Shown here: one piece after another, positions 1-64,000 of the stretch
Layout of the letters: the number at the start of each line of letters is the position of its first letter
Numbering within the stretch: position 1 is the stretch's first letter
NCBI RefSeq assembly: GCF_004791025.1
Contig: NZ_SRUO01000003.1
Span: 372,001-436,000, forward strand
Source: Mesorhizobium sp. M4B.F.Ca.ET.203.01.1.1
GTDB taxonomy: Bacteria > Pseudomonadota > Alphaproteobacteria > Rhizobiales > Rhizobiaceae
Length of the DNA stretch: 64,000 nucleotides
Direction of reading: 5' to 3'
Made by a program: the position numbers and the translations under genes
Notes under the pieces: model-generated
Database searches by the model: none
What the model saw: the letters and a program-made list of their open reading frames with translations, nothing else
What the model was told of the DNA's origin: nothing

Positions 1-131
1 GCGGCGCGGAACGGATTCTCCCCAACCAGGACCACCACGAAGCCGGCGACGACGAAGGCAACGAACAGGTTGATCACCGGGATCAGGCCGTAGTCGGCCC
101 AGGCCGGAAGTTTTGCGTAAGGCGTGCTCAT
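1..131 (-). CDS. BMP-type ABC transporter permease, N-terminal part only
   Basis: The first 43 residues of an inner-membrane permease are visible; the rest lies beyond the left edge. The protein begins MSTPYAKLPAWADYGLIPV and goes straight into a hydrophobic stretch (about residues 15-36), as expected for the first membrane span of a nucleoside or sugar permease. Its ATG overlaps the TGA of the upstream ATPase gene in an ATGA arrangement, so the two are translated together. The identity comes mainly from the neighbouring ATPase and the BMP-family binding protein, which normally occur with two permeases of this class. Confidence 0.8.
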   Translation of the reverse strand, partial: MSTPYAKLPAWADYGLIPVINLFVAFVVAGFVVVLVGENPFRA

Positions 132-1660
132 TGCGCGGCCTCCCGCTGCTCGACGCCGGCCATCAGCAGGCCGAGTTCCCCTTCTGTCGCTTCCGGACCG
201 CGCTCGCCGACGATGCGGCCGGCGAACATCACCAGGATGCGGTCGGACAGCGAACGGATCTCGTCGAGCTCGACCGACACCACCAGCACCGCCTTGCCCT
301 GGTCGCGCATGGCGATCAGCCGCTTGTGGATGAATTCGATGGCGCCGACATCGACGCCGCGCGTCGGCTGGCCGACGATCAGCACGCCCGGATCCTGCTC
401 CATCTCCCTGGCCAGCACGATCTTCTGCTGGTTGCCGCCGGAGAAATTGGCCGTCTTCAGCCGGCAGTCGGCGGGACGGATGTCGTATTTGGCGATCTTG
501 TCCTTGGCGTCGTTGCGGATGGCGTCGATGTCGAGCAGCGGCCCCTTCAGATAGCGTTCGTCGTCGTGGTAGCCGAGGATCGAGTTCTCGTTCTCCTCGA
601 AGGCGAGCACCAGCCCGACATGGTGGCGGTCCTCCGGCACGTGGGCGAGGCCGCGGTCGCGCAGTTCGCCGGGATCCGCCTTGCCGGTCAGGTCGATCGG
701 CTTGCCGTCGAGCATGACCGAGCCGGAGACGGCGTGGCGGATGCCGGAAATCGCCTCGAGCAGTTCGGATTGTCCGTTGCCGGCCACGCCGGCGATGCCG
801 ACGATCTCGCCGGCGCGCAGGTCGAAGGAAATGTCGTCGACCATGGTGACGCCGCGCTGGTCCTTCACCGTCAGGTTCTTGACCGCGAGCTTCACGGCGC
901 CGGCTTCCGCCTCGCCCTTCTCGACCCTGAGCAGCACGCGGCGTCCGACCATCAGTTCGGCGAGTTCGCCGACCGTAGTCTCCTTCGTCACCCTGGTCGC
1001 CACCATCGTGCCCTGGCGCATCACCGAGACGGTGTCGGTGATGGCCATGATCTCGCGCAGCTTGTGGGTGATCAGCACCACCGTCTTGCCCTGCTCCTTC
1101 AGCTGCTTGAGGATGCGGAACAGGTGGTCGGCCTCCGCCGGCGTCAAGACGCCGGTCGGCTCGTCGAGGATCAGGATCTCGGCGCCGCGATAGAGCGCCT
1201 TGAGGATTTCGACGCGCTGCTGCAGGCCGACGGGCAGTTCTTCGATGATCGCATCGGGATCGACCTCCAGCCCGTATTCGCGCTCCAGCCGTTCCAGCTC
1301 GGAACGCGCCTTGGCGATGCTGCGCTTCAAGAGCGCATCGCTCTCGGCGCCGAGGATGACGTTCTCCAGCACCGAGAAATTGTCGACCAGCATGAAATGC
1401 TGGTGCACCATGCCGATGCCGAGCGCGATGGCGTCGTTCGGCGTCTTGATCGACGCCGGCTGGCCGCCGACGCGGATCTCGCCGCTGTCGGCCTGGTAGA
1501 AACCGTAGAGGATCGACATCAGCGTCGACTTGCCGGCGCCGTTCTCGCCGACGATGCCGTGGATGGTGCCGCGCGCGACCTCCAGATTGATGTCGCGGTT
1601 GGCGCGCACGGCGCCAAAACTCTTGTTGATGCCGATCAGTTCGATTGCGGCTTGCGCCAT
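128..1660 (-). CDS. ABC transporter ATP-binding protein, sugar/nucleoside (BMP) type, two ATPase domains
   Basis: Cytoplasmic energy-coupling subunit of a BMP-type importer, 510 residues. Two ATPase halves are seen. The first has Walker A GENGAGKST, a signature variant LPVGLQQR and Walker B ILILDEPT. The second has a degenerate Walker A, GVAGNGQSE, and a signature FSGGNQQK, the usual asymmetry of the RbsA/YufO family. A longer reading frame exists upstream, but MAQAAIELIGINKSF is the natural family start. The permease follows with an ATGA overlap. The binding protein lies upstream on the same strand, separated by slyX and an anti-sigma-like gene on the opposite strand. The likely substrate is a nucleoside or simple sugar; the exact ligand cannot be read from sequence. 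Confidence 0.93.
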   Translation of the reverse strand: MAQAAIELIGINKSFGAVRANRDINLEVARGTIHGIVGENGAGKSTLMSILYGFYQADSGEIRVGGQPASIKTPNDAIALGIGMVHQHFMLVDNFSVLENVILGAESDALLKRSIAKARSELERLEREYGLEVDPDAIIEELPVGLQQRVEILKALYRGAEILILDEPTGVLTPAEADHLFRILKQLKEQGKTVVLITHKLREIMAITDTVSVMRQGTMVATRVTKETTVGELAELMVGRRVLLRVEKGEAEAGAVKLAVKNLTVKDQRGVTMVDDISFDLRAGEIVGIAGVAGNGQSELLEAISGIRHAVSGSVMLDGKPIDLTGKADPGELRDRGLAHVPEDRHHVGLVLAFEENENSILGYHDDERYLKGPLLDIDAIRNDAKDKIAKYDIRPADCRLKTANFSGGNQQKIVLAREMEQDPGVLIVGQPTRGVDVGAIEFIHKRLIAMRDQGKAVLVVSVELDEIRSLSDRILVMFAGRIVGERGPEATEGELGLLMAGVEQREAAQ

Positions 1661-1866
1661 GCAGCCTGTCCCACTCTTATTTTTTATCGCTTGGTCAAAA
1701 CGCCTAGCATGCTGCCCCGCCCGTGCCAATCGGCCGGGGGGTTGTCCACTCTCGACAAATCCCCGCGTGCTTGTCAATTTCGAAGGTGGCCGGGACCTTC
1801 ACATTCGCTAATGTGGGGAACGCGACGGACGCATCGCCTGTGAGCGCAACAGACCGGGGTTTTGAA

Positions 1867-2076
1867 ATGATCATGCCTGCCGACCGGCTGACGACGCTGG
1901 AAATCCGCGCCGCCGAGCAGGAAAAGACCATCGAGGAACTGTCAGGCCAGATCGCCGAGCAGTGGAAGGTGATCGAGCGGATGGAACGCAAGCTCAGCGC
2001 GCTTACCGACCGCTTCCTGGCCCTGGAGGAGCAGGCCGCGTCCGACGTGCCGGTCACCAAGCCGCCGCATTGGTGA
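1867..2076 (+). CDS. slyX: SlyX family protein
   Basis: Small cytoplasmic protein of 69 residues that is almost entirely predicted coiled coil (about residues 5-58, heptads with L, I and M), ending in the PPHW tail typical of SlyX. The function of SlyX is not known. The start chosen is the ATG of MIMPADRLTTLE; a second ATG two codons on is also possible. It is followed after 15 bases by the anti-sigma-like gene, so the pair may be cotranscribed, and both are divergent from the ABC ATPase gene. Confidence 0.85.
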   Translation: MIMPADRLTTLEIRAAEQEKTIEELSGQIAEQWKVIERMERKLSALTDRFLALEEQAASDVPVTKPPHW

Positions 2077-2091
2077 GGGAGGGACAGCCGC

Positions 2092-2529
2092 ATGGCCAGT
2101 GAAAGCGACCGCATCGCCCGCGCCGGCGACTATGTCTTCGGCCTGATGAACGACGTCGAGCGCCGGCGCGCCGAACGCGATTTGGAAATCGACCCCGCCT
2201 TCCGCGACGCGGTGCTGCGCCTGGCCGAGCGCATGCGCGCCTTCGACCCCGCCGCGCCGGCAGACGGCGCGACCGACAAGCGCTGGGACCTGGTCACCCG
2301 GCGCATCGCCGAATTGCCGCAGATGCGGCTTGCCGGCGTTGGTGGCGGCGACAGCGGCGAGGAAGCGGGGCCAACGATGATCCGCAGGCTGGAGCGCCCG
2401 CCCTACGGCGTCGGCCTGCACGCCCTTGGCGGCCGGCGCGGATTTGCCATCGCCTTGGCGCTGGTGGCCGCCTTCGCGCTCGGCTATCTCACCGGTGCAT
2501 GGTCGGCCGACGGCATGCTTGTGCCCTAG
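2092..2529 (+). CDS. anti-sigma-factor-like single-pass membrane protein
   Basis: A 145-residue protein. Its N-terminal 50 residues (AGDYVFGLMNDVERRRAE, then DPAFRDAVLRLAERM) resemble the N-terminal zinc-less anti-sigma domain of the RskA/ChrR type. After a variable linker there is one membrane span (about residues 117-134, FAIALALVAAFALGYLTG). The large periplasmic RskA domain is missing, so the protein is short for that family. No ECF sigma factor gene is adjacent in the window, so its partner, if any, is elsewhere. It starts 15 bases after slyX behind a GGAGGGACAG-like ribosome site. The assignment is inference from the N-terminal pattern. Confidence 0.55.
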   Translation: MASESDRIARAGDYVFGLMNDVERRRAERDLEIDPAFRDAVLRLAERMRAFDPAAPADGATDKRWDLVTRRIAELPQMRLAGVGGGDSGEEAGPTMIRRLERPPYGVGLHALGGRRGFAIALALVAAFALGYLTGAWSADGMLVP

Positions 2530-2575
2530 AGCAACTCCAGGAAAAGTGTGAAACGGTTTTCCGTCCGGAATTTAG
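2527..2575. repeat. short palindromic intergenic repeat of rhizobial type
   Basis: Just after the anti-sigma-like gene there is a stretch with GGAAAA (2540-2545) and its complement TTTTCC (2557-2562), flanked by CTCCAG and GTCCGGAATTT. This matches my recollection of a very common intergenic repeat in Mesorhizobium and relatives. Copy number cannot be counted from this window. Confidence 0.5.
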
Positions 2576-2604
2576 TCAAAACAATCACTTAGGACGCCGA
2601 CGGC

Positions 2605-2641
2605 GGCAAAAAAGAAACCGCCGGGTTTTCACCCGGCGGTT
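2605..2641 (-). terminator. rho-independent terminator of the BMP binding-protein gene
   Basis: A perfect 11-bp stem (2616-2626 with 2631-2641) and a 4-base loop lie just downstream of the binding-protein stop codon. Read on the minus strand, the stem is followed by TTTCTTTTTTG. This is a classic intrinsic terminator and implies that the binding-protein transcript ends here and does not run on into the ATPase gene. Confidence 0.9.
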
Positions 2642-2665
2642 CACTCTACTGAATACCGCTGCCGA

Positions 2666-3655
2666 TCAATACGGGCAGGCGTTGTCCGACATGTAGTCGT
2701 GCACCTTGACGGTGCCGGCGATGATGTCGGCCTTGGCCTTTTCGACCGCCGTCTTCATGGCATCGTCGACGAGCGCCTTGTTGTTATCGTCCATGGCGTA
2801 GTCGACGCCGCCTTCCTTGAGGCCGAGGTCGTTGATGCCGGCGGTGAACTTGTCGTTCTTGGCATCCATGAAGGTGTTATAGACGGCGACGTCGACGCGC
2901 TTGACCATCGAGGTCAGCACCTTGCCGGGCTGCAGCCCGTTCTGGTTGGAATCGACGCCGATGCCGAGCTTTCCGGAATCGGCCGCCGCCTGCAGCACGC
3001 CGACGCCGGTGCCGCCGGCCGCGGCGTAGATCACATCGGCGCCCTGGTCGATCTGCGTCTTGGCGATCTCGCCGCCCTTGGCCGGATCGTTCCAGGCGGC
3101 GGGCGTGTCGCCGGTCATGTTCTGGATGACATCGGTCGCGCCGGCCGACTTGGCGCCGCCCACATAGCCGCAGCCGAACTTGCGGATCAGCGGGATGTCC
3201 ATGCCGCCGATGAAGCCGACCTTCTTGGACTTCGAGGCCATCGCCGCCATCACGCCGACGAGGTAGGAGCCTTCCTGCTCCTTGTAGACGACGGAGCGGA
3301 CGTTGGGCTTGTCGACGACCATGTCGATGATGGCAAACTTGGTGTCGGGGAATTCGGTGGCGATCTTGTCCAGCGCGTCCGCCCAGGAGAAGCCGGCCAT
3401 GACGATCGGATTGCGGCCGTCCTCGGCGAAGCGGCGCAGTGCCTGCTCGCGCTGGGTGGCGTTCGAGACCTCGAATTCCACATAGGCGATGCCGGTCTCG
3501 GTCTTGAACTTCTCGGCGCCGTTAAAGGATGCCTCGTTGAACGACTTGTCGAACTTGCCGCCGAGATCGTAGAGGATCGCCGGCTGGATATCCGCGGCGA
3601 AAGCCGGAAGAACCATTGCGGTTGCGGCCAGAAGGCCAAGAACGATACGTTTCAT
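2666..3655 (-). CDS. BMP family ABC transporter substrate-binding protein
   Basis: Periplasmic binding protein, 329 residues, with a Sec signal peptide (MKRIVLGLLAATAMVLPAFA, cleavage after AFA). The family motif DLGGKFDKSFNE follows at the mature N-terminus. BMP proteins of this kind bind nucleosides or related compounds and deliver them to the ATPase and permeases encoded nearby. The start is MKRIV; an in-frame ATG three codons upstream is less likely because it would spoil the signal peptide. The gene has its own terminator, consistent with a binding protein made in excess over the other subunits. Confidence 0.92.
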   Translation of the reverse strand: MKRIVLGLLAATAMVLPAFAADIQPAILYDLGGKFDKSFNEASFNGAEKFKTETGIAYVEFEVSNATQREQALRRFAEDGRNPIVMAGFSWADALDKIATEFPDTKFAIIDMVVDKPNVRSVVYKEQEGSYLVGVMAAMASKSKKVGFIGGMDIPLIRKFGCGYVGGAKSAGATDVIQNMTGDTPAAWNDPAKGGEIAKTQIDQGADVIYAAAGGTGVGVLQAAADSGKLGIGVDSNQNGLQPGKVLTSMVKRVDVAVYNTFMDAKNDKFTAGINDLGLKEGGVDYAMDDNNKALVDDAMKTAVEKAKADIIAGTVKVHDYMSDNACPY

Positions 3656-3886
3656 GTGATCCACACCCTGTCGGTTATTTTTCCGTTACGCACCGCCTGA
3701 CAGCCCGGTTCTCCGGCGGGCAGACGGCGTCTGGCAGGAAGTATGCCCCTCCCGCTCGCGGCCAATCTGGCACGGCCCGAAACAAAATTCACGCGGAATT
3801 TTGACCTTTTGGAAAAGCATGCCGCCGGCATGCGGCGCGGCGCATCATCCGTTCTTCGGCTGCCCTTGGGGCCGGCGCGGACGACG

Positions 3887-4210
3887 TCAGGTGGCGGCGA
3901 ACTCGCCGCCCCGCCGCTGCCGCCGGTAGCCGATGGCGTAGAACAGGAAGGCCACGACAGCGAACACCGCGAAACCGGGCTGGGCGAGCACCCAGGCGAT
4001 GACGCCATCCCACAGCAGCGGGCTGGCCTTGTCGCGCACGTAGGTCTCGAAGGCCGCGCGGGTGTCTGGCGATACCGCCAGCCAGCTCGTGTTGAGCGGC
4101 GTCATGACCAGCGCCGAGGCCGCCACCGAGCGCGTCGCGTCGACCACTGCCATGATCACCGAAACCGAAAGCGCGACCATCGCCGCGAGACGAAAGATGA
4201 AGCGTAGCAT
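3887..4210 (-). CDS. small conserved membrane protein, unknown function
   Basis: A 107-residue protein with a hydrophobic N-terminal segment (LRFIFRLAAMVALSVSVIMAV) and a second near the C-terminus (VLAQPGFAVFAVVAFLFYAIGY), then a basic tail. This suggests two membrane spans with a loop of about 60 residues between them. Two ATGs are possible. The second (MLRFIF) sits 8 bases from a GGAGG site, whereas the first overlaps it, so the shorter form is given. I do not recognise a named family. It lies between the BMP gene and another membrane protein on the same strand, without an obvious functional link. Confidence 0.7.
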   Translation of the reverse strand: MLRFIFRLAAMVALSVSVIMAVVDATRSVAASALVMTPLNTSWLAVSPDTRAAFETYVRDKASPLLWDGVIAWVLAQPGFAVFAVVAFLFYAIGYRRQRRGGEFAAT

Positions 4211-4333
4211 CGAGACCATCCTCCCTCGGGACGAGGTGCCAAGCCCATCGCGAGAGCCTCGGGCATCGTCCCTTCCCCGTCGCAGAGATAGAGCGTGCGC
4301 GCCTTGCCGGCAATCGCGACACGCGAATTTGAG

Positions 4334-5032
4334 CTATGCCGCCGGCTTGCGTTTGCGGTTGACGCGCCAGACCGCGAACAGCCCGCCGGCGATGGCGCCG
4401 GCGATCAGGCCGGCCAGCCCGATGAACACGGCGAAATAGCCGCAGGCGCCCTCGAAGCAGCTCATATCGGTGGCATCCGCGATCAGCGAGCCGGCGGCAA
4501 AGCCGGCGCAGGCGCCGATCGCCGCGCCAAGGACGATGCCGAGCAAGGCCGCGACCACGGAAACCAGCACCGACGGCCTTTCGGTTTCCGCATTGGCATA
4601 GACCGCATCGGCGCCGGCCCCGCGCCGCAGCAGATAGAGGCAAAGCGCGCCGATGGCGATCTCGCCCGCGGTGAAGACGAGGCTCCTCGCCGAGAAGACG
4701 AAGTCGGGCGTGAGCAGCACATAGGCCTGCCGCGCCAAGAGCCATAGGATGGTCGCGACCTGCCAGATGGCGAAATGGCGCGGGAAGCGCGCCGAGCGGT
4801 TGAAGGCGAGGCCGAGCAGGTAAAGGCCCCACAATATGGTGACGATGCCCGCGATCAGGCCGCCATAGATGAGGAAGAAGACGCTTTCCGGCAGGCTGGG
4901 TTCGCCGATCAGCCGCCATGTCGACATCAGGCCGTAGACCGACATGGCCATGACGATGACGAGCCACGCCACGGGCACGTAGGACAGCCCGCTATCCGGC
5001 CGCGCCGCCGGCTCCTGGTTGGTCGAAGTCAT
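4334..5032 (-). CDS. polytopic membrane protein, possibly DUF2569-like
   Basis: A 232-residue protein with about six hydrophobic segments. The first half (spans near residues 20-36, 50-75, 88-105 and 115-135, with a basic FNRSARFPR loop) resembles the small four-span DUF2569 family. The second half adds two glycine/alanine-rich spans and ends RVNRKRKPAA. The start MTSTNQEPA follows a GGAG that touches the ATG, so the start is not certain. An upstream in-frame extension has no membrane or domain character and was left out. Function unknown. Confidence 0.7.
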   Translation of the reverse strand: MTSTNQEPAARPDSGLSYVPVAWLVIVMAMSVYGLMSTWRLIGEPSLPESVFFLIYGGLIAGIVTILWGLYLLGLAFNRSARFPRHFAIWQVATILWLLARQAYVLLTPDFVFSARSLVFTAGEIAIGALCLYLLRRGAGADAVYANAETERPSVLVSVVAALLGIVLGAAIGACAGFAAGSLIADATDMSCFEGACGYFAVFIGLAGLIAGAIAGGLFAVWRVNRKRKPAA

Positions 5033-5404
5033 CTCCGGACTGAGCCCCCGCAAAGCCTTGTATCGACAAGGACAGCGGACGGATGGCGAAGTCAAGCAAC
5101 GACAGGCTGTGACACCCGGCCTGTGCACATCATTCGGCCCGCCGGGAGCCTAGCGAAGCCGCGGCCGGGGCCTCGCGAGCGATCCCTTATGCGGCAAAGC
5201 CGACAAAGCGCCATTATGGCTTGGCATTCGCTCCGGGATCGACTAGATGAGCCCCGCGCCTGCTGCTTCGACGCTGCAGGTGCGGGGAAAGAGTGCCCGC
5301 CGGTTGACGGCGCTCGAGGTGCGGAAATACCGCCCGAAAAATTCCCAAGGGACCGCATATCCCCAACCCGCGCGGCAAAACCGGCCGGCGCGCCATGCAA
5401 GGAC
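5033..5404. other. intergenic region upstream of tRNA-Ser, no gene seen
   Basis: This 372-base stretch separates the membrane-protein gene from tRNA-Ser. Reading frames that cross it on the minus strand run through the tRNA and are antisense artefacts. It should contain the tRNA promoter, but I see no clear -35/-10 pair that I would commit to. Confidence 0.5.
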
Positions 5405-5494
5405 GGAGAGGTGGCCGAGTGGTTGAAGGCGCACGCCTGGAAAGTGTGTTTACGGGAAACCGTAACGCGGGTTCGAATCCCGCTCTCTCCGCCA
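5405..5494 (+). tRNA. tRNA-Ser (anticodon GGA)
   Basis: A class II tRNA of 90 bases with encoded CCA. The acceptor stem pairs GGAGAGG with TCTCTCC (one G-U). The anticodon loop CTGGAAA lies in a CACGC/GTGTG stem and gives anticodon GGA, reading UCC and UCU. A long variable arm (TTTACGGGAAACCGTAA) is present, and the T arm is GCGGG/CCCGC around TTCGAAT. The 3' end from 5476 is the integration site of the element that follows, and the gene is left intact. Confidence 0.96.
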
Positions 5495-5495
5495 T
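5476..5495 (+). repeat. left attachment core (attL) within the tRNA-Ser 3' end
   Basis: The 20 bases from the T-arm to one base past the CCA are repeated exactly at 13279-13298. Identity stops at both sides (G versus T upstream, T versus C downstream), which defines the core at which the tyrosine integrase would exchange strands. Confidence 0.9.
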
Positions 5496-5507
5496 TCCTC
5501 ACAATGA

Positions 5508-5580
5508 GGCGATTTAGTAAGCAAAATCAGCATCTTAGGTGAATGATCGCCTGAGACTTAGACCAATCACTTAGACCAAT
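5508..5580. repeat. left-end putative arm-type integrase sites
   Basis: Two direct copies of CTTAGACCA with a 13-bp period (starting at 5557 and 5570) lie 61 bases inside the left core. A 22-bp block, GGCGATT followed by AAGCAAAATCA (5508-5529), lies between them and the core. Both parts recur at the right end (13194-13245) with the same 13-bp period. Short direct repeats near both ends of an integrated element are what arm-type sites for a tyrosine integrase or its excision factor look like. Confidence 0.7.
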
Positions 5581-5740
5581 CTGGCATCATTCCTCATACG
5601 CCCCGATTAGCGCGCTTCGCTGCGCGCCATGCTCCCACATCTTCAATACACCGTTGGCGCCTGCCATGGGTATCGCAACGGATCGACCCATTGCCCTCAT
5701 TTTCAACTTCCAGCATGCTGCGCCAAACCGGGAGGGATGA

Positions 5741-5986
5741 ATGCGGTCCATGTTCATAGCCGCGCTCGGCTTGGCGCTCGTCGGGTGCAACAACACGACG
5801 TCGTCGGGGCAGTGGCGTGAGGTTAAGGCCACAACAAAAGACAGCCGCTTCGAAAGGGCCAAGGCGATTTGCAATGGTCGCGCAAGCGAAACGCAGGTGA
5901 TGGCTGGACGGCTCTGGATTGCCGGAGCGATGGCGTCGAGCAGCACCTTCAAGGGCTGCATGGCGGAACAGGGGTTCGTGCAATAG
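5741..5986 (+). CDS. small lipoprotein, unknown function
   Basis: An 81-residue protein with a short lipoprotein signal: MRSMFIAALGLALVGC, where LVGC is the lipobox and C16 would be lipidated. The mature part is hydrophilic, has two further cysteines (about residues 44 and 73) that could form a disulfide, and ends FKGCMAEQGFVQ, a tail pattern common in small rhizobial and phage lipoproteins. A GGGAGGGATGA site precedes the ATG. It is the only gene of the element on the plus strand, near the left end. Role unknown; a surface or exclusion function would be guesswork. Confidence 0.7.
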   Translation: MRSMFIAALGLALVGCNNTTSSGQWREVKATTKDSRFERAKAICNGRASETQVMAGRLWIAGAMASSSTFKGCMAEQGFVQ

Positions 5987-6055
5987 GGACGGATGCCACA
6001 AAGACCCCACCCCCGACACACCTCTTGGGGCGATGCATCGGGGGCAGGAAGGTCG

Positions 6056-6481
6056 TCAATCGGCGAAAGCTGTGCCGTCCTTACGGGCCGCTGCTATGGC
6101 TTGAGCATGCCTGTGGAAGACGTGCCATTCACCCTTGACCGCAGCCTTGCGCAGCGCTGGGTAGTCGGCCTCGTCGACATGCTCGAAGTAGGTCGCCAGC
6201 GTCAGCCCATGCTGCCGCAGAACGTTGCGGTCGAGGTGCTGAGTGAATGCAGTCTCGACCACAGCCGCTTCCACCTCCTCGATCCCGAAGGCTTCCCCGG
6301 TTGGTATCTCTCCCGTCTCCACGAAGGCGTCCACAATGAATTGCTGCTGGGGTTCGCTATGAGTGTCCCTGAAGCGGTCAAGGCTCTGGTCCGCCATGCG
6401 CACAAACTCGGCATGCTGCTTGTCTTCCTTCTCGTCGTCGGTCTGTTCCTCCTCTTCGGTCTTGTCGTCCACGGCAGGCAA
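6056..6481 (-). CDS. acidic protein of unknown function (element gene)
   Basis: About 141 residues. The N-terminal 30 residues are strongly charged and acidic (DDKTEEEEQTDDEKEDKQ), followed by a mixed helical region rich in histidine and aromatic residues (TYFEHVDEADYPALRKA). No family is recognised. The start is uncertain. The frame stays open further upstream without an ATG, and the TTG used here is the last plausible start before charged low-complexity sequence. The stop of the gene upstream lies 42 bases away, so the two are probably cotranscribed. Confidence 0.5.
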   Translation of the reverse strand: MPAVDDKTEEEEQTDDEKEDKQHAEFVRMADQSLDRFRDTHSEPQQQFIVDAFVETGEIPTGEAFGIEEVEAAVVETAFTQHLDRNVLRQHGLTLATYFEHVDEADYPALRKAAVKGEWHVFHRHAQAIAAARKDGTAFAD

Positions 6482-6522
6482 CTCAGGGGCCGAAGCCCCC
6501 TCGTCACTCTCGGCCTCCGTGG

Positions 6523-6966
6523 TCAGGCGAAAGACTTCGGTGCTGCGTAGCCCCGAACAGCCAGACCATCGACCACGGCCTTGTTGAACTCGGCCTGCGT
6601 AATCTGCCCCGTCTCGGCCATGTCCTTCGCTTGACTAAAGCTGACCTCGATACCGCCAAGAACCTTGACCGTGGTCTTCTCGACCTCTGCCATGGGTGGC
6701 ACAACCCCGACATCCTGAGACCGGATCGCTCCTTGGGTCTTCACACCCATGCGCTGGGCCTGAAGCTGCTGGTTCATGCGGGACATCGAGAGTTCGACCG
6801 CACGGTCAATTTCGTCCTGCTTCGCCCGCTCTGCGGCCTCGGCAGCCAGCGCACCTTGCTTTGCCCTGTCGGCTTCGGCTTGTGCTTCCCGCGCCCTCAT
6901 CATGGCCTGCGCCACGGGCGTGTTGTCGGTCTGGTACTTGTTCGGGTTGTCGATGTAGTCGGTCAT
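6523..6966 (-). CDS. coiled-coil protein of unknown function (element gene)
   Basis: A 147-residue protein beginning MTDYIDNPNKYQTDNTPVA. A long alanine- and glutamate-rich helix (about residues 20-70) is likely a coiled coil. It is followed by a compact region, VKVLGGIEVSFSQAKDMAE, that looks like a small folded domain. The size and pattern resemble phage structural or scaffold-like small proteins, but I recognise no family. It heads a likely pair with the acidic protein downstream. Confidence 0.6.
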   Translation of the reverse strand: MTDYIDNPNKYQTDNTPVAQAMMRAREAQAEADRAKQGALAAEAAERAKQDEIDRAVELSMSRMNQQLQAQRMGVKTQGAIRSQDVGVVPPMAEVEKTTVKVLGGIEVSFSQAKDMAETGQITQAEFNKAVVDGLAVRGYAAPKSFA

Positions 6967-7056
6967 TTCGTTTGATCCTTCAACGTTGATGTGATCCCCG
7001 GAGCGGAATTGCCCCGAGGCTTGGTCTGCTTGTGATGGCGGTGGTGGTTGACGCAG

Positions 7057-7455
7057 TCAGCGCCGAGGCTGGAACCCGTAGGTCAACGCCTCAGGGCTCT
7101 CAGAACGCGCGCAAGGGGCGGCTGGGGTGGCTGGACGGGAAAGGCTGGTGCTGCCTCCGGTGACCCCTTCCTGTGGCGCTGAGCGGGTGGGCCGCATCCA
7201 CACCTCGGCAACTCTCCGGGCAACCGCTACAGCACCCAATTCAGGGAAGCCATAGACCTCAAAGCACCGCTCGGCTGCCACGGAAAAACTGCTCGTCCAG
7301 TCGATGCCGATGCCCGGCAGCCTCCGGTCAAGCTCCGATGAGATTTCCCAGTCATCGGCGTTCAACCACTCGATCAGGGCAAGGGCTGCGGCCCTCGCCG
7401 GATAAGTCGCGACCCAGTCACGCCGCCTGATTTCGTCAAGGGTCAAAGCGGGCAT
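7057..7455 (-). CDS. hypothetical protein (element gene)
   Basis: A 132-residue protein starting MPALTLDEIRRRDWVATYPA. It is mostly helical in appearance for the first 90 residues, with tryptophans (DWEISSEL, IDWTSSFS), then a proline- and serine-rich tail of about 40 residues that looks disordered. No family recognised. Its start overlaps the end of the preceding gene by 20 bases, which suggests translational coupling. Confidence 0.55.
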   Translation of the reverse strand: MPALTLDEIRRRDWVATYPARAAALALIEWLNADDWEISSELDRRLPGIGIDWTSSFSVAAERCFEVYGFPELGAVAVARRVAEVWMRPTRSAPQEGVTGGSTSLSRPATPAAPCARSESPEALTYGFQPRR

Positions 7456-7858
7456 TCCGGTCGTTGCGCCACCTCAGCGGCCCATGCCTCACGATGAGCG
7501 GCAGATGGTCATGGAAAGTCTCACCATGCTCGCTGCCCGCTGTCGACGCCTCCAGCATGTCCAACACCGTGGGGACCTCGCGCGACGGGTGCCGATCCGG
7601 CAGGCTGTCGAGCCAGTCCAGAACCGCTTGGCTGACGTGCCCAACAAGGCCCGCCTTCATCGCACCGTTGCCAACAAGGCGTTTAAGTTCGCCGTTCAGC
7701 ATCGTCCGACTGGTGAGGTATGCGCGGTCGGTCCATTCGCCGGTCGACTGAGCGCCGCGCCTACGGGTTCGTTTCGTCTCGACCGCCTGGACAATCCATT
7801 CGCGGTCGGTCTCGATCACACGGATTGTGGGGATGATCTCGATGTAACGGTCAGTCAT
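7436..7858 (-). CDS. hypothetical protein (element gene)
   Basis: A 140-residue protein beginning MTDRYIEIIPTIRVIETDREW, a beta-rich pattern. It is followed by a basic patch KRTRRRG, a helical part ELKRLVGNGAMKAGLVGHVS and a histidine-rich C-terminal region. No family is recognised. It overlaps the genes on both sides (8 bases upstream, 20 downstream), so it belongs to one tightly packed transcript with the ParB-like gene. Confidence 0.55.
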   Translation of the reverse strand: MTDRYIEIIPTIRVIETDREWIVQAVETKRTRRRGAQSTGEWTDRAYLTSRTMLNGELKRLVGNGAMKAGLVGHVSQAVLDWLDSLPDRHPSREVPTVLDMLEASTAGSEHGETFHDHLPLIVRHGPLRWRNDRNARFDP

Positions 7859-8048
7859 TGACCGGCATCACCTTCAACGACTGCCGCCACTCCGCGAACA
7901 GCTTCCGCACCTCCTTGCGCTTCCGGTTGATGGTCTCGCGGTTTCGGTGATAGGCCCGGCTGTCGAGTTCCCTGTTGCGCTCCGGGTTCTCCGCGCGCCA
8001 CTTGCTCTTGTACTCACGCCATTTCCGGCGCGTCGCTTCGTCCTGCAT
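7851..8048 (-). CDS. small basic protein (element gene)
   Basis: A 65-residue, strongly charged protein (MQDEATRRKWREYKSKW, then AENPERNRELDSRAYHRNRE) with W, R, K and E spaced as in one long helix; probably nucleic-acid binding. The ATG used here has an AGAGG ribosome site 8 bases upstream. The frame remains open to a GTG at 8129, which would add 27 residues, but that start has no good site. Similar short basic helices occur in phage and plasmid proteins. Function unknown. Confidence 0.5.
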   Translation of the reverse strand: MQDEATRRKWREYKSKWRAENPERNRELDSRAYHRNRETINRKRKEVRKLFAEWRQSLKVMPVND

Positions 8049-8155
8049 CTCAAATTCCTCTGCTTCTCTGCTGTTGCGTTGATGTTGTCGCCGGGCCTCT
8101 TTGGGTCCCAGCCTGTACAATTCGTACACCGTAGTGGTTGTACACCTGAGGGTCC

Positions 8156-8935
8156 TCAGAACTCCTCGTCGGCCACCTCGGGCAGGAAGCCTTGAAGTTC
8201 CCCGACCACCTCGGGAAGCCGCCTGCCGAAGTACGCCGCAAGGGCCATAGCGGCAATCTCAGGGTCGTCGGACAGCCGCCCCGAGAAGGTTCTCGCAAGC
8301 GTATCCGCAAACCGATCTGCTACCTGTTGCTTCCACTCTTCAGGGTCAAATTCGTCCGCCCCGTCCATGTCCTTTCCTTCAGCTGCTTTCCTTGCCTTGA
8401 ACCACGTCTCGAAGTTCCCGGCGTCCACCCCCAGTACCCTCTTGGCCTTCCTCATGGTGGCCACCTGTGACGTCGACGTTCCCGACGCGTCTGCCACCTT
8501 CGCCTTGCTGTACCGATCCAGCACGACAAGCCGCCACGCGAAGTCTTGCCGCTCACGGGAGGACATCGGTAGCTTGGCTTTGGCGTTCGCCTTCCCGGCC
8601 TCCAGCACGGCCTCCTCAGGGGTCCCCTCGAAATAGACCGTGGGGATGCTGTCGTTGCCCGTCCGCTGGTACGCTTCGTGCCGGTGGTGCCCGTCGATCA
8701 AGACGTAGCTGTCCCCGACAACCATCACGGTCACGGGGTCGAGGTCCTTCCGGCTCCTGAGGAGCTTCACAAGGTCGGATAGGTGCCGCTCATCCATCCC
8801 GCCGCGTGGCTGGAATAGGTCTGGCAGCACCCTCACGCTCACAAGCGGCAATCTGTCGGGCCTGCTGAGGTTGTCCTGGCGGGACGCTGATAGTTCTATA
8901 AGGCCGGCCAATGCCTCAGCCGCTCCTGTGATCAT
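8156..8935 (-). CDS. ParB/Srx-fold domain protein
   Basis: A 259-residue protein whose N-terminal third has the ParB-type fold signature (LPLVSVRVLPDLFQPRGG, then SYVLIDGHHRHEAY, with GHHR at about residues 82-85). A helix-turn-helix-like region follows (KAKVADASGTSTSQVATMRKA, about residues 143-163). The C-terminal part is acidic and helical. ParB-fold proteins of this kind act in DNA partition, as nucleases or as regulators. No ParA gene is next to it, so partition in the usual sense is unlikely. The ATG MITG has AAAGG five bases upstream; a GTG two codons earlier is possible. It heads the run of small unknown genes on its left. Confidence 0.8.
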   Translation of the reverse strand: MITGAAEALAGLIELSASRQDNLSRPDRLPLVSVRVLPDLFQPRGGMDERHLSDLVKLLRSRKDLDPVTVMVVGDSYVLIDGHHRHEAYQRTGNDSIPTVYFEGTPEEAVLEAGKANAKAKLPMSSRERQDFAWRLVVLDRYSKAKVADASGTSTSQVATMRKAKRVLGVDAGNFETWFKARKAAEGKDMDGADEFDPEEWKQQVADRFADTLARTFSGRLSDDPEIAAMALAAYFGRRLPEVVGELQGFLPEVADEEF

Positions 8936-9002
8936 GTTCACCTTTCAGATTGTTGTTGTATGAGGGAACCCGCGACCCTGAACCGTCCAGTCCAAAAGGG
9001 GA

Positions 9003-9129
9003 GGACAGATAGGGGCACACACGGCCTCACATCTACCGACCGGCCACAGCCACCGCGCGCCACGGCCCCCGGAATGGAACAGGGCAGGCAGCGGGAGAAC
9101 GCCGGACAGATCGGTAGGTGAGAAGCCGT
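9003..9129. other. non-coding stretch with direct and inverted repeats
   Basis: The roughly 245 bases between the ParB-like gene and the next gene hold no supported gene. They contain GGACAGAT(A/C)GG twice in direct orientation (9003-9013 and 9104-9114). They also contain an imperfect inverted repeat: CCTCACATCTACCGA (from 9025) against TCGGTAGGTGAG (from 9111), with GTGAGG again a little further on. This could be a promoter-operator region for the ParB-like gene or a cis site for DNA processing; nothing decides between them. Confidence 0.4.
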
Positions 9130-9182
9130 GAGGAGAGGGTGTTGTCGTCCGAACAGGTGGGCCTTATCCGACCAAGTAACCT

Positions 9183-9707
9183 CTACCGGCCCCTCGGAGC
9201 ATCCCTCAAGATGGCCTGAAGTTCATCGAAGAGTTCCTTCTCGCTCTTCCGAACGCGCTCTCCATCATCTGGCCTTTCCACTGGTTTGAAATGGTCCTCT
9301 ATTTGTTCAATGCTATCGGCCATCCCCGGCTGTCTTCCGTCCCACTTCTGGTATTCGGAGGTCCCAACCACGAAGCTCCGTGCCGTCACTCGCTCCATCA
9401 CCATGGCCTGGACGGCTCCCACCGACCGTCTGGCCTTCACCATCGCGTCAATCTCGGCCACCATCGGTTTGTAGACTTCCCAGTCAGCGGTCCAAGCCCG
9501 AAGCTGCCCGCGCGCCCAGTATCGGAGCGCCTTCCGTATCCGCTCGCGTCTCACCGCGCGACTTTCCTCTCCCGTCTTCGGGAACTTGACCTTGACCACT
9601 TCCGCGAAGCTCAGGCCGTCATGCTCCCAGCCCCCTTGATACCGCTTCGGTCCAGCGCCCTCATAGCGCCCGGTCTTGCCACCAAGGAACTTCCTACCCT
9701 TCTTCAT
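9183..9707 (-). CDS. basic protein of unknown function (element gene)
   Basis: A 174-residue protein that starts MKKGRKFLGGKTGRYEGAG and has basic clusters in its first half (RAVRRERIRKALRYWARGQ), suggesting nucleic-acid binding. The C-terminal half is acidic and helical. No family recognised. Its ATG overlaps the stop of the serine recombinase by the ATGA arrangement, so the two are translationally coupled and may work together, for example as a recombinase accessory factor. That link is inference only. Confidence 0.6.
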   Translation of the reverse strand: MKKGRKFLGGKTGRYEGAGPKRYQGGWEHDGLSFAEVVKVKFPKTGEESRAVRRERIRKALRYWARGQLRAWTADWEVYKPMVAEIDAMVKARRSVGAVQAMVMERVTARSFVVGTSEYQKWDGRQPGMADSIEQIEDHFKPVERPDDGERVRKSEKELFDELQAILRDAPRGR

Positions 9708-10276
9708 CCTGTTGTCTCATCTCCTTTGAGAACGCTTTGCACGGTAGCGGTGGAGTACCCAACAGCAGCCGCAATGGCCCTCAGGGACGCCCCAACGGCC
9801 CGCATGTCGCGCACCTTCTGTTCAACCTCGGAAGTCACCGTCTTTGGCCTCCCGAGGTGGTCACCCCGAGCCTTCGCCTTGGCGATGCCTTCCATCTGCC
9901 GCTCCTTCCTGAGGGCGGTCTCAAACTCTGCAATGCTGGCGAGGATGCCAAACATCAGCTTGCCGTGCGGCTTGGTCGTGTCCAGCGACGGGTCGTTCAG
10001 AACCCGGAACCCAACACCTCGCTTGTCGAGGTCGTCCACGATCTGGTGCAGATGTGCCGCCGACCGTGCCAGCCGGTCAACCTTCGTCACCACCACCGTG
10101 TCACCCTTGCGGGCGTGCCGCAGCATCTCAGCGAGCTTAGGTCTCTTGTCGTCAAGTCCCGACAGCCGGTCTTCAAAGAGGTGGTCGTCGGTCACCCCTG
10201 CCGCCTTCAACTGGTCGATCTGGACTGCCGTGTTCTGGTCGGTCGTGCTGACGCGGGCGTATCCGATGATTGCCAT
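9704..10276 (-). CDS. serine recombinase, small resolvase/invertase type
   Basis: A 190-residue site-specific recombinase. The catalytic domain begins MAIIGYARVSTTDQN with the nucleophile Ser10 and Arg8. The motifs VTKVDRLARS (D67, R68, R71) and EFETALRKERQ (about 118-128) follow, and then a C-terminal Hin-type helix-turn-helix (GRPKTV onward, about residues 142-185). Length and order match the resolvase/invertase class and not the large integrases. It probably resolves, inverts or regulates within the element, since the tRNA integration itself fits the tyrosine integrase. The longer frame starting 11 codons upstream has no better ribosome site; AAGGAG lies 12 bases before the ATG used. Confidence 0.93.
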   Translation of the reverse strand: MAIIGYARVSTTDQNTAVQIDQLKAAGVTDDHLFEDRLSGLDDKRPKLAEMLRHARKGDTVVVTKVDRLARSAAHLHQIVDDLDKRGVGFRVLNDPSLDTTKPHGKLMFGILASIAEFETALRKERQMEGIAKAKARGDHLGRPKTVTSEVEQKVRDMRAVGASLRAIAAAVGYSTATVQSVLKGDETTG

Positions 10277-10278
10277 GG

Positions 10279-10374
10279 TGTGAACTATCTCCTTAGAGCC
10301 AATGTTCACACGACTTACCTCACACGAAGTTCACATGTCAACCGCGATGTGAGGTAAGGATTACCTTTGTTCAC
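10279..10374. promoter_or_regulatory. repeat-rich promoter region of the serine recombinase
   Basis: Upstream of the recombinase start there is a perfect 11-bp inverted repeat, CTTACCTCACA (10314-10324) and TGTGAGGTAAG (10348-10358). The motif GTTCAC occurs at 10304, 10329 and 10369, and its complement GTGAAC lies near 10280. Such a cluster directly before a recombinase gene is the expected form of an operator or recombination (res-like) site bound by the recombinase or a repressor. Confidence 0.6.
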
Positions 10375-10407
10375 GCGAAATGATGGGCTGCGCCGCCGCG
10401 TCTGTTT

Positions 10408-10629
10408 TCAACGCCTAGAATAAATATGCAAAGCCATAAAACACATCGCAACTAACGATGCAAAAACGCTCCACGCGAGCCGTCTTTGTTCTTTTGGATC
10501 AGATGGATAGTTCCACAATCCTCCTTTCCACGGCTTGAACATGCTGACGACAGGTACAGCAAAGCCAATAGCGAATGCGATTATAAGGAAAATGTTGTCA
10601 CGAATTTCCATGAGTATGCTGCTCTGCAT
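10408..10629 (-). CDS. small two-span membrane protein (element gene)
   Basis: A 73-residue protein, MQSSILMEIRDNIFLIIAF, with two membrane spans (about residues 12-30 and 52-68) separated by a short polar loop containing KPWKGGLWNYPSD. The ATG used has AAGGGA seven bases upstream; an earlier in-frame ATG would add 21 polar residues. Base composition is visibly more AT-rich than the flanking chromosome. Small two-span proteins of mobile elements include holin-like and defence-effector proteins, but there is no direct evidence for either. Confidence 0.6.
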   Translation of the reverse strand: MQSSILMEIRDNIFLIIAFAIGFAVPVVSMFKPWKGGLWNYPSDPKEQRRLAWSVFASLVAMCFMALHIYSRR

Positions 10630-10779
10630 CTTACGATCCCTTCGGTGATGGCAGACAGAAACGTAGCCCATTGGCAATGTCGGCAAAAGCACGATTGGGA
10701 GACAAGCGAGTGCTTGAAGCGCTATGCGTGGCGACGGAGAGGGGGGGCACGGGGGTCCTCGCGCGAGCCAGTTATCTGA

Positions 10780-11781
10780 TCACCCACGCGGATTTTTCCG
10801 CCCAACATTTCGGCCCCGTCTGGCGGGCTTCACGCCCTCGCCCGGCTTCTTCAGCGCAACCAAGGGGACTGTCATGATCACGCAATCGTCCCCTTCATCT
10901 GCACCTTCACGAATGAACAATTCATCCGTCTCACCGTCACGAGGCCCTATCGGAACGCCCTTTCCCATCCAGCCACAGTCACCGCATACGGGGCGTTCCC
11001 ACGCGATCTCCGGCAAATCCTCCCGCCACCCTTCCTGCGGAGATAGATGAGGCGAGCCGCATTCGGGACACTGTTCAGGCACCTCCCTTGCGTGGCGGAG
11101 TACCAACGAGGACGCCAGACCCAGAGCATGCTCGACCGCCGCAATCGCCGCTTCTGCGTCGTGCCATGTGGCCGAGTGGGCGTGGGTCAGCCAGTTCGAG
11201 AACACCCATGCCTCTGTCAGCATCGCCTTAAATAGGTGTCGGCGTTCCTGCTGCGCACTTCCGCCTAATGCTGTATTGCAGATTAAGTCAGTCCAAGCGC
11301 GAAAGTCGGCGCGTTTCGGGGCCGGCTCCATGGTCCACTCTGTAATGTCTTGAGCGGCGCGGATGAACGCGAGAAGAGCCTCGCGCGCTCGCATCCCTAT
11401 GGCTTGATAGTCAGGCACATTCTGGGCCTGCCCCAGTGCATCTGTGGCCTCAACCAGATGTGTGAAGACACTCCCAAACGGGATGATGCGTCTATCGGAC
11501 TTGCGCTGTTGTTGGGTGCGCGGGATACGCAAGCAGAGGCCCATGTGAAATGTCACCGCAAGGTCCATGTTTGGGAACTGTTCTTGCGAATAAAGATTTG
11601 TCGGATTGGTAATCACCCACCAACGGCCCTTGCCCGTATGAACATCCCACACATCGTGCCGGTGGCCGATCAGCGCCTCGGAATAAACCTTCTGAAGGAA
11701 TGTCACCTTCGTGCGGGCTGGCGATTGTGACAGTAAGTACCTGACGACGTCGGCTTTCTCCTCCTCGGTTGCGGGCAACAT
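10780..11781 (-). CDS. zinc-ribbon protein of unknown function (element gene)
   Basis: About 333 residues. The central part is helical (around residues 100-230) and carries several tryptophan and histidine motifs (WVFSNWLTHAHSATWHDAE). A C-terminal treble of cysteines, CPECGSPHL (C238, C241) and CGDCGW (C266, C269), forms a likely zinc ribbon. No enzyme motif is recognised. The helical region loosely recalls abortive-infection or DUF4145-type proteins, but this is not firm. The ATG MLPAT is used; a TTG 20 codons upstream would overlap the end of the integrase gene. It follows the integrase closely and is probably on its transcript. Confidence 0.65.
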   Translation of the reverse strand: MLPATEEEKADVVRYLLSQSPARTKVTFLQKVYSEALIGHRHDVWDVHTGKGRWWVITNPTNLYSQEQFPNMDLAVTFHMGLCLRIPRTQQQRKSDRRIIPFGSVFTHLVEATDALGQAQNVPDYQAIGMRAREALLAFIRAAQDITEWTMEPAPKRADFRAWTDLICNTALGGSAQQERRHLFKAMLTEAWVFSNWLTHAHSATWHDAEAAIAAVEHALGLASSLVLRHAREVPEQCPECGSPHLSPQEGWREDLPEIAWERPVCGDCGWMGKGVPIGPRDGETDELFIREGADEGDDCVIMTVPLVALKKPGEGVKPARRGRNVGRKNPRG

Positions 11782-11830
11782 CAGCGCGTTTGTTCCTCGT
11801 TTGCTGCCACAAGTCTGCTCAGGTTTGGCG

Positions 11831-13192
11831 TCAACCCGCAAGTGGCGGCTGCGGCAACTTCACGGCCTTCACACATGCCACCTTCTGCGCATCACTCGGT
11901 CCTCCAGAGTAAACCCCGAAGGTGATCGACTTGCGCCCCTCGACGTGCCCGACAACAGCCGCCACGGTCGTCTCAGGTATGCCCGCCTGTTCCGCCTGAG
12001 AGACGAACCAGCGCCGGAACGAATGGAAGTTGACCAAGCTCCTGCGCCTACCGTCCCGCTTGTCGTCAACACCACAAGCCACCCGGTAGCGCGTGAACCG
12101 TTTGGTCGTCACCGCCGCCGCGTCCCGTTCGTTGGCCAATTCATGGAACAGCCAGTCACCGGGCTTCTTGCCCTTAGTCCGTCGCCCTACCAGCTTGACC
12201 AGCCCCGAGTGTATCGGCACCCGCCGTATGCCAGCCTGTGTCTTCGCGTCCCGTATGTCGAACCAACCGCCTGCGCATTGCCCTACCCGAAGCGTCACGA
12301 TCTCCTCCAGGCGCATTCCAGACAGCGCCCCGACCAATGCCGCGTCCTGTAGCTGGTGGTCGAACTGCCCCGCCTCTATCCTGTCGCCGCTGTCGAGCTG
12401 CTGCCCATACAGCACCGCGTTCAATTCCCTCGGGATGAATGGTCGTTCCCCCTGCGTGGCCTCGGCAGAGCCCTTCTTGCGCCGCTGGGGCTGTAGCTGG
12501 CGGTCCCATGGGTTGCCGCTCTGCTCGGTGTCAACGAGGCCCCGCCGCGCCAGATAGTCCCAATAACCCCGCACCGCCGAAAGGTGCTTCTTGGCGGTCT
12601 TCGGGTGCATCTCTGCGATTTCCTCCGAGACGTACTTGCCTGCGTTCCTACGGTCGATGTCGGCCAGCCTGAGGGTCTTCTCGGCGCACCATCGGGCAAA
12701 CCGCTTGACCAGTCCCCGCCACTCAGCGGTCGTCTTGTCGGCGAGCTTTGCCTCTTTCAGATACGCCTCAAGGTGCTGATCGACGGGCACCTTCCCAGAC
12801 ACCGCAGTGTCAAACAGCTTCCGTTCCTTGCCTCGGTAATGGTCACGCTCGTCCTCGGCGGCGCTTACAGCGTCGTGCAGCGCGTCGGTATCGCCTGCAT
12901 CTTGAAGGGCTTTGATCGCTTCCCGAACGATGGCACCCCGCGAGGTCGCGTCGATCTGCTCCGGTGTCACCGCTTCCCCGGCCTTGATGGCCTTGAATAG
13001 GTCGAGGGCTGTCCGCTCTCTCGCGTCTCGCCTTTCCATTGCAACCCGGATGTCCCCGGTTTCGAGGCTTTCCACGATGGCCGTGCGGCGCTTGAACTCA
13101 TGGCGAGCCGCCTCCGGTATCGCCATCTTGAACCACCACGTTCGCCCCCTCAGCGAGAGGTGCCGCCGCGCTCTGCCCTTGAAACCTGCCAT
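11831..13192 (-). CDS. tyrosine integrase of the tRNA-Ser element
   Basis: A 453-residue site-specific recombinase. The N-terminus (LSLRGRTWWFKMAIPEAARHEF) is a DUF6538-type arm-binding domain. A core-binding SAM-like domain lies at about residues 135-225, and the catalytic domain follows. Catalytic residues in sequence are R294 (GALSGMRLEEI), K317 (DAKTQAGIRR), H390-R393 (HSFR), H416 (VVGHVEG) and nucleophile Y428 (FGVYSGG). All are present, so the enzyme should be active. It should catalyse integration and excision between the 20-bp cores at 5476 and 13279. The start MAGFKGR lies beside a pair of putative arm-site repeats; another ATG five codons upstream lies within them, so integrase binding could repress its own gene. 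Confidence 0.94.
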   Translation of the reverse strand: MAGFKGRARRHLSLRGRTWWFKMAIPEAARHEFKRRTAIVESLETGDIRVAMERRDARERTALDLFKAIKAGEAVTPEQIDATSRGAIVREAIKALQDAGDTDALHDAVSAAEDERDHYRGKERKLFDTAVSGKVPVDQHLEAYLKEAKLADKTTAEWRGLVKRFARWCAEKTLRLADIDRRNAGKYVSEEIAEMHPKTAKKHLSAVRGYWDYLARRGLVDTEQSGNPWDRQLQPQRRKKGSAEATQGERPFIPRELNAVLYGQQLDSGDRIEAGQFDHQLQDAALVGALSGMRLEEIVTLRVGQCAGGWFDIRDAKTQAGIRRVPIHSGLVKLVGRRTKGKKPGDWLFHELANERDAAAVTTKRFTRYRVACGVDDKRDGRRRSLVNFHSFRRWFVSQAEQAGIPETTVAAVVGHVEGRKSITFGVYSGGPSDAQKVACVKAVKLPQPPLAG

Positions 13193-13193
13193 G

Positions 13194-13245
13194 CTTAGAC
13201 CATCCACTTAGACCAACTCCAAGGGGCGATTACCAAGCACAATCA
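13194..13245. repeat. right-end putative arm-type integrase sites
   Basis: Two direct copies of CTTAGACCA (from 13194 and 13207, period 13 bp) are followed by GGCGATTACCAAGCACAATCA (13225-13245). Both elements match the left-end set, with the same 13-bp period and the same strand. They lie between the integrase start and the right core, at about 62 bases from the core, as on the left. Confidence 0.7.
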
Positions 13246-13278
13246 ACGATTTCAAGGGCATAGGGCCCTTTGGCGTCT

Positions 13279-13298
13279 AATCCCGCTCTCTCCGCCAT
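13279..13298 (+). repeat. right attachment core (attR)
   Basis: A perfect 20-base copy of the tRNA-Ser 3' end including CCA and one further base. The rest of the tRNA is absent here, so this is the duplicate made by integration and not a second tRNA gene. Confidence 0.9.
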
Positions 13299-13793
13299 CA
13301 CTGCCGTAGGCCACTAAAGACCTGAAAAACAAACATTTTGGGGAAAGCCGCCAAAAGCCGGCGCCCCCACAAACCCGGCCCGTGGCGAGCAATGGTTCTG
13401 TTCGCGACCGGAAGCGGGATCGGCCGGCTGGCGCACGGCGAAAGTGTGAAACCACCGCCTTGGACCGGCGGCGTCATTTCTCCACCACCGAAATTGCCAC
13501 TTCCCTCGTGGGCCGCTGCCACCTCGATCATCACCTCTTTGGCCGCCTCGCAAAGCCTGGCTGTCAGATGGCACCGCGGGCCGGTCACGCCCCCAAAAAG
13601 GATGACGGCCACCCGCACTTAGCCTTAATTGAGGAACTCCTGATGCGGCTGTAACTTCGCTGGCGCGGGACCTCCAGCACTGGCTGGTTCAAGCTTTAGG
13701 TCCGGCACCCGACTGCGGGTGTACCAGCGACGGCGGGAGCAGCGCACGCGCGCAGACCCCTGCTCTTCCCGGAGAGGCTTGAAGTCCCAGGCG
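13299..13793. other. intergenic region right of the element, no convincing gene
   Basis: About 495 bases between the right attachment core and the next gene. Several short frames are open on both strands, but they have proline/arginine-rich translations, no ribosome sites and no recognisable domain, and they overlap each other. I see no RNA gene. The stretch probably holds the old flank of the tRNA plus the promoter of the secreted protein that follows. Confidence 0.5.
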
Positions 13794-15164
13794 ATGATCA
13801 TCCCTTCAAAAATGCTTCGCTCCCTCGTCGGCGTGTGGTTGGCGCTGGCTGTGGTGCCGGTATCGCCCCACCATTCGCTTGCAGCGCCCAAGACCGCCGT
13901 TGCGACGAACGACTTTCTCAATAGCATCGGCGTCGTCAGCACATTCCCCGATCGAGGCCAGCCGTTGGCCAGGACTATCGAAATGGTCCGCTATTGCGGC
14001 TTTCGGTGGGTCAGGGCGGGAATAGAAGGTTTGAGCGACGAGGGTCCCACAACCATCCAGACCTTTCTTGATCTGCATCGCGAAACCGGCGCGCGTCTGA
14101 ATTGGGGATTGGTCAGTGGTGGGACCGATGTGAAGAAGCTGGTCGAAACAGGCAGAGTGCTTGCCGAAGCCGGCGCGCTGCTCGCGTTCGAGGGCAACAA
14201 CGAGCCGAACAACTGGGGCGTCACCTATCAGGGAGAGAACGGCGGCGGTACTGAGGCTTCGTGGATGGCCGTAGCAAAGCTTCAGCGCGATCTTTACCAG
14301 GCCGTCAAAAGTGATCCGATGCTCGCGAAATATCCCGTCTGGTCGATATCGGAACCCGGCGCGCAGCGAGACAATGTCGGCCTTCAGTTCCTTACGATCC
14401 CGCCCGACGCCCAAACCCGGATGCCAGACGGCACGAAGTATGCCGACTACGCCAATTTGCACAACTACATCTATCACTCGCATTCGCCATATCCGGCGGA
14501 CAACAAGACGTGGCACGCTGCGGATCCAACCGCCGCATCCAGAGTGGACGGGCTATTCGGCAATTTCGGCGTCACCTGGGGCAGAGGATTTCAGGGCTAC
14601 ACCCAGGAGCAACTCAATACGCTGCCGCGTGTCACGACCGAGACCGGGGTTGCGATCGGAGGTAGCGTCACCGAACAAATGCATGGCTTGAATTTGATGA
14701 GCATGTACCTCGCGCAGTTCAAGCGCGGCTACGCCTATACATCGGTCTATCTGTTGCGGGACCGTACCGACGAAGAGGGCAACCAATCCTTCGGCTTCTT
14801 CAAACCCGATTATTCACCCCGCAAGGCCGCGATCTACCTTCACAACCTTACGACGATTTTGGCGGACAAAGGTACCCTCGCCAAACCCGGCCAGCTCGAC
14901 TTCACGATCGCGGACCAACCCGAGACCGTGCACGAGCTGCTCCTGCAACACAGCGACGGCACATTCCAACTTATCGTGTGGGACGAACGATTGAGCGGTC
15001 AGGACTATGTGACGCTCCAGTTTGGCGACACACGCGCGTCGGTGACGACCTACGATCCAACAATTGGCGTTGAGCCTGTCCAAACACTGAGCAACGTGCG
15101 TTCGCTCGAAATTACGCTCAGCGACCATCCGATTGTCATCGCGCTTTCACCCAGCATGCAATGA
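13794..15164 (+). CDS. exported glycosyl-hydrolase-like (clan GH-A type) protein
   Basis: A 456-residue protein with an N-terminal signal peptide (hydrophobic core about residues 9-23, cleavage near SLAA). The body reads as a TIM barrel with the two carboxylates of clan GH-A: acid/base E137 in EGNNEPNNW and a candidate nucleophile E283 in TTETGVAIGG. A C-terminal beta domain (about residues 370-456) follows. Secreted barrels of this kind act on polysaccharides; substrate and family number cannot be set from sequence alone. Two starts are possible (MIIPSK and MLRSLVG six codons later). It sits just outside the right end of the integrated element. Confidence 0.7.
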   Translation: MIIPSKMLRSLVGVWLALAVVPVSPHHSLAAPKTAVATNDFLNSIGVVSTFPDRGQPLARTIEMVRYCGFRWVRAGIEGLSDEGPTTIQTFLDLHRETGARLNWGLVSGGTDVKKLVETGRVLAEAGALLAFEGNNEPNNWGVTYQGENGGGTEASWMAVAKLQRDLYQAVKSDPMLAKYPVWSISEPGAQRDNVGLQFLTIPPDAQTRMPDGTKYADYANLHNYIYHSHSPYPADNKTWHAADPTAASRVDGLFGNFGVTWGRGFQGYTQEQLNTLPRVTTETGVAIGGSVTEQMHGLNLMSMYLAQFKRGYAYTSVYLLRDRTDEEGNQSFGFFKPDYSPRKAAIYLHNLTTILADKGTLAKPGQLDFTIADQPETVHELLLQHSDGTFQLIVWDERLSGQDYVTLQFGDTRASVTTYDPTIGVEPVQTLSNVRSLEITLSDHPIVIALSPSMQ

Positions 15165-15287
15165 TGGGGCCGTCTGTGCGAGCGTCACGCGCTTGCGAAT
15201 GAACCAGCGGCCACCTTGCGGCGATACCGCGTGAAACCCTATATGCGATTGCTCCCGCCCAATCCTCCACCCGCATCCGGTAATCCC

Positions 15288-16307
15288 ATGAAGAAAATTG
15301 GCTTTCTGTCGTTCGGGCATTGGTCGCCGTCGCCGCAGTCGGGGACGCGCTCGGCGGCCGATGCGCTGCTGCAGTCGATCGACCTTGCGGTCGCCGCCGA
15401 GGAGCTGGGCGCCGATGGCGCCTATTTCCGCGTCCACCATTTTGCCCGCCAGCTCGCCTCGCCCTTCCCGCTGCTGGCCGCTGCCGGCGCCAAAACCAGC
15501 CGTATCGAGCTCGGCACTGCGGTCATCGACATGCGCTACGAGAACCCGCTCTACATGGTCGAGGACGCGGGTGCCGCCGATCTGATCGCCGGCGGCCGGC
15601 TGCAGCTCGGCATCAGCCGCGGCTCGCCGGAGCAGGTGATCGATGGCTGGCGCTATTTCGGCTACGTGCCCGAGGAGGGCAAGAGCGACGCCGACATGGC
15701 CCGCCGCCACGCCGAGGTCTTCCTCGAGGTGCTGCGCGGCCACGGCTTCGCCCAGCCCAATCCGCGGCCGATGTTCCCCAACCCGCCCGGCCTGCTGCGC
15801 CTGGAACCTTTGTCCGAGGGCCTGCGCGACAGGATCTGGTGGGGTGCGGCCACCAACGCTACGGCGGAATGGGCGGCCAAGCTTGGCATGAACCTGCAGA
15901 GCTCGACGCTGAAGTTCGACGAGGGCGGCCAGCCGCTGCATATCCAGCAGGCCGAGCAGATCCGTGCCTTCCGCAAGGCATGGGCCGAGGCCGGCCATAG
16001 CCGCGAGCCGCGCGTCTCGGTCAGCCGCAGCATCTTCGCGCTGGTCAACGACATGGACCGCGCCTATTTCGGCAACAGCGAGGGCGAGGATCATTTCGGC
16101 TATATCGAGCCCGAAAAGCGCGCCGTCTTCGGCCGCACCTATGCCGCCGAGCCGGACGTGCTCATCGAACAACTAAAGGCGGACGAGGCGATCGCCGAGG
16201 CCGACACGCTGCTTCTCACCGTGCCCAACCAGCTCGGCGTCGCCTACAATGCGCATGTGATCGAGGCGATCCTCAAATTCGTCGCGCCAGCCCTCGGCTG
16301 GCGCTGA
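15288..16307 (+). CDS. LLM-class flavin-dependent oxidoreductase
   Basis: A 339-residue luciferase-like monooxygenase that uses reduced flavin (FMNH2 or F420-like) to oxidise a small substrate. The family pattern is clear: MKKIGFLSFGHW at the first strand, DLAVAAEELGADGAYFRVHH, then IELGTAVIDMRYENPLYMVED and GRLQLGISRGSPEQ. The last of these is the usual flavin phosphate site. The start MKKIG is supported by the family N-terminus; upstream in-frame codons give no recognisable sequence. It is monocistronic and convergent with the CBS-domain gene. Substrate unknown. Confidence 0.9.
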   Translation: MKKIGFLSFGHWSPSPQSGTRSAADALLQSIDLAVAAEELGADGAYFRVHHFARQLASPFPLLAAAGAKTSRIELGTAVIDMRYENPLYMVEDAGAADLIAGGRLQLGISRGSPEQVIDGWRYFGYVPEEGKSDADMARRHAEVFLEVLRGHGFAQPNPRPMFPNPPGLLRLEPLSEGLRDRIWWGAATNATAEWAAKLGMNLQSSTLKFDEGGQPLHIQQAEQIRAFRKAWAEAGHSREPRVSVSRSIFALVNDMDRAYFGNSEGEDHFGYIEPEKRAVFGRTYAAEPDVLIEQLKADEAIAEADTLLLTVPNQLGVAYNAHVIEAILKFVAPALGWR

Positions 16308-16336
16308 GGGCTCGCTGGACGCGCTGGCGTGATCCG

Positions 16337-16774
16337 TCAGTGCGCGGTCTGTGAATGCTCGCCGCCTGGCTGCGAAATGCCGCCAAGCGCCTCGCCGGCC
16401 CATGCCGCGTTGCTGTTGGTGGCGAGGTCGCCGAGCGAAATGATGCCGACCAGCCGGTGCTCGCGGCTGAGGACCGGCATCCGCCGCAGCTTCAGGTCAC
16501 CCATGTTGCGCAGGATGTCGTCCACTTCCTGGTCGTCGAAGCAATATTTCACCTCCGCGCTCATCACCTCACTGATCTTCGTATCCGGGCCTTTGCCTTC
16601 CGCGACGCCGCGTACGGCAATGTCGCGATCGGTGATCATCCCGACCAGCCGGTCGTTCTCGCCGACGGGCAACACACCGGCGTCGAGATCGGCCATGGCC
16701 CGAGCCGCGTCCCGCAAGGTCTGGTCGGGACTGGCGACCCGAACGGCCTGCGTCATGCAATCCCTGATTTTCAT
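16337..16774 (-). CDS. CBS-domain protein
   Basis: A 145-residue protein made of two CBS domains (about residues 5-60, MTQAVRVASPDQTLRDAA to GMITDRDIAVRG, and 70-125, MSAEVKYCFDDQEV to GIISLGDLA). Such pairs bind adenine nucleotides and act as sensors. No catalytic domain is attached, so the partner is unknown. The start has a GAGGAGAG ribosome site. Stand-alone CBS pairs of this size are common in rhizobia and often belong to stress regulons. Confidence 0.92.
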   Translation of the reverse strand: MKIRDCMTQAVRVASPDQTLRDAARAMADLDAGVLPVGENDRLVGMITDRDIAVRGVAEGKGPDTKISEVMSAEVKYCFDDQEVDDILRNMGDLKLRRMPVLSREHRLVGIISLGDLATNSNAAWAGEALGGISQPGGEHSQTAH

Positions 16775-16973
16775 GGTTCTCTCCTCACGTTGCAGCGCCC
16801 CTCGCCGATGGGGTGATCTGGAAAAATGAACGCCTGTCCGAAACGTTCCATCGCGGCTTGATGACGCCGCCGGGTGGCGGCCCCGCTCTGGTGCCGTGCT
16901 CATTCGGGAACCATCGGTCCGCGGATTGGTTGTGTCGCAAGGACACCACCCCAAAAGAACGGAAGGAAAGACG

Positions 16974-17369
16974 ATGCGGATGTTGACGGCGATCGTCGCG
17001 CTCTCTGCGCTCGCCCTGTCCCAGCCGGCCTCGGCGCAACTTGCCGACCCGCAGCTTCCCCAGAACCTGCCCCCGGCCCAGCAGCCGCTGCCGGATCAGC
17101 CGGCGCCCGACCAGAACCTCTCCGGACAGGATTTCACCAACATCGCCCTCGTCGCGGTGGAGGACCTGCCGGCGGAACTCAAGCAGCAGGCGGAAGCCGT
17201 GATCACCGAGACCAGCGCCGACGAGCTGCTGGAGCTGCAGCGTTCCGTCGATGCCTCGCCGCAGGCATTGTCCGTGTTGCAGGCCAACGGGCTCAACTCC
17301 TCGCAAGTCGTCGCGGCCAACATCGACGGCGACGGCACGCTGACGCTGATCATCCAGACAACGACGTGA
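16974..17369 (+). CDS. small exported protein, unknown function
   Basis: A 131-residue protein with a Sec signal peptide (MRMLTAIVALSALALSQPASA, cleavage after ASA) and a proline-, glutamine- and aspartate-rich segment (residues 22-48, repeats of LP and QP). A small folded C-terminal domain then follows (LKQQAEAVITETSADELLE to ANIDGDGTLTLIIQT). Good AAGGAAAG ribosome site. No family recognised; a soluble periplasmic role is likely. Confidence 0.75.
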   Translation: MRMLTAIVALSALALSQPASAQLADPQLPQNLPPAQQPLPDQPAPDQNLSGQDFTNIALVAVEDLPAELKQQAEAVITETSADELLELQRSVDASPQALSVLQANGLNSSQVVAANIDGDGTLTLIIQTTT

Positions 17370-17470
17370 CCGGCGCGCCGGGCGACGGACCCGATCGTCA
17401 CTCGCTTGGCTGCAAGGGCGCCCGGCCGCGCAGGACCCTTTCGGTCTGAACCTCGCTCCATCCACGATGA

Positions 17471-17505
17471 AAGCGGTCCGGTTCGAGGTCGAACCGGAGC
17501 CGCTT
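17471..17505. terminator. strong hairpin between convergent genes
   Basis: AAGCGG (17471) and CCGCTT pair on the outside, and CCGGTTCGA/TCGAACCGG (9 bp) on the inside, making one long stem with a two-base gap at the tip. It lies between genes that converge from both sides and could end both transcripts. There is no T-run, so a rho-independent mechanism is not certain. Confidence 0.55.
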
Positions 17506-17529
17506 CAAGTCGGCGGCCTCACCACCCTG

Positions 17530-17964
17530 TCAGTGGATGAACAAGGCTCTCAGCCAGGCGAAGACGCCCGATCCGGGAGAGATTGCCGCGCGCACGCGGG
17601 AGGCAGTCCATCTGGCCGGCAACGACGCGCCGACATGGCAATGGCAGACGATCTCGTGCAGCTGCCAGTCGCTCAGCTCGAAGAAGCGCCTGGCTTCGCC
17701 GTAAGTGTCATCGGCCAGGCCTTGCGCGCGAAAGATCGGATCCTCGAAGGCGACATCGATCGGAGATCCGGCGCAGCGCATTTTGTCACGCAGGTCGGGC
17801 GCCGTGTACTCGGTGCCCGTGAGCGCCACGAGGCGCCGATCGAGATTTTGTTCCAGTAGTTTCGCCCAGCGTTCGAGGCGTTGGGCTCGGGTTGCGAAGA
17901 GAGACGTTGCTTCGGCATGAACGTCGGCAACGGCATTGAGTTGGTCCACGGTTTGGTGTTTCAC
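17530..17964 (-). CDS. conserved hypothetical protein
   Basis: A 144-residue soluble protein, predicted mainly helical, beginning with a GTG codon (VKHQTVDQLNAVADVHAE). GTG is chosen because AGGAGG lies 6 bases upstream, while the longer frame has no such site. Features include a helical segment LERWAKLLEQNLDRRL, a conserved-looking TGTEYTAPDLRDKMRC and ELSDWQLHEIVCHCHVG with two cysteines. No family name known to me. It sits among small stress-type genes. Confidence 0.7.
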   Translation of the reverse strand: MKHQTVDQLNAVADVHAEATSLFATRAQRLERWAKLLEQNLDRRLVALTGTEYTAPDLRDKMRCAGSPIDVAFEDPIFRAQGLADDTYGEARRFFELSDWQLHEIVCHCHVGASLPARWTASRVRAAISPGSGVFAWLRALFIH

Positions 17965-18208
17965 GGCCGCCTCCTGTTTCAGCAGATGACCCAACCCCTG
18001 AAGTGGAATTATGGCGCCGCCGATGGTCGGCAAGACCCGGAACGGGCCGCGTCGTGAATCATTTTCGGGGGCGGCGTGACCGCATGCCGCGGCCGGCGCG
18101 CAGAGGTCAGTCGGAACCATGCGCGGGGCGCAGCCGTTCTGCCCGCATCACCCGAACGTCGAGCCTGAACGAACGCGCCTGAGACACCGAGCGCAGGGAC
18201 AACACACG

Positions 18209-18382
18209 ATGGCAATTCTTCCCAATCCCGATCCCACGCCCACTCCGATGCCAACGCCGCCGCCGCTTCCCGAACCGGAGCCGATGCGTGAGCCGGAACC
18301 GGAGCGGCTTCCGGACGAAGACCCGGTTCCCAACCCGGACGAAAACGACGCGCCGCCCAAGCACACCATCGGTTGCTCGTGA
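18209..18382 (+). CDS. proline/glutamate-rich small protein
   Basis: A 57-residue protein made largely of PxP, PEPEP and acidic repeats (PNPDPTPTPMPTPPPLPEPE), ending KHTIGCS. It is disordered and has no signal peptide. AGGGA lies 12 bases before the ATG. The composition is real low complexity, so expression is less certain than for neighbours. The frame is clean and ends just before the next promoter region. Confidence 0.5.
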   Translation: MAILPNPDPTPTPMPTPPPLPEPEPMREPEPERLPDEDPVPNPDENDAPPKHTIGCS

Positions 18383-18530
18383 CAGCGGCGTAGTCGCGGA
18401 TCATCGAGGACAGGGTAGGCAATGGCGGCAGGCTGTCGCCAGTGACACTGGTCGGACCACCATTTCGCTGGCGCCGGCCGGCCTTTGGCGTATCATTGTC
18501 CGTGTGAGGGTTCATGGCAGGAGGAGGCCA

Positions 18531-18761
18531 ATGACCATCGTGCCAAAAGTGGCAGCCATCGACCCGACGGCAGAAGAACTTGTTTCCTCTGCGCTTTCGA
18601 GATTCCGCGCCGGCGATACCGTATCGACCCGGGCGGCGATCGACGCCATCCGTCGCATCGGTCCGGCTTGCGACGACAGCGACGACCATCTGGTCGAGCT
18701 GATCGTGATGGCGGCAATTGGTAAGACCATGGGCGTGGTTTTCGACCACCGGACACATTAA
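18531..18761 (+). CDS. small hypothetical protein
   Basis: A 76-residue helical protein (MTIVPKVAAIDPTAEELV to IGKTMGVVFDHRTH) with a strong GGAGGAGGCCA ribosome site. Two helical stretches (ALSRFRAGDTVSTRAAIDAI and DDHLVELIVMAAIGKTM) resemble a compact helical bundle. No family recognised. It is in the same direction as the DUF3606 gene 110 bases downstream. Confidence 0.7.
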   Translation: MTIVPKVAAIDPTAEELVSSALSRFRAGDTVSTRAAIDAIRRIGPACDDSDDHLVELIVMAAIGKTMGVVFDHRTH

Positions 18762-18871
18762 GGCCCGAGCCTGCTTGCTCCTTGCGCATCCGTGCGCTCG
18801 CGTTGAATCCCAGGGTCCGGGAACCCCACCCGACCCTCTTCGTTATCTCGTGTTGAACGAGGAACGCAGTC

Positions 18872-19060
18872 ATGGCCGACGACAAGACGAAGACCGACAA
18901 CCGCGACCGTTCGCAAGTGGCCGGCGACGAGGACTACGAGGTCAGGCATTTCGCCGAGGAAGCCGGCATCACGCCGGAACAGGCCCGCACGCTCATCAAG
19001 CGGCACGGCACTGACCGCAAGGTGCTGCACGAAATCGCCGAGAGCATCAAAGGGCAGTAG
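18872..19060 (+). CDS. DUF3606 domain protein
   Basis: A 62-residue protein of the DUF3606 family. After a hydrophilic N-terminus (MADDKTKTDNRDRSQVAG), the domain reads YEVRHFAEEAGITPEQARTL, IKRHG, and ends HEIAESIKGQ. The family is widespread in rhizobia and often stress-induced; its function is unknown. The length is the normal one. Confidence 0.88.
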   Translation: MADDKTKTDNRDRSQVAGDEDYEVRHFAEEAGITPEQARTLIKRHGTDRKVLHEIAESIKGQ

Positions 19061-19081
19061 GCCGAAGGCTTCAGCTGAAGC

Positions 19082-19567
19082 CTAGCTTCCCAGCGGATGC
19101 GGCATGTAGCCGACAAAACCCGTTATCTTCCAGCGGCCGCCCGCCTTCGAGCAGAAATAGAGCGTCTGCCATTTCAGCCTGTCGACGCTGCCGTCCGCCT
19201 TGGTGACCGAACCGTTGAACTTCTTGTGCAGCACCGCGCGATCGCCGTCGACGTCGATGTCGCGCATGTTGGTGACGCGGAACAGCGCCTCGCGCAGCGG
19301 CTCGGCGAATGCCGTCGCCGCGGTCTCCTTCGCCTGGCGCAGCCATTCGTCGCGATAGGCGACAAGCGTCGGAAACTGCAGCCGCCAGGCGTCCGCGTCG
19401 TTGAGGAAATGCGCATGCATGCCGAAGAAACTTTCGGCGACGAAATCGTCCTCGACCATCGACCAGTCCTGCGAGAGAAAGGCATCGATATCGCGCCGCA
19501 CCAGCATTTCCCACAGCGCGTGGCGATCGGCGTCGCCGGCCGGAAACGGGTTCTTGTCGAAGGTCAT
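19082..19567 (-). CDS. SnoaL/NTF2-like protein
   Basis: A 161-residue cytoplasmic protein with the NTF2-like fold pattern: N-terminal helices (LWEMLVRRDIDAFLSQDW), an aspartate-rich turn (MVEDDFVAESFFGMHAHF), then alternating strands, ending KAGGRWKITGFVGYMPHP. Such folds serve as small enzymes or ligand carriers; no catalytic assignment is possible. The ATG has GGAGAG about 7 bases upstream. It is divergent from the ridA gene. Confidence 0.8.
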   Translation of the reverse strand: MTFDKNPFPAGDADRHALWEMLVRRDIDAFLSQDWSMVEDDFVAESFFGMHAHFLNDADAWRLQFPTLVAYRDEWLRQAKETAATAFAEPLREALFRVTNMRDIDVDGDRAVLHKKFNGSVTKADGSVDRLKWQTLYFCSKAGGRWKITGFVGYMPHPLGS

Positions 19568-19757
19568 TTTTCTCTCTCCTGGGTCGCGGCCGGCATGGCG
19601 GCGCAAGATGCTGGCCTGCCTGTAAGAAAGCAACATCCATCGCTAAGAATGTTGCTTTCCAACAGCGGGCACTAGGAGGATCGCGTCGATAGGGGTAGAG
19701 GGTCGGCAGCGGCGGGACCAGCAACCGTCCTGCCATGTCTGAACAGGAGGCTATTCC

Positions 19758-20123
19758 TTGCCCAAGCAGTGTTTCGGAACGTCCCATGTGCCGCTTTCGC
19801 CAGCCGTCCGCGCCGGCGATTTCGTCTATGTCTCGGGCCAGGTGCCGGTCGGCAGCGACGGCATGGTGGTCAAGGGTGGCATCGTCGAGCAGACCGAGCA
19901 GGTGCTTCAGAACATCAAGGCGGCCCTGGCGCTTGCCGGCTGCACCATGGACGATGTCGTCAAGACGACCGTGTGGCTGGAGGACGCGCGCGACTTCGGC
20001 ACCTTCAACACCGTCTATGCCAGGCATTTCCCCAAGGATCCGCCGGCCCGCACCACGGTCGAGTCGCGACTGATGATCGACATCAAGATCGAGGTCGAGG
20101 CGGTCGCCTACCGACCGCTCTGA
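19758..20123 (+). CDS. RidA family deaminase
   Basis: A 121-residue RidA/YjgF protein that hydrolyses reactive imines and enamines from amino-acid metabolism. Family motifs: AVRAGDFVYVSGQVPVGSDG, a central IKAALALAGCTMDDVVKTTV, and PPARTTVESRLM with the substrate-binding Arg. The start is a TTG with AGGAGG at 7 bases, so the weak codon is probably real. The amidohydrolase gene follows after 22 bases, suggesting one transcript in which RidA assists clearance of a reactive product. Confidence 0.93.
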   Translation: MPKQCFGTSHVPLSPAVRAGDFVYVSGQVPVGSDGMVVKGGIVEQTEQVLQNIKAALALAGCTMDDVVKTTVWLEDARDFGTFNTVYARHFPKDPPARTTVESRLMIDIKIEVEAVAYRPL

Positions 20124-20145
20124 TAGACAAGCAAGAGGCCAGCCG

Positions 20146-21369
20146 ATGCAATTCGATCTCCTGATTAAGGGCGGCCGTGTCATCGATCCCGCTTCCGGGC
20201 TCGATGCGCCGCGCGACCTTGCCATCGCCGATGGCCATGTCGCCGCGATCGAGGCCGCCATCGATGCCGAGCACGCAACGCAGGTCATCGATGCGCGGGA
20301 TTGCCTCGTCACGCCGGGACTGATCGACCTGCACAGCCACGTCTATTGGGGCGGCACCTCGCTCGGTGTCGACGCCGACCGGCTGGCGGCGAAGAGCGGC
20401 ACCACCACCTTCATCGACGCCGGCAGCGCCGGCGCCGGCAATTTCCTCGGCTTCCGCCGTCACGTCATCGAGCGCTCGAGGGTCCGCATCCTCGCCTACG
20501 TCAACATCTCCTTCGCCGGCATCTTCGGCTTCGCGCAGACGGTCTCCGTCGGCGAGTGCAGCGATCTGCGGCTCTGCGAGCCACGCGAGACGGTGGCCGC
20601 GGTGCGCGAGCACGCCGATGTCGTCGTCGGCGTCAAGGTCCGCTCCGGCAAGCATGCCGGAGGCACCAGCGGCATCGCTCCGGTCGACCTGGCGCTGGAA
20701 GCGGCCGATCAGGCCGGCCTGCCGTTGATGGCGCATATTGACGAGCCGCCGCCCGGCCGCTCCGAAGTGCTGCCGCGGCTGCGCCGGGGCGACATCCTCA
20801 CCCACTGCTTCCGCCCATTTCCCAACGCGCCGGTGTTCGCCTCGGGCGCGGTGCGCCCGGACATGCGGCTGGCGCGCGAGCGCGGCGTCATCTTCGACAT
20901 CGGCCACGGAATGGGCTCCTTCGACTTCGAAGTCGCGAAGGCGATGCTCGGCGAGGGACTTGCGCCTGACGTCATCTCGAGCGACGTGCATCTCTACTGC
21001 GTCGACGGCCCCGCCTTCGACATCGTCGTCTGCATGTCGAAGCTGATGGCGCTCGGCATGCCGCTGGTCGAGGTTCTGCGCGCAGCGACGCAGCGGCCGG
21101 CCGAGGCGATCGCCAGGCCGGAGCTTGGCACGCTCAAGGTCGGCGGCATCGGCGACGTCGCGGTTCTGCGACAGCAAGCGGGCCGCTTCACCTTCGTCGA
21201 CGCGGTCGGCGCCGCGCTGGTCGCCGATCAGCGGCTGGTCTCAGAAGGCATCGTCATCGGCGGCACATGGTGGCCGAACGACGCCGGCGACCAAAATGAG
21301 ACCGAACGCTTCGAGCCGCATGCGGGTCACACGCATGTGGAAGTAGCGGCCAGGCATTTTGGAAAGTGA
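20146..21369 (+). CDS. amidohydrolase/deacetylase family metallohydrolase
   Basis: A 407-residue cyclic-amidase-type metal hydrolase (dihydroorotase-like superfamily). Metal ligands are visible: HSH in LIDLHSHVYWGG, a likely carboxylated Lys in VVGVKVRSGKH, His in LMAHIDEPPP, His in ILTHCFRP, and the catalytic Asp in ISSDVHLYC. The C-terminal strands (LGTLKVGGIGDVAVLR) complete the small beta domain. The family hydrolyses N-acyl or cyclic amide compounds. It pairs with ridA immediately upstream. Substrate unknown. Confidence 0.9.
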   Translation: MQFDLLIKGGRVIDPASGLDAPRDLAIADGHVAAIEAAIDAEHATQVIDARDCLVTPGLIDLHSHVYWGGTSLGVDADRLAAKSGTTTFIDAGSAGAGNFLGFRRHVIERSRVRILAYVNISFAGIFGFAQTVSVGECSDLRLCEPRETVAAVREHADVVVGVKVRSGKHAGGTSGIAPVDLALEAADQAGLPLMAHIDEPPPGRSEVLPRLRRGDILTHCFRPFPNAPVFASGAVRPDMRLARERGVIFDIGHGMGSFDFEVAKAMLGEGLAPDVISSDVHLYCVDGPAFDIVVCMSKLMALGMPLVEVLRAATQRPAEAIARPELGTLKVGGIGDVAVLRQQAGRFTFVDAVGAALVADQRLVSEGIVIGGTWWPNDAGDQNETERFEPHAGHTHVEVAARHFGK

Positions 21370-21439
21370 TTGGCCAATCTCCCCCCCACGTGAGGGGAGA
21401 TGCCCGGGTTGCGGTGGCGGCACGTTTGGCGAATGGCTT

Positions 21440-21583
21440 CCCCCACTCCGTCGCTGCTTCGCAGCGCCACCTCTCCCCCCTCCGGAGGGAGAGGAAGGGC
21501 GCGCCAGGGTTGGCGAATTCGCGCCTTTCCCCTCCCCCGTCGATCGGGGGAGAGGTGGCGAGCGAAGATCGACGGAGTGGGGG
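21440..21583. repeat. large imperfect inverted repeat, rhizobial intergenic element
   Basis: The sequence CCCCCACTCCGTCG to GCCACCTCTCCCC (21440-21478) is mirrored by GGGGAGAGGTGGCG to CGACGGAGTGGGGG (21547-21583). The two arms of about 37 bases are nearly complementary and enclose G/C-rich sequence with its own small palindromes. Elements of this look are dispersed between genes in Mesorhizobium and other rhizobia; mobility is not shown here. Confidence 0.7.
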
Positions 21584-21589
21584 TCGACC

Positions 21590-23377
21590 TTACCCGGCGT
21601 TGCTCGGCTCGCCATAAACCGGCGTCGCAATCCCCTCCATCCGCGCCTTGATCTGCATCGCCACGAACTTCGAATAAAACCGCGACAGCGCGAGATTGCC
21701 GCCGTGGAACCATAGCGCCTCCTGCGCCGTCGGCTTCCACATGTTGCGCAACTCGCCTTGCCACGGTCCGGGGTCGCCCTTGACACCGGAGCCCAGGCCC
21801 CAGCACGGACCGACCTTGTCGGCGACCTCGCGCGAAACGATCTGCGCCACCGTCTCGTTCATCGATTGGAAGCCGGTGCTGCAGACGATTGCATCGACGG
21901 CAAGCTCGCTGCCGTCCTCGAACAGAATGCCGCTCGGTGTCAGCGACTTGATGCCGACGCCGCTCTTGACCGCGATCTCGCCGTTCAGGATCAACTCGCA
22001 GGCGCCGACATCGATGTAGAAGCCCGAGCCGGTGCGATAGGCCTTCATCAGCAGGCCGGTCTCGTCCTCGCCGAAGTCGATGGCGAAGCCCGAGGCTTGA
22101 AGGCGGTCGTAAAAGTCCGCGTCGCGTTTCCGGATGACGTCGTACAGCGCCCGCTGGCCCTTGGGCACCAGCGCGAACGGCGTCGAGGCGACGATCATGT
22201 CGGCCTTGTCGGTGGTGATGCCGCGCGCCAGTGCCTTCTCGGAAAAAATCTCGAAGCCGACCTCCATCAGCGTGTCGGACTTCACCACCGTGGTCGGCGA
22301 GCGCTGGACCATGGTCACCTTGGCGCCGCTCTCCCAGAGGTCGACGCTGACATCATGGCCCGAGCTTGCGGCGCCGATGACCGCGACCCGCTTGCCGCGG
22401 AACTTCTCGCCGCTGGCATACTGGCTGGAATGCAGGACCTCGCCCTTGAAGGCCTCGGCGCCCGGCAGGTCGATCCGCCGCGGCGGCCCGTAGGCGCCGG
22501 TGGCGAAGACGATGTGCTTGGGCTTCAGCGTGATGCGCTGGCCGACGCGGTCGACGACGACCGTCCAGACCTGTTCGGCCTCGTCATAGGCGGCGCTGAC
22601 GCATTTGGTGGCGACCCAGTAGTTGAGCTCCATCACCCGGGCATACATTTCCAGCCAGTCGCCCATCTTGTCCTTGGGCGTGAACACCGGCCAGTTCTCC
22701 GGGAACGGAATGTAGGGCAGATGGTCGTACCAGACCGGATCGTGCAGCACGAGCGAGCGATAGCGGTTGCGCCAGGAATCGCCGGCGCGCGCATTCCTCT
22801 CGATGATGAGCGCGGGAACGCCGAGCTGCCTCAGCCTGGCGCCCAGCATGATGCCGCCCTGGCCGCCGCCGATGACAAGGCAATAGGGCTGCTCCCTGAC
22901 ACCGAGGTCGCGTGCCTCGCGTGCCCGCGCCTCCGCCCAGGTCTCGCGATCGGGATCGGCCTTGTGGCGGATGCCGAGCGGCCGCGCCGGACCCCTTTGC
23001 TCCTCGAACCCCTTGAGTTCGCTCATCGCCGTGAACAGGCTCCGGCAGCGACCATCCTTGAGGCGCAGGATGCCCTCGCCCCTGGCAACGACCGTCTCGA
23101 AGCTGAACCAGGCCTCGATGATGCCATCGTCGACGCTCGCGTCGCCGGTGAGGCTCCATCGCGACGGCCGTGCCGTCGCGAGCGTCGCCTCCAGCATGTC
23201 GCGGATCGCCGCCCGGCCCTCCATGGTCTTGATGTTCCATGTGAAGGTGAGCAGGTCGCGCCAGTAGCAGTCCTCGACGAACAGATTGGCCACCGCCTCG
23301 ATGTCGCCGGCTTCGAGCGTGCGGGCGAAGGAACCGAGCCAGGTGGCCGCCTGCTGCGATGGTGCGATGTCGAGCAT
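21590..23377 (-). CDS. FAD-dependent monooxygenase-like oxidoreductase with N-terminal SnoaL-like domain
   Basis: A 595-residue two-part protein. Residues 1-130 form an NTF2/SnoaL-like domain (ARTLEAGDIEAVANLFVEDC, WRDLLTFTWNIKTMEG). The rest is a flavoprotein monooxygenase: FAD site VIGGGQGGIMLGARL (from 168), a WYDHLPYIPFPENWPVF region as in Baeyer-Villiger and YUCCA-type enzymes, and an NAD(P) site VAVIGAASSGHDVS. VCSTGFQS is near the end. The fusion is seen in other putative indole-pyruvate or cyclic-ketone monooxygenases, so the substrate is open. MLDIAP has GAGGAAGGA upstream. It is monocistronic, opposite to the kdp operon. Confidence 0.88.
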   Translation of the reverse strand: MLDIAPSQQAATWLGSFARTLEAGDIEAVANLFVEDCYWRDLLTFTWNIKTMEGRAAIRDMLEATLATARPSRWSLTGDASVDDGIIEAWFSFETVVARGEGILRLKDGRCRSLFTAMSELKGFEEQRGPARPLGIRHKADPDRETWAEARAREARDLGVREQPYCLVIGGGQGGIMLGARLRQLGVPALIIERNARAGDSWRNRYRSLVLHDPVWYDHLPYIPFPENWPVFTPKDKMGDWLEMYARVMELNYWVATKCVSAAYDEAEQVWTVVVDRVGQRITLKPKHIVFATGAYGPPRRIDLPGAEAFKGEVLHSSQYASGEKFRGKRVAVIGAASSGHDVSVDLWESGAKVTMVQRSPTTVVKSDTLMEVGFEIFSEKALARGITTDKADMIVASTPFALVPKGQRALYDVIRKRDADFYDRLQASGFAIDFGEDETGLLMKAYRTGSGFYIDVGACELILNGEIAVKSGVGIKSLTPSGILFEDGSELAVDAIVCSTGFQSMNETVAQIVSREVADKVGPCWGLGSGVKGDPGPWQGELRNMWKPTAQEALWFHGGNLALSRFYSKFVAMQIKARMEGIATPVYGEPSNAG

Positions 23378-23519
23378 TTCTTGTCCTTCCTCGGAATATC
23401 GACCGCGCGCCGCCAAGCCTGGGGCCACGCAGAATGTGCCTCGAGACTATTGATAATCCGGCGGGGCCAGCCTGCAAGTGCCCCGCGGGACAGTGAGAGG
23501 CAGTGCCGCCTGTCGGTCC

Positions 23520-23585
23520 GAAATCTTTATGGGATTCCTATTTCTTTCCTGTCCGCCCCGTCTCGAACCTTTATGGCCTTCCGAT
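23520..23585 (+). promoter_or_regulatory. putative KdpE operator region: direct repeats upstream of kdp
   Basis: The 333-base gap before the kdp genes contains GAAATCTTTATGGGATTCC (from 23520) and GAACCTTTATGGCCTTCC (from 23565). The shared core CTTTATGG plus TTCC is spaced by 44 bp, about four helical turns. OmpR-type regulators such as KdpE bind pairs of direct repeats on one DNA face, so this is the best candidate operator. The remaining sequence shows no gene. Confidence 0.45.
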
Positions 23586-23710
23586 CCATATTCCCGGGGG
23601 CAAGCACCCCGTAGCGGCTTCCGCATTGCAGTCGCGGCGGTGTCTTGTGCCGCTCTGACCCTGCCGACCGCGGGCAGGCCGAAGCCAACCGGAAATAAGG
23701 ACCACGCGCG

Positions 23711-23791
23711 ATGGACGTCATCGTTATCGGGATAGGCGTTTTGTTCTTCGCCCTATCCTTCGCCTACATCAAAGCCTGCGACATTCTCTGA
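23711..23791 (+). CDS. 26-residue membrane peptide leading the kdp operon
   Basis: A tiny reading frame MDVIVIGIGVLFFALSFAYI plus KACDIL, with AAGGA 9 bases before the ATG, ending 15 bases before kdpF. It is one membrane span followed by a short KACD tail. I recall similar tiny frames with a C-terminal cysteine-aspartate before kdpF in alphaproteobacteria. A role in KdpFABC assembly or regulation is possible but unproven. Confidence 0.65.
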   Translation: MDVIVIGIGVLFFALSFAYIKACDIL

Positions 23792-23806
23792 GCGAAAGGT
23801 CCGAAA

Positions 23807-23896
23807 ATGCTTCTCGACTATTTCCTCGGGGGTGGCGTGACCTTGTTCCTGCTCGTCTACCTGACATACGCCCTCGTTCGCCCGGAACGCTTCTGA
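23807..23896 (+). CDS. kdpF: potassium-transporting ATPase small subunit KdpF
   Basis: A 29-residue single-span peptide ([20 protein letters not shown], then YALVRPERF). This is the usual size, hydrophobicity and C-terminal RPERF motif of KdpF. KdpF stabilises the KdpFABC complex in the inner membrane. It is directly upstream of kdpA, with 34 bases between. Confidence 0.93.
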
Positions 23897-23930
23897 CCGC
23901 ATCTGGCGCAAGGCACGGAAAGCTATTCTC

Positions 23931-25634
23931 ATGACTCTCAACGGTTGGATACAGATCCTCGTCTATTGCGGGATCGTCGTTTTGCTGGTGAAGCCGCTCG
24001 GCGGCTACATGTACCGGGTCTTCAATGGCGAGCGCACCTTGCTATCGCCGGTCTTCGGCCCGGTCGAACGCGGGCTCTATCGCATTTCGGGAACCAGCGA
24101 GCGCGAGGAGCGGCACTGGACCACCTATGCGGCCGGCATCATGGTCTTCAGCCTGGCGAGCTTCCTGCTGCTTTATGCCCTTCAGCGGCTGCAGGGCGTG
24201 CTGCCCTACAACCCCGCCGGCATGACGGCCGTCGAGCAAAACCTCGCCTTCAACACCGCCGCCAGCTTCGTCACCAACACCAACTGGCAGAACTATGGCG
24301 GCGAAAGCACCATGTCCTACCTGGTGCAGATGGTCGGCCTTACCGTGCAGAACTTCGTCTCGGCGGCCGTCGGCATCGCGATCGCGGTGGCGCTGATGCG
24401 CGGCTTCGCCCGCGCCTCGTCAAAGTCGATCGGCAGTTTCTGGGTCGATGTGACCCGCTGCACGCTCTACATCCTGCTGCCGCTCTGCGTCCCGCTCACC
24501 CTCGTCTATGTCTGGCTGGGCATGCCGCAGACGCTTGGCCCCTATGTCGACGCCACCACGCTCGAGGGCGCCAGGCAGACGCTCGCCCTCGGCCCCGTCG
24601 CCTCGCAAGTCGCCATCAAGATGCTCGGCACCAATGGCGGCGGCTTCTTCAACGCCAACGCCGCGCATCCTTTCGAGAACCCCGACGCGATCTCCAACCT
24701 GATCCAGATGGTGACCATCTTCGCGTTGGGCGCGGCGCTGACCAACGTCTTCGGCCGCATGGTCGGCAACCAGCGCCAGGGCTGGGCGATCCTCGCCGCC
24801 ATGGGCGCGCTGTTCGTCGCCGGAGTCGCCGTCTGCTACTGGGCGGAAGCATCGGGCAATCCGCTGGTCCATGCGCTCGGCATCGACGGCGGCAATATGG
24901 AAGGCAAGGAGACGCGCTTCGGCATCGCGGCGTCGGCGCTGTTTGCCGTCATCACCACGGCCGCCTCCTGCGGCGCGGTCAACGCCATGCATGACTCCTT
25001 CACCGCCATCGGCGGCCTGATCCCGATCCTCAACATGCAGCTCGGCGAGGTCATCGTCGGCGGCGTCGGCGCCGGCTTCTACGGCATCCTGATGTTCATC
25101 GTCGTCACCGTCTTCGTCGCCGGCCTGATGGTCGGCCGCACGCCTGAATATCTCGGCAAGAAGATCGAGGCCAAGGAGGTCAAGATGGCGATGCTCGCCA
25201 TCCTCTGCCTGCCGCTGGCGATGCTGATCTTCACGGCCATCGCAGTCGTGCTGCCGAGCGCCGTCGCCTCGATGGGCAATGGCGGTCCGCACGGCTTCTC
25301 CGAGGTCCTCTACGCCTACACGTCCGCCGCTGCCAACAACGGCTCGGCCTTTGGCGGCCTCACCGGCAACACGCCCTGGTACAACATCACGCTCGGCATC
25401 GGCATGCTGATGGGCCGCTTCCTGGTCATCATCCCGGCGCTGGCCATCGCCGGCTCGCTGGTGGCAAAGAAGACGGTGCCCGCGTCGGCCGGCACCTTCC
25501 CCACCGACGGCCCGCTGTTCGTCGGCCTGCTGGTCGGCGTCATCCTGATCGTCGTCGGCCTCACCTTCTTCCCGGCGCTGGCGATCGGACCGATCGTCGA
25601 GCACCTGGCCATGATCCATGGGCAGACCTTCTGA
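23931..25634 (+). CDS. kdpA: potassium-transporting ATPase, potassium-binding subunit KdpA
   Basis: A 567-residue inner-membrane subunit that holds the K+ selectivity filter. The four pore loops are recognisable: [54 protein letters not shown] and [18 protein letters not shown]. Each has a conserved glycine for ion coordination. It has about ten spans and normal length. It is unusual that kdpB does not follow directly: a 69-residue membrane protein gene lies between. Confidence 0.98.
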
Positions 25635-25641
25635 AACCACC

Positions 25642-25851
25642 ATGTCCTGGTTCACCTACATGCGTCGCAAGGTCAGGCCCCGAGCTGAAAATGAGGGGGA
25701 GGCAACTCCCCGTCCCTTCCCGACCATATCCACCTTCCTCGGCCTGGCAGTGGTCATGATCGTGATCTGGCTGCTGGTCTACGGGCCGCCCTTTTCGGCA
25801 TCCGACCGCTCGGCGTCGTCCAACACCATCGATACTGGAGCCTCAAAATGA
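25642..25851 (+). CDS. small membrane protein between kdpA and kdpB
   Basis: A 69-residue protein with a basic N-terminus ([20 protein letters not shown]), a single membrane span (about residues 33-48, [17 protein letters not shown]) and a short serine-rich tail. Its ATG lies 7 bases after the kdpA stop, and its stop overlaps the kdpB ATG (ATGA). It is therefore translated within the Kdp operon. Standard operons have no gene here, so it may be a lineage-specific accessory or regulator of the pump. A ribosome site is weak, which fits reinitiation after kdpA. Confidence 0.8.
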
Positions 25852-27941
25852 GCCAGTCCAAATCCGCCAGCATCATCGATGCCCGCATCCTGTGGCCCGC
25901 CATGGGCGGCGCCTTCCGGAAGCTCGACCCGCGCACGCTGGTCAGGAACCCGGTGATGTTCGTCGTCGCCGTCGTCTCGCTGCTCACCACCGTGCTGTTC
26001 GTCAGGGACCTGCTCACCGGCGGCGGCGATCGCGGCTTCACACTGCAGATCATCATCTGGCTGTGGTTCACCGTGCTGTTCGCCAACTTCGCCGAAGCCG
26101 TCGCCGAAGGCCGCGGCAAGGCGCAGGCCGACTCGCTACGCAAGGCGCGCACCGAGACCCAGGCCAAGCTGCTCGCCGGCGAGGACCGCGCCAAGTTCAA
26201 GCTGGTGCCCGGCACCAGCCTCAAGGTCGGCGACATCGTGCTGGTCGAGGCCGGCGACATCATCCCCTCCGACGGCGAGGTGATCGAAGGCGTCGCCTCC
26301 GTAAACGAAGCGGCGATCACCGGCGAATCCGCACCGGTCATCCGCGAATCCGGCGGCGACCGCTCGGCCGTCACCGGCGGCACGCAGGTGCTGTCGGACT
26401 GGATCCGCGTGCGCATCACCGCAGCCTCCGGCCATACCTTCCTCGACCGCATGATCTCGCTGGTCGAGGGCGCAGAACGCCAGAAGACGCCGAACGAGAT
26501 CGCACTCAACATCCTGCTCGTCGGCATGACGCTGATCTTCGTGCTGGCCACCGCCACCATTCCGAGCTTCGCCTCCTATTCGGGTGGCTACATACCGGTG
26601 ACGGTGCTGGTCGCGCTCTTCGTGACGCTGATCCCGACGACGATCGGCGCGCTGCTCTCAGCCATCGGCATCGCCGGCATGGACCGCCTGGTGCGCTTCA
26701 ACGTGCTGGCCATGTCCGGCCGCGCCGTCGAGGCCGCCGGCGACGTCGACACGCTGCTCCTCGACAAGACCGGCACGATCACGCTGGGCAACCGCCAGGC
26801 GACGGAGTTCCGTCCGGTCAAGGGCGTCACCGAGCAGGAGCTGGCCGACGCCGCGCAGCTCGCCTCGCTGGCCGACGAGACGCCGGAGGGCCGCTCGATC
26901 GTCGTGCTGGCCAAGGAGAAATACGCCATCCGCGCCCGCGACATGGCGACATTGCATGCAACTTTCGTGCCCTTCACCGCGCAGACCCGCATGAGCGGCG
27001 TCGACATAGACGGTTCGTCGGTGCGCAAGGGCGCGGTCGATTCCGTGCTCGCCCATGTCAACCAGCTGACATCAGCCAGCCATGCAACGCGGCCGGGCAC
27101 TGAAACGATCAGGGATCTGCAGGCGATCGCCGACGAGGTCGCCAAGTCCGGCGGCACGCCGCTGGCGGTCGAGCGCGACGGACGCCTGCTCGGCATCGTC
27201 CACCTGAAGGACATCGTCAAGGGCGGCATCCGCGAGCGTTTCGCCGAATTGCGCAAGATGGGCATCCGCACCGTGATGATCACCGGCGACAACCCGATGA
27301 CGGCGGCGGCGATCGCGGCGGAGGCAGGCGTCGACGACTTCCTCGCCCAGGCGACGCCCGAGGACAAGCTGAAGCTGATCCGCGACGAGCAGGGCAAGGG
27401 CAAGCTGGTCGCCATGTGCGGCGACGGCACCAACGACGCGCCGGCACTCGCCCAGGCCGATGTCGGCGTCGCCATGAACACCGGCACGGTGGCCGCGCGC
27501 GAAGCGGGCAACATGGTGGACCTGGATTCCGACCCGACCAAGCTGATCGAGATCGTCGAGATCGGCAAGGCGCTGCTGATGACGCGCGGCTCGCTGACCA
27601 CCTTCTCGATCGCCAACGACGTCGCAAAATACTTCGCCATCATCCCGGCGATGTTCGCCGTCTTCTACGTCGCGCCGGGCCAGACCGCCGGCCCGCTGCA
27701 GGCGCTCAACATCATGCATCTGGCGACGCCGCAGAGCGCCATCCTGTCGGCCATCATCTTCAACGCGCTGATCATCATCGCCCTGATCCCGCTGTCGTTG
27801 AGGGGCGTCAAATACCGCGCCATCGGCGCCGGCGCGCTGCTCAGCCGCAATCTCCTCGTCTACGGCCTTGGCGGCGTCATCGTCCCCTTCGTCGGCATCA
27901 AGGCGATCGACATGGCCGTCACCGCGCTCGGCCTCGCATAA
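25848..27941 (+). CDS. kdpB: potassium-transporting ATPase ATP-binding subunit KdpB
   Basis: A 697-residue P-type ATPase. Motifs in order: TGES (158-161, with Ser161 matching the inhibitory phosphoserine of E. coli), DKTGT with phosphorylated Asp306, [12 protein letters not shown] in the P domain and [22 protein letters not shown] (hinge). The family's seven spans are indicated by [10 protein letters not shown] and the C-terminal hydrophobic segments. It hydrolyses ATP to drive K+ import with KdpA. It is coupled to the small membrane gene upstream (ATGA) and to kdpC 11 bases downstream. Confidence 0.98.
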
Positions 27942-27952
27942 GGACCATCCCC

Positions 27953-28522
27953 ATGCTCAAGCAAATCAGACCCGCGATCGTCATGGTCGTCTTCTTCACC
28001 ATCCTCACCGGCCTGGTCTACCCGATCGGCATGACCGGGATCGCCCAGGCGCTGTTTCCGCGCCAGGCCAATGGCAGCCTGGTCGCGAAGGACGGCAAGG
28101 TCATCGGCTCCGAACTGATCGGCCAGGCCTTTGCCAGCGACCGCTATTTCCACGGCCGCCCCTCCGCCGCCGGCGACGGCTACAACGCCACCGCCTCCGG
28201 CGGCTCCAACCTCGGCCCGACCAACCCCAAGCTGGTCGACCGCATCAAGGGCGATGCCGACAAGCTGAAGGCGGAAAACCCGGGCCAGCCGGTGCCGATG
28301 GATCTGGTGACGACCTCGGGCAGCGGGCTCGATCCGCACATCAGCCCCGAGGCCGCCTATTTCCAGGTTGCCCGCGTCGCCAAGGCAAGGGAGATCAGCG
28401 AAGCCAAGCTCAAGGCGCTTGTCGAAAGTCACGTCGAGGACCGCGAGCTCGGCGTGCTGGGCGAGCCGGTGGTCAACGTGCTGGCGCTCAACCTCGCGCT
28501 GGACGACGCCACGAATCCGTGA
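27953..28522 (+). CDS. kdpC: potassium-transporting ATPase subunit KdpC
   Basis: A 189-residue protein with one N-terminal span ([21 protein letters not shown]) and a periplasm-facing domain. Family motifs: [47 protein letters not shown]. KdpC joins KdpA and KdpB functionally and affects ATP affinity. Length and motifs are normal. Confidence 0.97.
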
Positions 28523-28524
28523 AT

Positions 28525-28561
28525 GGTGGCGCCGGGGATCGACAGCCTACCCGGCGCCACC
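28525..28561 (+). terminator. 12-bp perfect hairpin between kdpC and kdpD
   Basis: GGTGGCGCCGGG (28525-28536) pairs exactly with CCCGGCGCCACC (28550-28561), with a 13-base loop, right after the kdpC stop. There is only a TTT after the stem, so this is more likely an attenuator or an RNA-stability hairpin that makes more pump subunits than KdpD/KdpE. Confidence 0.6.
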
Positions 28562-28594
28562 CATGTTTAGGATCGGTGCCAGACCCAGGATCAG

Positions 28595-31330
28595 ATGCCG
28601 GACGCCAGAAGCAACGAGACCAGACCCTCTCCCGACGCGCTGCTCGAGCAGGCGGAGCGGGAGGAGCGCGGCCGCCTGCGGATTTTCCTCGGCGCCGCGC
28701 CCGGCGTCGGCAAGACCTACGAGATGCTGATGGCCGGCCGCGCCCGGCTGGCCGACGGCGTGGACGTGGTGATCGGCATCGTCGAGACGCACGGCCGCAA
28801 GGAAACCCTGGCGCTGGTCGAAGGCTATGAGCTGATCCCGCGCCGCCAGGTCGACTACAAGGGGCGCGTCCTCGACGAGATGGACCTCGACGCCATCCTT
28901 GTCCGCCGCCCGGCCCTGGTACTCGTCGACGAGCTCGCCCACACCAACGCTCCCGGCAGCCGCCATCCCAAGCGCTATCTCGACGTCCAGGAGATCCTGA
29001 CGCACGGCATCGACGTCTACACCACGCTCAACATCCAGCATGTCGAAAGCCTGAACGATGTCGTGGCGCAGATCACCCGCGTCAGGGTCCGCGAGACGGT
29101 CCCCGATTCCGTCATCGACCAGGCCGACGACATCGAGATCATCGATCTCACGCCGGACGACCTGATCAAGCGGCTGGAGGAAGGCAAGGTCTATTTCCCC
29201 AACACCGCCCAGCGCGCCATCGAGAACTATTTCTCGCCGGGCAATCTGACGGCGCTGCGCGAGCTGGCGCTGCGCCGCACCGCCCAGCGCGTCGACGAGC
29301 AATTGCTGAACCACATGCAGTCGCACGCCATCCCGGGGCCGTGGGCGGCGGGCGAAAGGGTGCTCGTCTGCGTCGATGCGCGCCCTGGCGGCGCTGCCCG
29401 CATCCGCTATGCGCGCCGGCTGGCCGACCGGCTGCGCGCCCCCTGGACGGCGCTGCATGTCGACACGCCGCGCTCGGCCGGCATGAGCGAAGACCACAAG
29501 GACCGGCTGGCGGCGAACCTGCGCCTCGCCGAGCAGCTCGGCGCCGAGGTCACCACCATTCCGGGCCAGTACATCGCGCAGGACATTGTTCGCCATGCCA
29601 AGGCGAACAACTTCACCCATATCGTCATCGGCAGGCCGACCCGCTCGCGCTGGCGGGAATTGATCGAAGGCTCGCTCACCTACGATCTCATCCGCGATGC
29701 TGGCGACATCAGCGTCCACGTCATTTCGGGAACGGAGCAGGCCAGCGAGGCGGTGGCGAAGACTGTCGGCACGGCAGCCGAGCAGAAGCCCTTCGAGATC
29801 TGGCCCTATCTGTTTGCCACGGCCTATGTCGCCGGCTCGCTCGCCTTCGGCGCGGTCCTCGACCAGTTTCTCGACGTCCGCAATCTCGCCATCGTCTTTC
29901 TCGTGGCGGTGCTTGCATCGGCCGTGACCGGCGGGCTCTGGCCGGCACTCTACGCCTGCCTGGTTAGCGCGCTCGCCTTCAACTATTTCTTCCTCGAACC
30001 GCGCTACACGCTGACGATCCGCGACCCGGAGAGCATTGTCGCGCTTGCCGTTTTTCTCGTCGTCGCCGTCATCGCCAGCAATCTGACCGCGCGCGTGCAG
30101 CGCCAGGCGATCGCCGCCCGCTCGCGGGCGCGCGCCACGGAGGACCTCTATCAGTTTTCACGGAAGCTCGCCGGCGCCGGCACGCTGGACGACGTGTTGT
30201 GGGCGACCGCCTTCCAGATCGCGCTGATGCTGAAGCTGCGCGTCGTCCTGCTCCTCCCCGAGAACGGCACCATCACCGTCAAGGCTGGCTATCCGCCCGA
30301 CGACACGCTGGCCGAGGCCGACATCGCGGCCGCCCGCTGGGCCTGGGAGCATAACCGCGCCGCCGGCCGTGGCGCCGACACGCTGCCCGGCGCGAAACGC
30401 CTCTACCTTCCTCTGAGAACTGGCCGCACGGCGATCGGCGTCGTCGGCCTCGACGACGACAGGCAGGGACCGCTGCTGACGCCCGAGCAGCAGCGCCTGC
30501 TCGATGCGCTTGCCGACCAGGCGGCGGTCGCCATCGAGCGCATCCAGCTCGCCGCCGACGTCGACCGTGCCAAGCTCGCCGCCGAGGCCGACCGCTTGCG
30601 CTCGGCGCTGCTCACCTCGATCTCGCATGATCTGAAGACCCCGCTCGCCGCCATCATGGGCGCGGCCGGCACGCTGAGGGAATTCGCGGCGGCGCTGCCC
30701 GAAACGGACCGTGCCGAGCTGTTGTCGACGGTGCTCGACGAATCGGAGCGGCTGAACCGCTTCATCGCCAACCTGCTCGACATGACCAAGATCGAATCCG
30801 GCGCAATGGAGCCGAACCACGCACTGCACTTTGTCGGCGATAGTGTCGGCTCCGCCCTGCTCCGCGCACGCAAGATCACCGAGGAGCACAAGACCGAGAT
30901 CGACATCCCCGCCGACTTGCCGATGCTCAGGCTCGATCCGGTGCTGTTCGAGCAGGCGCTGTTCAATCTCCTCGACAACGCCGCGAAATATGCCCCGCCC
31001 GGCTCCACCATCCGGCTGCAGGGCTGGGTCGACAACGGCTCCGTCATCCTGCAGATCATGGACGAAGGACCGGGCATCCCGCCCGATGATCTTGAACGGA
31101 TCTTCGACACCTTCTACCGGGTGCGCAAGCGCGATCAGGTGCGCGCCGGCACCGGGCTCGGCCTGTCGATCAGCCGCGGCTTCATCGAGGCGATGGGAGG
31201 CACGATCACCGCGGCAAACCGCACCGACCGCGCCGGCGCGATCTTCACCATCCGCATGCCGGTGCCGGCCGATGTGCCCGGCATGCGCCGCGCCAGTACG
31301 GACGATCAGAGCAACGGTGATCCGGCATGA
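28595..31330 (+). CDS. kdpD: sensor histidine kinase KdpD
   Basis: A 911-residue inner-membrane kinase that senses potassium limitation and controls KdpE. Domain order: the KdpD N-terminal domain with Walker A GAAPGVGKT (33-41) and the VLVDELAHTN motif, then a USP-like part. Four closely spaced spans follow (about residues 400-500), then a GAF domain and HisKA with phospho-acceptor His678 (SISHDLKTPL). The HATPase_c domain has DNAAKYAPPG and GTGLGLSISRG. All catalytic parts are present and the length is typical. The stop overlaps the kdpE start (ATGA). Confidence 0.97.
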   Translation: MPDARSNETRPSPDALLEQAEREERGRLRIFLGAAPGVGKTYEMLMAGRARLADGVDVVIGIVETHGRKETLALVEGYELIPRRQVDYKGRVLDEMDLDAILVRRPALVLVDELAHTNAPGSRHPKRYLDVQEILTHGIDVYTTLNIQHVESLNDVVAQITRVRVRETVPDSVIDQADDIEIIDLTPDDLIKRLEEGKVYFPNTAQRAIENYFSPGNLTALRELALRRTAQRVDEQLLNHMQSHAIPGPWAAGERVLVCVDARPGGAARIRYARRLADRLRAPWTALHVDTPRSAGMSEDHKDRLAANLRLAEQLGAEVTTIPGQYIAQDIVRHAKANNFTHIVIGRPTRSRWRELIEGSLTYDLIRDAGDISVHVISGTEQASEAVAKTVGTAAEQKPFEIWPYLFATAYVAGSLAFGAVLDQFLDVRNLAIVFLVAVLASAVTGGLWPALYACLVSALAFNYFFLEPRYTLTIRDPESIVALAVFLVVAVIASNLTARVQRQAIAARSRARATEDLYQFSRKLAGAGTLDDVLWATAFQIALMLKLRVVLLLPENGTITVKAGYPPDDTLAEADIAAARWAWEHNRAAGRGADTLPGAKRLYLPLRTGRTAIGVVGLDDDRQGPLLTPEQQRLLDALADQAAVAIERIQLAADVDRAKLAAEADRLRSALLTSISHDLKTPLAAIMGAAGTLREFAAALPETDRAELLSTVLDESERLNRFIANLLDMTKIESGAMEPNHALHFVGDSVGSALLRARKITEEHKTEIDIPADLPMLRLDPVLFEQALFNLLDNAAKYAPPGSTIRLQGWVDNGSVILQIMDEGPGIPPDDLERIFDTFYRVRKRDQVRAGTGLGLSISRGFIEAMGGTITAANRTDRAGAIFTIRMPVPADVPGMRRASTDDQSNGDPA

Positions 31331-32019
31331 CCAATCAGAACGTCACCATACTGGTCGTCGATGACGAGCCGCCGATCCGCAAATTGCTGCGCGTCGGTCT
31401 GGGCAGCCAGGGCTATGCCGTCTCCGAAGCACCCAACGCGAAGGCAGCCATCGAGCTGGTGGCGACGGAGAAGCCGGACCTGATCCTGCTCGATCTCGGC
31501 CTGCCCGGCATGACCGGTCATGAATTGCTCGGCAAATGGCGGGGCGAGGGTCTCGACATTCCCGTCGTCATCCTCTCCAGCCGTACCGACGAGGCCGGCA
31601 TCGTCTCGGCGCTGGAGCTCGGCGCCGACGACTACGTCACCAAGCCGTTCGGCATGAACGAGCTCGTCGCCCGCATCCGCGTGGCGCTGCGCCACAAGTT
31701 CCAGCAGCAGGGCGAGAAGCCGGTGTTCCACACCGGCGACCTGACCGTCGACCTGGTCAAGCGCATCGTCACGGTCGAGGGCAAGGAGGTAAAACTCTCG
31801 CCCAAGGAATACGACATCTTCCGCATCCTGGTGCAGCACGCCGGCAAGGTGCTCACCCATCATTTCCTGCTGAAGCAGGTCTGGGGCGACTCCACCGACG
31901 TGCAATATCTCAGGGTCTACGTTCGCCAGCTCCGGCAGAAGATCGAGAAGACCCCCGATCAGCCGCGCTACATCACCACCGAGACCGGCGTCGGCTACCG
32001 CCTGCGCGAGGTGGACTGA
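31327..32019 (+). CDS. kdpE: response regulator KdpE
   Basis: A 230-residue OmpR-type regulator. The receiver domain has the acidic pocket VVDDEP, phosphorylation site Asp56 (ILLDLGLPG) and Lys106 (YVTKPFG). The C-terminal winged helix (about 130-228) includes LSPKEYDIFRILVQHAG and VYVRQLRQKIE. It activates kdp transcription under K+ limitation or osmotic stress. Translation is coupled to kdpD. Confidence 0.97.
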   Translation: MTNQNVTILVVDDEPPIRKLLRVGLGSQGYAVSEAPNAKAAIELVATEKPDLILLDLGLPGMTGHELLGKWRGEGLDIPVVILSSRTDEAGIVSALELGADDYVTKPFGMNELVARIRVALRHKFQQQGEKPVFHTGDLTVDLVKRIVTVEGKEVKLSPKEYDIFRILVQHAGKVLTHHFLLKQVWGDSTDVQYLRVYVRQLRQKIEKTPDQPRYITTETGVGYRLREVD

Positions 32020-32022
32020 TAC

Positions 32023-32048
32023 GGGCGATCGGCACTGCCGATCGTCCC
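32023..32048 (+). terminator. hairpin after kdpE
   Basis: GGGCGATCGGC (32023-32033) pairs with GCCGATCG-T-CCC (32037-32048) with one bulged base and a three-base loop, four bases after the kdpE stop. No T-run follows, so it may be a rho-type end or only a stabilising stem. Confidence 0.45.
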
Positions 32049-32225
32049 GGTCGGCCAAAGAAGGCACTCAGTCCGCCGACAGCTCCGCCATCAAGGGCAA
32101 TGCCAGGTTGGTGGGCAGATTCGTGGCGGATGAACCAATCAAATTCGGCGTGGCCGCCCATCGACCATGGCACCGCCTGTCAAATGCCCTATATGGATGG
32201 TAGATTTTAACGCGGGAGCGGATCG

Positions 32226-32525
32226 ATGCCGCAGCTTCGTCCAACGACGGTTCTGATGTCGGCAATGCTGGCGACGGCGATCGTGCCGGCGGTGGCTCCC
32301 CATGCCTTGGCGCAGGTGATTATCCCAACAAATCGCAATGTTCTGGTCCAGCAGAACGAACTGCTGCAGCTGCAGAACAGGATGCTGCGGCAGCAGTTCC
32401 AGCAACAGCAGCAGCTAAATCGCGAGCTGGACCGCCAGATTGTGCCGCAGCCTCGTCCGCAGGTGCCGGTCGTCAAGCCGGGCTGTCAGGTGCTGGGCAA
32501 TGCAATTTTGACGTCGTGCCGCTGA
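32226..32525 (+). CDS. glutamine-rich periplasmic protein
   Basis: A 99-residue exported protein with a signal peptide (MPQLRPTTVLMSAMLATAIV, cleavage after HALA). A central coiled-coil-like segment is rich in Q and L (QQNELLQLQNRMLRQQFQQQ), followed by a proline stretch and a C-terminal pair of cysteines (PGCQVLGNAILTSCR). GGGAGC lies before the ATG. Family unknown to me; short Q-rich periplasmic proteins of this layout are common in rhizobia. Confidence 0.7.
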   Translation: MPQLRPTTVLMSAMLATAIVPAVAPHALAQVIIPTNRNVLVQQNELLQLQNRMLRQQFQQQQQLNRELDRQIVPQPRPQVPVVKPGCQVLGNAILTSCR

Positions 32526-32659
32526 CAAGCCGGCATTTTCGATTTATTTAGCCGACTTACCTGCCGGAAAATGCCACGTTGCATTGCCGGCGGTTTTGAG
32601 GTTTTGCGGCATGGCGCCCTCCCTTCTGGGCAGGGGCGCGATCCGGCCGGATTCTGGGA

Positions 32660-33136
32660 ATGGCAGCGACCAAGAAGACAGCGGTACGCAAGGCAAAGAA
32701 GGGGGAACGGATCCGCCAGGTGGCGGCCATCCCCTTTCGGCTGGACGCCGGCGGCGACATCGAGGTGATGCTGGTGACGTCGCGCACGACCAGGCGCTTC
32801 ATCGTGCCAAAAGGCTGGCCAATGAAAGGCAAGAGCGGGCGCAAGGCGGCCATGATCGAGGCGCGGGAAGAAGCCGGCGTCCTCGGTGACATCCTGAAAC
32901 AGCCGGCCGGCACCTATTCCTACTGGAAACGCCTGGCAAGCCGCTTCGTCCGCGTCGACGTCGTCGTCTACCTGCTGAACGTGACGGAGGAGTTGCCCCG
33001 CTGGATGGAAGCGGGCACGCGGCAGCGGGCATGGCTTGCCCCAGCCGATGCGGCGCTGCTTATCGACGAGCCGGATCTGTCGACGCTGCTGAGGGATTTG
33101 ACTGTCCCCCAGACCGAGCCTCCCGACGCGATTTGA
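32660..33136 (+). CDS. NUDIX hydrolase, DIPP/NudA-like
   Basis: A 158-residue protein of the diphosphoinositol-polyphosphate-phosphohydrolase-like NUDIX group. The Nudix box is GKSGRKAAMIEAREEAGV (about residues 57-74), with the Mg-binding Glu residues. The first Arg of the classic REUxEE is replaced, as in other members with the PKGWPMKGK lead-in. A basic N-terminus (TKKTAVRKAKKGERIR) precedes it. It hydrolyses a nucleoside- or inositol-diphosphate derivative. It is convergent with the citryl-CoA-lyase-like gene, 2 bases apart. Confidence 0.9.
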   Translation: MAATKKTAVRKAKKGERIRQVAAIPFRLDAGGDIEVMLVTSRTTRRFIVPKGWPMKGKSGRKAAMIEAREEAGVLGDILKQPAGTYSYWKRLASRFVRVDVVVYLLNVTEELPRWMEAGTRQRAWLAPADAALLIDEPDLSTLLRDLTVPQTEPPDAI

Positions 33137-33138
33137 GA

Positions 33139-33987
33139 TCAGCTGCTCTCATCCTCGCGCCCGGGAAACGGTCGTACCGGAGTACCCGTATAGGCCCACA
33201 GCCATTCCCGCGGCAGCGGCCCCTTGTTGCGCTCGGTTTCCTGCGACTGCTCCCAGGCATGCGCCAGGACGCCGACCGAGCGCGACAGCACGAAAAGGCC
33301 GCGCGTCAGCGGTGGCGGGAAGCCGAGCTCGCCATAGATCACCGCCGTCGCGCCGTCGATGTTGAGCGGGATGCGCTTGCCCTTGCGCCGCGCCACCTCG
33401 GCCTCGATGGCCTCTGCGATGTCGGCGAAGCGACCGCCGACCACGCCGCGCGCCGCGAAATCGCGGGTCAGTTCGATGAGCCGCGGCGCGCGCGGATCAA
33501 CCGGATGGAAGCGATGGCCGAGACCCGGCACATAGCCCCTGTCTTCGGCGAAAAACCGATCGAGCCGCGCCGCCACCGCATCGGCCAGCGTCGTGCCCTG
33601 GTCCATCGCCGCGGCGACGTCGCCGTAGAAGGAAAGCGCCTGCTCGCCGGCGCCGCCATGCACGTCGCCCAGCACGTTGATGGCCGAAGCCATCGCATTG
33701 TTGATGCCGACGCCGCAGGTCGCCGCCATGCGGGCGATGGCGATCGACGGCGCCTGCGGCCCGTGGTCGACGGCGGCACCCAGCGCGATGCCAAGCAGCG
33801 CCGCCTGGTCCTCGCTGGGCAATTCGCCGCGCAGCATCAGCCAGATCATGGCTGGAAAGCTGACGCGACCGATAAGGTCCTGGATCTCGTAGCCGCGCAG
33901 CCGGATCACGCCGGGGCTCATCTCGATGATGCCGGTCCGCCACCAATCCTCGCCGCGCGCGCGGCCGGTCTTTTTGTCCTCGCTCAT
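33139..33987 (-). CDS. citryl-CoA lyase-like protein (citrate synthase superfamily)
   Basis: A 282-residue, short citrate-synthase-fold protein. The catalytic trio is present: H110 (GDVHGGAGEQ), H158 (GLGHRFHPVDP) and D211 (NIDGATAVIYGE). The length fits the lyase domain of citryl-CoA lyases and not full citrate synthase (about 430). Such enzymes cleave citryl- or related acyl-CoA to an oxoacid plus acetyl-CoA. The start overlaps the stop of the CaiB-type CoA-transferase gene (ATGA), so the two work together: activation to a CoA ester, then C-C cleavage. Confidence 0.8.
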   Translation of the reverse strand: MSEDKKTGRARGEDWWRTGIIEMSPGVIRLRGYEIQDLIGRVSFPAMIWLMLRGELPSEDQAALLGIALGAAVDHGPQAPSIAIARMAATCGVGINNAMASAINVLGDVHGGAGEQALSFYGDVAAAMDQGTTLADAVAARLDRFFAEDRGYVPGLGHRFHPVDPRAPRLIELTRDFAARGVVGGRFADIAEAIEAEVARRKGKRIPLNIDGATAVIYGELGFPPPLTRGLFVLSRSVGVLAHAWEQSQETERNKGPLPREWLWAYTGTPVRPFPGREDESS

Positions 33988-35168
33988 GCCGGCGCTCTTG
34001 TCTTGTCGCGCGCCGGCAGCGTCGCAAACACCTCGTCCATATGCTCGCCCAGCGCCGGCGGCGGCCCGGCCGGCAGCGGTGCCGCGCCGTCGACCATGAA
34101 GCCGCCGCGCACCACCGTCAGCGGCCGGTCCATGCCGGGCACGCCTTCGAAGCGGGTCGTCATGCCGCGCTCGGTCACCTGGCGCTCGTCGAGCACCTGC
34201 GGGATCGTCAGCACCCGCCCGGCCGGCACGCCGGCGCGGTTGAGCTTTTCCTCCCAGGCGGCGGCCGAGGCGCCCGCCAGCGCATCCTCGATCAGCGCCT
34301 TCAGCGCGGCGCGGTTCTGCTTGCGCGCCTCGCGCTCGGCAAAGCGCGGATCCGATGCCAGTTCGGGCCGTCTGATCAGTTGGGAAAGCGTGACGAACTG
34401 CTCCTGCTTGTTGGCGGCGATGTTGAGCAGCCCCTCGCCGGTGCGGAACGCGCCCGACGGTGCGGCCGTCATGTTCTCATTGCCCATCGGCCGCGGCTCG
34501 ACGCCGGCGGTCAGATAGTTGGACACCGGCCAGCCGAGCGCCGAAAGCGTGCATTCTAACATCGACACGTCGAGGAATGCCCCCTCGCCGCTCGTCTTCT
34601 GCTTGACCAGGGCCGCAGCAATGGCGAAGGCGCCGACCAGCCCGCCGAGGGTGTCGGCGACCGGATAGCCGACACGCAGCGGCGCCGTTTCCGGCGTGCC
34701 GGTGATGCTCATGATGCCCGACAGGCCCTGGATGATCTGGTCATAGGCGGGATTGTCGCGCATCGGTCCGCTCTGGCCGAAGCCCGATATGGCGCAGTAG
34801 ACGAGACCCGGGCGGATAGCCTTCAGGCTGGCATAGCCGAGCCCAAGCCTGTCCATCACGCCCGGCCGGAAGTTTTCCACCAGCGCGTCGGCGGACGCGA
34901 CCAGGTCGAGGAAGCGGTCGCGATCGGCCTCCTGCTTGAGATCGAGCACGACCGATCGTTTGCCGGCGTTCTGCGCCAGGAAAGAGGCGCCCATGCCGGC
35001 CTGGTTGAGCGTTGCCGAAGCGCCGAGCTGGCGCGCCAGATCCCCGCCATTCGGCGCCTCGACCTTAATGACGTCGGCGCCGAGCAGCGCCAGCTGGTAG
35101 GCGCAATAAGGGCCGGCCAGCACATTGGTCAGATCGAGGACGCGGATGCCGGAAAGCAGGTCGGTCAT
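33984..35168 (-). CDS. CaiB/BaiF family CoA-transferase
   Basis: A 394-residue class III CoA-transferase. Motifs: LDLTNVLAGPYCAYQLALLGADVIKVE at the start, NFRPGVMDRLGLGY, and a GLSGIMSITGTP loop. Catalytic Asp172 lies in PVADTLGGLVGA. It transfers CoA to a carboxylic acid. Upstream in the same direction are the TctA, TctB and TctC transporter genes, 15 bases away; downstream it is coupled to the lyase-like gene. The substrate is probably the acid imported by the transporter. Confidence 0.92.
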   Translation of the reverse strand: MTDLLSGIRVLDLTNVLAGPYCAYQLALLGADVIKVEAPNGGDLARQLGASATLNQAGMGASFLAQNAGKRSVVLDLKQEADRDRFLDLVASADALVENFRPGVMDRLGLGYASLKAIRPGLVYCAISGFGQSGPMRDNPAYDQIIQGLSGIMSITGTPETAPLRVGYPVADTLGGLVGAFAIAAALVKQKTSGEGAFLDVSMLECTLSALGWPVSNYLTAGVEPRPMGNENMTAAPSGAFRTGEGLLNIAANKQEQFVTLSQLIRRPELASDPRFAEREARKQNRAALKALIEDALAGASAAAWEEKLNRAGVPAGRVLTIPQVLDERQVTERGMTTRFEGVPGMDRPLTVVRGGFMVDGAAPLPAGPPPALGEHMDEVFATLPARDKTRAPA

Positions 35169-35183
35169 GATGCTCCAGATCGA

Positions 35184-36707
35184 TCAGGCATCGCCGGGCA
35201 CGTGCTCCGGTCCGCGCCTGCGCCGGTGCTCGACCCAGGCCCAGATATGCGGCCCGACGAGACCGATGAAGGCGAGCGTCAGCAGCGTCAGCGACAGCGG
35301 ATGCCGGTAGAATACCGTCCAGTCGCCGTTGGCGATCGTCATCGCGCGGCGGAACTGCGTCTCGGCCAGCGGCCCGAGGATCATGCCGATGATGACCGGC
35401 GCGGTCGGGAAATCGAAGCGCCGCATCAGGAAGCCGGCCGCCCCCAGAAGATAGAGGATGACGAGATCGACCGGCGACTGCGAGATGCCATAGGTGCCGA
35501 CGGTGGCGAACACCAGGATGCCGGCATAGAGCTGCGGCGCCGGGATCTTCAAGAGCCGCACCCACAGGCCGATCAGCGGCAGGTTGAGGATGACGAGGAT
35601 GACGTTGGCGATGAACAGGCTGGCGATCAGGCCCCAGACGAGATTGGCCTGTGTCGTCAAGAGCAGCGGCCCGGGGTTGATGCCGTAGCTTTGGAAGGCC
35701 GACAGCATGATCGCGGCGGTGGCCGAGGTCGGCAGTCCAAGCGTGAGCATCGGCACCAGCACGCCGGCGGCGGAGGCGTTGTTGGCGGCTTCCGGGCCGG
35801 CGACGCCCTCGATGGCGCCGACCGTGCCGAACTCCTCCTTGTGCTTCGACAGCTTCTTCTCGATCGCATAGGAGAGGAAGGTCGGGATCTCGGCGCCGCC
35901 GGCCGGCATGGCGCCGATCGGGAAGCCGATCAGGGCCCCGCGCAGCCATGCCTTCCACGAGCGTCCCCATTCGGCCGCGGTCATGTAGAGCGAGCCCTTG
36001 AGCGGCACGATCTCGTCCTTGCCGGCATAGCGGCGCGAGGCCATGTAGAGCGTCTCGCCGACCGCGAACAGGCCGACCGCGACGATGATGACGTCGACGC
36101 CGTCGAGCAGTTCGCCCATGCCGAAGGTGAAGCGCGGCTGCCCGGTTTGCAGGTCGACGCCGATCATGCCGATGACGAAGCCGGCGAACAGGCTGGTGAG
36201 ACCGCGCACCGAGGACGAGCCCAGCACCGCCGAGACGGTGATGAAGGCGAGCACCATCAGCGAGAAATACTCGGCCGGGCCGAAGGCCAATGCGAACTTG
36301 ACCACGATCGGGGCCAGGAAGGCGACGCCCAGCGTGCCGATCGTGCCGGCGACGAACGAGCCGATCGCCGAGGTGGCGAGAGCGGCGCCGCCGCGGCCCG
36401 AACGCGCCATCCGGTTGCCTTCCAGGGCGGTGACGATGGTGGCGCTTTCGCCCGGCGTGTTGAGCAGGATCGACGTCGTCGAGCCGCCATACATGGCGCC
36501 GTAATAGATGCCGGCGAACAGGATGAAGGAGGCTTCCGGCGCCACCTGGTAGGTGATCGGCAAAAGCAGCGCGATGGTCAGCGCCGGCCCGAGGCCGGGC
36601 AGCACGCCGATCGCCGTTCCGAGCGTCGTGCCGACCAGGCACCACAAAAGATTGGCCGGCGTGAAGGCTACCGAGAAGCCGTGTGCGAGTTGGTTGAGCG
36701 TGTCCAT
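35184..36707 (-). CDS. tctA: tripartite tricarboxylate transporter, large permease TctA
   Basis: A 507-residue inner-membrane protein with about 11-12 spans. The TctA signature is [20 protein letters not shown] near the N-terminus, and a second copy-like region ([22 protein letters not shown]) supports the usual internal duplication. It forms the transport channel with TctB for a carboxylate captured by TctC. The coding order is tctC, tctB, tctA, reading left on the minus strand. Confidence 0.95.
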
Positions 36708-36711
36708 CGCG

Positions 36712-37245
36712 TCAGCCCCTGACCATGGCGATGACGGCGTTGATCACCGTGTTCAGCTGGTTTTCGACGAAGCCGGCGCCGATGTTGACGCCAAGCGCCT
36801 TAGCGAAGCCGAAATAGGCCGCGAGCGCCAGGATCAGCCCGAGCAGCACGTCGCGCAGCGGGCGGCGGCTGCCGAAGCCGTAGCAGACCAGCACGAACAT
36901 GATCACCGATGCGGCGGTGAAGCCGAGCGGATGGATGAGCGTAAGGTTGGCGACGAGGCCGGCCACCACGAAGCCCATCGACTTCCAGTCGGTCGGCGTC
37001 TCCTTCTCCTCGTCCGGCTGCCAGCCGCCCCGGAGCGCCGCGACGATGAGCAGCAACGACAGCACCACCATGCCGGCCATGGTGATATAAGGGAACACCC
37101 TGGGACCGACTTTGGAATAGAGCGGCGACACCGGGATCGCCAGTGTCTGCCAGGCCACGGCCGCGGCGCAGGCCAAGAGCCCGACGCCGATCAACAATTC
37201 GGGTATGGCGAAGCGCGGCGGCGCCTGCTGGTCGCTGGTGCTCAT
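36712..37245 (-). CDS. tctB: tripartite tricarboxylate transporter, small permease TctB
   Basis: A 177-residue protein of the TctB (DUF1468) family with four spans (about residues 13-33, 45-68, 90-110 and 125-160), e.g. [17 protein letters not shown]-like and [20 protein letters not shown]. It is the partner of TctA, whose start lies 4 bases downstream of the TctB stop, so they are translated together. Confidence 0.92.
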
Positions 37246-37341
37246 GAATGTCCTCCCTGGATGACCGGCATCCCACGGCCGGTCCTGACCGCAGTCTCAC
37301 CCGCGACGGAGTTCATGTCCATGCGCTTGGCGAGCGTCGAG

Positions 37342-37365
37342 GCGGGGCGGCGCGGGCCGCCCCGC
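37342..37365 (-). promoter_or_regulatory. GC-rich hairpin between tctC and tctB
   Basis: GCGGGGCGGC (37342-37351) pairs exactly with GCCGCCCCGC (37356-37365) over a 4-base loop. It lies 12 bases downstream of the tctC stop with no T-run. Such hairpins in transporter operons stabilise the binding-protein message, giving more TctC than TctB/TctA. The 132-base gap has no gene. Confidence 0.5.
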
Positions 37366-37377
37366 TCCGGGAAGGCA

Positions 37378-38343
37378 TCAGGCGAGGCCGAGATCCTTGA
37401 GGATGGCGCCGATGCGGGCGGTGTCCTCGGTGACGAACTTGGCATAGTCGTCGCCGGTGAGCAGGATCGGCGTCCAGTTGCGGTTCTTGCACTCGGTCGC
37501 CCAGGCCTCGCTCTTGGCCATGGTCTCGACCAGCTTGATGAGCGCTGCCTTGTCGGCATCGGACACGCCGGGCGGGGCGAAGACGCCACGCCAGTTGAAC
37601 AATTCGACATCGATGCCGGCCTCCTTCAGCGTCGGCGCGTCGATGCCCTCCTGGCGTTTGTCGGCGGAGATGGCGAGCAGCCTGAGCGCTCCCGCCTTGA
37701 TCTGCTCGGAGAACTCGCCATAGCCGGAAATGCCGGCCGCCACCTGGTTGCCGAGCAGCGCCGACAGCGCCTCGCCGCCGCCGGCGAACGGCACATAGGA
37801 GAGATTGGTCGCCGGCACGCCGGCCGACTTGGCGATCAGCCCGAACAAAATATGGTCCGAACCGCCGGCCGAGCCTCCGGCCACCGGAACCTGGGTCGGA
37901 TCGGCCTTGAGCGCGGCGACGAAGTCGGCGGCGGTCTTGAACGGCGACGCCGCCGGCACCACCAGCGCTTCGAACTCGCCGGTGAGGCGGGCGATCGGGA
38001 TCACCTCTGTCAGGTTGTTGGCCGACTTGTTGGCGATGATGGCGCCGACCATGACCATGCCGGCCACCATCAGCGAATTGGCCTTGCCATTCCACTGGTT
38101 GACGAATTGCGGCAGGCCGACCGTGCCGCCGGCACCGCCGACATTGGTGATCTGCGAGCCCGAGATCAGCTTTTCAGAGCGCAGCACCTGGTCGATCGTG
38201 CGTGCCGTCTGGTCCCAGCCGCCGCCGGGCGCGGCCGGCACGAAGATCTGGAGCTGCGGCGCGTCCTGCGCGAAGGCGGGCGTGAAGTGCAGTGCCGCGA
38301 AGCCGGCCGCGGTGCTCGTCAAGAATCTGCGTCTGTTCAGCAT
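37378..38343 (-). CDS. tctC: tripartite tricarboxylate transporter substrate-binding protein TctC
   Basis: A 321-residue exported binding protein. Its N-terminus, LNRRRFLTSTAAGFAALHF, has a twin-arginine motif (RRRFL), so it may be exported folded by Tat, cleaved after AFA. The mature part follows the TctC (Bug) pattern: FVPAAPGGGWDQTAR, VGGAGGTVGLPQFVNQ and SYVPFAGGGEAL. Bug proteins bind mono-, di- or tricarboxylates. The start ATG has GGAGGA 5 bases upstream. It is the first gene of the operon, divergent from the IclR gene. Confidence 0.94.
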   Translation of the reverse strand: MLNRRRFLTSTAAGFAALHFTPAFAQDAPQLQIFVPAAPGGGWDQTARTIDQVLRSEKLISGSQITNVGGAGGTVGLPQFVNQWNGKANSLMVAGMVMVGAIIANKSANNLTEVIPIARLTGEFEALVVPAASPFKTAADFVAALKADPTQVPVAGGSAGGSDHILFGLIAKSAGVPATNLSYVPFAGGGEALSALLGNQVAAGISGYGEFSEQIKAGALRLLAISADKRQEGIDAPTLKEAGIDVELFNWRGVFAPPGVSDADKAALIKLVETMAKSEAWATECKNRNWTPILLTGDDYAKFVTEDTARIGAILKDLGLA

Positions 38344-38435
38344 GGGATTCCTCCAAATCACGACACCTCCTCCGGTGCCTGCCAAGACGTGGCCTGAATT
38401 CAGACCCGCCTTCGAGTTCAAGCATTTGTGACTGC

Positions 38436-38493
38436 GTTCTGTCAACGGGAATGGCATTCTACTGGACAGAACGATTTTGCCACGACAAAATCG
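38436..38493. promoter_or_regulatory. palindromic operator candidates between tctC and iclR-type gene
   Basis: Two inverted repeats lie in the divergent promoter region. GTTCTGTC (38436-38443) pairs with GACAGAAC (38465-38472), and CGATTTTG (38472-38479) pairs with CAAAATCG (38486-38493). IclR-type dimers bind palindromes, so these are the likely sites by which the regulator controls itself and the tct operon. Functional proof is absent. Confidence 0.5.
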
Positions 38494-38545
38494 CCTCATC
38501 CGGGCTTGGCCTGGACGGGGCGACCAACATGAAATCATCATCGGG

Positions 38546-39316
38546 ATGAAAAATACACCTGCCAGCCCGGCGTCGGCCGAAGGCGTTGCCGCGCTCGACC
38601 GCGCCATCGCCATCCTCGACGCATTCACCCCCGCTGACCGCTCGCTCGGCCTGGCCGAGATCGCGACCCGCACCGGCCTCTACAAGAGCACCATACTGAG
38701 GCTCGCCAACTCGCTGATGCGCGGGCAATTGCTGGAACGCCTGGACGACGGGCGCTATCGCATCGGGCCGGCCACCTTCAGGCTTGGCGCGATCTACCAG
38801 CGCTCGGTGGTGGCGATGGATGTCCTGCTGCCGATCATGCGCGACCTGTCCGAGCGGAGTTGGGAAAGCGTCGCCTTCTATGTCCGCTCCGGCGACGTCC
38901 GTACCTGCCTCTACCGCGTCGAGTCCAAGCATCCGATCCGCTACACGATCCGCGAGGGCGACGTGCTGCCCTTGCTGGCCGGCTCCGGCGGCCGCGTGCT
39001 CGCGGCATTTTCGGGCGAGCCGGGCGAGCCCTATGAGACCATCCGCGAAGACTATCATCACTTGTCGGTGGGCGATCGCGATCCCGAGACGGCTGGCGTC
39101 TCGGCGCCTGTCTTCGGCCCCGGACGGACCCTTCTCGGCGCGCTCACCCTGGCCGGGCCGAGAACGCGCGTGGACGCGGCCTTTCTGCGGCGCATGACCG
39201 CGCCCCTGCTCGAGGCCGCCGCCCGCGCCACCCGCGCCTTCGGCGAAGACGCCTCGATGCTCGAACGGGCAAGCGTGAAAGCGGCCAGCGCCGGCAAAGC
39301 ACTGGAATCTATCTGA
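38546..39316 (+). CDS. IclR family transcriptional regulator
   Basis: A 256-residue regulator with an N-terminal winged helix (ALDRAIAILDAF, LAEIATRTGLYKSTILRLAN, about residues 16-70) and a C-terminal effector-binding GAF-like domain (RVESKHPIRYTIREGDVLPL). Divergent orientation to tctC and the palindromes between them make local control of the tct/CoA-transferase operon likely, with the imported acid or its CoA ester as effector. The ATG MKNTPAS has a weak upstream site, so an earlier start is not excluded. Confidence 0.9.
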   Translation: MKNTPASPASAEGVAALDRAIAILDAFTPADRSLGLAEIATRTGLYKSTILRLANSLMRGQLLERLDDGRYRIGPATFRLGAIYQRSVVAMDVLLPIMRDLSERSWESVAFYVRSGDVRTCLYRVESKHPIRYTIREGDVLPLLAGSGGRVLAAFSGEPGEPYETIREDYHHLSVGDRDPETAGVSAPVFGPGRTLLGALTLAGPRTRVDAAFLRRMTAPLLEAAARATRAFGEDASMLERASVKAASAGKALESI

Positions 39317-39625
39317 ATTATGTTCACAGGCTTCGGCCGCGACTTGCCGGACATTGGCATTCGGGCAAATTGGAAGCAGTCGAGCCCCAATAATATTTTC
39401 CTAAAATCCGATCCTATACCCCGGCGTAAGCTCGCCGCGGAAGAAGACGCCTTGTGTCGAGCTAAAATACTGGACAAGTTTATTGGCTGTTAAGGCCGAC
39501 ATGCTAGTCGAGCTGTTGTCGCATAACGAGCTGCGACATGAGGGCGAGAGGTTTCGTCCGACCCATGACTGATCGGTCGGACCGGCGGATTCACGGGGAG
39601 CCATGGCAATTTCCATGGAAGCTTG
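39317..39625 (+). other. leader region of the GGDEF-EAL gene
   Basis: A 309-base gap. The middle (39390-39470) is more AT-rich and could contain a promoter. A hairpin with 8-bp arms, GTCCGACC (39556-39563) and GGTCGGAC (39575-39582), sits 43 bases before the start codon and may affect translation. It has none of the conserved elements of a c-di-GMP riboswitch that I can see. No gene. Confidence 0.45.
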
Positions 39626-42109
39626 ATGAGGCTGTCAGCGACGCTTGCCAGTCCGCGTCTTGTCGGACTGGTCTGGCCATTCATACTCGTGGTCCTGATC
39701 CAGGCTCTCGTCGCCAGCGGCAGCCTCTATACGCTTTCGGCCGTTCGCGCCTACGTTGGCGGCGAAAGCCATTGGTCGAAGGGACAGAAAGAGGCCATCT
39801 ATTTCCTCAGCCTCTATGTCGATACCGGCAAAACGGGCTTCTTCAACGAATATCGCGACGCGATCGCCGTTCCGCTGGCCGACCACGCGGCGCGGCTGGC
39901 GCTCGAGCAAGCCGAGCCTGACACCGACGCGGCGCGCGCCGGTTTCCTGCAAGGCGGAAATCACGCCGACGATGTCACCGGGATGATCTGGCTGTTCCGC
40001 AACTTCCGCGATGTCAGCTACCTCGATGTGGCCATCCAGCGCTGGGCGGCGGCAGACGTCATGATCCTGGCGCTCGACGAGCTCGGCAACGCCATCCACC
40101 GCAAGATCGAGGAAGGACCGGCATCGGCGGCGCAGATCGGCGCCTGGAAGGCAGAGATCCACCGGCTCAACGATGAGATCGGCCCCCTTTCCAAGGCATT
40201 CTCCGACAGCCTGGGTGAAGGTTCGCGTTTCATCAAGCTGGCATTGACGCTGGCCAACCTGGCCACGGCGGCCTTGCTGATCCTGCTTGCCGTGTGGCGC
40301 ACGCGCAAGCTGCTGGCGCAGCGTCAGGCCTTTCAGAACGCGCTCAACGCCGAACGCGAACGGGCCCAAATCACGCTCGCCTCGATCGGCCAGGCCGTCA
40401 TCAGCACGACTGCCGACGGGCGGCTGGACTATATGAACGCCGTTGCCGAGCGTCTGTTGGCGCGCCAGTTCGATGCGGAAAAGGGCAAGCCGATCGCATC
40501 GCTGTTCAGGCTCATCGACAAGGAAACGGGCGTCGAGGAGACACGGTGGATGGAGCGCCTGCTGGCCGGCGAGCCGCAGCCCGCCAACGCCCGACCATGG
40601 CTGCTCAAGCGCGCTGACGGCTCGGTCGTTCCCGTCGCCTTGACCGGCGCGCCGCTGTCGGTCGCGGGCAGGCTGGTCGGCGCCGTGCTCGCGGTCCACG
40701 ACATGACGCGCGAACAGGACTATATCGAGCGGCTCTCATGGCAGGCATCGCACGACGCGCTGACTGGGCTTGCCAACCGCCGCGACTTCGAGAACCGCCT
40801 GCAAAGAACGGCGGCGGACTTGCACAGCCGGCCAGGCCAGCACGCGCTGATGTATCTCGATCTCGATCAGTTCAAGCTCGTCAACGATACATGCGGCCAC
40901 GCCGCCGGCGACCAGTTGCTGCGCCAGGTTTCGGTCCTGCTCGGCAATGAGCTGCGCGCGGGCGACATCCTGGCCAGGCTCGGCGGCGACGAGTTCGGCG
41001 TGCTGCTCTTCGACTGCAGCGCGGATGTCGCCGCCGATATCGCCGAACGGCTGCGGGCGACCGTGCAGGATCTGCATTTCTCCTGGAATGGGCGGCCCTT
41101 CGTCATCACTGTCAGCATCGGCGTGGTGCAGATCACCGATGCCGAAGTCACGCTCGAGGAGACCCTGCAGGCCGCCGACGTCGCCTGTTACATGGCCAAA
41201 GAGAAGGGCCGCAACCGGGTTCAGCTGCACAGCGACAGCGACACCGCCCTGCGCGAACGCTTCACCGAGATGGCCTGGGTCCAGCGCCTGCACGCTGCCC
41301 TGGAGGAAAATCGCTTCAGGCTCCATTGCCAGGAGATCTGGCCGCTCAATGATGCCGTGGCCGAAGCCGGCGCACATATCGAAATCCTGCTGCGGCTGAC
41401 GGATGAGGACGGCTCCATCGTCTCGCCGGCCAGCTTCATCCCGGCGGCCGAGCGCTATGGGCTGATGCCGGCGATCGACCGCTGGGTCGTGCGCGGCGCA
41501 TTCGCCGTTCTGGCCGCGCGCCTTGCCAACCCAACGGCCGCTCCGATCGCCACCTGTGCCATCAATCTCTCGGGGGCGAGCTTCGGCGACGAGACGTTCC
41601 TCGACTTCCTGCGCGAACAGTTCGGCGTCTTCGGCATTCCGCCGAACATGGTCTGCCTGGAGATCACCGAGACCAGCGCCATTGCCGATCTCGCCAACGC
41701 GATGCGCTTCATTGCCCAGTTGCGCGAGTTGGGATGCCGCTTCGCCCTCGACGACTTCGGCTCCGGCATGTCGTCCTTCGCCTATCTGAAACACCTGCCT
41801 GTCGACTATCTGAAAATCGACGGCAGCTTCGTCAAGGACATGCTGGAGGACCGCATCGACCGGGCCATGGTCGAGATGATCCATCATATCGGCAAGGTGA
41901 TGGGCAAGCGCACGATTGCCGAGTTCGTTGAAAGCGAGAGCATCATCGAGGCCCTGAAGTCGATCGGCGTCGACTATGGCCAGGGCTATGCGATCGCCCG
42001 GCCGCAACCCTTCAACGCAACGACGAAGCTGCTGAGTCCGGGCTCGCGCGCTGCCCCCGACGACGGTCCGGACAGCGCTCTCGCGCGCAAGCTGCGCATG
42101 GCCGGCTGA
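39626..42109 (+). CDS. membrane GGDEF-EAL protein (cyclic di-GMP turnover)
   Basis: An 827-residue protein. Span 1 (about 12-35) and span 2 (about 205-225) enclose a periplasmic domain of about 170 residues. A PAS-like domain (about 245-365) follows, then GGDEF and EAL. The GGDEF active site is intact (GGDEF 453-457), with an inhibitory site RAGD (444-447) five residues before it. The EAL domain reads EIL at 586, yet keeps NLSGASF, EITETSA, the DDFGSG loop (709-714) and KIDG. The protein can therefore be both cyclase and phosphodiesterase. ATG is used; a TTG one codon earlier is possible. Confidence 0.93.
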
Positions 42110-42125
42110 GGATGGCTGGGCTGGC

Positions 42126-42665
42126 TCAGGGATGCCGTTCCAGCAGGATCGTCGCGTTGTCGTGATAGGTGGTACGCAGGATTTCCGTGTAGCCGCATTT
42201 GGCCGCGACATTGAGCGAGGCGGTGTTTTCCGGATCGATGATGCAGACTGTTCTGGCCGGCGAGAACGTCACGTCGCCCCAGGCGAGAGCCCGCTGTACC
42301 ACTTCGCTGGCCAGTCCCCGGCCCTGCGCTTCCGGAGCCAGCGCCCAGCCAGCTTCCGGCACGCCCTCGATCGAGGGCTCGATGGCGCGCTTCAGATCGT
42401 GAAAGCCGGCCTCGCCGATGAAGCGGCCGGTCGCCTTCTCCTCGATCGCCCAGAAACCGTAGCCGAGCAGCGACCACAGGCCGGCATGACGCAGGAAGCG
42501 CATCCAGCTTTCCTCGCGCGTCCGCGGCTTGCCGCCGATGAAGCGGGTGACGGCGGGATCGGCCCACATGGCGACGTAGGCGTCGAAATCGTCCAGCCGG
42601 TGCGCCCGCAGGATGGTCCGCGCCGTTTCGATGACCGGGACGCCGGTTGCCTTTGGACTGCCCAT
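42126..42665 (-). CDS. GNAT family N-acetyltransferase
   Basis: A 179-residue acetyltransferase of the RimJ/RimL-like GNAT group. It has ETARTILRAHRLDDFDAYVAMW at the N-terminus and the acetyl-CoA loop EAQGRGLASEVVQRAL. Its C-terminal part is ENTASLNVAAKCGYTEI. The acceptor is unknown. The stop lies 16 bases beyond the stop of the convergent GGDEF-EAL gene. Confidence 0.9.
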   Translation of the reverse strand: MGSPKATGVPVIETARTILRAHRLDDFDAYVAMWADPAVTRFIGGKPRTREESWMRFLRHAGLWSLLGYGFWAIEEKATGRFIGEAGFHDLKRAIEPSIEGVPEAGWALAPEAQGRGLASEVVQRALAWGDVTFSPARTVCIIDPENTASLNVAAKCGYTEILRTTYHDNATILLERHP

Positions 42666-42874
42666 AAAACTTGCCTCGCTTGAACGTCAAGCAGGCGCCT
42701 AGCAAACCTCCCGCACCGAACAAGGGCCACGGCGGTCCGGATCATCCTCCAGACCAGAACGTCCCATCACACCAGAGCAGCTAGCTGCCGGCCATGTCTG
42801 GGAATTCTGTCCGGCGATGCTAGTCTTCGCGGGAATCTGATTCAGCCCACGCATCATCCAACCAGAGGAAAAGC

Positions 42875-43324
42875 ATGGATACCACCGACCTCGTGCTGGC
42901 CATCATCCATCATCTGCTGGTGTTTTCGCTGGCCGGCATCATCGGCGCCGAATTCGTGCTGATCCGCGGCGACTTGCCCGCCGCGACGCTGAAGCGCCTT
43001 GTCGGCATCGACCGCCATTACGGCATCATCGCCGCGCTGATCGTCATCGTCGGCGCCGGCCGTGTCTTCTATGGCCTCAAGGGCTGGGAGTTCTACATCT
43101 ACAACTGGATGTTCTGGGCAAAGATGACGGCCTTCGTCATCGTCGGCCTTTTGTCGATCGTCCCGACCATCCGCTTCATCTCCTGGAACCGGCAGGCCGG
43201 CGCCACTCCCGGCTTTCAGGTGCCGGCGGCCGAGCTCGCCTCGGTGAAGACCTATGTCCGCGCCGAAGCCTTCATCTTCCTGCTGATCCCGGTCTTCGCC
43301 GCGGCGATGGCGCGCGGCTACTGA
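42875..43324 (+). CDS. DUF2214 family membrane protein
   Basis: A 149-residue inner-membrane protein with four spans, beginning MDTTDLVLAIIHHLLVFSLA. The family hallmark histidines (IIHH at residues 10-13 and RHYG near 48) and the GWEFYIYNWMFWAKM segment agree with DUF2214. Function unknown. Its last 7 bases overlap the 3' end of nth on the other strand. Confidence 0.85.
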   Translation: MDTTDLVLAIIHHLLVFSLAGIIGAEFVLIRGDLPAATLKRLVGIDRHYGIIAALIVIVGAGRVFYGLKGWEFYIYNWMFWAKMTAFVIVGLLSIVPTIRFISWNRQAGATPGFQVPAAELASVKTYVRAEAFIFLLIPVFAAAMARGY

Positions 43325-44127
43325 GCCTCCACGGCGACGCTCTCCGCCAGCGGCGCGATCGGCACCAGCGGCGCTGGTATCTCGGACGTTTTCTCGGCCG
43401 CTTTGCACAGATCGGCGATGACGCAGGCCGGGCAGTCCGGCTTGCGCGCCTTGCAGACATAGCGGCCGTGCAGGATCAGCCAGTGATGCGCATGGCGCAT
43501 ATATTCTTCCGGAATGATCTTCAGCAGCCCCTGCTCGACCTGCTCAGGCGTCTTGCCGGGCGCCAGCCCCAACCGGTTGCCGATGCGCAAGATATGCGTG
43601 TCGACCGCCATCGTGTGCTGGCCGAAGGCCATGTTGAGCACGACATTGGCGGTCTTGCGCCCGACCCCCGGCAGCCTGACCAGCTGGTCGCGGTCGTCTG
43701 GCACTTCGCCGCCATGCTCGTCGATCAGCGCCTTGGACAGCGCGATCACGTTCTTGGCCTTGTTGCGCCAGAGTCCGATGGTGCGGATGTAGTCGCCGAC
43801 CTTTGCCTCGCCCAGCGCCAGCATCTTCTGCGGCGTGTCGGCGACCTTGAACAGCGCCCGCGTCGCCTTGTTGACGCCGGCATCGGTCGCTTGCGCCGAA
43901 AGCACCACGGCGACCAGCAAGGTGAAGGCGTTGACATGCTCGAGTTCGCCCTTCGGCTCCGGCCGCTGCACCGAAAACCGCCGGAAGATCTCATGCACCT
44001 CGGCCGGGCTGTAGAGCGGCCGTGATCGTGCCGGCCGCGGCCGCGGCTTGGCGTTCGAGCCGTCGCGCCGGCCGGGCGGCAGTGCATTTTTGGCCATCGG
44101 GGATTTTTTCGTCTTGGGGCTTGCCAT
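43318..44127 (-). CDS. nth: endonuclease III (DNA glycosylase/AP lyase)
   Basis: A 269-residue base-excision repair enzyme that removes oxidised pyrimidines. The HhH motif LPGVGRKTA (152-160) contains catalytic Lys158, and Asp176 lies in VDTHILRIGNRLG. The 4Fe-4S cysteines C225, C232, C235 and C241 match the C-X6-C-X2-C-X5-C spacing. An N-terminal basic tail of about 35 residues is longer than in E. coli. The start MASPKTKK has AGGAAGGGA immediately upstream. Upstream ATGs in frame fall in the divergent DUF2244 gene and are unlikely. Confidence 0.95.
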   Translation of the reverse strand: MASPKTKKSPMAKNALPPGRRDGSNAKPRPRPARSRPLYSPAEVHEIFRRFSVQRPEPKGELEHVNAFTLLVAVVLSAQATDAGVNKATRALFKVADTPQKMLALGEAKVGDYIRTIGLWRNKAKNVIALSKALIDEHGGEVPDDRDQLVRLPGVGRKTANVVLNMAFGQHTMAVDTHILRIGNRLGLAPGKTPEQVEQGLLKIIPEEYMRHAHHWLILHGRYVCKARKPDCPACVIADLCKAAEKTSEIPAPLVPIAPLAESVAVEAQ

Positions 44128-44149
44128 TCCCTTCCTATAATATCCAGCC

Positions 44150-44644
44150 ATGAGCGACACAAACGCCTCTTTCCAGGCCGACGAACCCTTCTTCCATGCC
44201 TTGCTGACACCGCACCGCTCGCTCGGCCGCACCGGCTTCTTCGTCCTGATGGCCGCGTTGTCGTTCGGCTGGCTGGTCACCGGCGCGTTCTTCCTGTCGC
44301 GCGGCGCCTGGCCGGTGTTCGGCTTCTTCGGGCTCGACGTGATCGCCGTCTACATCGCCTTCCGCGTCAACTACCGCGCCGCCCGCGCCCGCGAGGAGGT
44401 GTCGGTGTCGCGCACCACCCTCGACATCCGCAAGACCGCGCCCTCCGGCAAATCGGAAGCGCACCGCTTCAATCCATTCTGGGCCCGCTTCTCGATCGCC
44501 CGCCATGCCGAGATCGGCATTACCAGGATGGCAGTGGAAGCGCAGGGGCAGATCGTGTCGATCGGGTCCTTCCTCGACCCCGCTTCCCGCGAAAGTTTTG
44601 CCGCCGCCTTTTCGCGCGCGCTCGCCACCGCCAGGGCGCGCTGA
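44150..44644 (+). CDS. DUF2244 domain membrane protein
   Basis: A 164-residue protein with two spans (about 28-50 and 53-72) after FHALLTPHRSLGRTGF, then a cytoplasmic domain (REEVSVSRTTLDIRKTAP to FLDPASRESFAAAFSRAL) typical of DUF2244. Function unknown. It is divergent from nth. Its 3' part is overlapped on the other strand by the C-terminal extension of the methyltransferase frame. Confidence 0.9.
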   Translation: MSDTNASFQADEPFFHALLTPHRSLGRTGFFVLMAALSFGWLVTGAFFLSRGAWPVFGFFGLDVIAVYIAFRVNYRAARAREEVSVSRTTLDIRKTAPSGKSEAHRFNPFWARFSIARHAEIGITRMAVEAQGQIVSIGSFLDPASRESFAAAFSRALATARAR

Positions 44645-45462
44645 TCGTCAAATTGGAACCGCAGCAACCGGCCCACCTTGCGAAGGGCCGGGATGTGGCT
44701 CCAAAGGCGGAAGATCAGGCCCGCGAACCAGCTCACGCGCGCGGCATGTTCGGGTTTGTAGGCGGAGGTTTCCTCCACCAACCGCAGGCCAGGCGCAGCC
44801 TGCTCCAGCTCGCGCGGGTCGTTGATCGCCCAGTGAAGCTCGGCCCCGGTAGCTCGGAACGTCGGGCTGGAACGCACGAATTTCAGACCGAGATCGCTGT
44901 AGGCGTCGCAGACAAGCTCGCCACCGGCCAGATGCGACACAAGCCGCGCAAACAATTTTGGACCCTCGTCGGCGGCGAGATAGGGCGTGAGCCCCTCCGC
45001 AACGATCATTGCCGGCCGATTGCCCGGCACAGCATCGAGCCAGCCGGGCTCGGTAACCGACGAAGCGATCAAATGGGTGTGGTCGCGCGGCGGAAAAAGC
45101 TTGCGCCTGAGCTCGATGACCTTGGGATAGTCTACGTCGAACCAGTCGACGCCTGGCGGCGGATCGATGCGGAACACCCGTGTGTCGAGCCCGCAGCCGA
45201 GATGCAGCACGATGGCGTTGGGGTGCATGGCCAGGAAGGCCGACGTCCAGTCGTCCAGCGCCTTCGCCCGGATTGCCAGGCTGACGGCGAGATTGTCGTC
45301 GACCTTAAGCCTCGCGAAGTCATAGTCGATTCGGCGAACGGCCTCATCCGCGAAGCGATCTTGCAACAGCGAATCCGGCCTCCGGCTTTCCAGCGCCTTG
45401 CCGTAGACGGTGATGAGCAGGGTTTCCTTTTCCCGGGTGAGATGGACTTTCTCGCCGGCCAT
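44371..45462 (-). CDS. class I SAM-dependent methyltransferase, leucine-carboxyl-methyltransferase-like, with antisense extension
   Basis: A 363-residue frame. Residues 1-270 match the Ppm1/LCMT-like family: VYGKALESRRPDSLLQDRFAD at the start, VLHLGCGLDTRVFRID as the SAM loop, DVDYPKVIELRRKLFP, and MIVAEGLTPYLAADEG. The usual family end is near LLRFQF. Here the frame runs on for about 90 residues of low-family-likeness sequence (VASAREKAAAKLSREAG and on) that is antisense to DUF2244. A single-base change near 44650 could have removed the natural stop. The substrate is unknown. MAGEKVHLT is the start; GGAAAG is upstream. Confidence 0.8.
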   Translation of the reverse strand: MAGEKVHLTREKETLLITVYGKALESRRPDSLLQDRFADEAVRRIDYDFARLKVDDNLAVSLAIRAKALDDWTSAFLAMHPNAIVLHLGCGLDTRVFRIDPPPGVDWFDVDYPKVIELRRKLFPPRDHTHLIASSVTEPGWLDAVPGNRPAMIVAEGLTPYLAADEGPKLFARLVSHLAGGELVCDAYSDLGLKFVRSSPTFRATGAELHWAINDPRELEQAAPGLRLVEETSAYKPEHAARVSWFAGLIFRLWSHIPALRKVGRLLRFQFDDQRALAVASAREKAAAKLSREAGSRKDPIDTICPCASTAILVMPISAWRAIEKRAQNGLKRCASDLPEGAVLRMSRVVRDTDTSSRARAAR

Positions 45463-45574
45463 GGGCTTTCCTTTCACTGAGCCAGTTCTATCTGGGCGCC
45501 GGTTGCTGGAAGGCAAGTTTCGGGTGGTGGCAGAGGGCGGGAACAACGATATTCGCGCTCAAGGAGATATTGCC

Positions 45575-46480
45575 ATGAACGCCCAGATGACCATGAATGC
45601 GCAGATGAAACCGACCGCGATCCTTCAGAACGACATCACCCCCGAAGGCAGCGATTACGAGGTCGTGCGCCGCGCCATCGAGAAGATCAGCCTCGACTAT
45701 CGCGACCAGCCCTCGCTCGAGGTTCTGGCCGAGGAGGTCGGCGAGACGCCGACCGGGTTGCAGAAGCTGTTCACCCGCTGGGCCGGCCTGTCGCCCAAGG
45801 CCTTCCTGCAGGCGGTCACGCTCGACCACGCGCGCCGGCTGCTTGATTCCGGCATGCCGCTGCTCGAGACGTCGTTCGAGCTCGGCATGTCCGGCCCCGG
45901 CCGGCTGCACGACCTCTTCGTTACCCATGAGGCGATGTCGCCGGGCGACTATAAGACGCGCGGCGCCGGCCTCACCATCCGCTACGGCTATCACATCTCG
46001 CCCTTCGGCATCGCGCTGATCATGGTCACCGACCGCGGCCTTGCCGGCCTTGCCTTCAATGATGCCGGCGGCGAGCGGGCGGCCTTCGCCGACATGTCGG
46101 GGCGCTGGCCGAACGCGACTTATGTCGAGGACATGAGCGCCACCGCGCCCTATGCCGCGCGCATCTTCGATCCGAGGCTGTGGCGCGCCGACCAGCCGCT
46201 GCGCGTGGTGATGATCGGCACCGACTTCCAGCTGCGTGTCTGGGAAGCCCTGCTGCGCATTCCGATGGGCAAGGCCTGCACCTACTCCTCGATCGCCGCC
46301 AGCATCGGCGCGCCGAGCGCGAGCCGCGCGGTTGGCGCGGCTGTCGGCGCCAATCCGATGTCCTTCGTCGTGCCCTGCCATCGCGCGCTCGGCAAATCCG
46401 GGGCGTTGACTGGCTATCACTGGGGCCTGACGCGCAAGCGCGCCATCCTCGGCTGGGAGGCGGGACAGGTCGGGTCTTGA
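45575..46480 (+). CDS. methylated-DNA-protein-cysteine methyltransferase with AraC-type domain (Ada-like, no zinc domain)
   Basis: A 301-residue protein. Residues about 30-128 are an AraC-type helix-turn-helix (SLEVLAEEVGETPTGLQKLF, then FELGMSGPGRLHDLF). Residues about 135-301 are the MGMT domain with the acceptor Cys268 in PCHR, preceded by RAVGAAVGANPMSFVV. The E. coli Ada N-terminal zinc/methylphosphotriester domain is absent. It repairs O6-alkylguanine by self-methylation and may regulate transcription. The start MNAQMTMNAQ has AAGGAG at 8 bases. Confidence 0.93.
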   Translation: MNAQMTMNAQMKPTAILQNDITPEGSDYEVVRRAIEKISLDYRDQPSLEVLAEEVGETPTGLQKLFTRWAGLSPKAFLQAVTLDHARRLLDSGMPLLETSFELGMSGPGRLHDLFVTHEAMSPGDYKTRGAGLTIRYGYHISPFGIALIMVTDRGLAGLAFNDAGGERAAFADMSGRWPNATYVEDMSATAPYAARIFDPRLWRADQPLRVVMIGTDFQLRVWEALLRIPMGKACTYSSIAASIGAPSASRAVGAAVGANPMSFVVPCHRALGKSGALTGYHWGLTRKRAILGWEAGQVGS

Positions 46481-46574
46481 AACATCGATTTTTTCGGTGA
46501 TTGTTGCACAAAACCGCAGATCGAAGTATAAGCAAGTATTCTTACACTTATTGTCCTGCAACAGTAAGCGATAC

Positions 46575-46612
46575 AACCGGCGACAACCTGTGGTTTCGCC
46601 GGTTTTTCTCTT
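46575..46612 (+). terminator. rho-independent terminator after the MGMT gene
   Basis: AACCGGCGA (46575-46583) pairs with TCGCCGGTT (46596-46604), followed by TTTCTCTTT. It lies about 95 bases past the MGMT stop and 100 before the exported-protein operon, so the latter has its own promoter in the AT-rich stretch that follows. Confidence 0.8.
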
Positions 46613-46714
46613 TGCAGGCAAGTCACGCCCCTTAAGTTTACCCTAAATTAACCACGACAAAGCGAAGATACCTTTGCATTAAGTCGGACCAGCCGGCTTG
46701 ATAGGAGGGTCTCG

Positions 46715-47185
46715 ATGAAGTTCTTTCGCGCCGTCATCGGTGCGGCACTGCTGGTCGCCTGTATCGACCAGACCGCATCGGCCGCCACCGGAAACGTGTT
46801 GTTCAACGGCACGATCACCGCGACCTGCACGATCACGATCAATTCCAACGGCACGATGACCGTCAGCACCAACCTTCAGTCGCTGAGCTCCCACAATGCC
46901 GGCGGTTCAGCCGGCAGCGCCCAGGTCGACACCACGGGCGGCGTCACGCTCAGCGTCGACCCGGTTACGACCACCACCGTGCCGGCCTCGGATGTCACGG
47001 CCACCACATGGACCCCGACCTTCGCCACCTCCGGCGCGCAGACGATTGCCGAAACCGGAACGGCGACCGCGCTGACGGTACCCGGCACATCGACGGTCGC
47101 CGTCAACCTTGCTGGCACCAAGGGCGGCTCAAACCGCTTCTCCGCCGGCAACTACCAGGCGACCGTGACATTGCGCTGCGAATAG
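46715..47185 (+). CDS. exported fimbrial-subunit-like protein (spore-coat U-like)
   Basis: A 156-residue secreted beta-protein. Signal peptide MKFFRAVIGAALLVACIDQTASA; mature part rich in threonine, serine and glycine. It has a front motif TATCTITINSNGTM and an end motif GNYQATVTLRCE. The two cysteines would form one disulfide. This layout recalls the spore-coat-U/fimbrial subunit fold, in which the C-terminal strand ends near a final Cys. The fourth gene of the cluster shares both motifs. The ATG has TAGGAGG. No lipobox or sortase signal. Confidence 0.7.
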   Translation: MKFFRAVIGAALLVACIDQTASAATGNVLFNGTITATCTITINSNGTMTVSTNLQSLSSHNAGGSAGSAQVDTTGGVTLSVDPVTTTTVPASDVTATTWTPTFATSGAQTIAETGTATALTVPGTSTVAVNLAGTKGGSNRFSAGNYQATVTLRCE

Positions 47186-47207
47186 CCTCTCGCGAAAGGA
47201 GCGATCT

Positions 47208-47600
47208 TTGAGAAAGATTGGAACTCTGGCGGCGGCGTTGGCCGCCGTGCTGTCTCCCATCGCCGCGACGGGCCAGTCGATGACGCCGATGCGCGGCGAG
47301 GTGAGGTCGTTCACCGATGCCTTCGCCGTCCGGGTCTTCCCGGGCAACCCGTATGACCAGCGCATTCGCGTCGAGGTTCATGTCTACGACCAGGATTTCC
47401 AGCCGGTCGCCGCCAGGATCACGCCGAGCGCCTTCCTTTTGGCCGGCCAGGCATCGCGTCCGGTCCTGGTGGTCGTGCCGTTCGACGGCGCAACCGAGCG
47501 TAAAGTGCGTATCTGTACCGAGAGTATCCCCTTTCCAAGCGAGCAGACGCAGATAAGGGCACAGATATGCGGAAAGTTCTTCGGACATCGCAGGTCCTGA
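47208..47600 (+). CDS. exported PapD-like chaperone-type domain protein
   Basis: A 130-residue exported protein. The TTG start (LRKIGTLAAALAAVLSPIAA as written) has AAAGGAG at the right distance. After the signal it reads RSFTDAFAVRVFPGNPYDQR, EVHVYDQDFQPVAARITPSA, FLLAGQASRPVLVVVPF. That is the strand pattern of the N-terminal Ig domain of pilus chaperones (TPS-F-L-x-G-x-x-R). Only one domain is present, and the last 25 residues are unlike the family. Two cysteines occur near the end (RICTES and AQICGK). It overlaps the third gene by 34 bases. Confidence 0.6.
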   Translation: MRKIGTLAAALAAVLSPIAATGQSMTPMRGEVRSFTDAFAVRVFPGNPYDQRIRVEVHVYDQDFQPVAARITPSAFLLAGQASRPVLVVVPFDGATERKVRICTESIPFPSEQTQIRAQICGKFFGHRRS

Positions 47601-48106
47601 CCCTTGCCTTGCTGCCCGCCTTGGCGGTCGTGAGTCAGGGGTTTGCCGAGGACATACTGAACCTGAACCAGAACCAGACGGGCTTCACCCTGCCCGGCGT
47701 CACTCTGCCCCAGGGCCAGGACGAGGTTCACGCTTCCGACGGCACCACCTGCCGCTCTTCGGTTTCCGGCAGCGGCGCCTATCTCGATGTCGGCGTCATC
47801 AGAGGCAACAACAGCAGCCAGTCGAACAGCGACCTCGCCACCTATGGCCGCGTGGTGGTGCCGATCGGGCGGACGCCGAAGCGCGTCGATTGTAGCCGCC
47901 TCTACGAGCTCGAGGTCGAGCGCCTGCAACTGGAGCTTAAGCTGCTCAAGATGGGCCTCGGCACCGACGGCCAGACGACGGCAAGCGTGCCTGCCGCCCC
48001 TCCGACGGCCGCTCGCGCTCCCGCGGCCGCATCGGCCGGATGGGCCAACGAAGGCTGGAGCATCAGAGGGACAAACGGCGATGGCAGGAAAAGGAAGAAG
48101 AAATAG
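47567..48106 (+). CDS. exported protein of unknown function with coiled-coil region
   Basis: A 179-residue protein with a signal peptide (MRKVLRTSQVLTLALLPALA, cleavage after GFA). The mature start is rich in N, Q and G (LNQNQTGFTLPGVTLPQGQD). A conserved-looking core, TTCRSSVSGSGAYLDVGVIR and GRVVVPIG, ends RVDCSRLYELEVERLQLELK, a probable short coiled coil. Its two cysteines could pair. The C-terminal 45 residues are alanine/proline-rich, ending in KRKKK. No named family. It overlaps its neighbours in frame-shifted fashion, which suggests one translation unit. Confidence 0.65.
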   Translation: MRKVLRTSQVLTLALLPALAVVSQGFAEDILNLNQNQTGFTLPGVTLPQGQDEVHASDGTTCRSSVSGSGAYLDVGVIRGNNSSQSNSDLATYGRVVVPIGRTPKRVDCSRLYELEVERLQLELKLLKMGLGTDGQTTASVPAAPPTAARAPAAASAGWANEGWSIRGTNGDGRKRKKK

Positions 48107-48563
48107 CCGCGCCCTGCTGGCGATGGCAGCACTTGCCGGCCTCTGCCTTCCGACCCAGGCGGCGGTCGTTGGCACCTGCACGATTGTGATCGGCGCCTCC
48201 GGAACGATGAAGCCGAATCCCGCCATCAACATCTTCGGCTCCAAGCAGGCGGGCGGGTCGAGCGCCGGCGCCACCATCACCGCAAGCTCGCTGCTGTGCA
48301 CGATCCTCAACCTGATCGACTGCTTTTCTGTTTCGGCGCCGGCGCCGATCGCCTTCACCTCCGCTCCAAGCGGTGGCGACACCAACGTCACTTTCGCCAC
48401 GGTCTTCCGTCTCGACGGCTCGGGCACGGATATTCCCGGCAGTTCGCCGCAGCGTGTAATCAACGGCACCCACACCATGCAGGTCGACCTCACCGCCACC
48501 AAATCGCCGGGCATCTTTCCCGCCGGCAGCTACCAGGGCACGGTCACCGTGCGCTGCGAATGA
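48081..48563 (+). CDS. exported fimbrial-subunit-like protein, relative of the first gene in the cluster
   Basis: A 160-residue exported protein with a signal peptide (about MAGKGRRNSRALLAMAALAG, cleavage after QAA). It begins GTCTIVIGASGTMKPNPAIN and ends GSYQGTVTVRCE, the same motifs as the first gene (TCTITINSNGTM and NYQATVTLRCE). The middle has two extra cysteines (LLCTILNLIDCF). It looks like a diverged copy of the same fold with an additional disulfide. Its start overlaps the previous gene by 26 bases. Confidence 0.7.
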   Translation: MAGKGRRNSRALLAMAALAGLCLPTQAAVVGTCTIVIGASGTMKPNPAINIFGSKQAGGSSAGATITASSLLCTILNLIDCFSVSAPAPIAFTSAPSGGDTNVTFATVFRLDGSGTDIPGSSPQRVINGTHTMQVDLTATKSPGIFPAGSYQGTVTVRCE

Positions 48564-48653
48564 AAGCGTGGCGGCTCGCGCGGAACTGCTCAATGGGCTG
48601 GCAACCGGCACTCTTACGGGCTAGCTTCCCGCCCATTAAGCAGGAGGCACTTC

Positions 48654-49556
48654 TTGATTATCGTAGTCGGCTCGATCAACCTCGACCTCATCGCCAATGT
48701 CGACCGCTTGCCAGCGCCTGGCGAGACGGTGCGCGGTTCCGCTTTCGCCACCGCGCCCGGCGGCAAGGGTGCCAACCAGGCGCTGGCCGCCGCGCGCGCC
48801 GGCGCCAAGGTGAGGATGGTCGGCGCCGTCGGCAAGGATAGCTTCGCCGCCGAGGCGCTGGCTTTGCTCACTGGCAAGGTCGATCTCTCCGGCATAGGCG
48901 AGAGCTTCGCCTCGACCGGCACGGCGCTGATCCTGGTCGGCGCCGACGGCGAAAACGTCATCGCCGTGGTCCCGGGCGCCAATGATTCGGTGCTGCCAGG
49001 CGATATCGCCAAGGCACAGCTCAAGAAGGGCGACGTCGTGCTGCTGCAGCACGAGATCCCCTTGCAGACCGTTGACGCCGCGCTGGAGGCGGCGCGGGCG
49101 GCCGGCGCCGTCAGCGTGCTCAACACCGCGCCGTTCCGCCCCGAGGCGTCCGAGCTTCTGGGCAAGGCCGACTATGCCGTCGCCAACGAGACCGAATTCG
49201 ATCTCTACGGCGAGGCGCTGTCGCTCAGCGGCCGCGACCGCCCGGCGCGGATGCGCGACTATGCCGGCAAGACCGGACGCGCCATTGTCGTCACCCTCGG
49301 TGGCGACGGCGTGCTCGCCGCGACGCCCGACACCTTCCTGACCGTGCCGGCGTTGAAGATCACTCCGGTCGATACGGTCGGCGCCGGCGACACGTTTTGC
49401 GGCTATTTCGGTGCCGGCCTGTCGTCGGGCCTGCCACTCGAACAGGCGCTCGTCCGCGCCGCCGCCGCCGGCTCGCTCGCTTGCCTGAAGCCCGGCGCCC
49501 AGCCGGCGATACCGCTGGCGAAGGACGTCGACGCCGCCTTGTCGGCCGCCGGGTGA
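48654..49556 (+). CDS. rbsK: ribokinase
   Basis: A 300-residue PfkB-family kinase that phosphorylates ribose. Motifs: VVGSINLDLIANVDRLPAPG at the start, the sugar-binding APGGKGANQALAAARAG (35-51), and the catalytic TVGAGDTFCGYF with Asp246. Start is a TTG with GGAGG six bases upstream. The nucleoside hydrolase nearby would supply ribose, and the amidase gene follows 5 bases after the stop, so the pair is cotranscribed. Confidence 0.92.
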   Translation: MIIVVGSINLDLIANVDRLPAPGETVRGSAFATAPGGKGANQALAAARAGAKVRMVGAVGKDSFAAEALALLTGKVDLSGIGESFASTGTALILVGADGENVIAVVPGANDSVLPGDIAKAQLKKGDVVLLQHEIPLQTVDAALEAARAAGAVSVLNTAPFRPEASELLGKADYAVANETEFDLYGEALSLSGRDRPARMRDYAGKTGRAIVVTLGGDGVLAATPDTFLTVPALKITPVDTVGAGDTFCGYFGAGLSSGLPLEQALVRAAAAGSLACLKPGAQPAIPLAKDVDAALSAAG

Positions 49557-49561
49557 CGGCC

Positions 49562-51013
49562 ATGCGTCCGGCGACCAGACATGCCGTCCCGCCCGCGGGC
49601 GATATCTGCCGGCTGTCCGCCGTGGAGCTGGCCGGCGCAGTCCGTGAGCGCCGCCTGTCGGTGCGCGAGGTGGTCACCGCCTTCCTCGACCGCATCGAGG
49701 CGGTGAACCCGCTGGTCAATGCCATCGTGTCGCTGCGCGACCGCGCCGATATCCTCGCCGATGCCGACAGGGCCGACGCCCATCTGGCCCTCGCCGGCAA
49801 GGCGGGATCGCTGTTCGGTCTGCCCATTGCTATCAAGGACCTGGCGCTGACCAAGGGCCTGAGGACCACTTTCGGCTCGCCGATCTTCGCCGACTTTGTC
49901 CCCGGCGAGGACGATTTCTTCGTCGAGCGCGTCCGCAAGGCGGGCGCCATCATCATCGGCAAGACCAACGTTCCCGAATTCGGACTTGGCTCCAACACCT
50001 ACAACAGCGTGTTCGGCCCGACGCTCAACGCCTTCGATCCGCTTCTCACCGCCGGCGGCTCGAGCGGCGGCGCTGCGGTGGCGCTGGCGCTCGACATGCT
50101 GCCGGTCGCCGACGGCAGCGACTTCGGCGGCTCGTTGCGCAACCCTGCCGCCTACAACAACGTCTACGGCTTCCGCCCTTCGCAGGGACTGGTCCCGGCC
50201 GGGCCGGACATCGATGTCTTCCATGCCCAGATGGGCGTCGAAGGGCCAATGGGCCGCAGCGTCCGCGACATCGCCCTGCTGCTCGACGAACAGGCCGGCC
50301 ATCATCCGCGCGCCCCACTGTCGCACGACAAGCCGGGTTCCTTCCTCGACGGATTGTCGACGAAGGCGACTGGCGGCCGCATTGCCTGGCTCGGCGATCT
50401 CGGCGACCATCTGCCGATGGAGCCTGGCATCCTCGACCTTTGCCAGGCCGCGCTCGTCCGCTTCGCCGACGCGTCGTTCCACAGCGAAGCGCTGGTGCCG
50501 GATGTCGATTTCGAGGCGCTGTGGCAGGCCTTCGTCACGCTGCGCCAGGCGAGCAGCGGCTGCGCGCTCAAGGTCCACTACGACGATCCGGCCAGGCGCA
50601 AACTGCTGAAGCCGGAGGCCGTGTGGGAAGTGGAGCAGGCGATGCGCCTCACCGCGCCCGAGATCCATGCCGCCACGGTACGGCGCTCGTCCTGGCACCG
50701 GACGCTGCTGTCGATCTTCGATCGCTTCGACCTCGTCGCGCTGCCCACCGCGCAGGTCTTTCCCTTCGAGGTCGCCACCCGCTGGCCGCGCGAAGTGGCC
50801 GGGCACGCCATGGACAGCTACCATCGCTGGATGCAGGTCTCCGCCTTCGCCACGCTCGGCGGCTGTCCGGCGCTCAACGTACCCGTTGGCTTCGACGGCA
50901 AGGGCCGGCCGATGGGCATGCAACTGATCGGGACGCCACGCTGTGACCTCGCTGTGCTACGGGCCGGCGCGGCCTACGAGGCGACCTTGCCCTGGCAGGC
51001 AGGGGCAAGCTGA
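49562..51013 (+). CDS. amidase (amidase-signature family)
   Basis: A 483-residue amidase-signature enzyme. Catalytic triad: Lys92 (IAIKDLALTKG), the cis-Ser in GGSSGGAAVALALD (165-178) and nucleophile Ser191 (DFGGSLRNPA). The length is usual. It hydrolyses an amide whose identity is unknown. It is joined to ribokinase by a 5-base gap and followed by a LysE-type exporter gene in the same direction. Confidence 0.92.
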   Translation: MRPATRHAVPPAGDICRLSAVELAGAVRERRLSVREVVTAFLDRIEAVNPLVNAIVSLRDRADILADADRADAHLALAGKAGSLFGLPIAIKDLALTKGLRTTFGSPIFADFVPGEDDFFVERVRKAGAIIIGKTNVPEFGLGSNTYNSVFGPTLNAFDPLLTAGGSSGGAAVALALDMLPVADGSDFGGSLRNPAAYNNVYGFRPSQGLVPAGPDIDVFHAQMGVEGPMGRSVRDIALLLDEQAGHHPRAPLSHDKPGSFLDGLSTKATGGRIAWLGDLGDHLPMEPGILDLCQAALVRFADASFHSEALVPDVDFEALWQAFVTLRQASSGCALKVHYDDPARRKLLKPEAVWEVEQAMRLTAPEIHAATVRRSSWHRTLLSIFDRFDLVALPTAQVFPFEVATRWPREVAGHAMDSYHRWMQVSAFATLGGCPALNVPVGFDGKGRPMGMQLIGTPRCDLAVLRAGAAYEATLPWQAGAS

Positions 51014-51117
51014 GGACCGCCTGTGGCGGCAGGCTGGCGCTTGCGCCGGCCTCGGCGCCGTGCATTGATCGCGTTCGGCCGCCGCCGGATCGGCGCCATC
51101 CTGCTTGAGGGAAGACC

Positions 51118-51732
51118 ATGTCGCTGGAACTCTACGCCACCTACGTCGTCGCCTGCATCGTCATCGTCCTGGTGCCCGGCCCGACCGTCACGCTGATCAT
51201 CGCCAACAGCATCCGCCACGGCTCGCGTGCCGGCCTTGCCAATGTCGCCGGCACCCAGGCCGGCCTCGCCATCATGATCGCCATCGTCGGCATCGGCCTC
51301 AACACGCTGATCGCCGGCATGGGGCACTGGTTCGAATGGGTCAGGCTGATCGGCGCCGCCTATCTGATCTGGATGGGCGTGCAGATGTTCCGTTCGAAAG
51401 GCACGCTGAACCCCGACGGCTCGGCCAGGAAGCCGCGCGGCGGCTTCTTCCTACAGGGTTTCCTGGTGGCGATCAGCAATCCGAAGACGCTGGTGTTCTT
51501 CGGCGCCTTCTTCCCGCAGTTCATCGCGCCCCAGGGCAACTACACGCTGCAGATCGTGGTGATGGGTCTCACCGCGATGGTCTTCGCCGCGATGTCGGAT
51601 TCCACCTACGCGCTTGCCGCCGGCCGCGCCGGCCGGCTGCTGTCGGCCAGCCGCATCAAGCTGATGTCCCGCATCAGCGGCAGCTTCCTGGTCGGCGGCG
51701 GCCTCTGGCTGGCGTTCTCGAAGGCGAAGTAG
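51118..51732 (+). CDS. LysE/RhtB family exporter
   Basis: A 204-residue inner-membrane protein with six spans. The family opening is MSLELYATYVVACIVIVLVP, then GPTVTLIIANSIRHGSRAGL and FLVAISNPKTLVFFGAFFPQF. It exports amino acids or small derivatives. GAGGGAAG precedes the ATG. An operon with the amidase is plausible; substrate unknown. Confidence 0.92.
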   Translation: MSLELYATYVVACIVIVLVPGPTVTLIIANSIRHGSRAGLANVAGTQAGLAIMIAIVGIGLNTLIAGMGHWFEWVRLIGAAYLIWMGVQMFRSKGTLNPDGSARKPRGGFFLQGFLVAISNPKTLVFFGAFFPQFIAPQGNYTLQIVVMGLTAMVFAAMSDSTYALAAGRAGRLLSASRIKLMSRISGSFLVGGGLWLAFSKAK

Positions 51733-51739
51733 CGCCTAC

Positions 51740-51865
51740 CTTCCCTCGCCCCGTTTACGGGGAGAGGGTGGTCGCCAAGCGATCGGGTGAAGGGCAGCGC
51801 CAGGATTGCTGGCAAAACACCGACATTCGCGCCGCCCCTCATCCACCTAAACGGGGAGAAGGAAG
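51740..51865. repeat. inverted-repeat intergenic element
   Basis: CTTCCCTCGCCCCGTTTA (51740-51757) is matched, with two mismatches, by the complement of TAAACGGGGAGAAGGAAG (51848-51865). The interior also has paired C/G tracts, so the whole can fold as one stem. It lies between convergent genes, like other rhizobial repeats, and may help end transcription from both sides. Confidence 0.7.
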
Positions 51866-51868
51866 CTT

Positions 51869-52810
51869 TCAGAGCCGCCCCAGCCTCTCGACCAGCAGCG
51901 CGAAAAACGCGTCATGGTCGATGTCGCGCATCACCATGGCGTTCGTTTCCCGCTTGGTCACGCCCCACCAGTCGATCACCGTCATGCCCATGGTGAGCTC
52001 GGAAGAGGTCTCGACGCTGACATTGCAATTGCGGCCCTTGAACAGCTCGGGCTTGATGAGATAGGCGATCACGCACGGATCGTGCAGCGGCCCGCCATCG
52101 GTGCCGTACTTCTCCTCGTCGAAACGCTCGAAGAACTCCAGCATCTCCGACGTGGCGATGCCCACCCTGGTGCCGAGGTCGCGGAAAGCCTGCGTGCGCT
52201 TGGCCGTGGTCAATGCCTTGTGGGTGACGTCGAGCGGCATCATCACGATCGGAACGCCGGATTTGAAGACGACGTCGGCGGCGTGCGGGTCGACATAGAT
52301 GTTGAATTCGGCGGTCGGGGTGACGTTGCCGCCCTCGAAGAAACCGCCGCCCATCAGCACGATTTCCTTGATGCGCGGCGCGATCCGCGGCTCGCGGATC
52401 AGCGCCAGCGCGATGTTGGTGAGCGGTCCGAGCGGGCAGAGCGTGATCGTGCCGCTGTCTTCGCTCATCAGCGTCTCGACGATGAAATCGACGGCGTACT
52501 GATCCTGCAGCGGCATCGTCGGATCGGGCAGTTGCGGGCCGTTGAGGCCGGTCTTGCCATGCACTTCCTCGGCGGTGACGAGCTGGCGCGCCAGCGGCCG
52601 GATGGCGCCGGCATAGACCTTGATATCGGGCCGGCCGGCCAGCTCGCAGATCTTGCGGGCGTTCTTCTCGGTCAGATTCAGCGGCACGTTGCCGGCAACG
52701 GCGGTGATGCCGACGATCTCCAGCTCGGCGCTGCCGAGCGCCAGCAAAATGGCGACGGCATCGTCCTGGCCGGGATCCGTGTCGATGATGATCTTGCGTG
52801 ACTGCGGCAT
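51869..52810 (-). CDS. nucleoside hydrolase
   Basis: A 313-residue inosine-uridine preferring-type nucleoside hydrolase. It opens KIIIDTDPGQDDAVAILLAL with the calcium-binding aspartates (D10, D15, D16 region), then LCPLGPLTNIALAL, the NIYVDPHAADVVF loop and DPCVIAYLIKPELF with the catalytic Asp. It splits nucleosides to base and ribose, which rbsK can phosphorylate. With the BMP-type importer at the left edge, it fits nucleoside salvage. Confidence 0.94.
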   Translation of the reverse strand: MPQSRKIIIDTDPGQDDAVAILLALGSAELEIVGITAVAGNVPLNLTEKNARKICELAGRPDIKVYAGAIRPLARQLVTAEEVHGKTGLNGPQLPDPTMPLQDQYAVDFIVETLMSEDSGTITLCPLGPLTNIALALIREPRIAPRIKEIVLMGGGFFEGGNVTPTAEFNIYVDPHAADVVFKSGVPIVMMPLDVTHKALTTAKRTQAFRDLGTRVGIATSEMLEFFERFDEEKYGTDGGPLHDPCVIAYLIKPELFKGRNCNVSVETSSELTMGMTVIDWWGVTKRETNAMVMRDIDHDAFFALLVERLGRL

Positions 52811-52866
52811 TTCAATTCCTTCTGGGAGTCTTTTTGGGCGGGGTTTTGGGGCGGGGTTTGTGATGG

Positions 52867-52895
52867 CTTGAACTTGTCCGCGCGGCGGACCATAT
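52867..52895 (+). promoter_or_regulatory. RpoH-type heat-shock promoter
   Basis: CTTGAA (52867-52872) and CCATAT (52890-52895) with 17 bases between. This is an almost ideal alphaproteobacterial sigma-32 (RpoH) promoter, placed to start the hsp20 message near 52902. Confidence 0.75.
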
Positions 52896-52906
52896 CAAGA
52901 CAATCG

Positions 52907-52955
52907 GGAAAAATGCCATCCGGGTTTTTCCAGTTTATGTCGCTCTCCAGAGGAC
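52907..52955 (+). promoter_or_regulatory. ROSE-type RNA thermometer in the hsp20 leader
   Basis: The leader has a first hairpin GGAAAAA/TTTTTCC (52907-52913 with 52925-52931). A second stem sequesters the ribosome site: GUC-G-CUC (52939-52945) pairs with GAGGAC (52950-52955), with a UCCA loop and one bulged G. The motif UCGCU opposite AGGA, with the bulged G, is the hallmark (UYGCU) of ROSE elements. Heating would free AGGA and allow translation. Confidence 0.75.
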
Positions 52956-52963
52956 ACTGTAAC

Positions 52964-53389
52964 ATGAGCCGAATGACGCCCTTTTCGAGCCCGCTTCTCC
53001 TGGGCTTCGACACCATGGAAAAGACGCTCGAGCGTCTGGCGAAGTCCGGTGACAGCTATCCTCCTTACAACATCGAGCGCCTCAGCGGCGCCGACGGCAT
53101 GGCCGAAAGGCTGCGCATCACGCTCGCCGTCGCCGGCTTCGCCGAAAGCGACCTCGATGTCACGACGGAGGAGAACCAGTTGATCGTGCGCGGCCGTCAG
53201 ACCGACGATACCGAGCGCGAATTCCTTCACCGCGGCATTGCCGCGCGCCAGTTCCAGCGCTGTTTCGTGCTGGCCGACGGCATGCGGGTGATCGCGGCGG
53301 AGCTGAAGAACGGCCTGTTGTCGATCGATCTCGATCGGCCGGAGGTCGAGCGGCTGGTACGGAAAATAAACATATCGGTGAAAGACTGA
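52964..53389 (+). CDS. small heat-shock protein Hsp20
   Basis: A 141-residue alpha-crystallin-type chaperone (IbpA-like). It begins MSRMTPFSSPLLLGFDTMEK, and its crystallin domain includes YNIERLSGADGMAERLRITLAVAGF and DLDVTTEENQLIVRGRQTD. Its C-terminal strand is LKNGLLSIDLDRPE. It binds unfolding proteins. The AGAGGA ribosome site is inside the ROSE-type hairpin. A DUF1150 gene follows in the same direction, as often in Rhizobiales. Confidence 0.94.
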   Translation: MSRMTPFSSPLLLGFDTMEKTLERLAKSGDSYPPYNIERLSGADGMAERLRITLAVAGFAESDLDVTTEENQLIVRGRQTDDTEREFLHRGIAARQFQRCFVLADGMRVIAAELKNGLLSIDLDRPEVERLVRKINISVKD

Positions 53390-53397
53390 TCTTTACC

Positions 53398-53499
53398 GCT
53401 GCATCGGCCGGAAAATCGGAATCGATTTTCCGAAAGCACGATGCAGCAGACTTGAAGTTAGAGCGTCCTTTGTGCGTCCAACTGGACGCACGGCGCTCT
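53398..53499. repeat. two tandem palindromic hairpins after hsp20
   Basis: The first palindrome has outer arms GCTGCATCG/CGATGCAGC (53398-53406 with 53439-53447) and inner arms GGAAAATCG/CGATTTTCC. The second has outer arms AGAGCG/CGCTCT (53460-53465 with 53494-53499) and inner arms GTGCGTCCA/TGGACGCAC. Both look like the small rhizobial intergenic palindromes. They may slow RNA decay or act as an attenuator between hsp20 and the DUF1150 gene. Confidence 0.65.
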
Positions 53500-53555
53500 A
53501 ATGGCTCTCATGCGGGGCGGCCTTGGACGGCGTCCTCGCGTCAAGGAGGCTTGAA

Positions 53556-53813
53556 ATGACCAGAACCGACGAAACCTCGACCATGACCAGCGGCGAATTC
53601 GCCCATCTCGGCGAAGGCTCGGTCGCCTATCTCCGGAAAGTCTCGAGCGACGATTTGCGCGGCCGCTTCCCCGGCCTCGACGAAATCGCGCCCGGCATGG
53701 AGCTGTGGGCGCTGTTTGCGGCCAATGGCCAGCCGATCCTGCTGTCCGACGCCCGCGACCGGGCGCTGGCTGGCGCGCTGGAGAACGACCTGACCACCGT
53801 CGCCATTCACTGA
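53556..53813 (+). CDS. DUF1150 family protein
   Basis: An 85-residue protein (MTRTDETSTMTSGEFAHLGE, then VAYLRKVSSDDLRGRFPGLDEIAPGMELWALFAANGQPI in part) characteristic of DUF1150. Function unknown, but it is found next to hsp20 in alphaproteobacteria. Good AAGGAGG ribosome site 6 bases before the ATG. Confidence 0.9.
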   Translation: MTRTDETSTMTSGEFAHLGEGSVAYLRKVSSDDLRGRFPGLDEIAPGMELWALFAANGQPILLSDARDRALAGALENDLTTVAIH

Positions 53814-53888
53814 CGGCGGTCTGTCAGGGTCCAAATGGAAAGGGTCGCTTTTGGCGGCCCTCCGAAGGTTTTAATCCCGAAAAGAGCT

Positions 53889-54353
53889 TCAGGCCGCGTG
53901 CGAGGCCTGCGTGTCCGACAACAGCGCGTGGATCGCCACCGCATCGCGCGTACCCCTGATCTTGGCCACGGTGTCGGCGTCGCGCAGCACGCGCGCGATG
54001 CGCGACAACGCCTTGAGATGGTCGGCGCCAGCACCCTCCGGTGCAAGCAGCAGGAACACCAGGTCGACCGGCTGGTCGTCCAGCGCCTCGAAATCGACCG
54101 GCGTTTCCAGCCGGGCGAAGACGCCGGCGATCCGCTTCACCCCGGCGAGCTTGCCATGCGGAATGGCGATGCCGTTGCCGACTCCGGTCGAACCCAGCCG
54201 CTCGCGCTGCAGGATGGTGTCGAACACCTCCCGCTCCGGAATGCCCGAAATCGCCGCCGCCCTCTCAGACAGCAATTGCAGCAGCTGTTTCTTGGAGTTC
54301 GCCTTCAACGCCGGCATGATCGCCGGAACGTTGATCAGATCGCTAAGATCCAT
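53889..54353 (-). CDS. ptsN: nitrogen-regulatory phosphotransferase protein EIIA-Ntr
   Basis: A 154-residue EIIA-type domain. The phospho-accepting His66 lies in GIAIPHGKLAG; other motifs are MDLSDLINVPAIMPALKA and VDLVFLLLAPEGAGADHLKALS. It belongs to the nitrogen PTS that, among other things, controls potassium uptake systems including Kdp in some bacteria, a connection of interest since kdp lies in the same window. It follows hpf and rpoN in the usual order. Confidence 0.96.
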   Translation of the reverse strand: MDLSDLINVPAIMPALKANSKKQLLQLLSERAAAISGIPEREVFDTILQRERLGSTGVGNGIAIPHGKLAGVKRIAGVFARLETPVDFEALDDQPVDLVFLLLAPEGAGADHLKALSRIARVLRDADTVAKIRGTRDAVAIHALLSDTQASHAA

Positions 54354-54414
54354 GCCTGAAAAATCCCTTGTTCGCCCGCCGCAGCCAGTCCTCGCCCCCT
54401 CGCGCGGCTGGCTG

Positions 54415-54999
54415 CTATCCCTGTGCGACTTTGGTCGTGGACGGGTCGATCCAGCCGATGTTCCCATCCGGCCGGCGGTAGACGATGTTGAGATGCTCGT
54501 TCCCGGCGTTGCGGAACACGAAGACCGGGCTGTCCTTGGTGTCGAGTTCGATGACGGCGGACGCCACCGACATGGTGCGCAGCGTCATGGTCGACTCGGC
54601 GACGACCGCCGGAGCGAAATTCTCCGGAATCTCCTCGTCGTCGTCGGCGAGAGGCGCCATCACCGTATAGGCGATGTCGGTTGGCTCGCCATTGCCGTTG
54701 CCGGAGTTGTGCGATTTCAGGCGGCGCTTGTAGCGCCGCAGGCGGGTTTCGAGGCGATCAGCCGCCGCCTCGAAGGCAAGCGTGGGGTCCTGTGCGTCGC
54801 CCGTCGCCTGCAATGAGGCGCCGGAATCGAGCCGGATCATGCAGTCGGCCGAAAAGCGCGACCCCGATTTGATGACCGTGACATGCCCTGAAAAACCGCG
54901 ATCGAAATATTTCCCGATCGCCTCGCCGACACGGTCGTTGATGCGCGTACGGAACGCATCGCCGATGTCCATGTGTTTTCCCGAAATGCGCAGTTTCAT
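54415..54999 (-). CDS. hpf: ribosome hibernation factor, long HPF
   Basis: A 194-residue protein. The N-terminal HPF/RaiA domain (MKLRISGKHMDIGDAFRTRI to RLRRYKRRLK, about 1-95) is followed by an acidic linker. A C-terminal dimerisation domain is also present (SPVFVFRNAGNEHLNIVYRR), making it the long form that pairs 70S ribosomes to 100S. It lies between ptsN and rpoN in the usual alphaproteobacterial order. Confidence 0.94.
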   Translation of the reverse strand: MKLRISGKHMDIGDAFRTRINDRVGEAIGKYFDRGFSGHVTVIKSGSRFSADCMIRLDSGASLQATGDAQDPTLAFEAAADRLETRLRRYKRRLKSHNSGNGNGEPTDIAYTVMAPLADDDEEIPENFAPAVVAESTMTLRTMSVASAVIELDTKDSPVFVFRNAGNEHLNIVYRRPDGNIGWIDPSTTKVAQG

Positions 55000-55184
55000 C
55001 TGAAAACTGACCTTCCCTACTCAGGCTTCAAACTGTCCCGAGTTTATACTCGTGGTCCGCGCGCACAAGCTTTGCGGCGGCGCTCGCGCCGATTTTAAAT
55101 CCGAACTTTCCGGTTGATCACAAGTTGCCTTCTGGCCGTCGCGAGGCCTTCGCTGTGACGGACCCATCCGCTTGCGGGTTTCAG

Positions 55185-55205
55185 GCCCGCCTCATGCGGG
55201 CGGGC
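55185..55205 (-). terminator. hairpin downstream of rpoN
   Basis: GCCCGCC (55185-55191) pairs with GGCGGGC (55199-55205) over a 7-base loop, about 80 bases after the rpoN stop on the minus strand. No T-run, so it is a weak terminator candidate. The rest of the gap before hpf (55000-55283) has no gene. Confidence 0.4.
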
Positions 55206-55283
55206 TTCTAGACACTTCATTGCGGCTTGTCAATGAAGCTCGAAAACTGTGGAAATCCGCGCCGCGGCCGTTTGACGGTGCGG

Positions 55284-56813
55284 TCAGCGCCCGGCGCTGG
55301 CGATAGCGCGCTTTTCACGCCGCCGCTGCACCGAGGAGGGAATATTCATGCCTTCCCGGTATTTGGCGACTGTACGGCGGGCGATGTCGACGCCGCTTTC
55401 CCGCAGCATGTCGACGATGGCGTCGTCGGAGAGCACGTCGACAGGCTTTTCCTCATCGATCAATTGCTTGATGCGGTCGCGCACCGCTTCCGAGGAATGC
55501 GCCTCGCCGCCGCCCGCCGAGGCGATGGAAGCGGTGAAGAAATAGCGCAGTTCGAACACGCCGCGCGGCGTCAGCATGTATTTGTTGGCCGTGACCCGGC
55601 TCACCGTCGATTCGTGCATGCCGATGGCATCGGCCACCGTACGCAGATTGAGCGGCTTGAGGTGGCGCACGCCATGGACCAGGAAGGCGTCCTGCTGGCG
55701 AACGATCTCCGAAGCGACCTTGAGGATGGTCTTGGCCCGCTGGTCGAGGCTGCGCGTCAGCCAGTTGGCGCTCTGCAGGCACTCGGCCAGGAAGTCCTTC
55801 TCCGCCTGGTCCTTCGCGTGGCCCGAAACCCTGGCGAAATAGACATTGTCGACCAGGACGCGCGGCAGCGTCTCGGCATTGAGCTCGACTGCCCAGCTGC
55901 CGTCGTTGGCGGCACGCACCTCGACATCGGCGACGATGGCGTCGCTGGCGCCGCCCGAAAACGCCATTCCGGGCCGCGGATCGAGGGCCCGGATCTCGGC
56001 CAGCATGTCGAGCAGATCCTCCTCGTCGACCCCGCAGATCCGCTTCAGCGTCTGGAAATCGCGCCGCGCCAGCAGCTCGAGGTTGGCGACCAGCGCCCGC
56101 ATCGCCGGATCGAGCCGGTCGCGCACGGCAAGCTGCAGCGACAGGCATTCGGCGAGGTCGCGGGCAAACAGGCCGGCGGGTTCGAACGTCTGGCAGATCA
56201 CCAGCACCTTGGCCACCGCCGCTTCGCTGGCGCCGAGGCGAGCCGCGATCTCGGCCATGTCGGCGCGCAGATAGCCGGCTTCATCGAGGCCATCGGCAAG
56301 CTCCCCGGCAATCAGCCGCGCCGCCGGGTCGGCGAAGGCGAGCGCGATCTGCTCGCCGACATGTTCGCGCAGCGTGATCGCGCTGGCGGCCATGTCGCCG
56401 ACATCGAAACCTTCGGGCGAGGACGCGCCCATGCCGCTGCCGGAAGCCGATTTCCATTGCGCGCTGAGATCCGGACCGAGCCGCTCGCTGGTGCCGGGAT
56501 CGTCGGGAAAGAGATTCTCCAGCGAGGAATCGAGCTTGTCCGAGATCGCTTCGGCGCTCCATTCGGTCTCGGCTTCGAACCAGTCGCCGTCGGCGGCGGT
56601 TTCCGGCGCGGCATCGCTCTTCTGCGCCAGGTCGCTCGCCGCGTCGTCCTGCGGCTCGGCGCGCTCCAGCAGCGGGTTGCGCTCGATCTCGTCATCAATG
56701 AAGCGCTCGAGCTCGACATGGGTGAGCTGCAGCAGCCGGATCGACTGCATCAGTTGCGGCGTCATCACCAGCGACTGGGACTGCCGTAGCTGTAATTTCG
56801 CCGCCAGCGCCAT
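55284..56813 (-). CDS. rpoN: RNA polymerase sigma-54 factor
   Basis: A 509-residue sigma-54. Region I begins with a Gln/Leu-rich MALAAKLQLRQSQSLVMTPQ. Region II is acidic. The core-binding region and the C-terminal DNA-binding part contain the helix-turn-helix (HESTVSRVTANKYM) and the RpoN box ARRTVAKYRE. It directs nitrogen-regulated and other enhancer-dependent promoters. The unit continues downstream to hpf and ptsN. Confidence 0.97.
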   Translation of the reverse strand: MALAAKLQLRQSQSLVMTPQLMQSIRLLQLTHVELERFIDDEIERNPLLERAEPQDDAASDLAQKSDAAPETAADGDWFEAETEWSAEAISDKLDSSLENLFPDDPGTSERLGPDLSAQWKSASGSGMGASSPEGFDVGDMAASAITLREHVGEQIALAFADPAARLIAGELADGLDEAGYLRADMAEIAARLGASEAAVAKVLVICQTFEPAGLFARDLAECLSLQLAVRDRLDPAMRALVANLELLARRDFQTLKRICGVDEEDLLDMLAEIRALDPRPGMAFSGGASDAIVADVEVRAANDGSWAVELNAETLPRVLVDNVYFARVSGHAKDQAEKDFLAECLQSANWLTRSLDQRAKTILKVASEIVRQQDAFLVHGVRHLKPLNLRTVADAIGMHESTVSRVTANKYMLTPRGVFELRYFFTASIASAGGGEAHSSEAVRDRIKQLIDEEKPVDVLSDDAIVDMLRESGVDIARRTVAKYREGMNIPSSVQRRREKRAIASAGR

Positions 56814-57009
56814 GGTTGGTTTTCAAACGCCTCTACGCACAGGACATGCCGGAACGAGTTTTTCCGACCGGGACAAACAAACTGGCCCGGCTTTTGCTTG
56901 TCAAGGGAAACGGTAGCAAAACGCGCTTACCGGAGCGTTATTTCAGGCAAAAATCGGACAAGAATCCCAAAAATCGCCGAAAAATTGCGTCGGGAGCTGG
57001 ATTTCCTGT

Positions 57010-57828
57010 TTAGAGGGTAAAACCCTCGCCGAGATAAAGCCGCCGCACATCGGCATTGGCGACGATCTCGTCGGCGCGGCCATGCGTCAGCACCTGGCCG
57101 GCGTGGATGATGTAGGCGCGGTCGATCAGGCCGAGCGTCTCGCGCACATTGTGATCGGTGATCAGCACGCCGATGCCGCGCGCGGTCAGGTGCCGCACCA
57201 GCTGCTGGATATCGGCCACCGCGATCGGGTCGATGCCGGCGAAAGGCTCGTCGAGCAGCATATAGGCCGGGCGCGTGGCGAGCGCGCGCGCGATCTCGAG
57301 ACGCCGCCTCTCGCCACCGGACAGCGACAGCGAGGGCGCCTTGCGCAGATGGCTGATGTGGAATTCCTCGAGCAGCTCGTCGAGGCTGCGCTCGCGTGCC
57401 TTGCGGCTCTTCTCGACCACTTCGAGCACGGCGCGGATGTTCTGCTCGACGCTCAAGCCCCGGAAGATCGAGGCCTCCTGCGGCAGGTAGCCGATGCCGA
57501 GCCGGGCGCGGCGGTACATCGGCATCGAGGTGACGTCGAAGCCGTCGATCTCGATCGTGCCTTCGTCCACCGGCACCAGGCCGGTCACCATATAGAAACA
57601 GGTCGTCTTGCCGGCGCCGTTGGGGCCGAGCAGCCCGACCGCCTCGCCGGCGCGCACGCCAAGCGTCACGCCGCTGACGACCTTGCGGCCCTTGTAGCTC
57701 TTGGTCAGGCCCTTGGCGATCAAGGTGCCCTTGAACTTGGCGGAATCGGCGGAAACCGTAGCCGGCGCCGCTGGTTTGCCGGCGGCCCGCCCCGGAAGGC
57801 GAGCCAGCAGCGACGATACGCCGGCCAT
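57010..57828 (-). CDS. lptB: lipopolysaccharide export ATPase LptB
   Basis: A 272-residue ABC ATPase that powers LPS transport to the outer membrane. Walker A GPNGAGKT (68-75), signature LSGGERRRLEIARAL and Walker B MLLDEPFAGIDP are present. An N-terminal extension of about 30 residues (MAGVSSLLARLPGRAAGKPA) precedes the usual start, as often in rhizobia. The ATG overlaps the lptA stop by one base, so translation is coupled. rpoN lies 196 bases downstream. Confidence 0.97.
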   Translation of the reverse strand: MAGVSSLLARLPGRAAGKPAAPATVSADSAKFKGTLIAKGLTKSYKGRKVVSGVTLGVRAGEAVGLLGPNGAGKTTCFYMVTGLVPVDEGTIEIDGFDVTSMPMYRRARLGIGYLPQEASIFRGLSVEQNIRAVLEVVEKSRKARERSLDELLEEFHISHLRKAPSLSLSGGERRRLEIARALATRPAYMLLDEPFAGIDPIAVADIQQLVRHLTARGIGVLITDHNVRETLGLIDRAYIIHAGQVLTHGRADEIVANADVRRLYLGEGFTL

Positions 57829-58412
57829 TATTGCTTCGGCGCTCCCGACTTCGGCGGCGGGGTCATCGACATGATGACGCGCCCGCCACAGCCGTCGACC
57901 TGAGCGAGGCCGCTCTTCATCTGCACGGTGAGCTTGCAGCCCTTGAGCACGTTGGGCCCCTGCGACAGCACCACTTCCTTGCCGGAAAGCACGAGCACCT
58001 GGCTCTTCATGTCGAACGTGCCATTGTCGCCGGTGGCGATCTGGTCGTTCGACTTGATGTAGACCTTGTTGTCGACCACAAGGTGGTCGATGTTGGCCGA
58101 GCCGGTCATCGCCGACGCGCCGGCGGCGGCGCCCTTGGCGGCATTGGGATCCTTGACATAGTAGACCGTCATCTTGCCGGCCTTGAGCGTGGTCGGCCCT
58201 TGCGTCACGGTGACATTGCCGCTGAACACGGCGACGCTGTCGGCCTGGCGAACCTCGAGCTTGTCGCTCTCGATCTGGATCGGCTGATCGCCGGAAAGCT
58301 TGAGGCCCGAGACCTGGCTGGTCGTGCCGGACTGGGCAAGCGACGGCGACGCGCCGAGCAGCAGCAGCACCGAAGCCGCGCTCAAAAGCCGTGCCATACT
58401 ATTGCGACGCAT
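57828..58412 (-). CDS. lptA: LPS transport periplasmic protein LptA
   Basis: A 194-residue exported protein of the OstA/LptA type. It has a signal peptide (about residues 6-26, ARLLSAASVLLLLGASPSLA) and beta-jellyroll motifs PIQIESDKLEVRQADSVAVF and TTLKAGKMTVYYV. Two cysteines near the end (KGCKL, DGCGG) may pair. It bridges the periplasm between LptC and LptD. MRRNSM is chosen over a later ATG because GGAG lies 6 bases upstream. It overlaps lptC by 14 bases. Confidence 0.93.
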   Translation of the reverse strand: MRRNSMARLLSAASVLLLLGASPSLAQSGTTSQVSGLKLSGDQPIQIESDKLEVRQADSVAVFSGNVTVTQGPTTLKAGKMTVYYVKDPNAAKGAAAGASAMTGSANIDHLVVDNKVYIKSNDQIATGDNGTFDMKSQVLVLSGKEVVLSQGPNVLKGCKLTVQMKSGLAQVDGCGGRVIMSMTPPPKSGAPKQ

Positions 58413-59112
58413 TCGATTCTCCGCCCTGTTGCTCTGCCGCCTTCAAGCTGGCGGGATCGATGTTGACGCGCACCTTGCTCTCGAAGACCAGGACCTTGCC
58501 GTTGTCCTGGACCGCCATCGAATCCGCCGTGATCCGCGAGCCGCCTCGGCTGACATCGACCGGATCATCCGTCTTCATAGTGCCTTTGCCCATGTCGAGG
58601 AAGACCGATTTGAGCTTGGCCTCGATGCCGTCGGTCGTCGTCACCGTAATGTCGCTGGTCAGGCTCATCGTGTTGCCGTCGCGGTTGTAGACGCCGCGCG
58701 TGGCGTTGACGGTCGCCACATTGTCCGATGTCAACGGCAATTTGGCGTTGATCCCTTCAAGATCGATGATCCCTTGCTTGCCGACGTCCTGGATGGCGCG
58801 CAGCGCCGTCAGCGAATAGGGCAGCTTTTGCTTGGTGAAGCCGTTGAGCTTGGGGTTGGCCATCACCAGCTTGCCGTCGGCAAAGGCGCTGCCTTCGGCC
58901 TGCACCGAGATCGACACCGGGGCGGCAAGATAGGAATAGACCGGAAAGGCGATGGCGATGCCAGCCGCAAGCAGCGGCACAGCGAATTTCAGCACGCGCA
59001 CCCGGCGCGAATGCCGCTGCGCGCGGTCGAACGCATCACCGCGCGTGCCGGCTGGCGCCGCTGGCGCCAAAGCCGTCTCGGCATTGGTCGTTTCGTTCGA
59101 TCGCGCTAGCAT
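58399..59112 (-). CDS. lptC: LPS export protein LptC
   Basis: A 237-residue bitopic protein with a single N-terminal span (about residues 41-64, RVLKFAVPLLAAGIAIAFPV) and a periplasmic beta-jellyroll with strands such as GKGTMKTDDPVDVSRGGSRI. Its role is to receive LPS from LptB2FG and pass it to LptA. The arginine-rich stretch RAQRHSRRVRV precedes the span. It heads the lptC-lptA-lptB unit. Confidence 0.9.
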   Translation of the reverse strand: MLARSNETTNAETALAPAAPAGTRGDAFDRAQRHSRRVRVLKFAVPLLAAGIAIAFPVYSYLAAPVSISVQAEGSAFADGKLVMANPKLNGFTKQKLPYSLTALRAIQDVGKQGIIDLEGINAKLPLTSDNVATVNATRGVYNRDGNTMSLTSDITVTTTDGIEAKLKSVFLDMGKGTMKTDDPVDVSRGGSRITADSMAVQDNGKVLVFESKVRVNIDPASLKAAEQQGGESNASQ

Positions 59113-59412
59113 GACTAAATTCTAATAAACCCTTGCCCCGCCAAATCACCGCCTATAGGTGGGATGTCGGCCCCCGTAAGCAAGCACAAGCGGAGGAAAA
59201 CCGCAAAAATGTGACGGCTGCCGTTGTACAAACGGAAGTGAAGTCGACGCAATTTCCGCACTTCATAGCAGATACGGACGAGCGGCGTTAATTTTTCATG
59301 AAGCACCGCCTCGCGTCGCGCGGACGCTTTGACGCAACCCCGCCAGGAAACGGTAGCCGGGCGCGGACGCTTGCTTTAAAAGCAACTCTTCCCACCGACC
59401 GAGAGGCTGACC
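59113..59412. other. divergent promoter region of lptC and sppA, no gene seen
   Basis: A 300-base gap between divergently read genes. It must contain both promoters, yet I see no strong consensus elements, long repeat or RNA gene. A short hairpin (GCGGAGGAAAACCGC region near 59190) is present but weak. Confidence 0.4.
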
Positions 59413-60369
59413 ATGGCAATGAGAGCCGATGACCTGATCGACCGCCGCCGTTTGCGCCGCAAGGTGACGTTCTGGCGTGTTGCCGCGCTCATCGTCGCGG
59501 CCATCGCGCTGATCGCCCTGTCGACCTGGGTCTATCGCGACGACTTCAGCGGCTCGGCCGTCGACCATATCGCCAAGGTCCGGATCGAAGGCACCATCAC
59601 CGAGGATGAGGAGCTCATCAAGCGGCTGGAGACCATCCGCGAATCCCCGAGGGTGAAGGGCGTCATCCTGTCGATCGACTCGCCCGGCGGCACCACGGTC
59701 GGAGGTGAATCGATCTTCGAGGAAGTGCGCAAGCTCGCCGGCGACAAGCCCGTCGTGGCGGAAGTCGGCACGCTCGCCGCGTCCGCCGGCTACATGATTG
59801 CGAGCGCCGCCGACCATATCGTCGCGCGCAAATCCTCGATCGTCGGCTCGATCGGCGTGCTTATCCAGTATCCGGACGTCAGCGGCCTGATGGACAAGCT
59901 CGGCATCAAGCTCGAGGAGGTGAAATCCTCGCCGCTGAAGGCCTCGCCCTCGCCCTTCAAGCCGACCAATGAGGACGAGCGCGCCATGGTCCGCAAGCTC
60001 ATCCTCGACAGCTATGACTGGTTCGTCGGCATCGTCGCCGACCGCCGCAAGATGACCCACGAGCAGGCGCTGGCGCTTGCCGACGGCTCGATCTTCACCG
60101 GCAGGCAGGCGCTCGCCAACCATCTGATCGACGCCGTCGGCGGCGAGACCGAGGCGATCGGCTGGCTGGCGACCAAGGGCGTCGACGCCAAGCTCAAGGT
60201 TGTGGAGTGGAAGGACACCGAACGGCACGGCGGCTTCCTGTTCTCAAAGACAATGGCGAAAACCATCGCTGGCGCGCTCGGCCTGCCCGACGCCGGCGGC
60301 GACGTCATTCACGAAATTGGAGCGGACCGCTTGTTTCTTGACGGTCTCGTTTCGGTCTGGCACCCTTGA
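59413..60369 (+). CDS. sppA: signal peptide peptidase SppA
   Basis: A 318-residue serine protease. One N-terminal span (about 21-40) follows a basic MAMRADDLIDRRRLRRK. The Ser-Lys dyad is Ser124 (LAASAGYMIAS) and Lys176 (KSSPLKASPSPF). Its length is that of the short (36K-type) SppA, which degrades leftover signal peptides in the membrane. The gene directly precedes ihfB in the same direction, 80 bases apart. Confidence 0.94.
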   Translation: MAMRADDLIDRRRLRRKVTFWRVAALIVAAIALIALSTWVYRDDFSGSAVDHIAKVRIEGTITEDEELIKRLETIRESPRVKGVILSIDSPGGTTVGGESIFEEVRKLAGDKPVVAEVGTLAASAGYMIASAADHIVARKSSIVGSIGVLIQYPDVSGLMDKLGIKLEEVKSSPLKASPSPFKPTNEDERAMVRKLILDSYDWFVGIVADRRKMTHEQALALADGSIFTGRQALANHLIDAVGGETEAIGWLATKGVDAKLKVVEWKDTERHGGFLFSKTMAKTIAGALGLPDAGGDVIHEIGADRLFLDGLVSVWHP

Positions 60370-60449
60370 CGAGCCGTTTGGGACGAGCGAAAAAGCAAAT
60401 AAAATCATCCTCATAATTTGACTGAAGTGCTTTCAGGGGAGCCGTTCTC

Positions 60450-60734
60450 ATGATCAAATCCGAGCTTGTGCAAATTATTGCCACACGCAATCCGCATCTT
60501 TTCCTGCGCGACGTCGAAAACATCGTCGGCGCCATCTTCGACGAGATCACCGACGCCCTTGCCGAAGGCAATCGGGTCGAGCTGCGCGGTTTCGGCGCCT
60601 TTTCGGTGAAAAACCGTCCCGCCCGCACCGGCCGCAACCCGCGCACCGGCGAATCCGTCGAGGTCGAGGAGAAGTGGGTGCCGTTCTTCAAGACCGGCAA
60701 GGAATTGCGCGAAAGGCTTAACGGCGGCAAATAG
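60450..60734 (+). CDS. ihfB: integration host factor subunit beta
   Basis: A 94-residue DNA-bending protein of the HU/IHF family. It opens [20 protein letters not shown], then [22 protein letters not shown], the arm that intercalates through the NP. It works as a dimer with IHF-alpha. IHF commonly assists tyrosine integrases and sigma-54 promoters, both of which occur in this window. Confidence 0.96.
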
Positions 60735-60787
60735 GCGCGAATTCGTGCGCCGGCCTTCCGACAGGCCTGCTTTCGACAGGAAATCAG

Positions 60788-61120
60788 ATGTTTAACCGCT
60801 TCATGCTCGTCGTTGTCTTCGTGCCGCTGGCCATCATCCTGATCGCGCTGGCCGTCGCCAACCGCGAGCCGGTCGCCTTCACGCTCGACCCGTTCAATCC
60901 CGGCAATCCGGCGCTGACGCTGAAGCTGCCGCTTTTCATCTTCCTGTTCCTGGCTCTCGCCGTCGGCATGATCGTCGGCAGCGTGGCGACCTGGGTCAAG
61001 CAGGGCCGTTATCGCAAGCTGGCGCGCCAGCGCGGCGTCGAGGCCGAGAACCTGCGCCAGGCGGTCAGCCGCGCGCCGCAGGCGCCGCAGGGCCCGGCCC
61101 TGCCGAAGCCGACGGCCTGA
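60788..61120 (+). CDS. LapA-domain (DUF1049) membrane protein
   Basis: A 110-residue protein with two spans (about 5-23 and 45-68) and a polar, glutamine-rich cytoplasmic tail. The first span (FMLVVVFVPLAIILIALAVA) and the NREPVAFTLDPFNP loop fit LapA/DUF1049, which assists LPS assembly in enterobacteria. It follows ihfB after 53 bases, a pairing seen in many proteobacteria. Confidence 0.9.
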   Translation: MFNRFMLVVVFVPLAIILIALAVANREPVAFTLDPFNPGNPALTLKLPLFIFLFLALAVGMIVGSVATWVKQGRYRKLARQRGVEAENLRQAVSRAPQAPQGPALPKPTA

Positions 61121-61213
61121 AGCATTGCAACGCCGCGTGACCCTTCAGGGCGCGCGCCAGGGATGCCGCAAGAGTTTCCGTTTCGCGGGCGCCCTCACTG
61201 CACGGAGTCTTTC

Positions 61214-62179
61214 ATGCTGACCATTTCGGCCGCCGAGGTCGACCAGGCGCTGACCTTTCCCGGGCTGGTCGAGACGCTGCGCACTGCTTTCCGTGACGGC
61301 GCCGTGCAGCCGGTCCGCCATCATCACACCGTCGAACGTCCCGACGGCGAGGCCTCGACGTTGCTGTTGATGCCGGCCTGGACCGACTTCAACGCCGCCG
61401 GCACCTCGGCGGGTGGCCATATCGGCGTCAAGATCGTCACCGTCTCGCCCGACAACAACGCCATCGGCAAGCCGGCCGTGATGGGTCTCTACCTGCTGCT
61501 CGACGGAACGACCGGTGAGCCGGAAGCGCTGATCGACGGCCAGCGGCTGACGCAATGGCGCACCGCTTGCGCCTCGGCGCTTGCCGCCTCCTACCTCGCC
61601 CGCAAGGACGCCTCGCGGCTGCTGATCGTCGGCGCCGGGGCGCTTTCGACCTTCCTTGCCAAGGCGCATTCGGCGGTGCGGCCGATCACTGCCATTCGCA
61701 TCTGGAACCGGACCCCGGCCAATGCCGAAAAGGTCGCCGCCGGCTTGCGCGCCGAGGGGCTGCCGGCCAGCGTCGCCGAAGACCTCGACGCCGAGCTTGC
61801 GGAGGCTGATATCGTCTCCTCGGCGACGATAACCACCCAGCCGCTGGTCAGGGGCGCGTTGTTGAAGCCGGGCGCTCATGTCGACCTGGTAGGCGGCTTC
61901 ACGCCGACGATGCGCGAGAGCGACGACGACGCCATCCGGCGCGCCCGCGTCTATGTCGACACTCGCGCCGGCGCCACCAAGGAAGCGGGCGACATTGTCC
62001 AGCCGCTCGCCGCCGGCGTGCTGAAGCCGGATGCCATCATTGCCGACCTGCATGAGCTGGCGCGCGGCGAGAAGGCCGGGCGGCAAAGCGACGGCGAGAT
62101 CACCCTGTTCAAGTCGGTCGGCGCCGCGCTCGAGGACCTTGCCGCCGGCATTGCCGTCTACAAGGCGCTCAAGCGATAG
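61214..62179 (+). CDS. ornithine cyclodeaminase/mu-crystallin family protein
   Basis: A 321-residue Rossmann-type oxidoreductase. Family motifs include VQPVRHHHTVERPDGEASTL, GQRLTQWRTACASALAASYL, the nucleotide loop LLIVGAGALSTFLA and a late GAGATKEAGDIVQPL-like segment. Members convert ornithine to proline or act as ketimine reductases or alanine dehydrogenases. The substrate is not defined here. MLTISAAEV is the family start. The stop overlaps by 11 bases the end of a convergent gene. Confidence 0.9.
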   Translation: MLTISAAEVDQALTFPGLVETLRTAFRDGAVQPVRHHHTVERPDGEASTLLLMPAWTDFNAAGTSAGGHIGVKIVTVSPDNNAIGKPAVMGLYLLLDGTTGEPEALIDGQRLTQWRTACASALAASYLARKDASRLLIVGAGALSTFLAKAHSAVRPITAIRIWNRTPANAEKVAAGLRAEGLPASVAEDLDAELAEADIVSSATITTQPLVRGALLKPGAHVDLVGGFTPTMRESDDDAIRRARVYVDTRAGATKEAGDIVQPLAAGVLKPDAIIADLHELARGEKAGRQSDGEITLFKSVGAALEDLAAGIAVYKALKR

Positions 62180-62597
62180 CGTCTGCCGGCGCCACAGCCT
62201 TGCGATCGAACTTCCTGATCGCTTCGGCGCTGACCGGAGTGAACAAATTCACCAGATTGCCATCGGGATCGCGCAGCAGCAGCGATCGGTTTCCCCATGG
62301 CATCGTCGTCGGCGTCTGCACGAAGGCGCCGATGGTCTCCGCCAGCCTGCGATATTGCGCGTCGACGTCGGCAACGCGAAACTCGATGATTGCCGAACGA
62401 TTGGCGGCCGGCTCCGCCACATCCGCTCCGAACAACGCCAGGGTGCGCGTGCTGCCGATCGCCAGCGTGCAGGAGGCGGTTGCCAGTTCGGCGAAATCCG
62501 GAGTGAACCAGGTCGCCGTCAAGCCGGTGATCGCCTCGTAAAATGCCACCAGAGGCTTGATCTGGTCGGTGATGATGCGGATCGAGACGAAGTCCAT
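62169..62597 (-). CDS. VOC (glyoxalase/bleomycin-resistance) family protein
   Basis: A 142-residue vicinal-oxygen-chelate protein: MDFVSIRIITDQIKPLVAFY at the start, ending with RDPDGNLVNLFTP, the usual C-terminal metal-side strand. Substrate unknown. The ATG MDFV is preceded by AAGGAGAA. It is adjacent to the EVE and second VOC genes on the same strand. Confidence 0.85.
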   Translation of the reverse strand: MDFVSIRIITDQIKPLVAFYEAITGLTATWFTPDFAELATASCTLAIGSTRTLALFGADVAEPAANRSAIIEFRVADVDAQYRRLAETIGAFVQTPTTMPWGNRSLLLRDPDGNLVNLFTPVSAEAIRKFDRKAVAPADAIA

Positions 62598-62691
62598 AAT
62601 GTTCTCCTTGGGGCAAGCGCGGCGGATCAGGTGATGATGCGCTTGTTGCACGAGGCTGATGACAGCCTGGTGTCAGCAGCCTGCCGCTGAC

Positions 62692-63126
62692 TCAGGCTGC
62701 CTCGGAGGCCTTGGCACCCATGGCCTCGGCAATCAGCCGAAAATCGTGTTCGTCGATTTCGAACAGGCCAAAGCGCAGCTGATAGCCCCAGTTCGTCTTG
62801 CCCGCTGTGAAGTCCAGCCTGTCGAGCAGCGGCTTGATCGCCGCTTCCTCCGCCTTCGCCCAGGCGACATCGCGCCGGAATGGCGTGAAGCCGCCGCCCA
62901 TCTCGCCCTGGTAGGGATCGCCTTCACGCACGGTGCCTATTGCCGTGAACGACTGCAGGCCGTCCCTTTCGCCGAGCACCGTGTTCGGCGAATAGTAGGC
63001 GATGCCGTCGCCGGGTCTGATGCGGCGCAACGGCGCCAGTCTGCCGTGGTTGACCTGCATGAAGCCGCCCGCGCGGCCGACCCGGACATGCGCGGCCGAG
63101 GCGACGGCGATCCAATGCGCGCTCAT
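62692..63126 (-). CDS. EVE-domain protein
   Basis: A 144-residue protein of the EVE (UPF0310) family. It begins [20 protein letters not shown], then [20 protein letters not shown] and [12 protein letters not shown]-like strands, ending [14 protein letters not shown] and related PUA-like domains read modified bases in DNA or RNA and often join defence systems, but here the neighbours are metabolic. Its ATG overlaps the stop of the VOC gene upstream (ATGA), so the pair is coupled. Confidence 0.88.
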
Positions 63127-63503
63127 GCCTGGTCCCCGTCGTTCAGCCAATAGACGCGCAGCCGATGATTGTCGGGATCGAGCGCGACGAAGGTGCGGCC
63201 GAAATCCATGTCGGTCGGCGCCTGCAGGATGTTCAGGCCGCGACCCGCCCAGTCCCGGTGGGCGGCGTCGACCGCCGCCGGCGTGTCCTGCGCGAAGACG
63301 ATCTCGGCGCCGCCGCCCGCGGCCGCCGCCGCCGGCTCCACCGTATGGCGCGACCACAGGCCGAGCTTGAAGCCGCCGTCGAGCACGAACAGCACGAAGG
63401 TCGGCGATGCCTCGACCGGCTGCCGCCCGAGCAGCGCGGCGTAGAAGGCGCCGCTCCGCTCCGGGCTGTCGACATAGAGGATGACGAAATTGGGGGTGTC
63501 CAT
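63123..63503 (-). CDS. VOC family protein
   Basis: A 126-residue vicinal-oxygen-chelate protein: [20 protein letters not shown] at the start, [15 protein letters not shown] in the middle and [16 protein letters not shown] at the end. Substrate unknown. It is translationally coupled to the EVE gene. The WYL-type regulator 70 bases upstream, reading the same way, is its likely controller. Confidence 0.85.
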
Positions 63504-63573
63504 TGCTGTTCTCCAACGTGTCTTCGATTGGAGGACCTTACGCACCACCACTGTCAGATTCTGGCAGCAGCCA

Positions 63574-64000
63574 TCAGCGGCCGGTGCCTTTCGACGCATC
63601 CCGACCCGCTTGCGTCGTGTCGAGCGTTGCCCGCCACTCCTTGAGCAGCGACTGGCGCCGGCGCGGATAGCGCACATCGGTGGCGTTGAGGCCGGACATG
63701 CGATCGGCGCGGAAATGGCGAAAATCCTGCCGCGTCTCGCACCAGGCGACCAACACCCGCACCTTGTCGAAGAAGCCGATCGCGAAGGGCCAGACCATGC
63801 GCTGGGACTGGGCGCCTGCGCCATCCCGATAGAGGAACCCGAGCTTGCGTTCGTTGCGGATGGCCAGGCGCACCAGGCCAAGGTCGATGCCTTCGGTGGC
63901 CTCGGCGCCCGGCCCGACGAGCAGCGCGGTGGCGTCGAGATCCTCGCGCAGGTCATCCGGCAGCACCGCCGCGATCTTGGCCAGCGCATCGGTGGCGGCG
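63574..64000 (-). CDS. YafY-type WYL-domain regulator, C-terminal part only
   Basis: Only the last about 141 residues fall in the window; the N-terminal helix-turn-helix is beyond the right edge. The visible part is a WYL domain (GLVRLAIRNERKLGFLYRDG, then QRMVWPFAIGFFDKVRVLVAW and CETRQDFRHFRADRMSG). YafY-type regulators sense a small ligand or nucleic acid through the WYL domain. It is likely to regulate the VOC-EVE pair that follows. Confidence 0.88.
   Translation of the reverse strand, partial: AATDALAKIAAVLPDDLREDLDATALLVGPGAEATEGIDLGLVRLAIRNERKLGFLYRDGAGAQSQRMVWPFAIGFFDKVRVLVAWCETRQDFRHFRADRMSGLNATDVRYPRRRQSLLKEWRATLDTTQAGRDASKGTGR

Follow-up and report, generated by a model that had tools for sequence, protein, structure and literature searches.

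A three-gene module for exported proteins, shared by rhizobia, vibrios and tailed phages, may build donor-strand fibres without an usher

An operon of Mesorhizobium sp. M4B.F.Ca.ET.203.01.1.1 contains a conserved unit of three genes, S-C-G3, which encodes a pilin-like subunit (S), a one-domain PapD/Caf1M-like chaperone (C) and a partner protein (G3), and which is also found in Vibrio replicons and in diverse tailed phages (of Vibrio, Klebsiella, Raoultella and Erwinia). Donor-strand fibres are commonly described as needing an usher, the outer-membrane pore at which the chaperone is swapped for the strand of a neighbouring subunit. We consider the chances about even that S-C-G3, of which this operon carries a bacterial copy, is a chaperone/donor-strand fibre system that does without an usher.

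Organization of the operon

The window, i.e. the entire stretch of 64,000 nucleotides analysed, carries the following features:

46637..46651, + strand: CtrA-type site TTTA-N7-TTAA, 78 bp 5' of gene 1, one mismatch to TTAA-N7-TTAA
46715-47185, + strand: gene 1, ATG start, 156 aa; exported pilin-like subunit S
47208-47600, + strand: gene 2, TTG start, 130 aa; exported one-domain PapD/Caf1M-like chaperone C
47567-48106, + strand: gene 3 (G3), 179 aa; exported; two conserved Cys, one stretch that looks helical
48081-48563, + strand: gene 4, 160 aa; second subunit, of the gene 1 family

The initial annotation had described four exported-protein genes that overlap or nearly touch, and this is borne out by the ORF coordinates: 22 bp separate genes 1 and 2, and the overlaps measure 34 bp (genes 2 and 3) and 26 bp (genes 3 and 4). 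Signal peptides on the proteins of genes 1–4 were judged by eye. The 34-bp overlap is kept in 30 of the 38 rows compared, of which two represent the same place and two are outliers that stem from an incorrectly chosen start or from duplication of the set. An antisense ORF of 376 aa (47384-48514) was read as a high-GC shadow.

Neither Pfam nor NCBIfam yielded a significant family for the four proteins, whether searched singly or as alignments, and searches of PDB sequences with single proteins and alignments gave nothing significant, coverage varying by protein in both cases. The fimbrial families PF00419, PF05229 and PF00345 were absent among the Pfam profile matches of the module proteins. 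A link to curli (CsgH), seen with one member of 31 at E 0.2, was dropped.

The conserved unit comprises S, C and G3

The gene order 1-2-3-4 is kept in all 23 loci compared, one of which is the operon of the window itself; a 24th, L024, is truncated where its contig ends and lies outside this comparison. Of 80 named loci of the rhizobial group, 78 contain S, C and G3 as a group, and the remaining two are truncated at contig ends. In those rhizobial-group loci that were read, S-C-G3 is accompanied by up to two further subunit genes or by none; some loci carry one S gene and several carry two or three. Since the number of subunit genes varies around S-C-G3, gene 4 is optional. The expectation that the four genes form a set thus holds insofar as they are kept together, and is amended in that the conserved unit is S-C-G3. 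The three genes are all present in 23 of 23 loci from phages, viral contigs, Vibrio replicons and distant bacteria (12 of these supplied profile rows and four are near-copies of these 12), as well as in five of five further bacterial loci read.

Genes of the module are mostly annotated as 'hypothetical', one rhizobial plasmid copy appearing as four hypothetical proteins, and searches of the open-licence PMC literature showed no description of S-C-G3. The same housekeeping surroundings were seen in about 9 of the 28 loci compared. Inspected by eye, the gene families common to the flanks of these 28 loci showed only housekeeping synteny, with no recognisable outer-membrane channel that could serve for export.

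G3 adjoins C in the loci read. It possesses two conserved Cys and a stretch rich in Leu, Glu and Arg which, by eye, is helical in look.

Gene 2 encodes a chaperone-like protein of a single domain

AlphaFold2 structure models cover genes 1 and 2. The model of gene 2 (pLDDT 85.1) consists of one Ig domain, the second domain being absent, and resembles the N-terminal one of the two domains of chaperones from the chaperone-usher pathway (Foldseek, 2.8e-5). At E <= 0.001, Foldseek matched it to 42 PDB chains, the first 22 rows being fimbrial chaperones throughout; in VIA the best rows were again chaperones (Z 10.7, rmsd 2.5-2.6 over 102 residues). Non-chaperone matches included MSP domains (Foldseek) and unrelated domains with Z up to 9.2 (VIA). 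The model and both sets of matches thus corroborate the view that gene 2 represents a single PapD-type chaperone domain. Aligned members of C are similar in length to the 130 aa of gene 2. At the profile level, the comparison of gene 2 with chaperones in hhalign was weak throughout (0.6-23%), and PF00345 (PapD_N) had no match in the genome at Pfam sensitivity. A narrow gene 2 profile found the own genome as its sole match among 337 genomes of the class, yet genome G669 has a chaperone-type ORF beside G3.

PapD R8/K112 and Caf1M R20/K139 have been described as binding the C-terminal carboxylate of the subunit. Numbering the mature C protein from Q23, the ends of the VIA alignments are offset 4 -> 5 and 108 -> 119 for PapD (1pdk) and 4 -> 17 and 108 -> 146 for Caf1M (4b0m), so that R7 and K101 of C fall on these very residues, provided that the alignment ends are gap-free; one Caf1M row, 4ay0_B, has a deviating end offset (108 -> 129). 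R7 is R/K, and K101 is K/R, in 34/34 rows of alignment A5. This conservation fades with distance: R7 is R/K in 13/15 rows of alignment A7, and a basic residue stands at the K101 position in 9/15 rows of alignment A9, so that phage members do not keep the pair constantly. Both basic anchor residues of classical chaperones are described as sitting in domain 1, and a one-domain form is therefore physically sensible.

C81 and C99 lie on strands F and G of the model, are invariant in 34/34 rows and in 15/15 wide rows, and would form an F1-G1 disulphide; the C protein of locus L218 is devoid of both. A Cys pair on strands F and G is listed for FGL chaperones in Table 2 of PMC4133393, which gives an average F1-G1 loop of 13 residues for FGS and 24 for FGL chaperones. 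In the model of C, strand F extends to residue 84 and strand G starts at residue 96, leaving a loop of ~11 residues.

Subunits encoded by genes 1 and 4

Genes 1 and 4 had been noted to share motifs at both ends, and these are indeed present: CTITINSNGTM and CTIVIGASGTM near the start, YQATVTLRCE and YQGTVTVRCE at the terminus, respectively. The two proteins match each other reciprocally in phmmer at ~1e-10 (the database being ORFs from 23 loci), which is above chance, and by sequence comparison the two genes are homologous. The gene 1 protein has Cys as its penultimate residue and, at the N-terminus, an extension that resembles a donor strand, whereas that of gene 4 is without such an extension and contains two additional Cys. 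The C-terminal Cys of S would pair with a Cys on strand A.

The gene 1 model (pLDDT 94.9) is least certain at the N-terminus, where no strand is formed. Its best 20 Foldseek rows are all chaperone-usher pilus subunits, albeit the matches are weak (best E 5.5e-3, none below 1e-3), and in VIA, pilus subunits are intermixed with unrelated beta-sandwiches at Z <=6.5. The description of genes 1 and 4 as fimbria-like therefore stands as regards their mutual relation and the likeness of the gene 1 model to pilus subunits, a likeness that is weak in Foldseek and VIA alike. Alignment of S profiles with hhalign gave 7% and 2% for archaic pilins. For the pilins of E. coli K-12, the score fell from 79% with signal peptides to 0.9% once these were removed, and because of this collapse we make no claim of profile homology between S and pilins.

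The position of a subunit gene relative to C goes along with the extension. The pattern [VI]xFx[GA]x[VI] precedes the first Cys in 78/79 subunits encoded upstream of C, but is found in only 4/81 (strict) or 18/81 (loose pattern) of those encoded downstream. Among 21 diverse S proteins, a looser regular expression, written after the sequences were seen, found a donor-like motif in 13 (absent in 8), compared to 6.6% of shuffles.

The module in tailed phages and Vibrio

G3 was matched in 192 of 50,697 phage records, and a second query returned 24, the two sets overlapping. Profiles from which phage rows had been left out recovered, at 1e-3 in nine phage/plasmid loci, S in 3, C in 5 and G3 in 9/9. 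On the strength of such profile matches the G3 proteins of bacteria and phages are homologous; for S and C of the most distant phages, homology is assigned partly by position. In Vibrio phage Bennett, the module lies 3' of tail-region genes and just 5' of genes for a lipoprotein-like protein, a holin and an endolysin; in pVp-1 it precedes a putative holin and peptidase, and in the jumbo phage D479 it adjoins rIIA/rIIB. Most neighbours in the Klebsiella and Erwinia phage records read are hypothetical, and no lysis gene is annotated beside the module there.

PHROG families phrog_25895 (S), phrog_25455 (C) and phrog_37374 (G3) hold the Vibrio phage members and are listed as separate unnamed families, not as one module. 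Gene 3 of the window matches phrog_37374 at 7.1e-13 (its function is unassigned in PHROG), and genes 1, 2 and 4 have no match to any of the three. In IMG/VR, single-protein queries returned 4, 0, 3 and 0 loci, and profile A6 none.

A CtrA-type site upstream of Mesorhizobium loci

The consensus of the cell-cycle regulator CtrA is given as TTAA-N7-TTAA in PMC9437464. Most Mesorhizobium loci have a CtrA-type site ~77 bp upstream. When one mismatch was allowed, such a site was found in 53 of 55 loci (L064-L118; 27 exact), which are related and hence do not provide independent counts, compared with 23 (5 of them exact) among 1008 other upstream regions. Sites are also present upstream in Aminobacter, Nitratireductor and some other rhizobial loci, and absent upstream in those of Aureimonas and Fulvimarina. 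As far as sequence can tell, the Mesorhizobium operon is probably controlled by CtrA.

Possible mechanism and alternative explanations

In the scheme that we infer, S, C and G3 would reach the periplasm via Sec. There C, a chaperone that retains only the first of its Ig domains, would complement newly secreted S by lending it the G1 strand, R7 and K101 holding the C-terminal carboxylate of S and the F1-G1 disulphide stapling C. The N-terminal donor strand of a gene 1-type S would displace the chaperone strand in a neighbouring subunit, leading to polymerisation. Gene 4-type subunits would accept a strand only; since subunits without a donor strand can do nothing else, they would start the chain or cap it, as a tip might. 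The part of the usher would be taken by G3, which, coupled to C, would anchor the fibre in the envelope or organise it there, and the product may be surface-exposed and, in Mesorhizobium, under CtrA control. More tentatively, the half-chaperone and G3 might be the whole machinery for donor-strand fibres without an usher, with which tailed phages of several lineages would reshape the surface of the cell they infect, and from which alphaproteobacteria and vibrios would build a (cell-cycle-regulated) surface or anti-phage structure. If so, the usher would be replaceable by a small protein, G3, or such polymers could work inside the envelope. Testable hypotheses would then be at hand for three phage protein families without an assigned function and for 'hypothetical' rhizobial operons.

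The lack of an usher gene noted at the locus extends to the whole genome (100% complete), where the usher profile PF00577 has no match, at the sensitivity of a Pfam profile, which a very divergent usher could escape. It had been suggested that an usher might be sought at another site in related genomes. Our survey of relatives argues against this: PF00577 is present in 9 of 41 module-bearing genomes, compared to 2 of 13 module-negative relatives, and an usher at another site is unlikely because the remaining 32 of 41 have none. The 11 usher loci read mostly have their own two-domain chaperone and Csu-type pilins, and none of 13 phage and plasmid records contains an usher. A chaperone-usher pilus with a remotely encoded usher, which the likeness of chaperone and subunits to chaperone-usher parts and the nine usher-bearing genomes would favour, is thereby largely refuted and most improbable. 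Very unlikely, too, is convergence on a common fold, by which S and C would be ordinary exported Ig-like proteins that came to resemble chaperone-usher components. The weak S matches, the near-zero hhalign values without signal peptides, and the matches of C to MSP domains and to unrelated domains would fit such convergence; however, chaperones make up the best C rows, C has both R7/K101 and the F1-G1 Cys pair, and S matches pilus subunits through row 20.

The missing usher, in the own genome as in the phage and plasmid records, and the lack of a recognised channel in the 28 flanks would suit a soluble envelope complex, in which C would be a dedicated folding chaperone of S, and S and G3 would form a small periplasmic or secreted heteromer. 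Consistent with this are the loci with a single S, and a G3 that is found alongside C with a Cys pair of its own, but a donor-like extension that is near-universal before C and rare after it looks like chain logic, and more than one S gene, two or three, is present in several loci; we consider such a complex rather unlikely. A similarly unlikely reading takes S-C-G3 as a phage-type device altering the envelope of the infected cell (superinfection exclusion, receptor masking or help in lysis) that bacteria adopted for phage defence or surface protection. It draws on the frequency of G3 in phage records and on the holin, endolysin, peptidase and rIIA/rIIB neighbours in Bennett, pVp-1 and D479, whereas the Klebsiella and Erwinia records, the shared housekeeping surroundings of some loci and the CtrA-type site in most Mesorhizobium loci, which points to host physiology, speak against it. 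As this reading concerns purpose more than mechanism, it is compatible with the usherless fibre.

Relation to known systems

The module is comparable to the FGL branch of classical chaperone-usher systems (Caf1M/Caf1, DraB, SafB), with which it shares the fold of chaperone domain 1, the two basic anchors, the F1-G1 Cys pair, pilin-like subunits and an exported operon. It differs from this branch in that the usher and the second chaperone domain are absent, the F1-G1 loop is short (~11 versus ~24 residues), the subunit ends in Cys, G3 is a constant partner and the module occurs in phages. Chaperones of the chaperone-usher pathway are two-domain boomerangs (PapD_N + PapD_C), whereas C has one domain. 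With archaic chaperone-usher pili (CsuA/B, CsuC) the module has in common small exported subunits and an Ig-fold chaperone, but usher and tip protein are missing. Archaic chaperones are described as anchoring the subunit by an F-strand Arg together with residues of domain 2, a mode not fully possible for the one-domain C. Some other Mesorhizobium genomes carry archaic chaperone-usher pili as a separate cluster.

Organization and conservation of the gene set

The initial annotation had placed four genes for exported proteins in the window, and all of them are present as described:

46715-47185, + strand: gene 1, pilin-like subunit (type S)
47208-47600, + strand: gene 2, one-domain chaperone-like protein (type C)
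47567-48106, + strand: gene 3 (type G3)
48081-48563, + strand: gene 4, second pilin-like subunit (type S)

Genes 1 and 2 are separated by 22 bp, whereas genes 2 and 3 overlap by 34 bp and genes 3 and 4 by 26 bp; the starts of all four products appear signal-peptide-like by eye. The likeness proposed for the products of genes 1 and 4 is confirmed by their mutual phmmer match (~1e-10). A 376-aa open frame lies antisense across genes 2-4 (window 47384-48514, - strand) and is probably a high-GC shadow.

The genome is of Mesorhizobium type: gene 2 was matched in 23 of 36 genomes of the same genus, as well as in its own, and the 24 genomes searched from the order's other families gave no match; with a narrow profile, its own genome was the sole match among 337 of the class. 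The order of all four genes is identical in 23/23 loci analysed, the window's included and one locus cut at a contig end left out. Gene 3 was found in 16/121 genomes in the family-level search, 6/297 at the order level, 2/337 at the class level and 2/385 with a wider profile (own genome included throughout). Genes of types S, C and G3 adjoin one another in the 15 family loci that were read with their flanks; no further subunit follows the trio in two loci, one follows in nine and two in three, and a second S-C-G3 set follows in one (L053). In the latter (7653-10343) the whole module is in tandem, S-C-G3-S-C-G3. From a named genome collection the best 80 of 120 relatives were taken, and S, C and G3 occur together in 78 of these 80 loci (for seven of them an additional C is listed, which seems to be an overlapping ORF), the remaining two being cut by contig ends. 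Carriers among these best 80 of 120 are Mesorhizobium (the closest named relatives), Aminobacter, Aureimonas, Fulvimarina, Nitratireductor, and other Rhizobiaceae or related taxa. Mesorhizobium sp. B2-1-8 has a copy on a plasmid, where the four products are labelled as hypothetical proteins. Judging by the gene content of the family loci and the named collection, the conserved unit is therefore S-C-G3. Gene 4 is an optional extra subunit, and the number of subunits varies.

A single chaperone-like domain

The AlphaFold2 model of the gene 2 product (34 sequences, mean pLDDT 85.1, residues 1-9 below 50) is a predicted Ig domain of seven strands. Foldseek comparison with the PDB returned 42 chains at E ≤ 0.001; rows 1-22 are all fimbrial chaperones, among them DraB (2.8e-5), Caf1M, SafB, PapD and FimC, and the first non-chaperone row is an MSP domain. 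VIA-align superimposed the model on SafB and Caf1M over 102 residues (Z 10.7, rmsd 2.5-2.6), with non-chaperone rows up to Z 9.2. The predicted structure thus agrees with the earlier assignment of gene 2 to one domain of a PapD-type chaperone.

Model residues 4 and 108 align with residues 5 and 119 of PapD (1pdk) and 17 and 146 of Caf1M (4b0m); if the alignment ends are ungapped, R7 and K101 of C (mature numbering from Q23) would correspond to PapD R8/K112 and Caf1M R20/K139. The exception is the subunit-free Caf1M row 4ay0_B, in which the alignment end falls at 129 instead. According to passages of PMC4654587 and PMC4133393, these residues of PapD and Caf1M bind, or sit at the site of, the subunit C-terminal carboxylate, and a passage in one of the two papers assigns both to chaperone domain 1. 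The K-12 FimC sequence also has R8 and K112. Of the 34 aligned sequences of C, 33 have R and one has K at position R7, and 32 have K and two have R at position K101; two Cys, located on strands F and G of the model, are invariant. This pair is placed like the disulphide of FGL chaperones described in a passage of PMC4133393, and the F1-G1 loop resembles that of FGS chaperones in being short. In its predicted structure, these features make C a mosaic of a classical anchor, an FGL-type Cys pair and an FGS-type loop, with the second domain absent. The anchor weakens with distance: position R7 is R or K in 13/15 rows of one wider alignment (A7), and position K101 is basic in 9/15 rows of another (A9).

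Subunit-like features of S

For the gene 1 model (33 sequences, pLDDT 94.9, 73 for the first ten residues), Foldseek rows 1-20 are chaperone-usher subunits only, but all are weak (best E 5.5e-3, none < 1e-3), and the VIA rows, which also include unrelated sandwiches, do not exceed Z 6.5. The model thus resembles pilus subunits weakly, in the direction of the fimbria-like character ascribed to gene 1. Sequence homology between S and pilins was considered and dropped, because hhalign values against 17 E. coli K-12 pilins fell from 79% to 0.9% once signal peptides were removed; against archaic pilins they were 7% with and 2% without signal peptides.

The motif [VI]xFx[GA]x[VI] precedes the first Cys in 78/79 subunits encoded before C and in 4/81 encoded after it, a looser N-terminal pattern occurring in 18/81 of the latter; the sequences are related and the counts hence not independent. 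The 17 K-12 pilins contain the strict motif in four cases and the looser pattern in 12. Most rhizobial S proteins end in C-E, just after the conserved Cys, and 18/21 diverse members have their last Cys within 1 to 3 residues of the C-terminus. Such a chain end fits a carboxylate held by the chaperone and, together with the distribution of the N-terminal motif, would match donor-strand logic.

Wide alignments of S, C and G3 display one invariant Cys pair per component. In one genome (G1018, locus L218, 5212-6329) all three proteins are without the conserved Cys. This joint absence is in keeping with a joint function of the three; decay of the module is a possible alternative there, because the ORF for C is just 81 aa long and has no clear signal peptide.

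Absence of an usher and a candidate mechanism

The operon had been described as having no usher gene, and the usher family PF00577 is indeed unmatched in the window's genome and absent from 32 of 41 module-bearing genomes. Among 54 genomes, sorted by gene 2 or gene 3 search matches, ushers occur in 9/41 with the module and 2/13 without it. The 11 usher loci read are mostly Csu-type clusters that have a two-domain chaperone and pilins of their own. No outer-membrane channel was seen by eye among the families common to the flanks of 28 diverse loci, and no usher was found in 13 phage or plasmid records. A separate archaic (Csu-type) cluster of pilin, chaperone, usher and tip genes is present in some other Mesorhizobium and related genomes (L167-L177).

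The components of S-C-G3 resemble parts of the chaperone-usher pathway, whereas the defining usher and two-domain chaperone are both missing. The best-supported reading is an usherless chaperone/donor-strand system, in which C would fold and cap S, the gene 1 product would polymerise, the gene 4 product would start or cap the chain, and G3 would anchor or organise. Within this account, direct structural support is limited to the predicted fold and residues of C. A bold reading would make S-C-G3 a categorically new system. Searches of open-licence papers listed no description of the module. What it is for may depend on the carrier: it might remodel the envelope of the infected cell when phages encode it, and in rhizobia it might serve a surface function linked to the cell-cycle regulator CtrA.

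CtrA-type sites

The CtrA consensus is given in a passage of PMC9437464 as TTAA-N7-TTAA. Candidate sites with at most one mismatch lie upstream of 53/55 loci, nearly all from Mesorhizobium (L064-L118; 27 exact), and exact sites upstream of 11/25 further loci (L119-L143), the loci counted being related and hence not independent. Control upstream regions on the same contigs have exact sites in 5/1008 cases and sites with ≤ 1 mismatch in 23/1008. The Fulvimarina locus and all five from Aureimonas have no such site upstream. Predicted sites are mostly at -68 to -79, some gene starts being unrefined, and spacers vary between genera. The site in the window departs from the consensus at one position.

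The module in phages, plasmids and vibrios

A tblastn search with a distant G3 query retrieved 180 of 50,697 phage records, all of Vibrio phages. G3 of Vibrio phage Bennett retrieved 192 (181 Vibrio, 6 Klebsiella, 3 Erwinia, 1 Stenotrophomonas and 1 Raoultella phage records) and that of a Klebsiella jumbo phage 24, the three sets overlapping and unmerged. In plasmids, G3 queries matched 3, 3 and 4 of 72,556 records. At the phylum level G3 was found in 10/369 genomes, including the window's own and four of the same genus; the remaining five all contain S, C and G3.

Profiles built solely from rhizobial-group and other alphaproteobacterial sequences recognized all three Bennett proteins in a 429-ORF database (S 3.9e-18, C 5e-5, G3 6e-23). 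In nine phage and plasmid loci, the alphaproteobacterial profiles matched G3 in 9/9, C in 5/9 and S in 3/9 at 1e-3, the remaining S and C being assigned by position and by profiles holding phage rows. With wider profiles (E ≤ 0.01, 1005 ORFs), the three genes were found side by side on one strand in 23/23 loci, with one further exported ORF between S and C in L187; 12 of these loci gave profile rows, four (L196-L199) nearly duplicate loci of that kind, and the other seven (L200-L206) belong to neither class, L201 and L202 being near-identical and L203 close to L194. The genes are ordered S-C-G3 in the alphaproteobacteria and, among the phages read, in the T5-like (Demerecviridae) and 59-85 kb Vibrio ones; the Erwinia phage, the jumbo phages and the majority of vibrio-type loci have C-G3-S.

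In the records read, the products of the module genes are labelled hypothetical, apart from one called 'coil containing protein', one unlisted chaperone gene and one stretch without annotation. In PHROGs, the Bennett proteins are spread over three separate families of unknown function; window gene 3 matches phrog_37374 (7.1e-13), and window genes 1, 2 and 4 match none of the three.

In the Vibrio nigripulchritudo plasmid (L187), the chaperone gene (7544-7945) is missing from the gene table (by design not exhaustive), and an EAL-domain gene (8332-9054) overlaps the end of G3, which suggests a c-di-GMP link in this operon. In Bennett (L188, 5630-6330), in-frame starts upstream of those annotated for gp149 and gp150 give C and G3 clear signal peptides; a small lipoprotein-like gene, gp151, follows, and then holin and endolysin genes. 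Vibrio-type operons encode a further exported-looking hypothetical protein between the two subunit genes (L191 7006-7416, L217 4898-5311).
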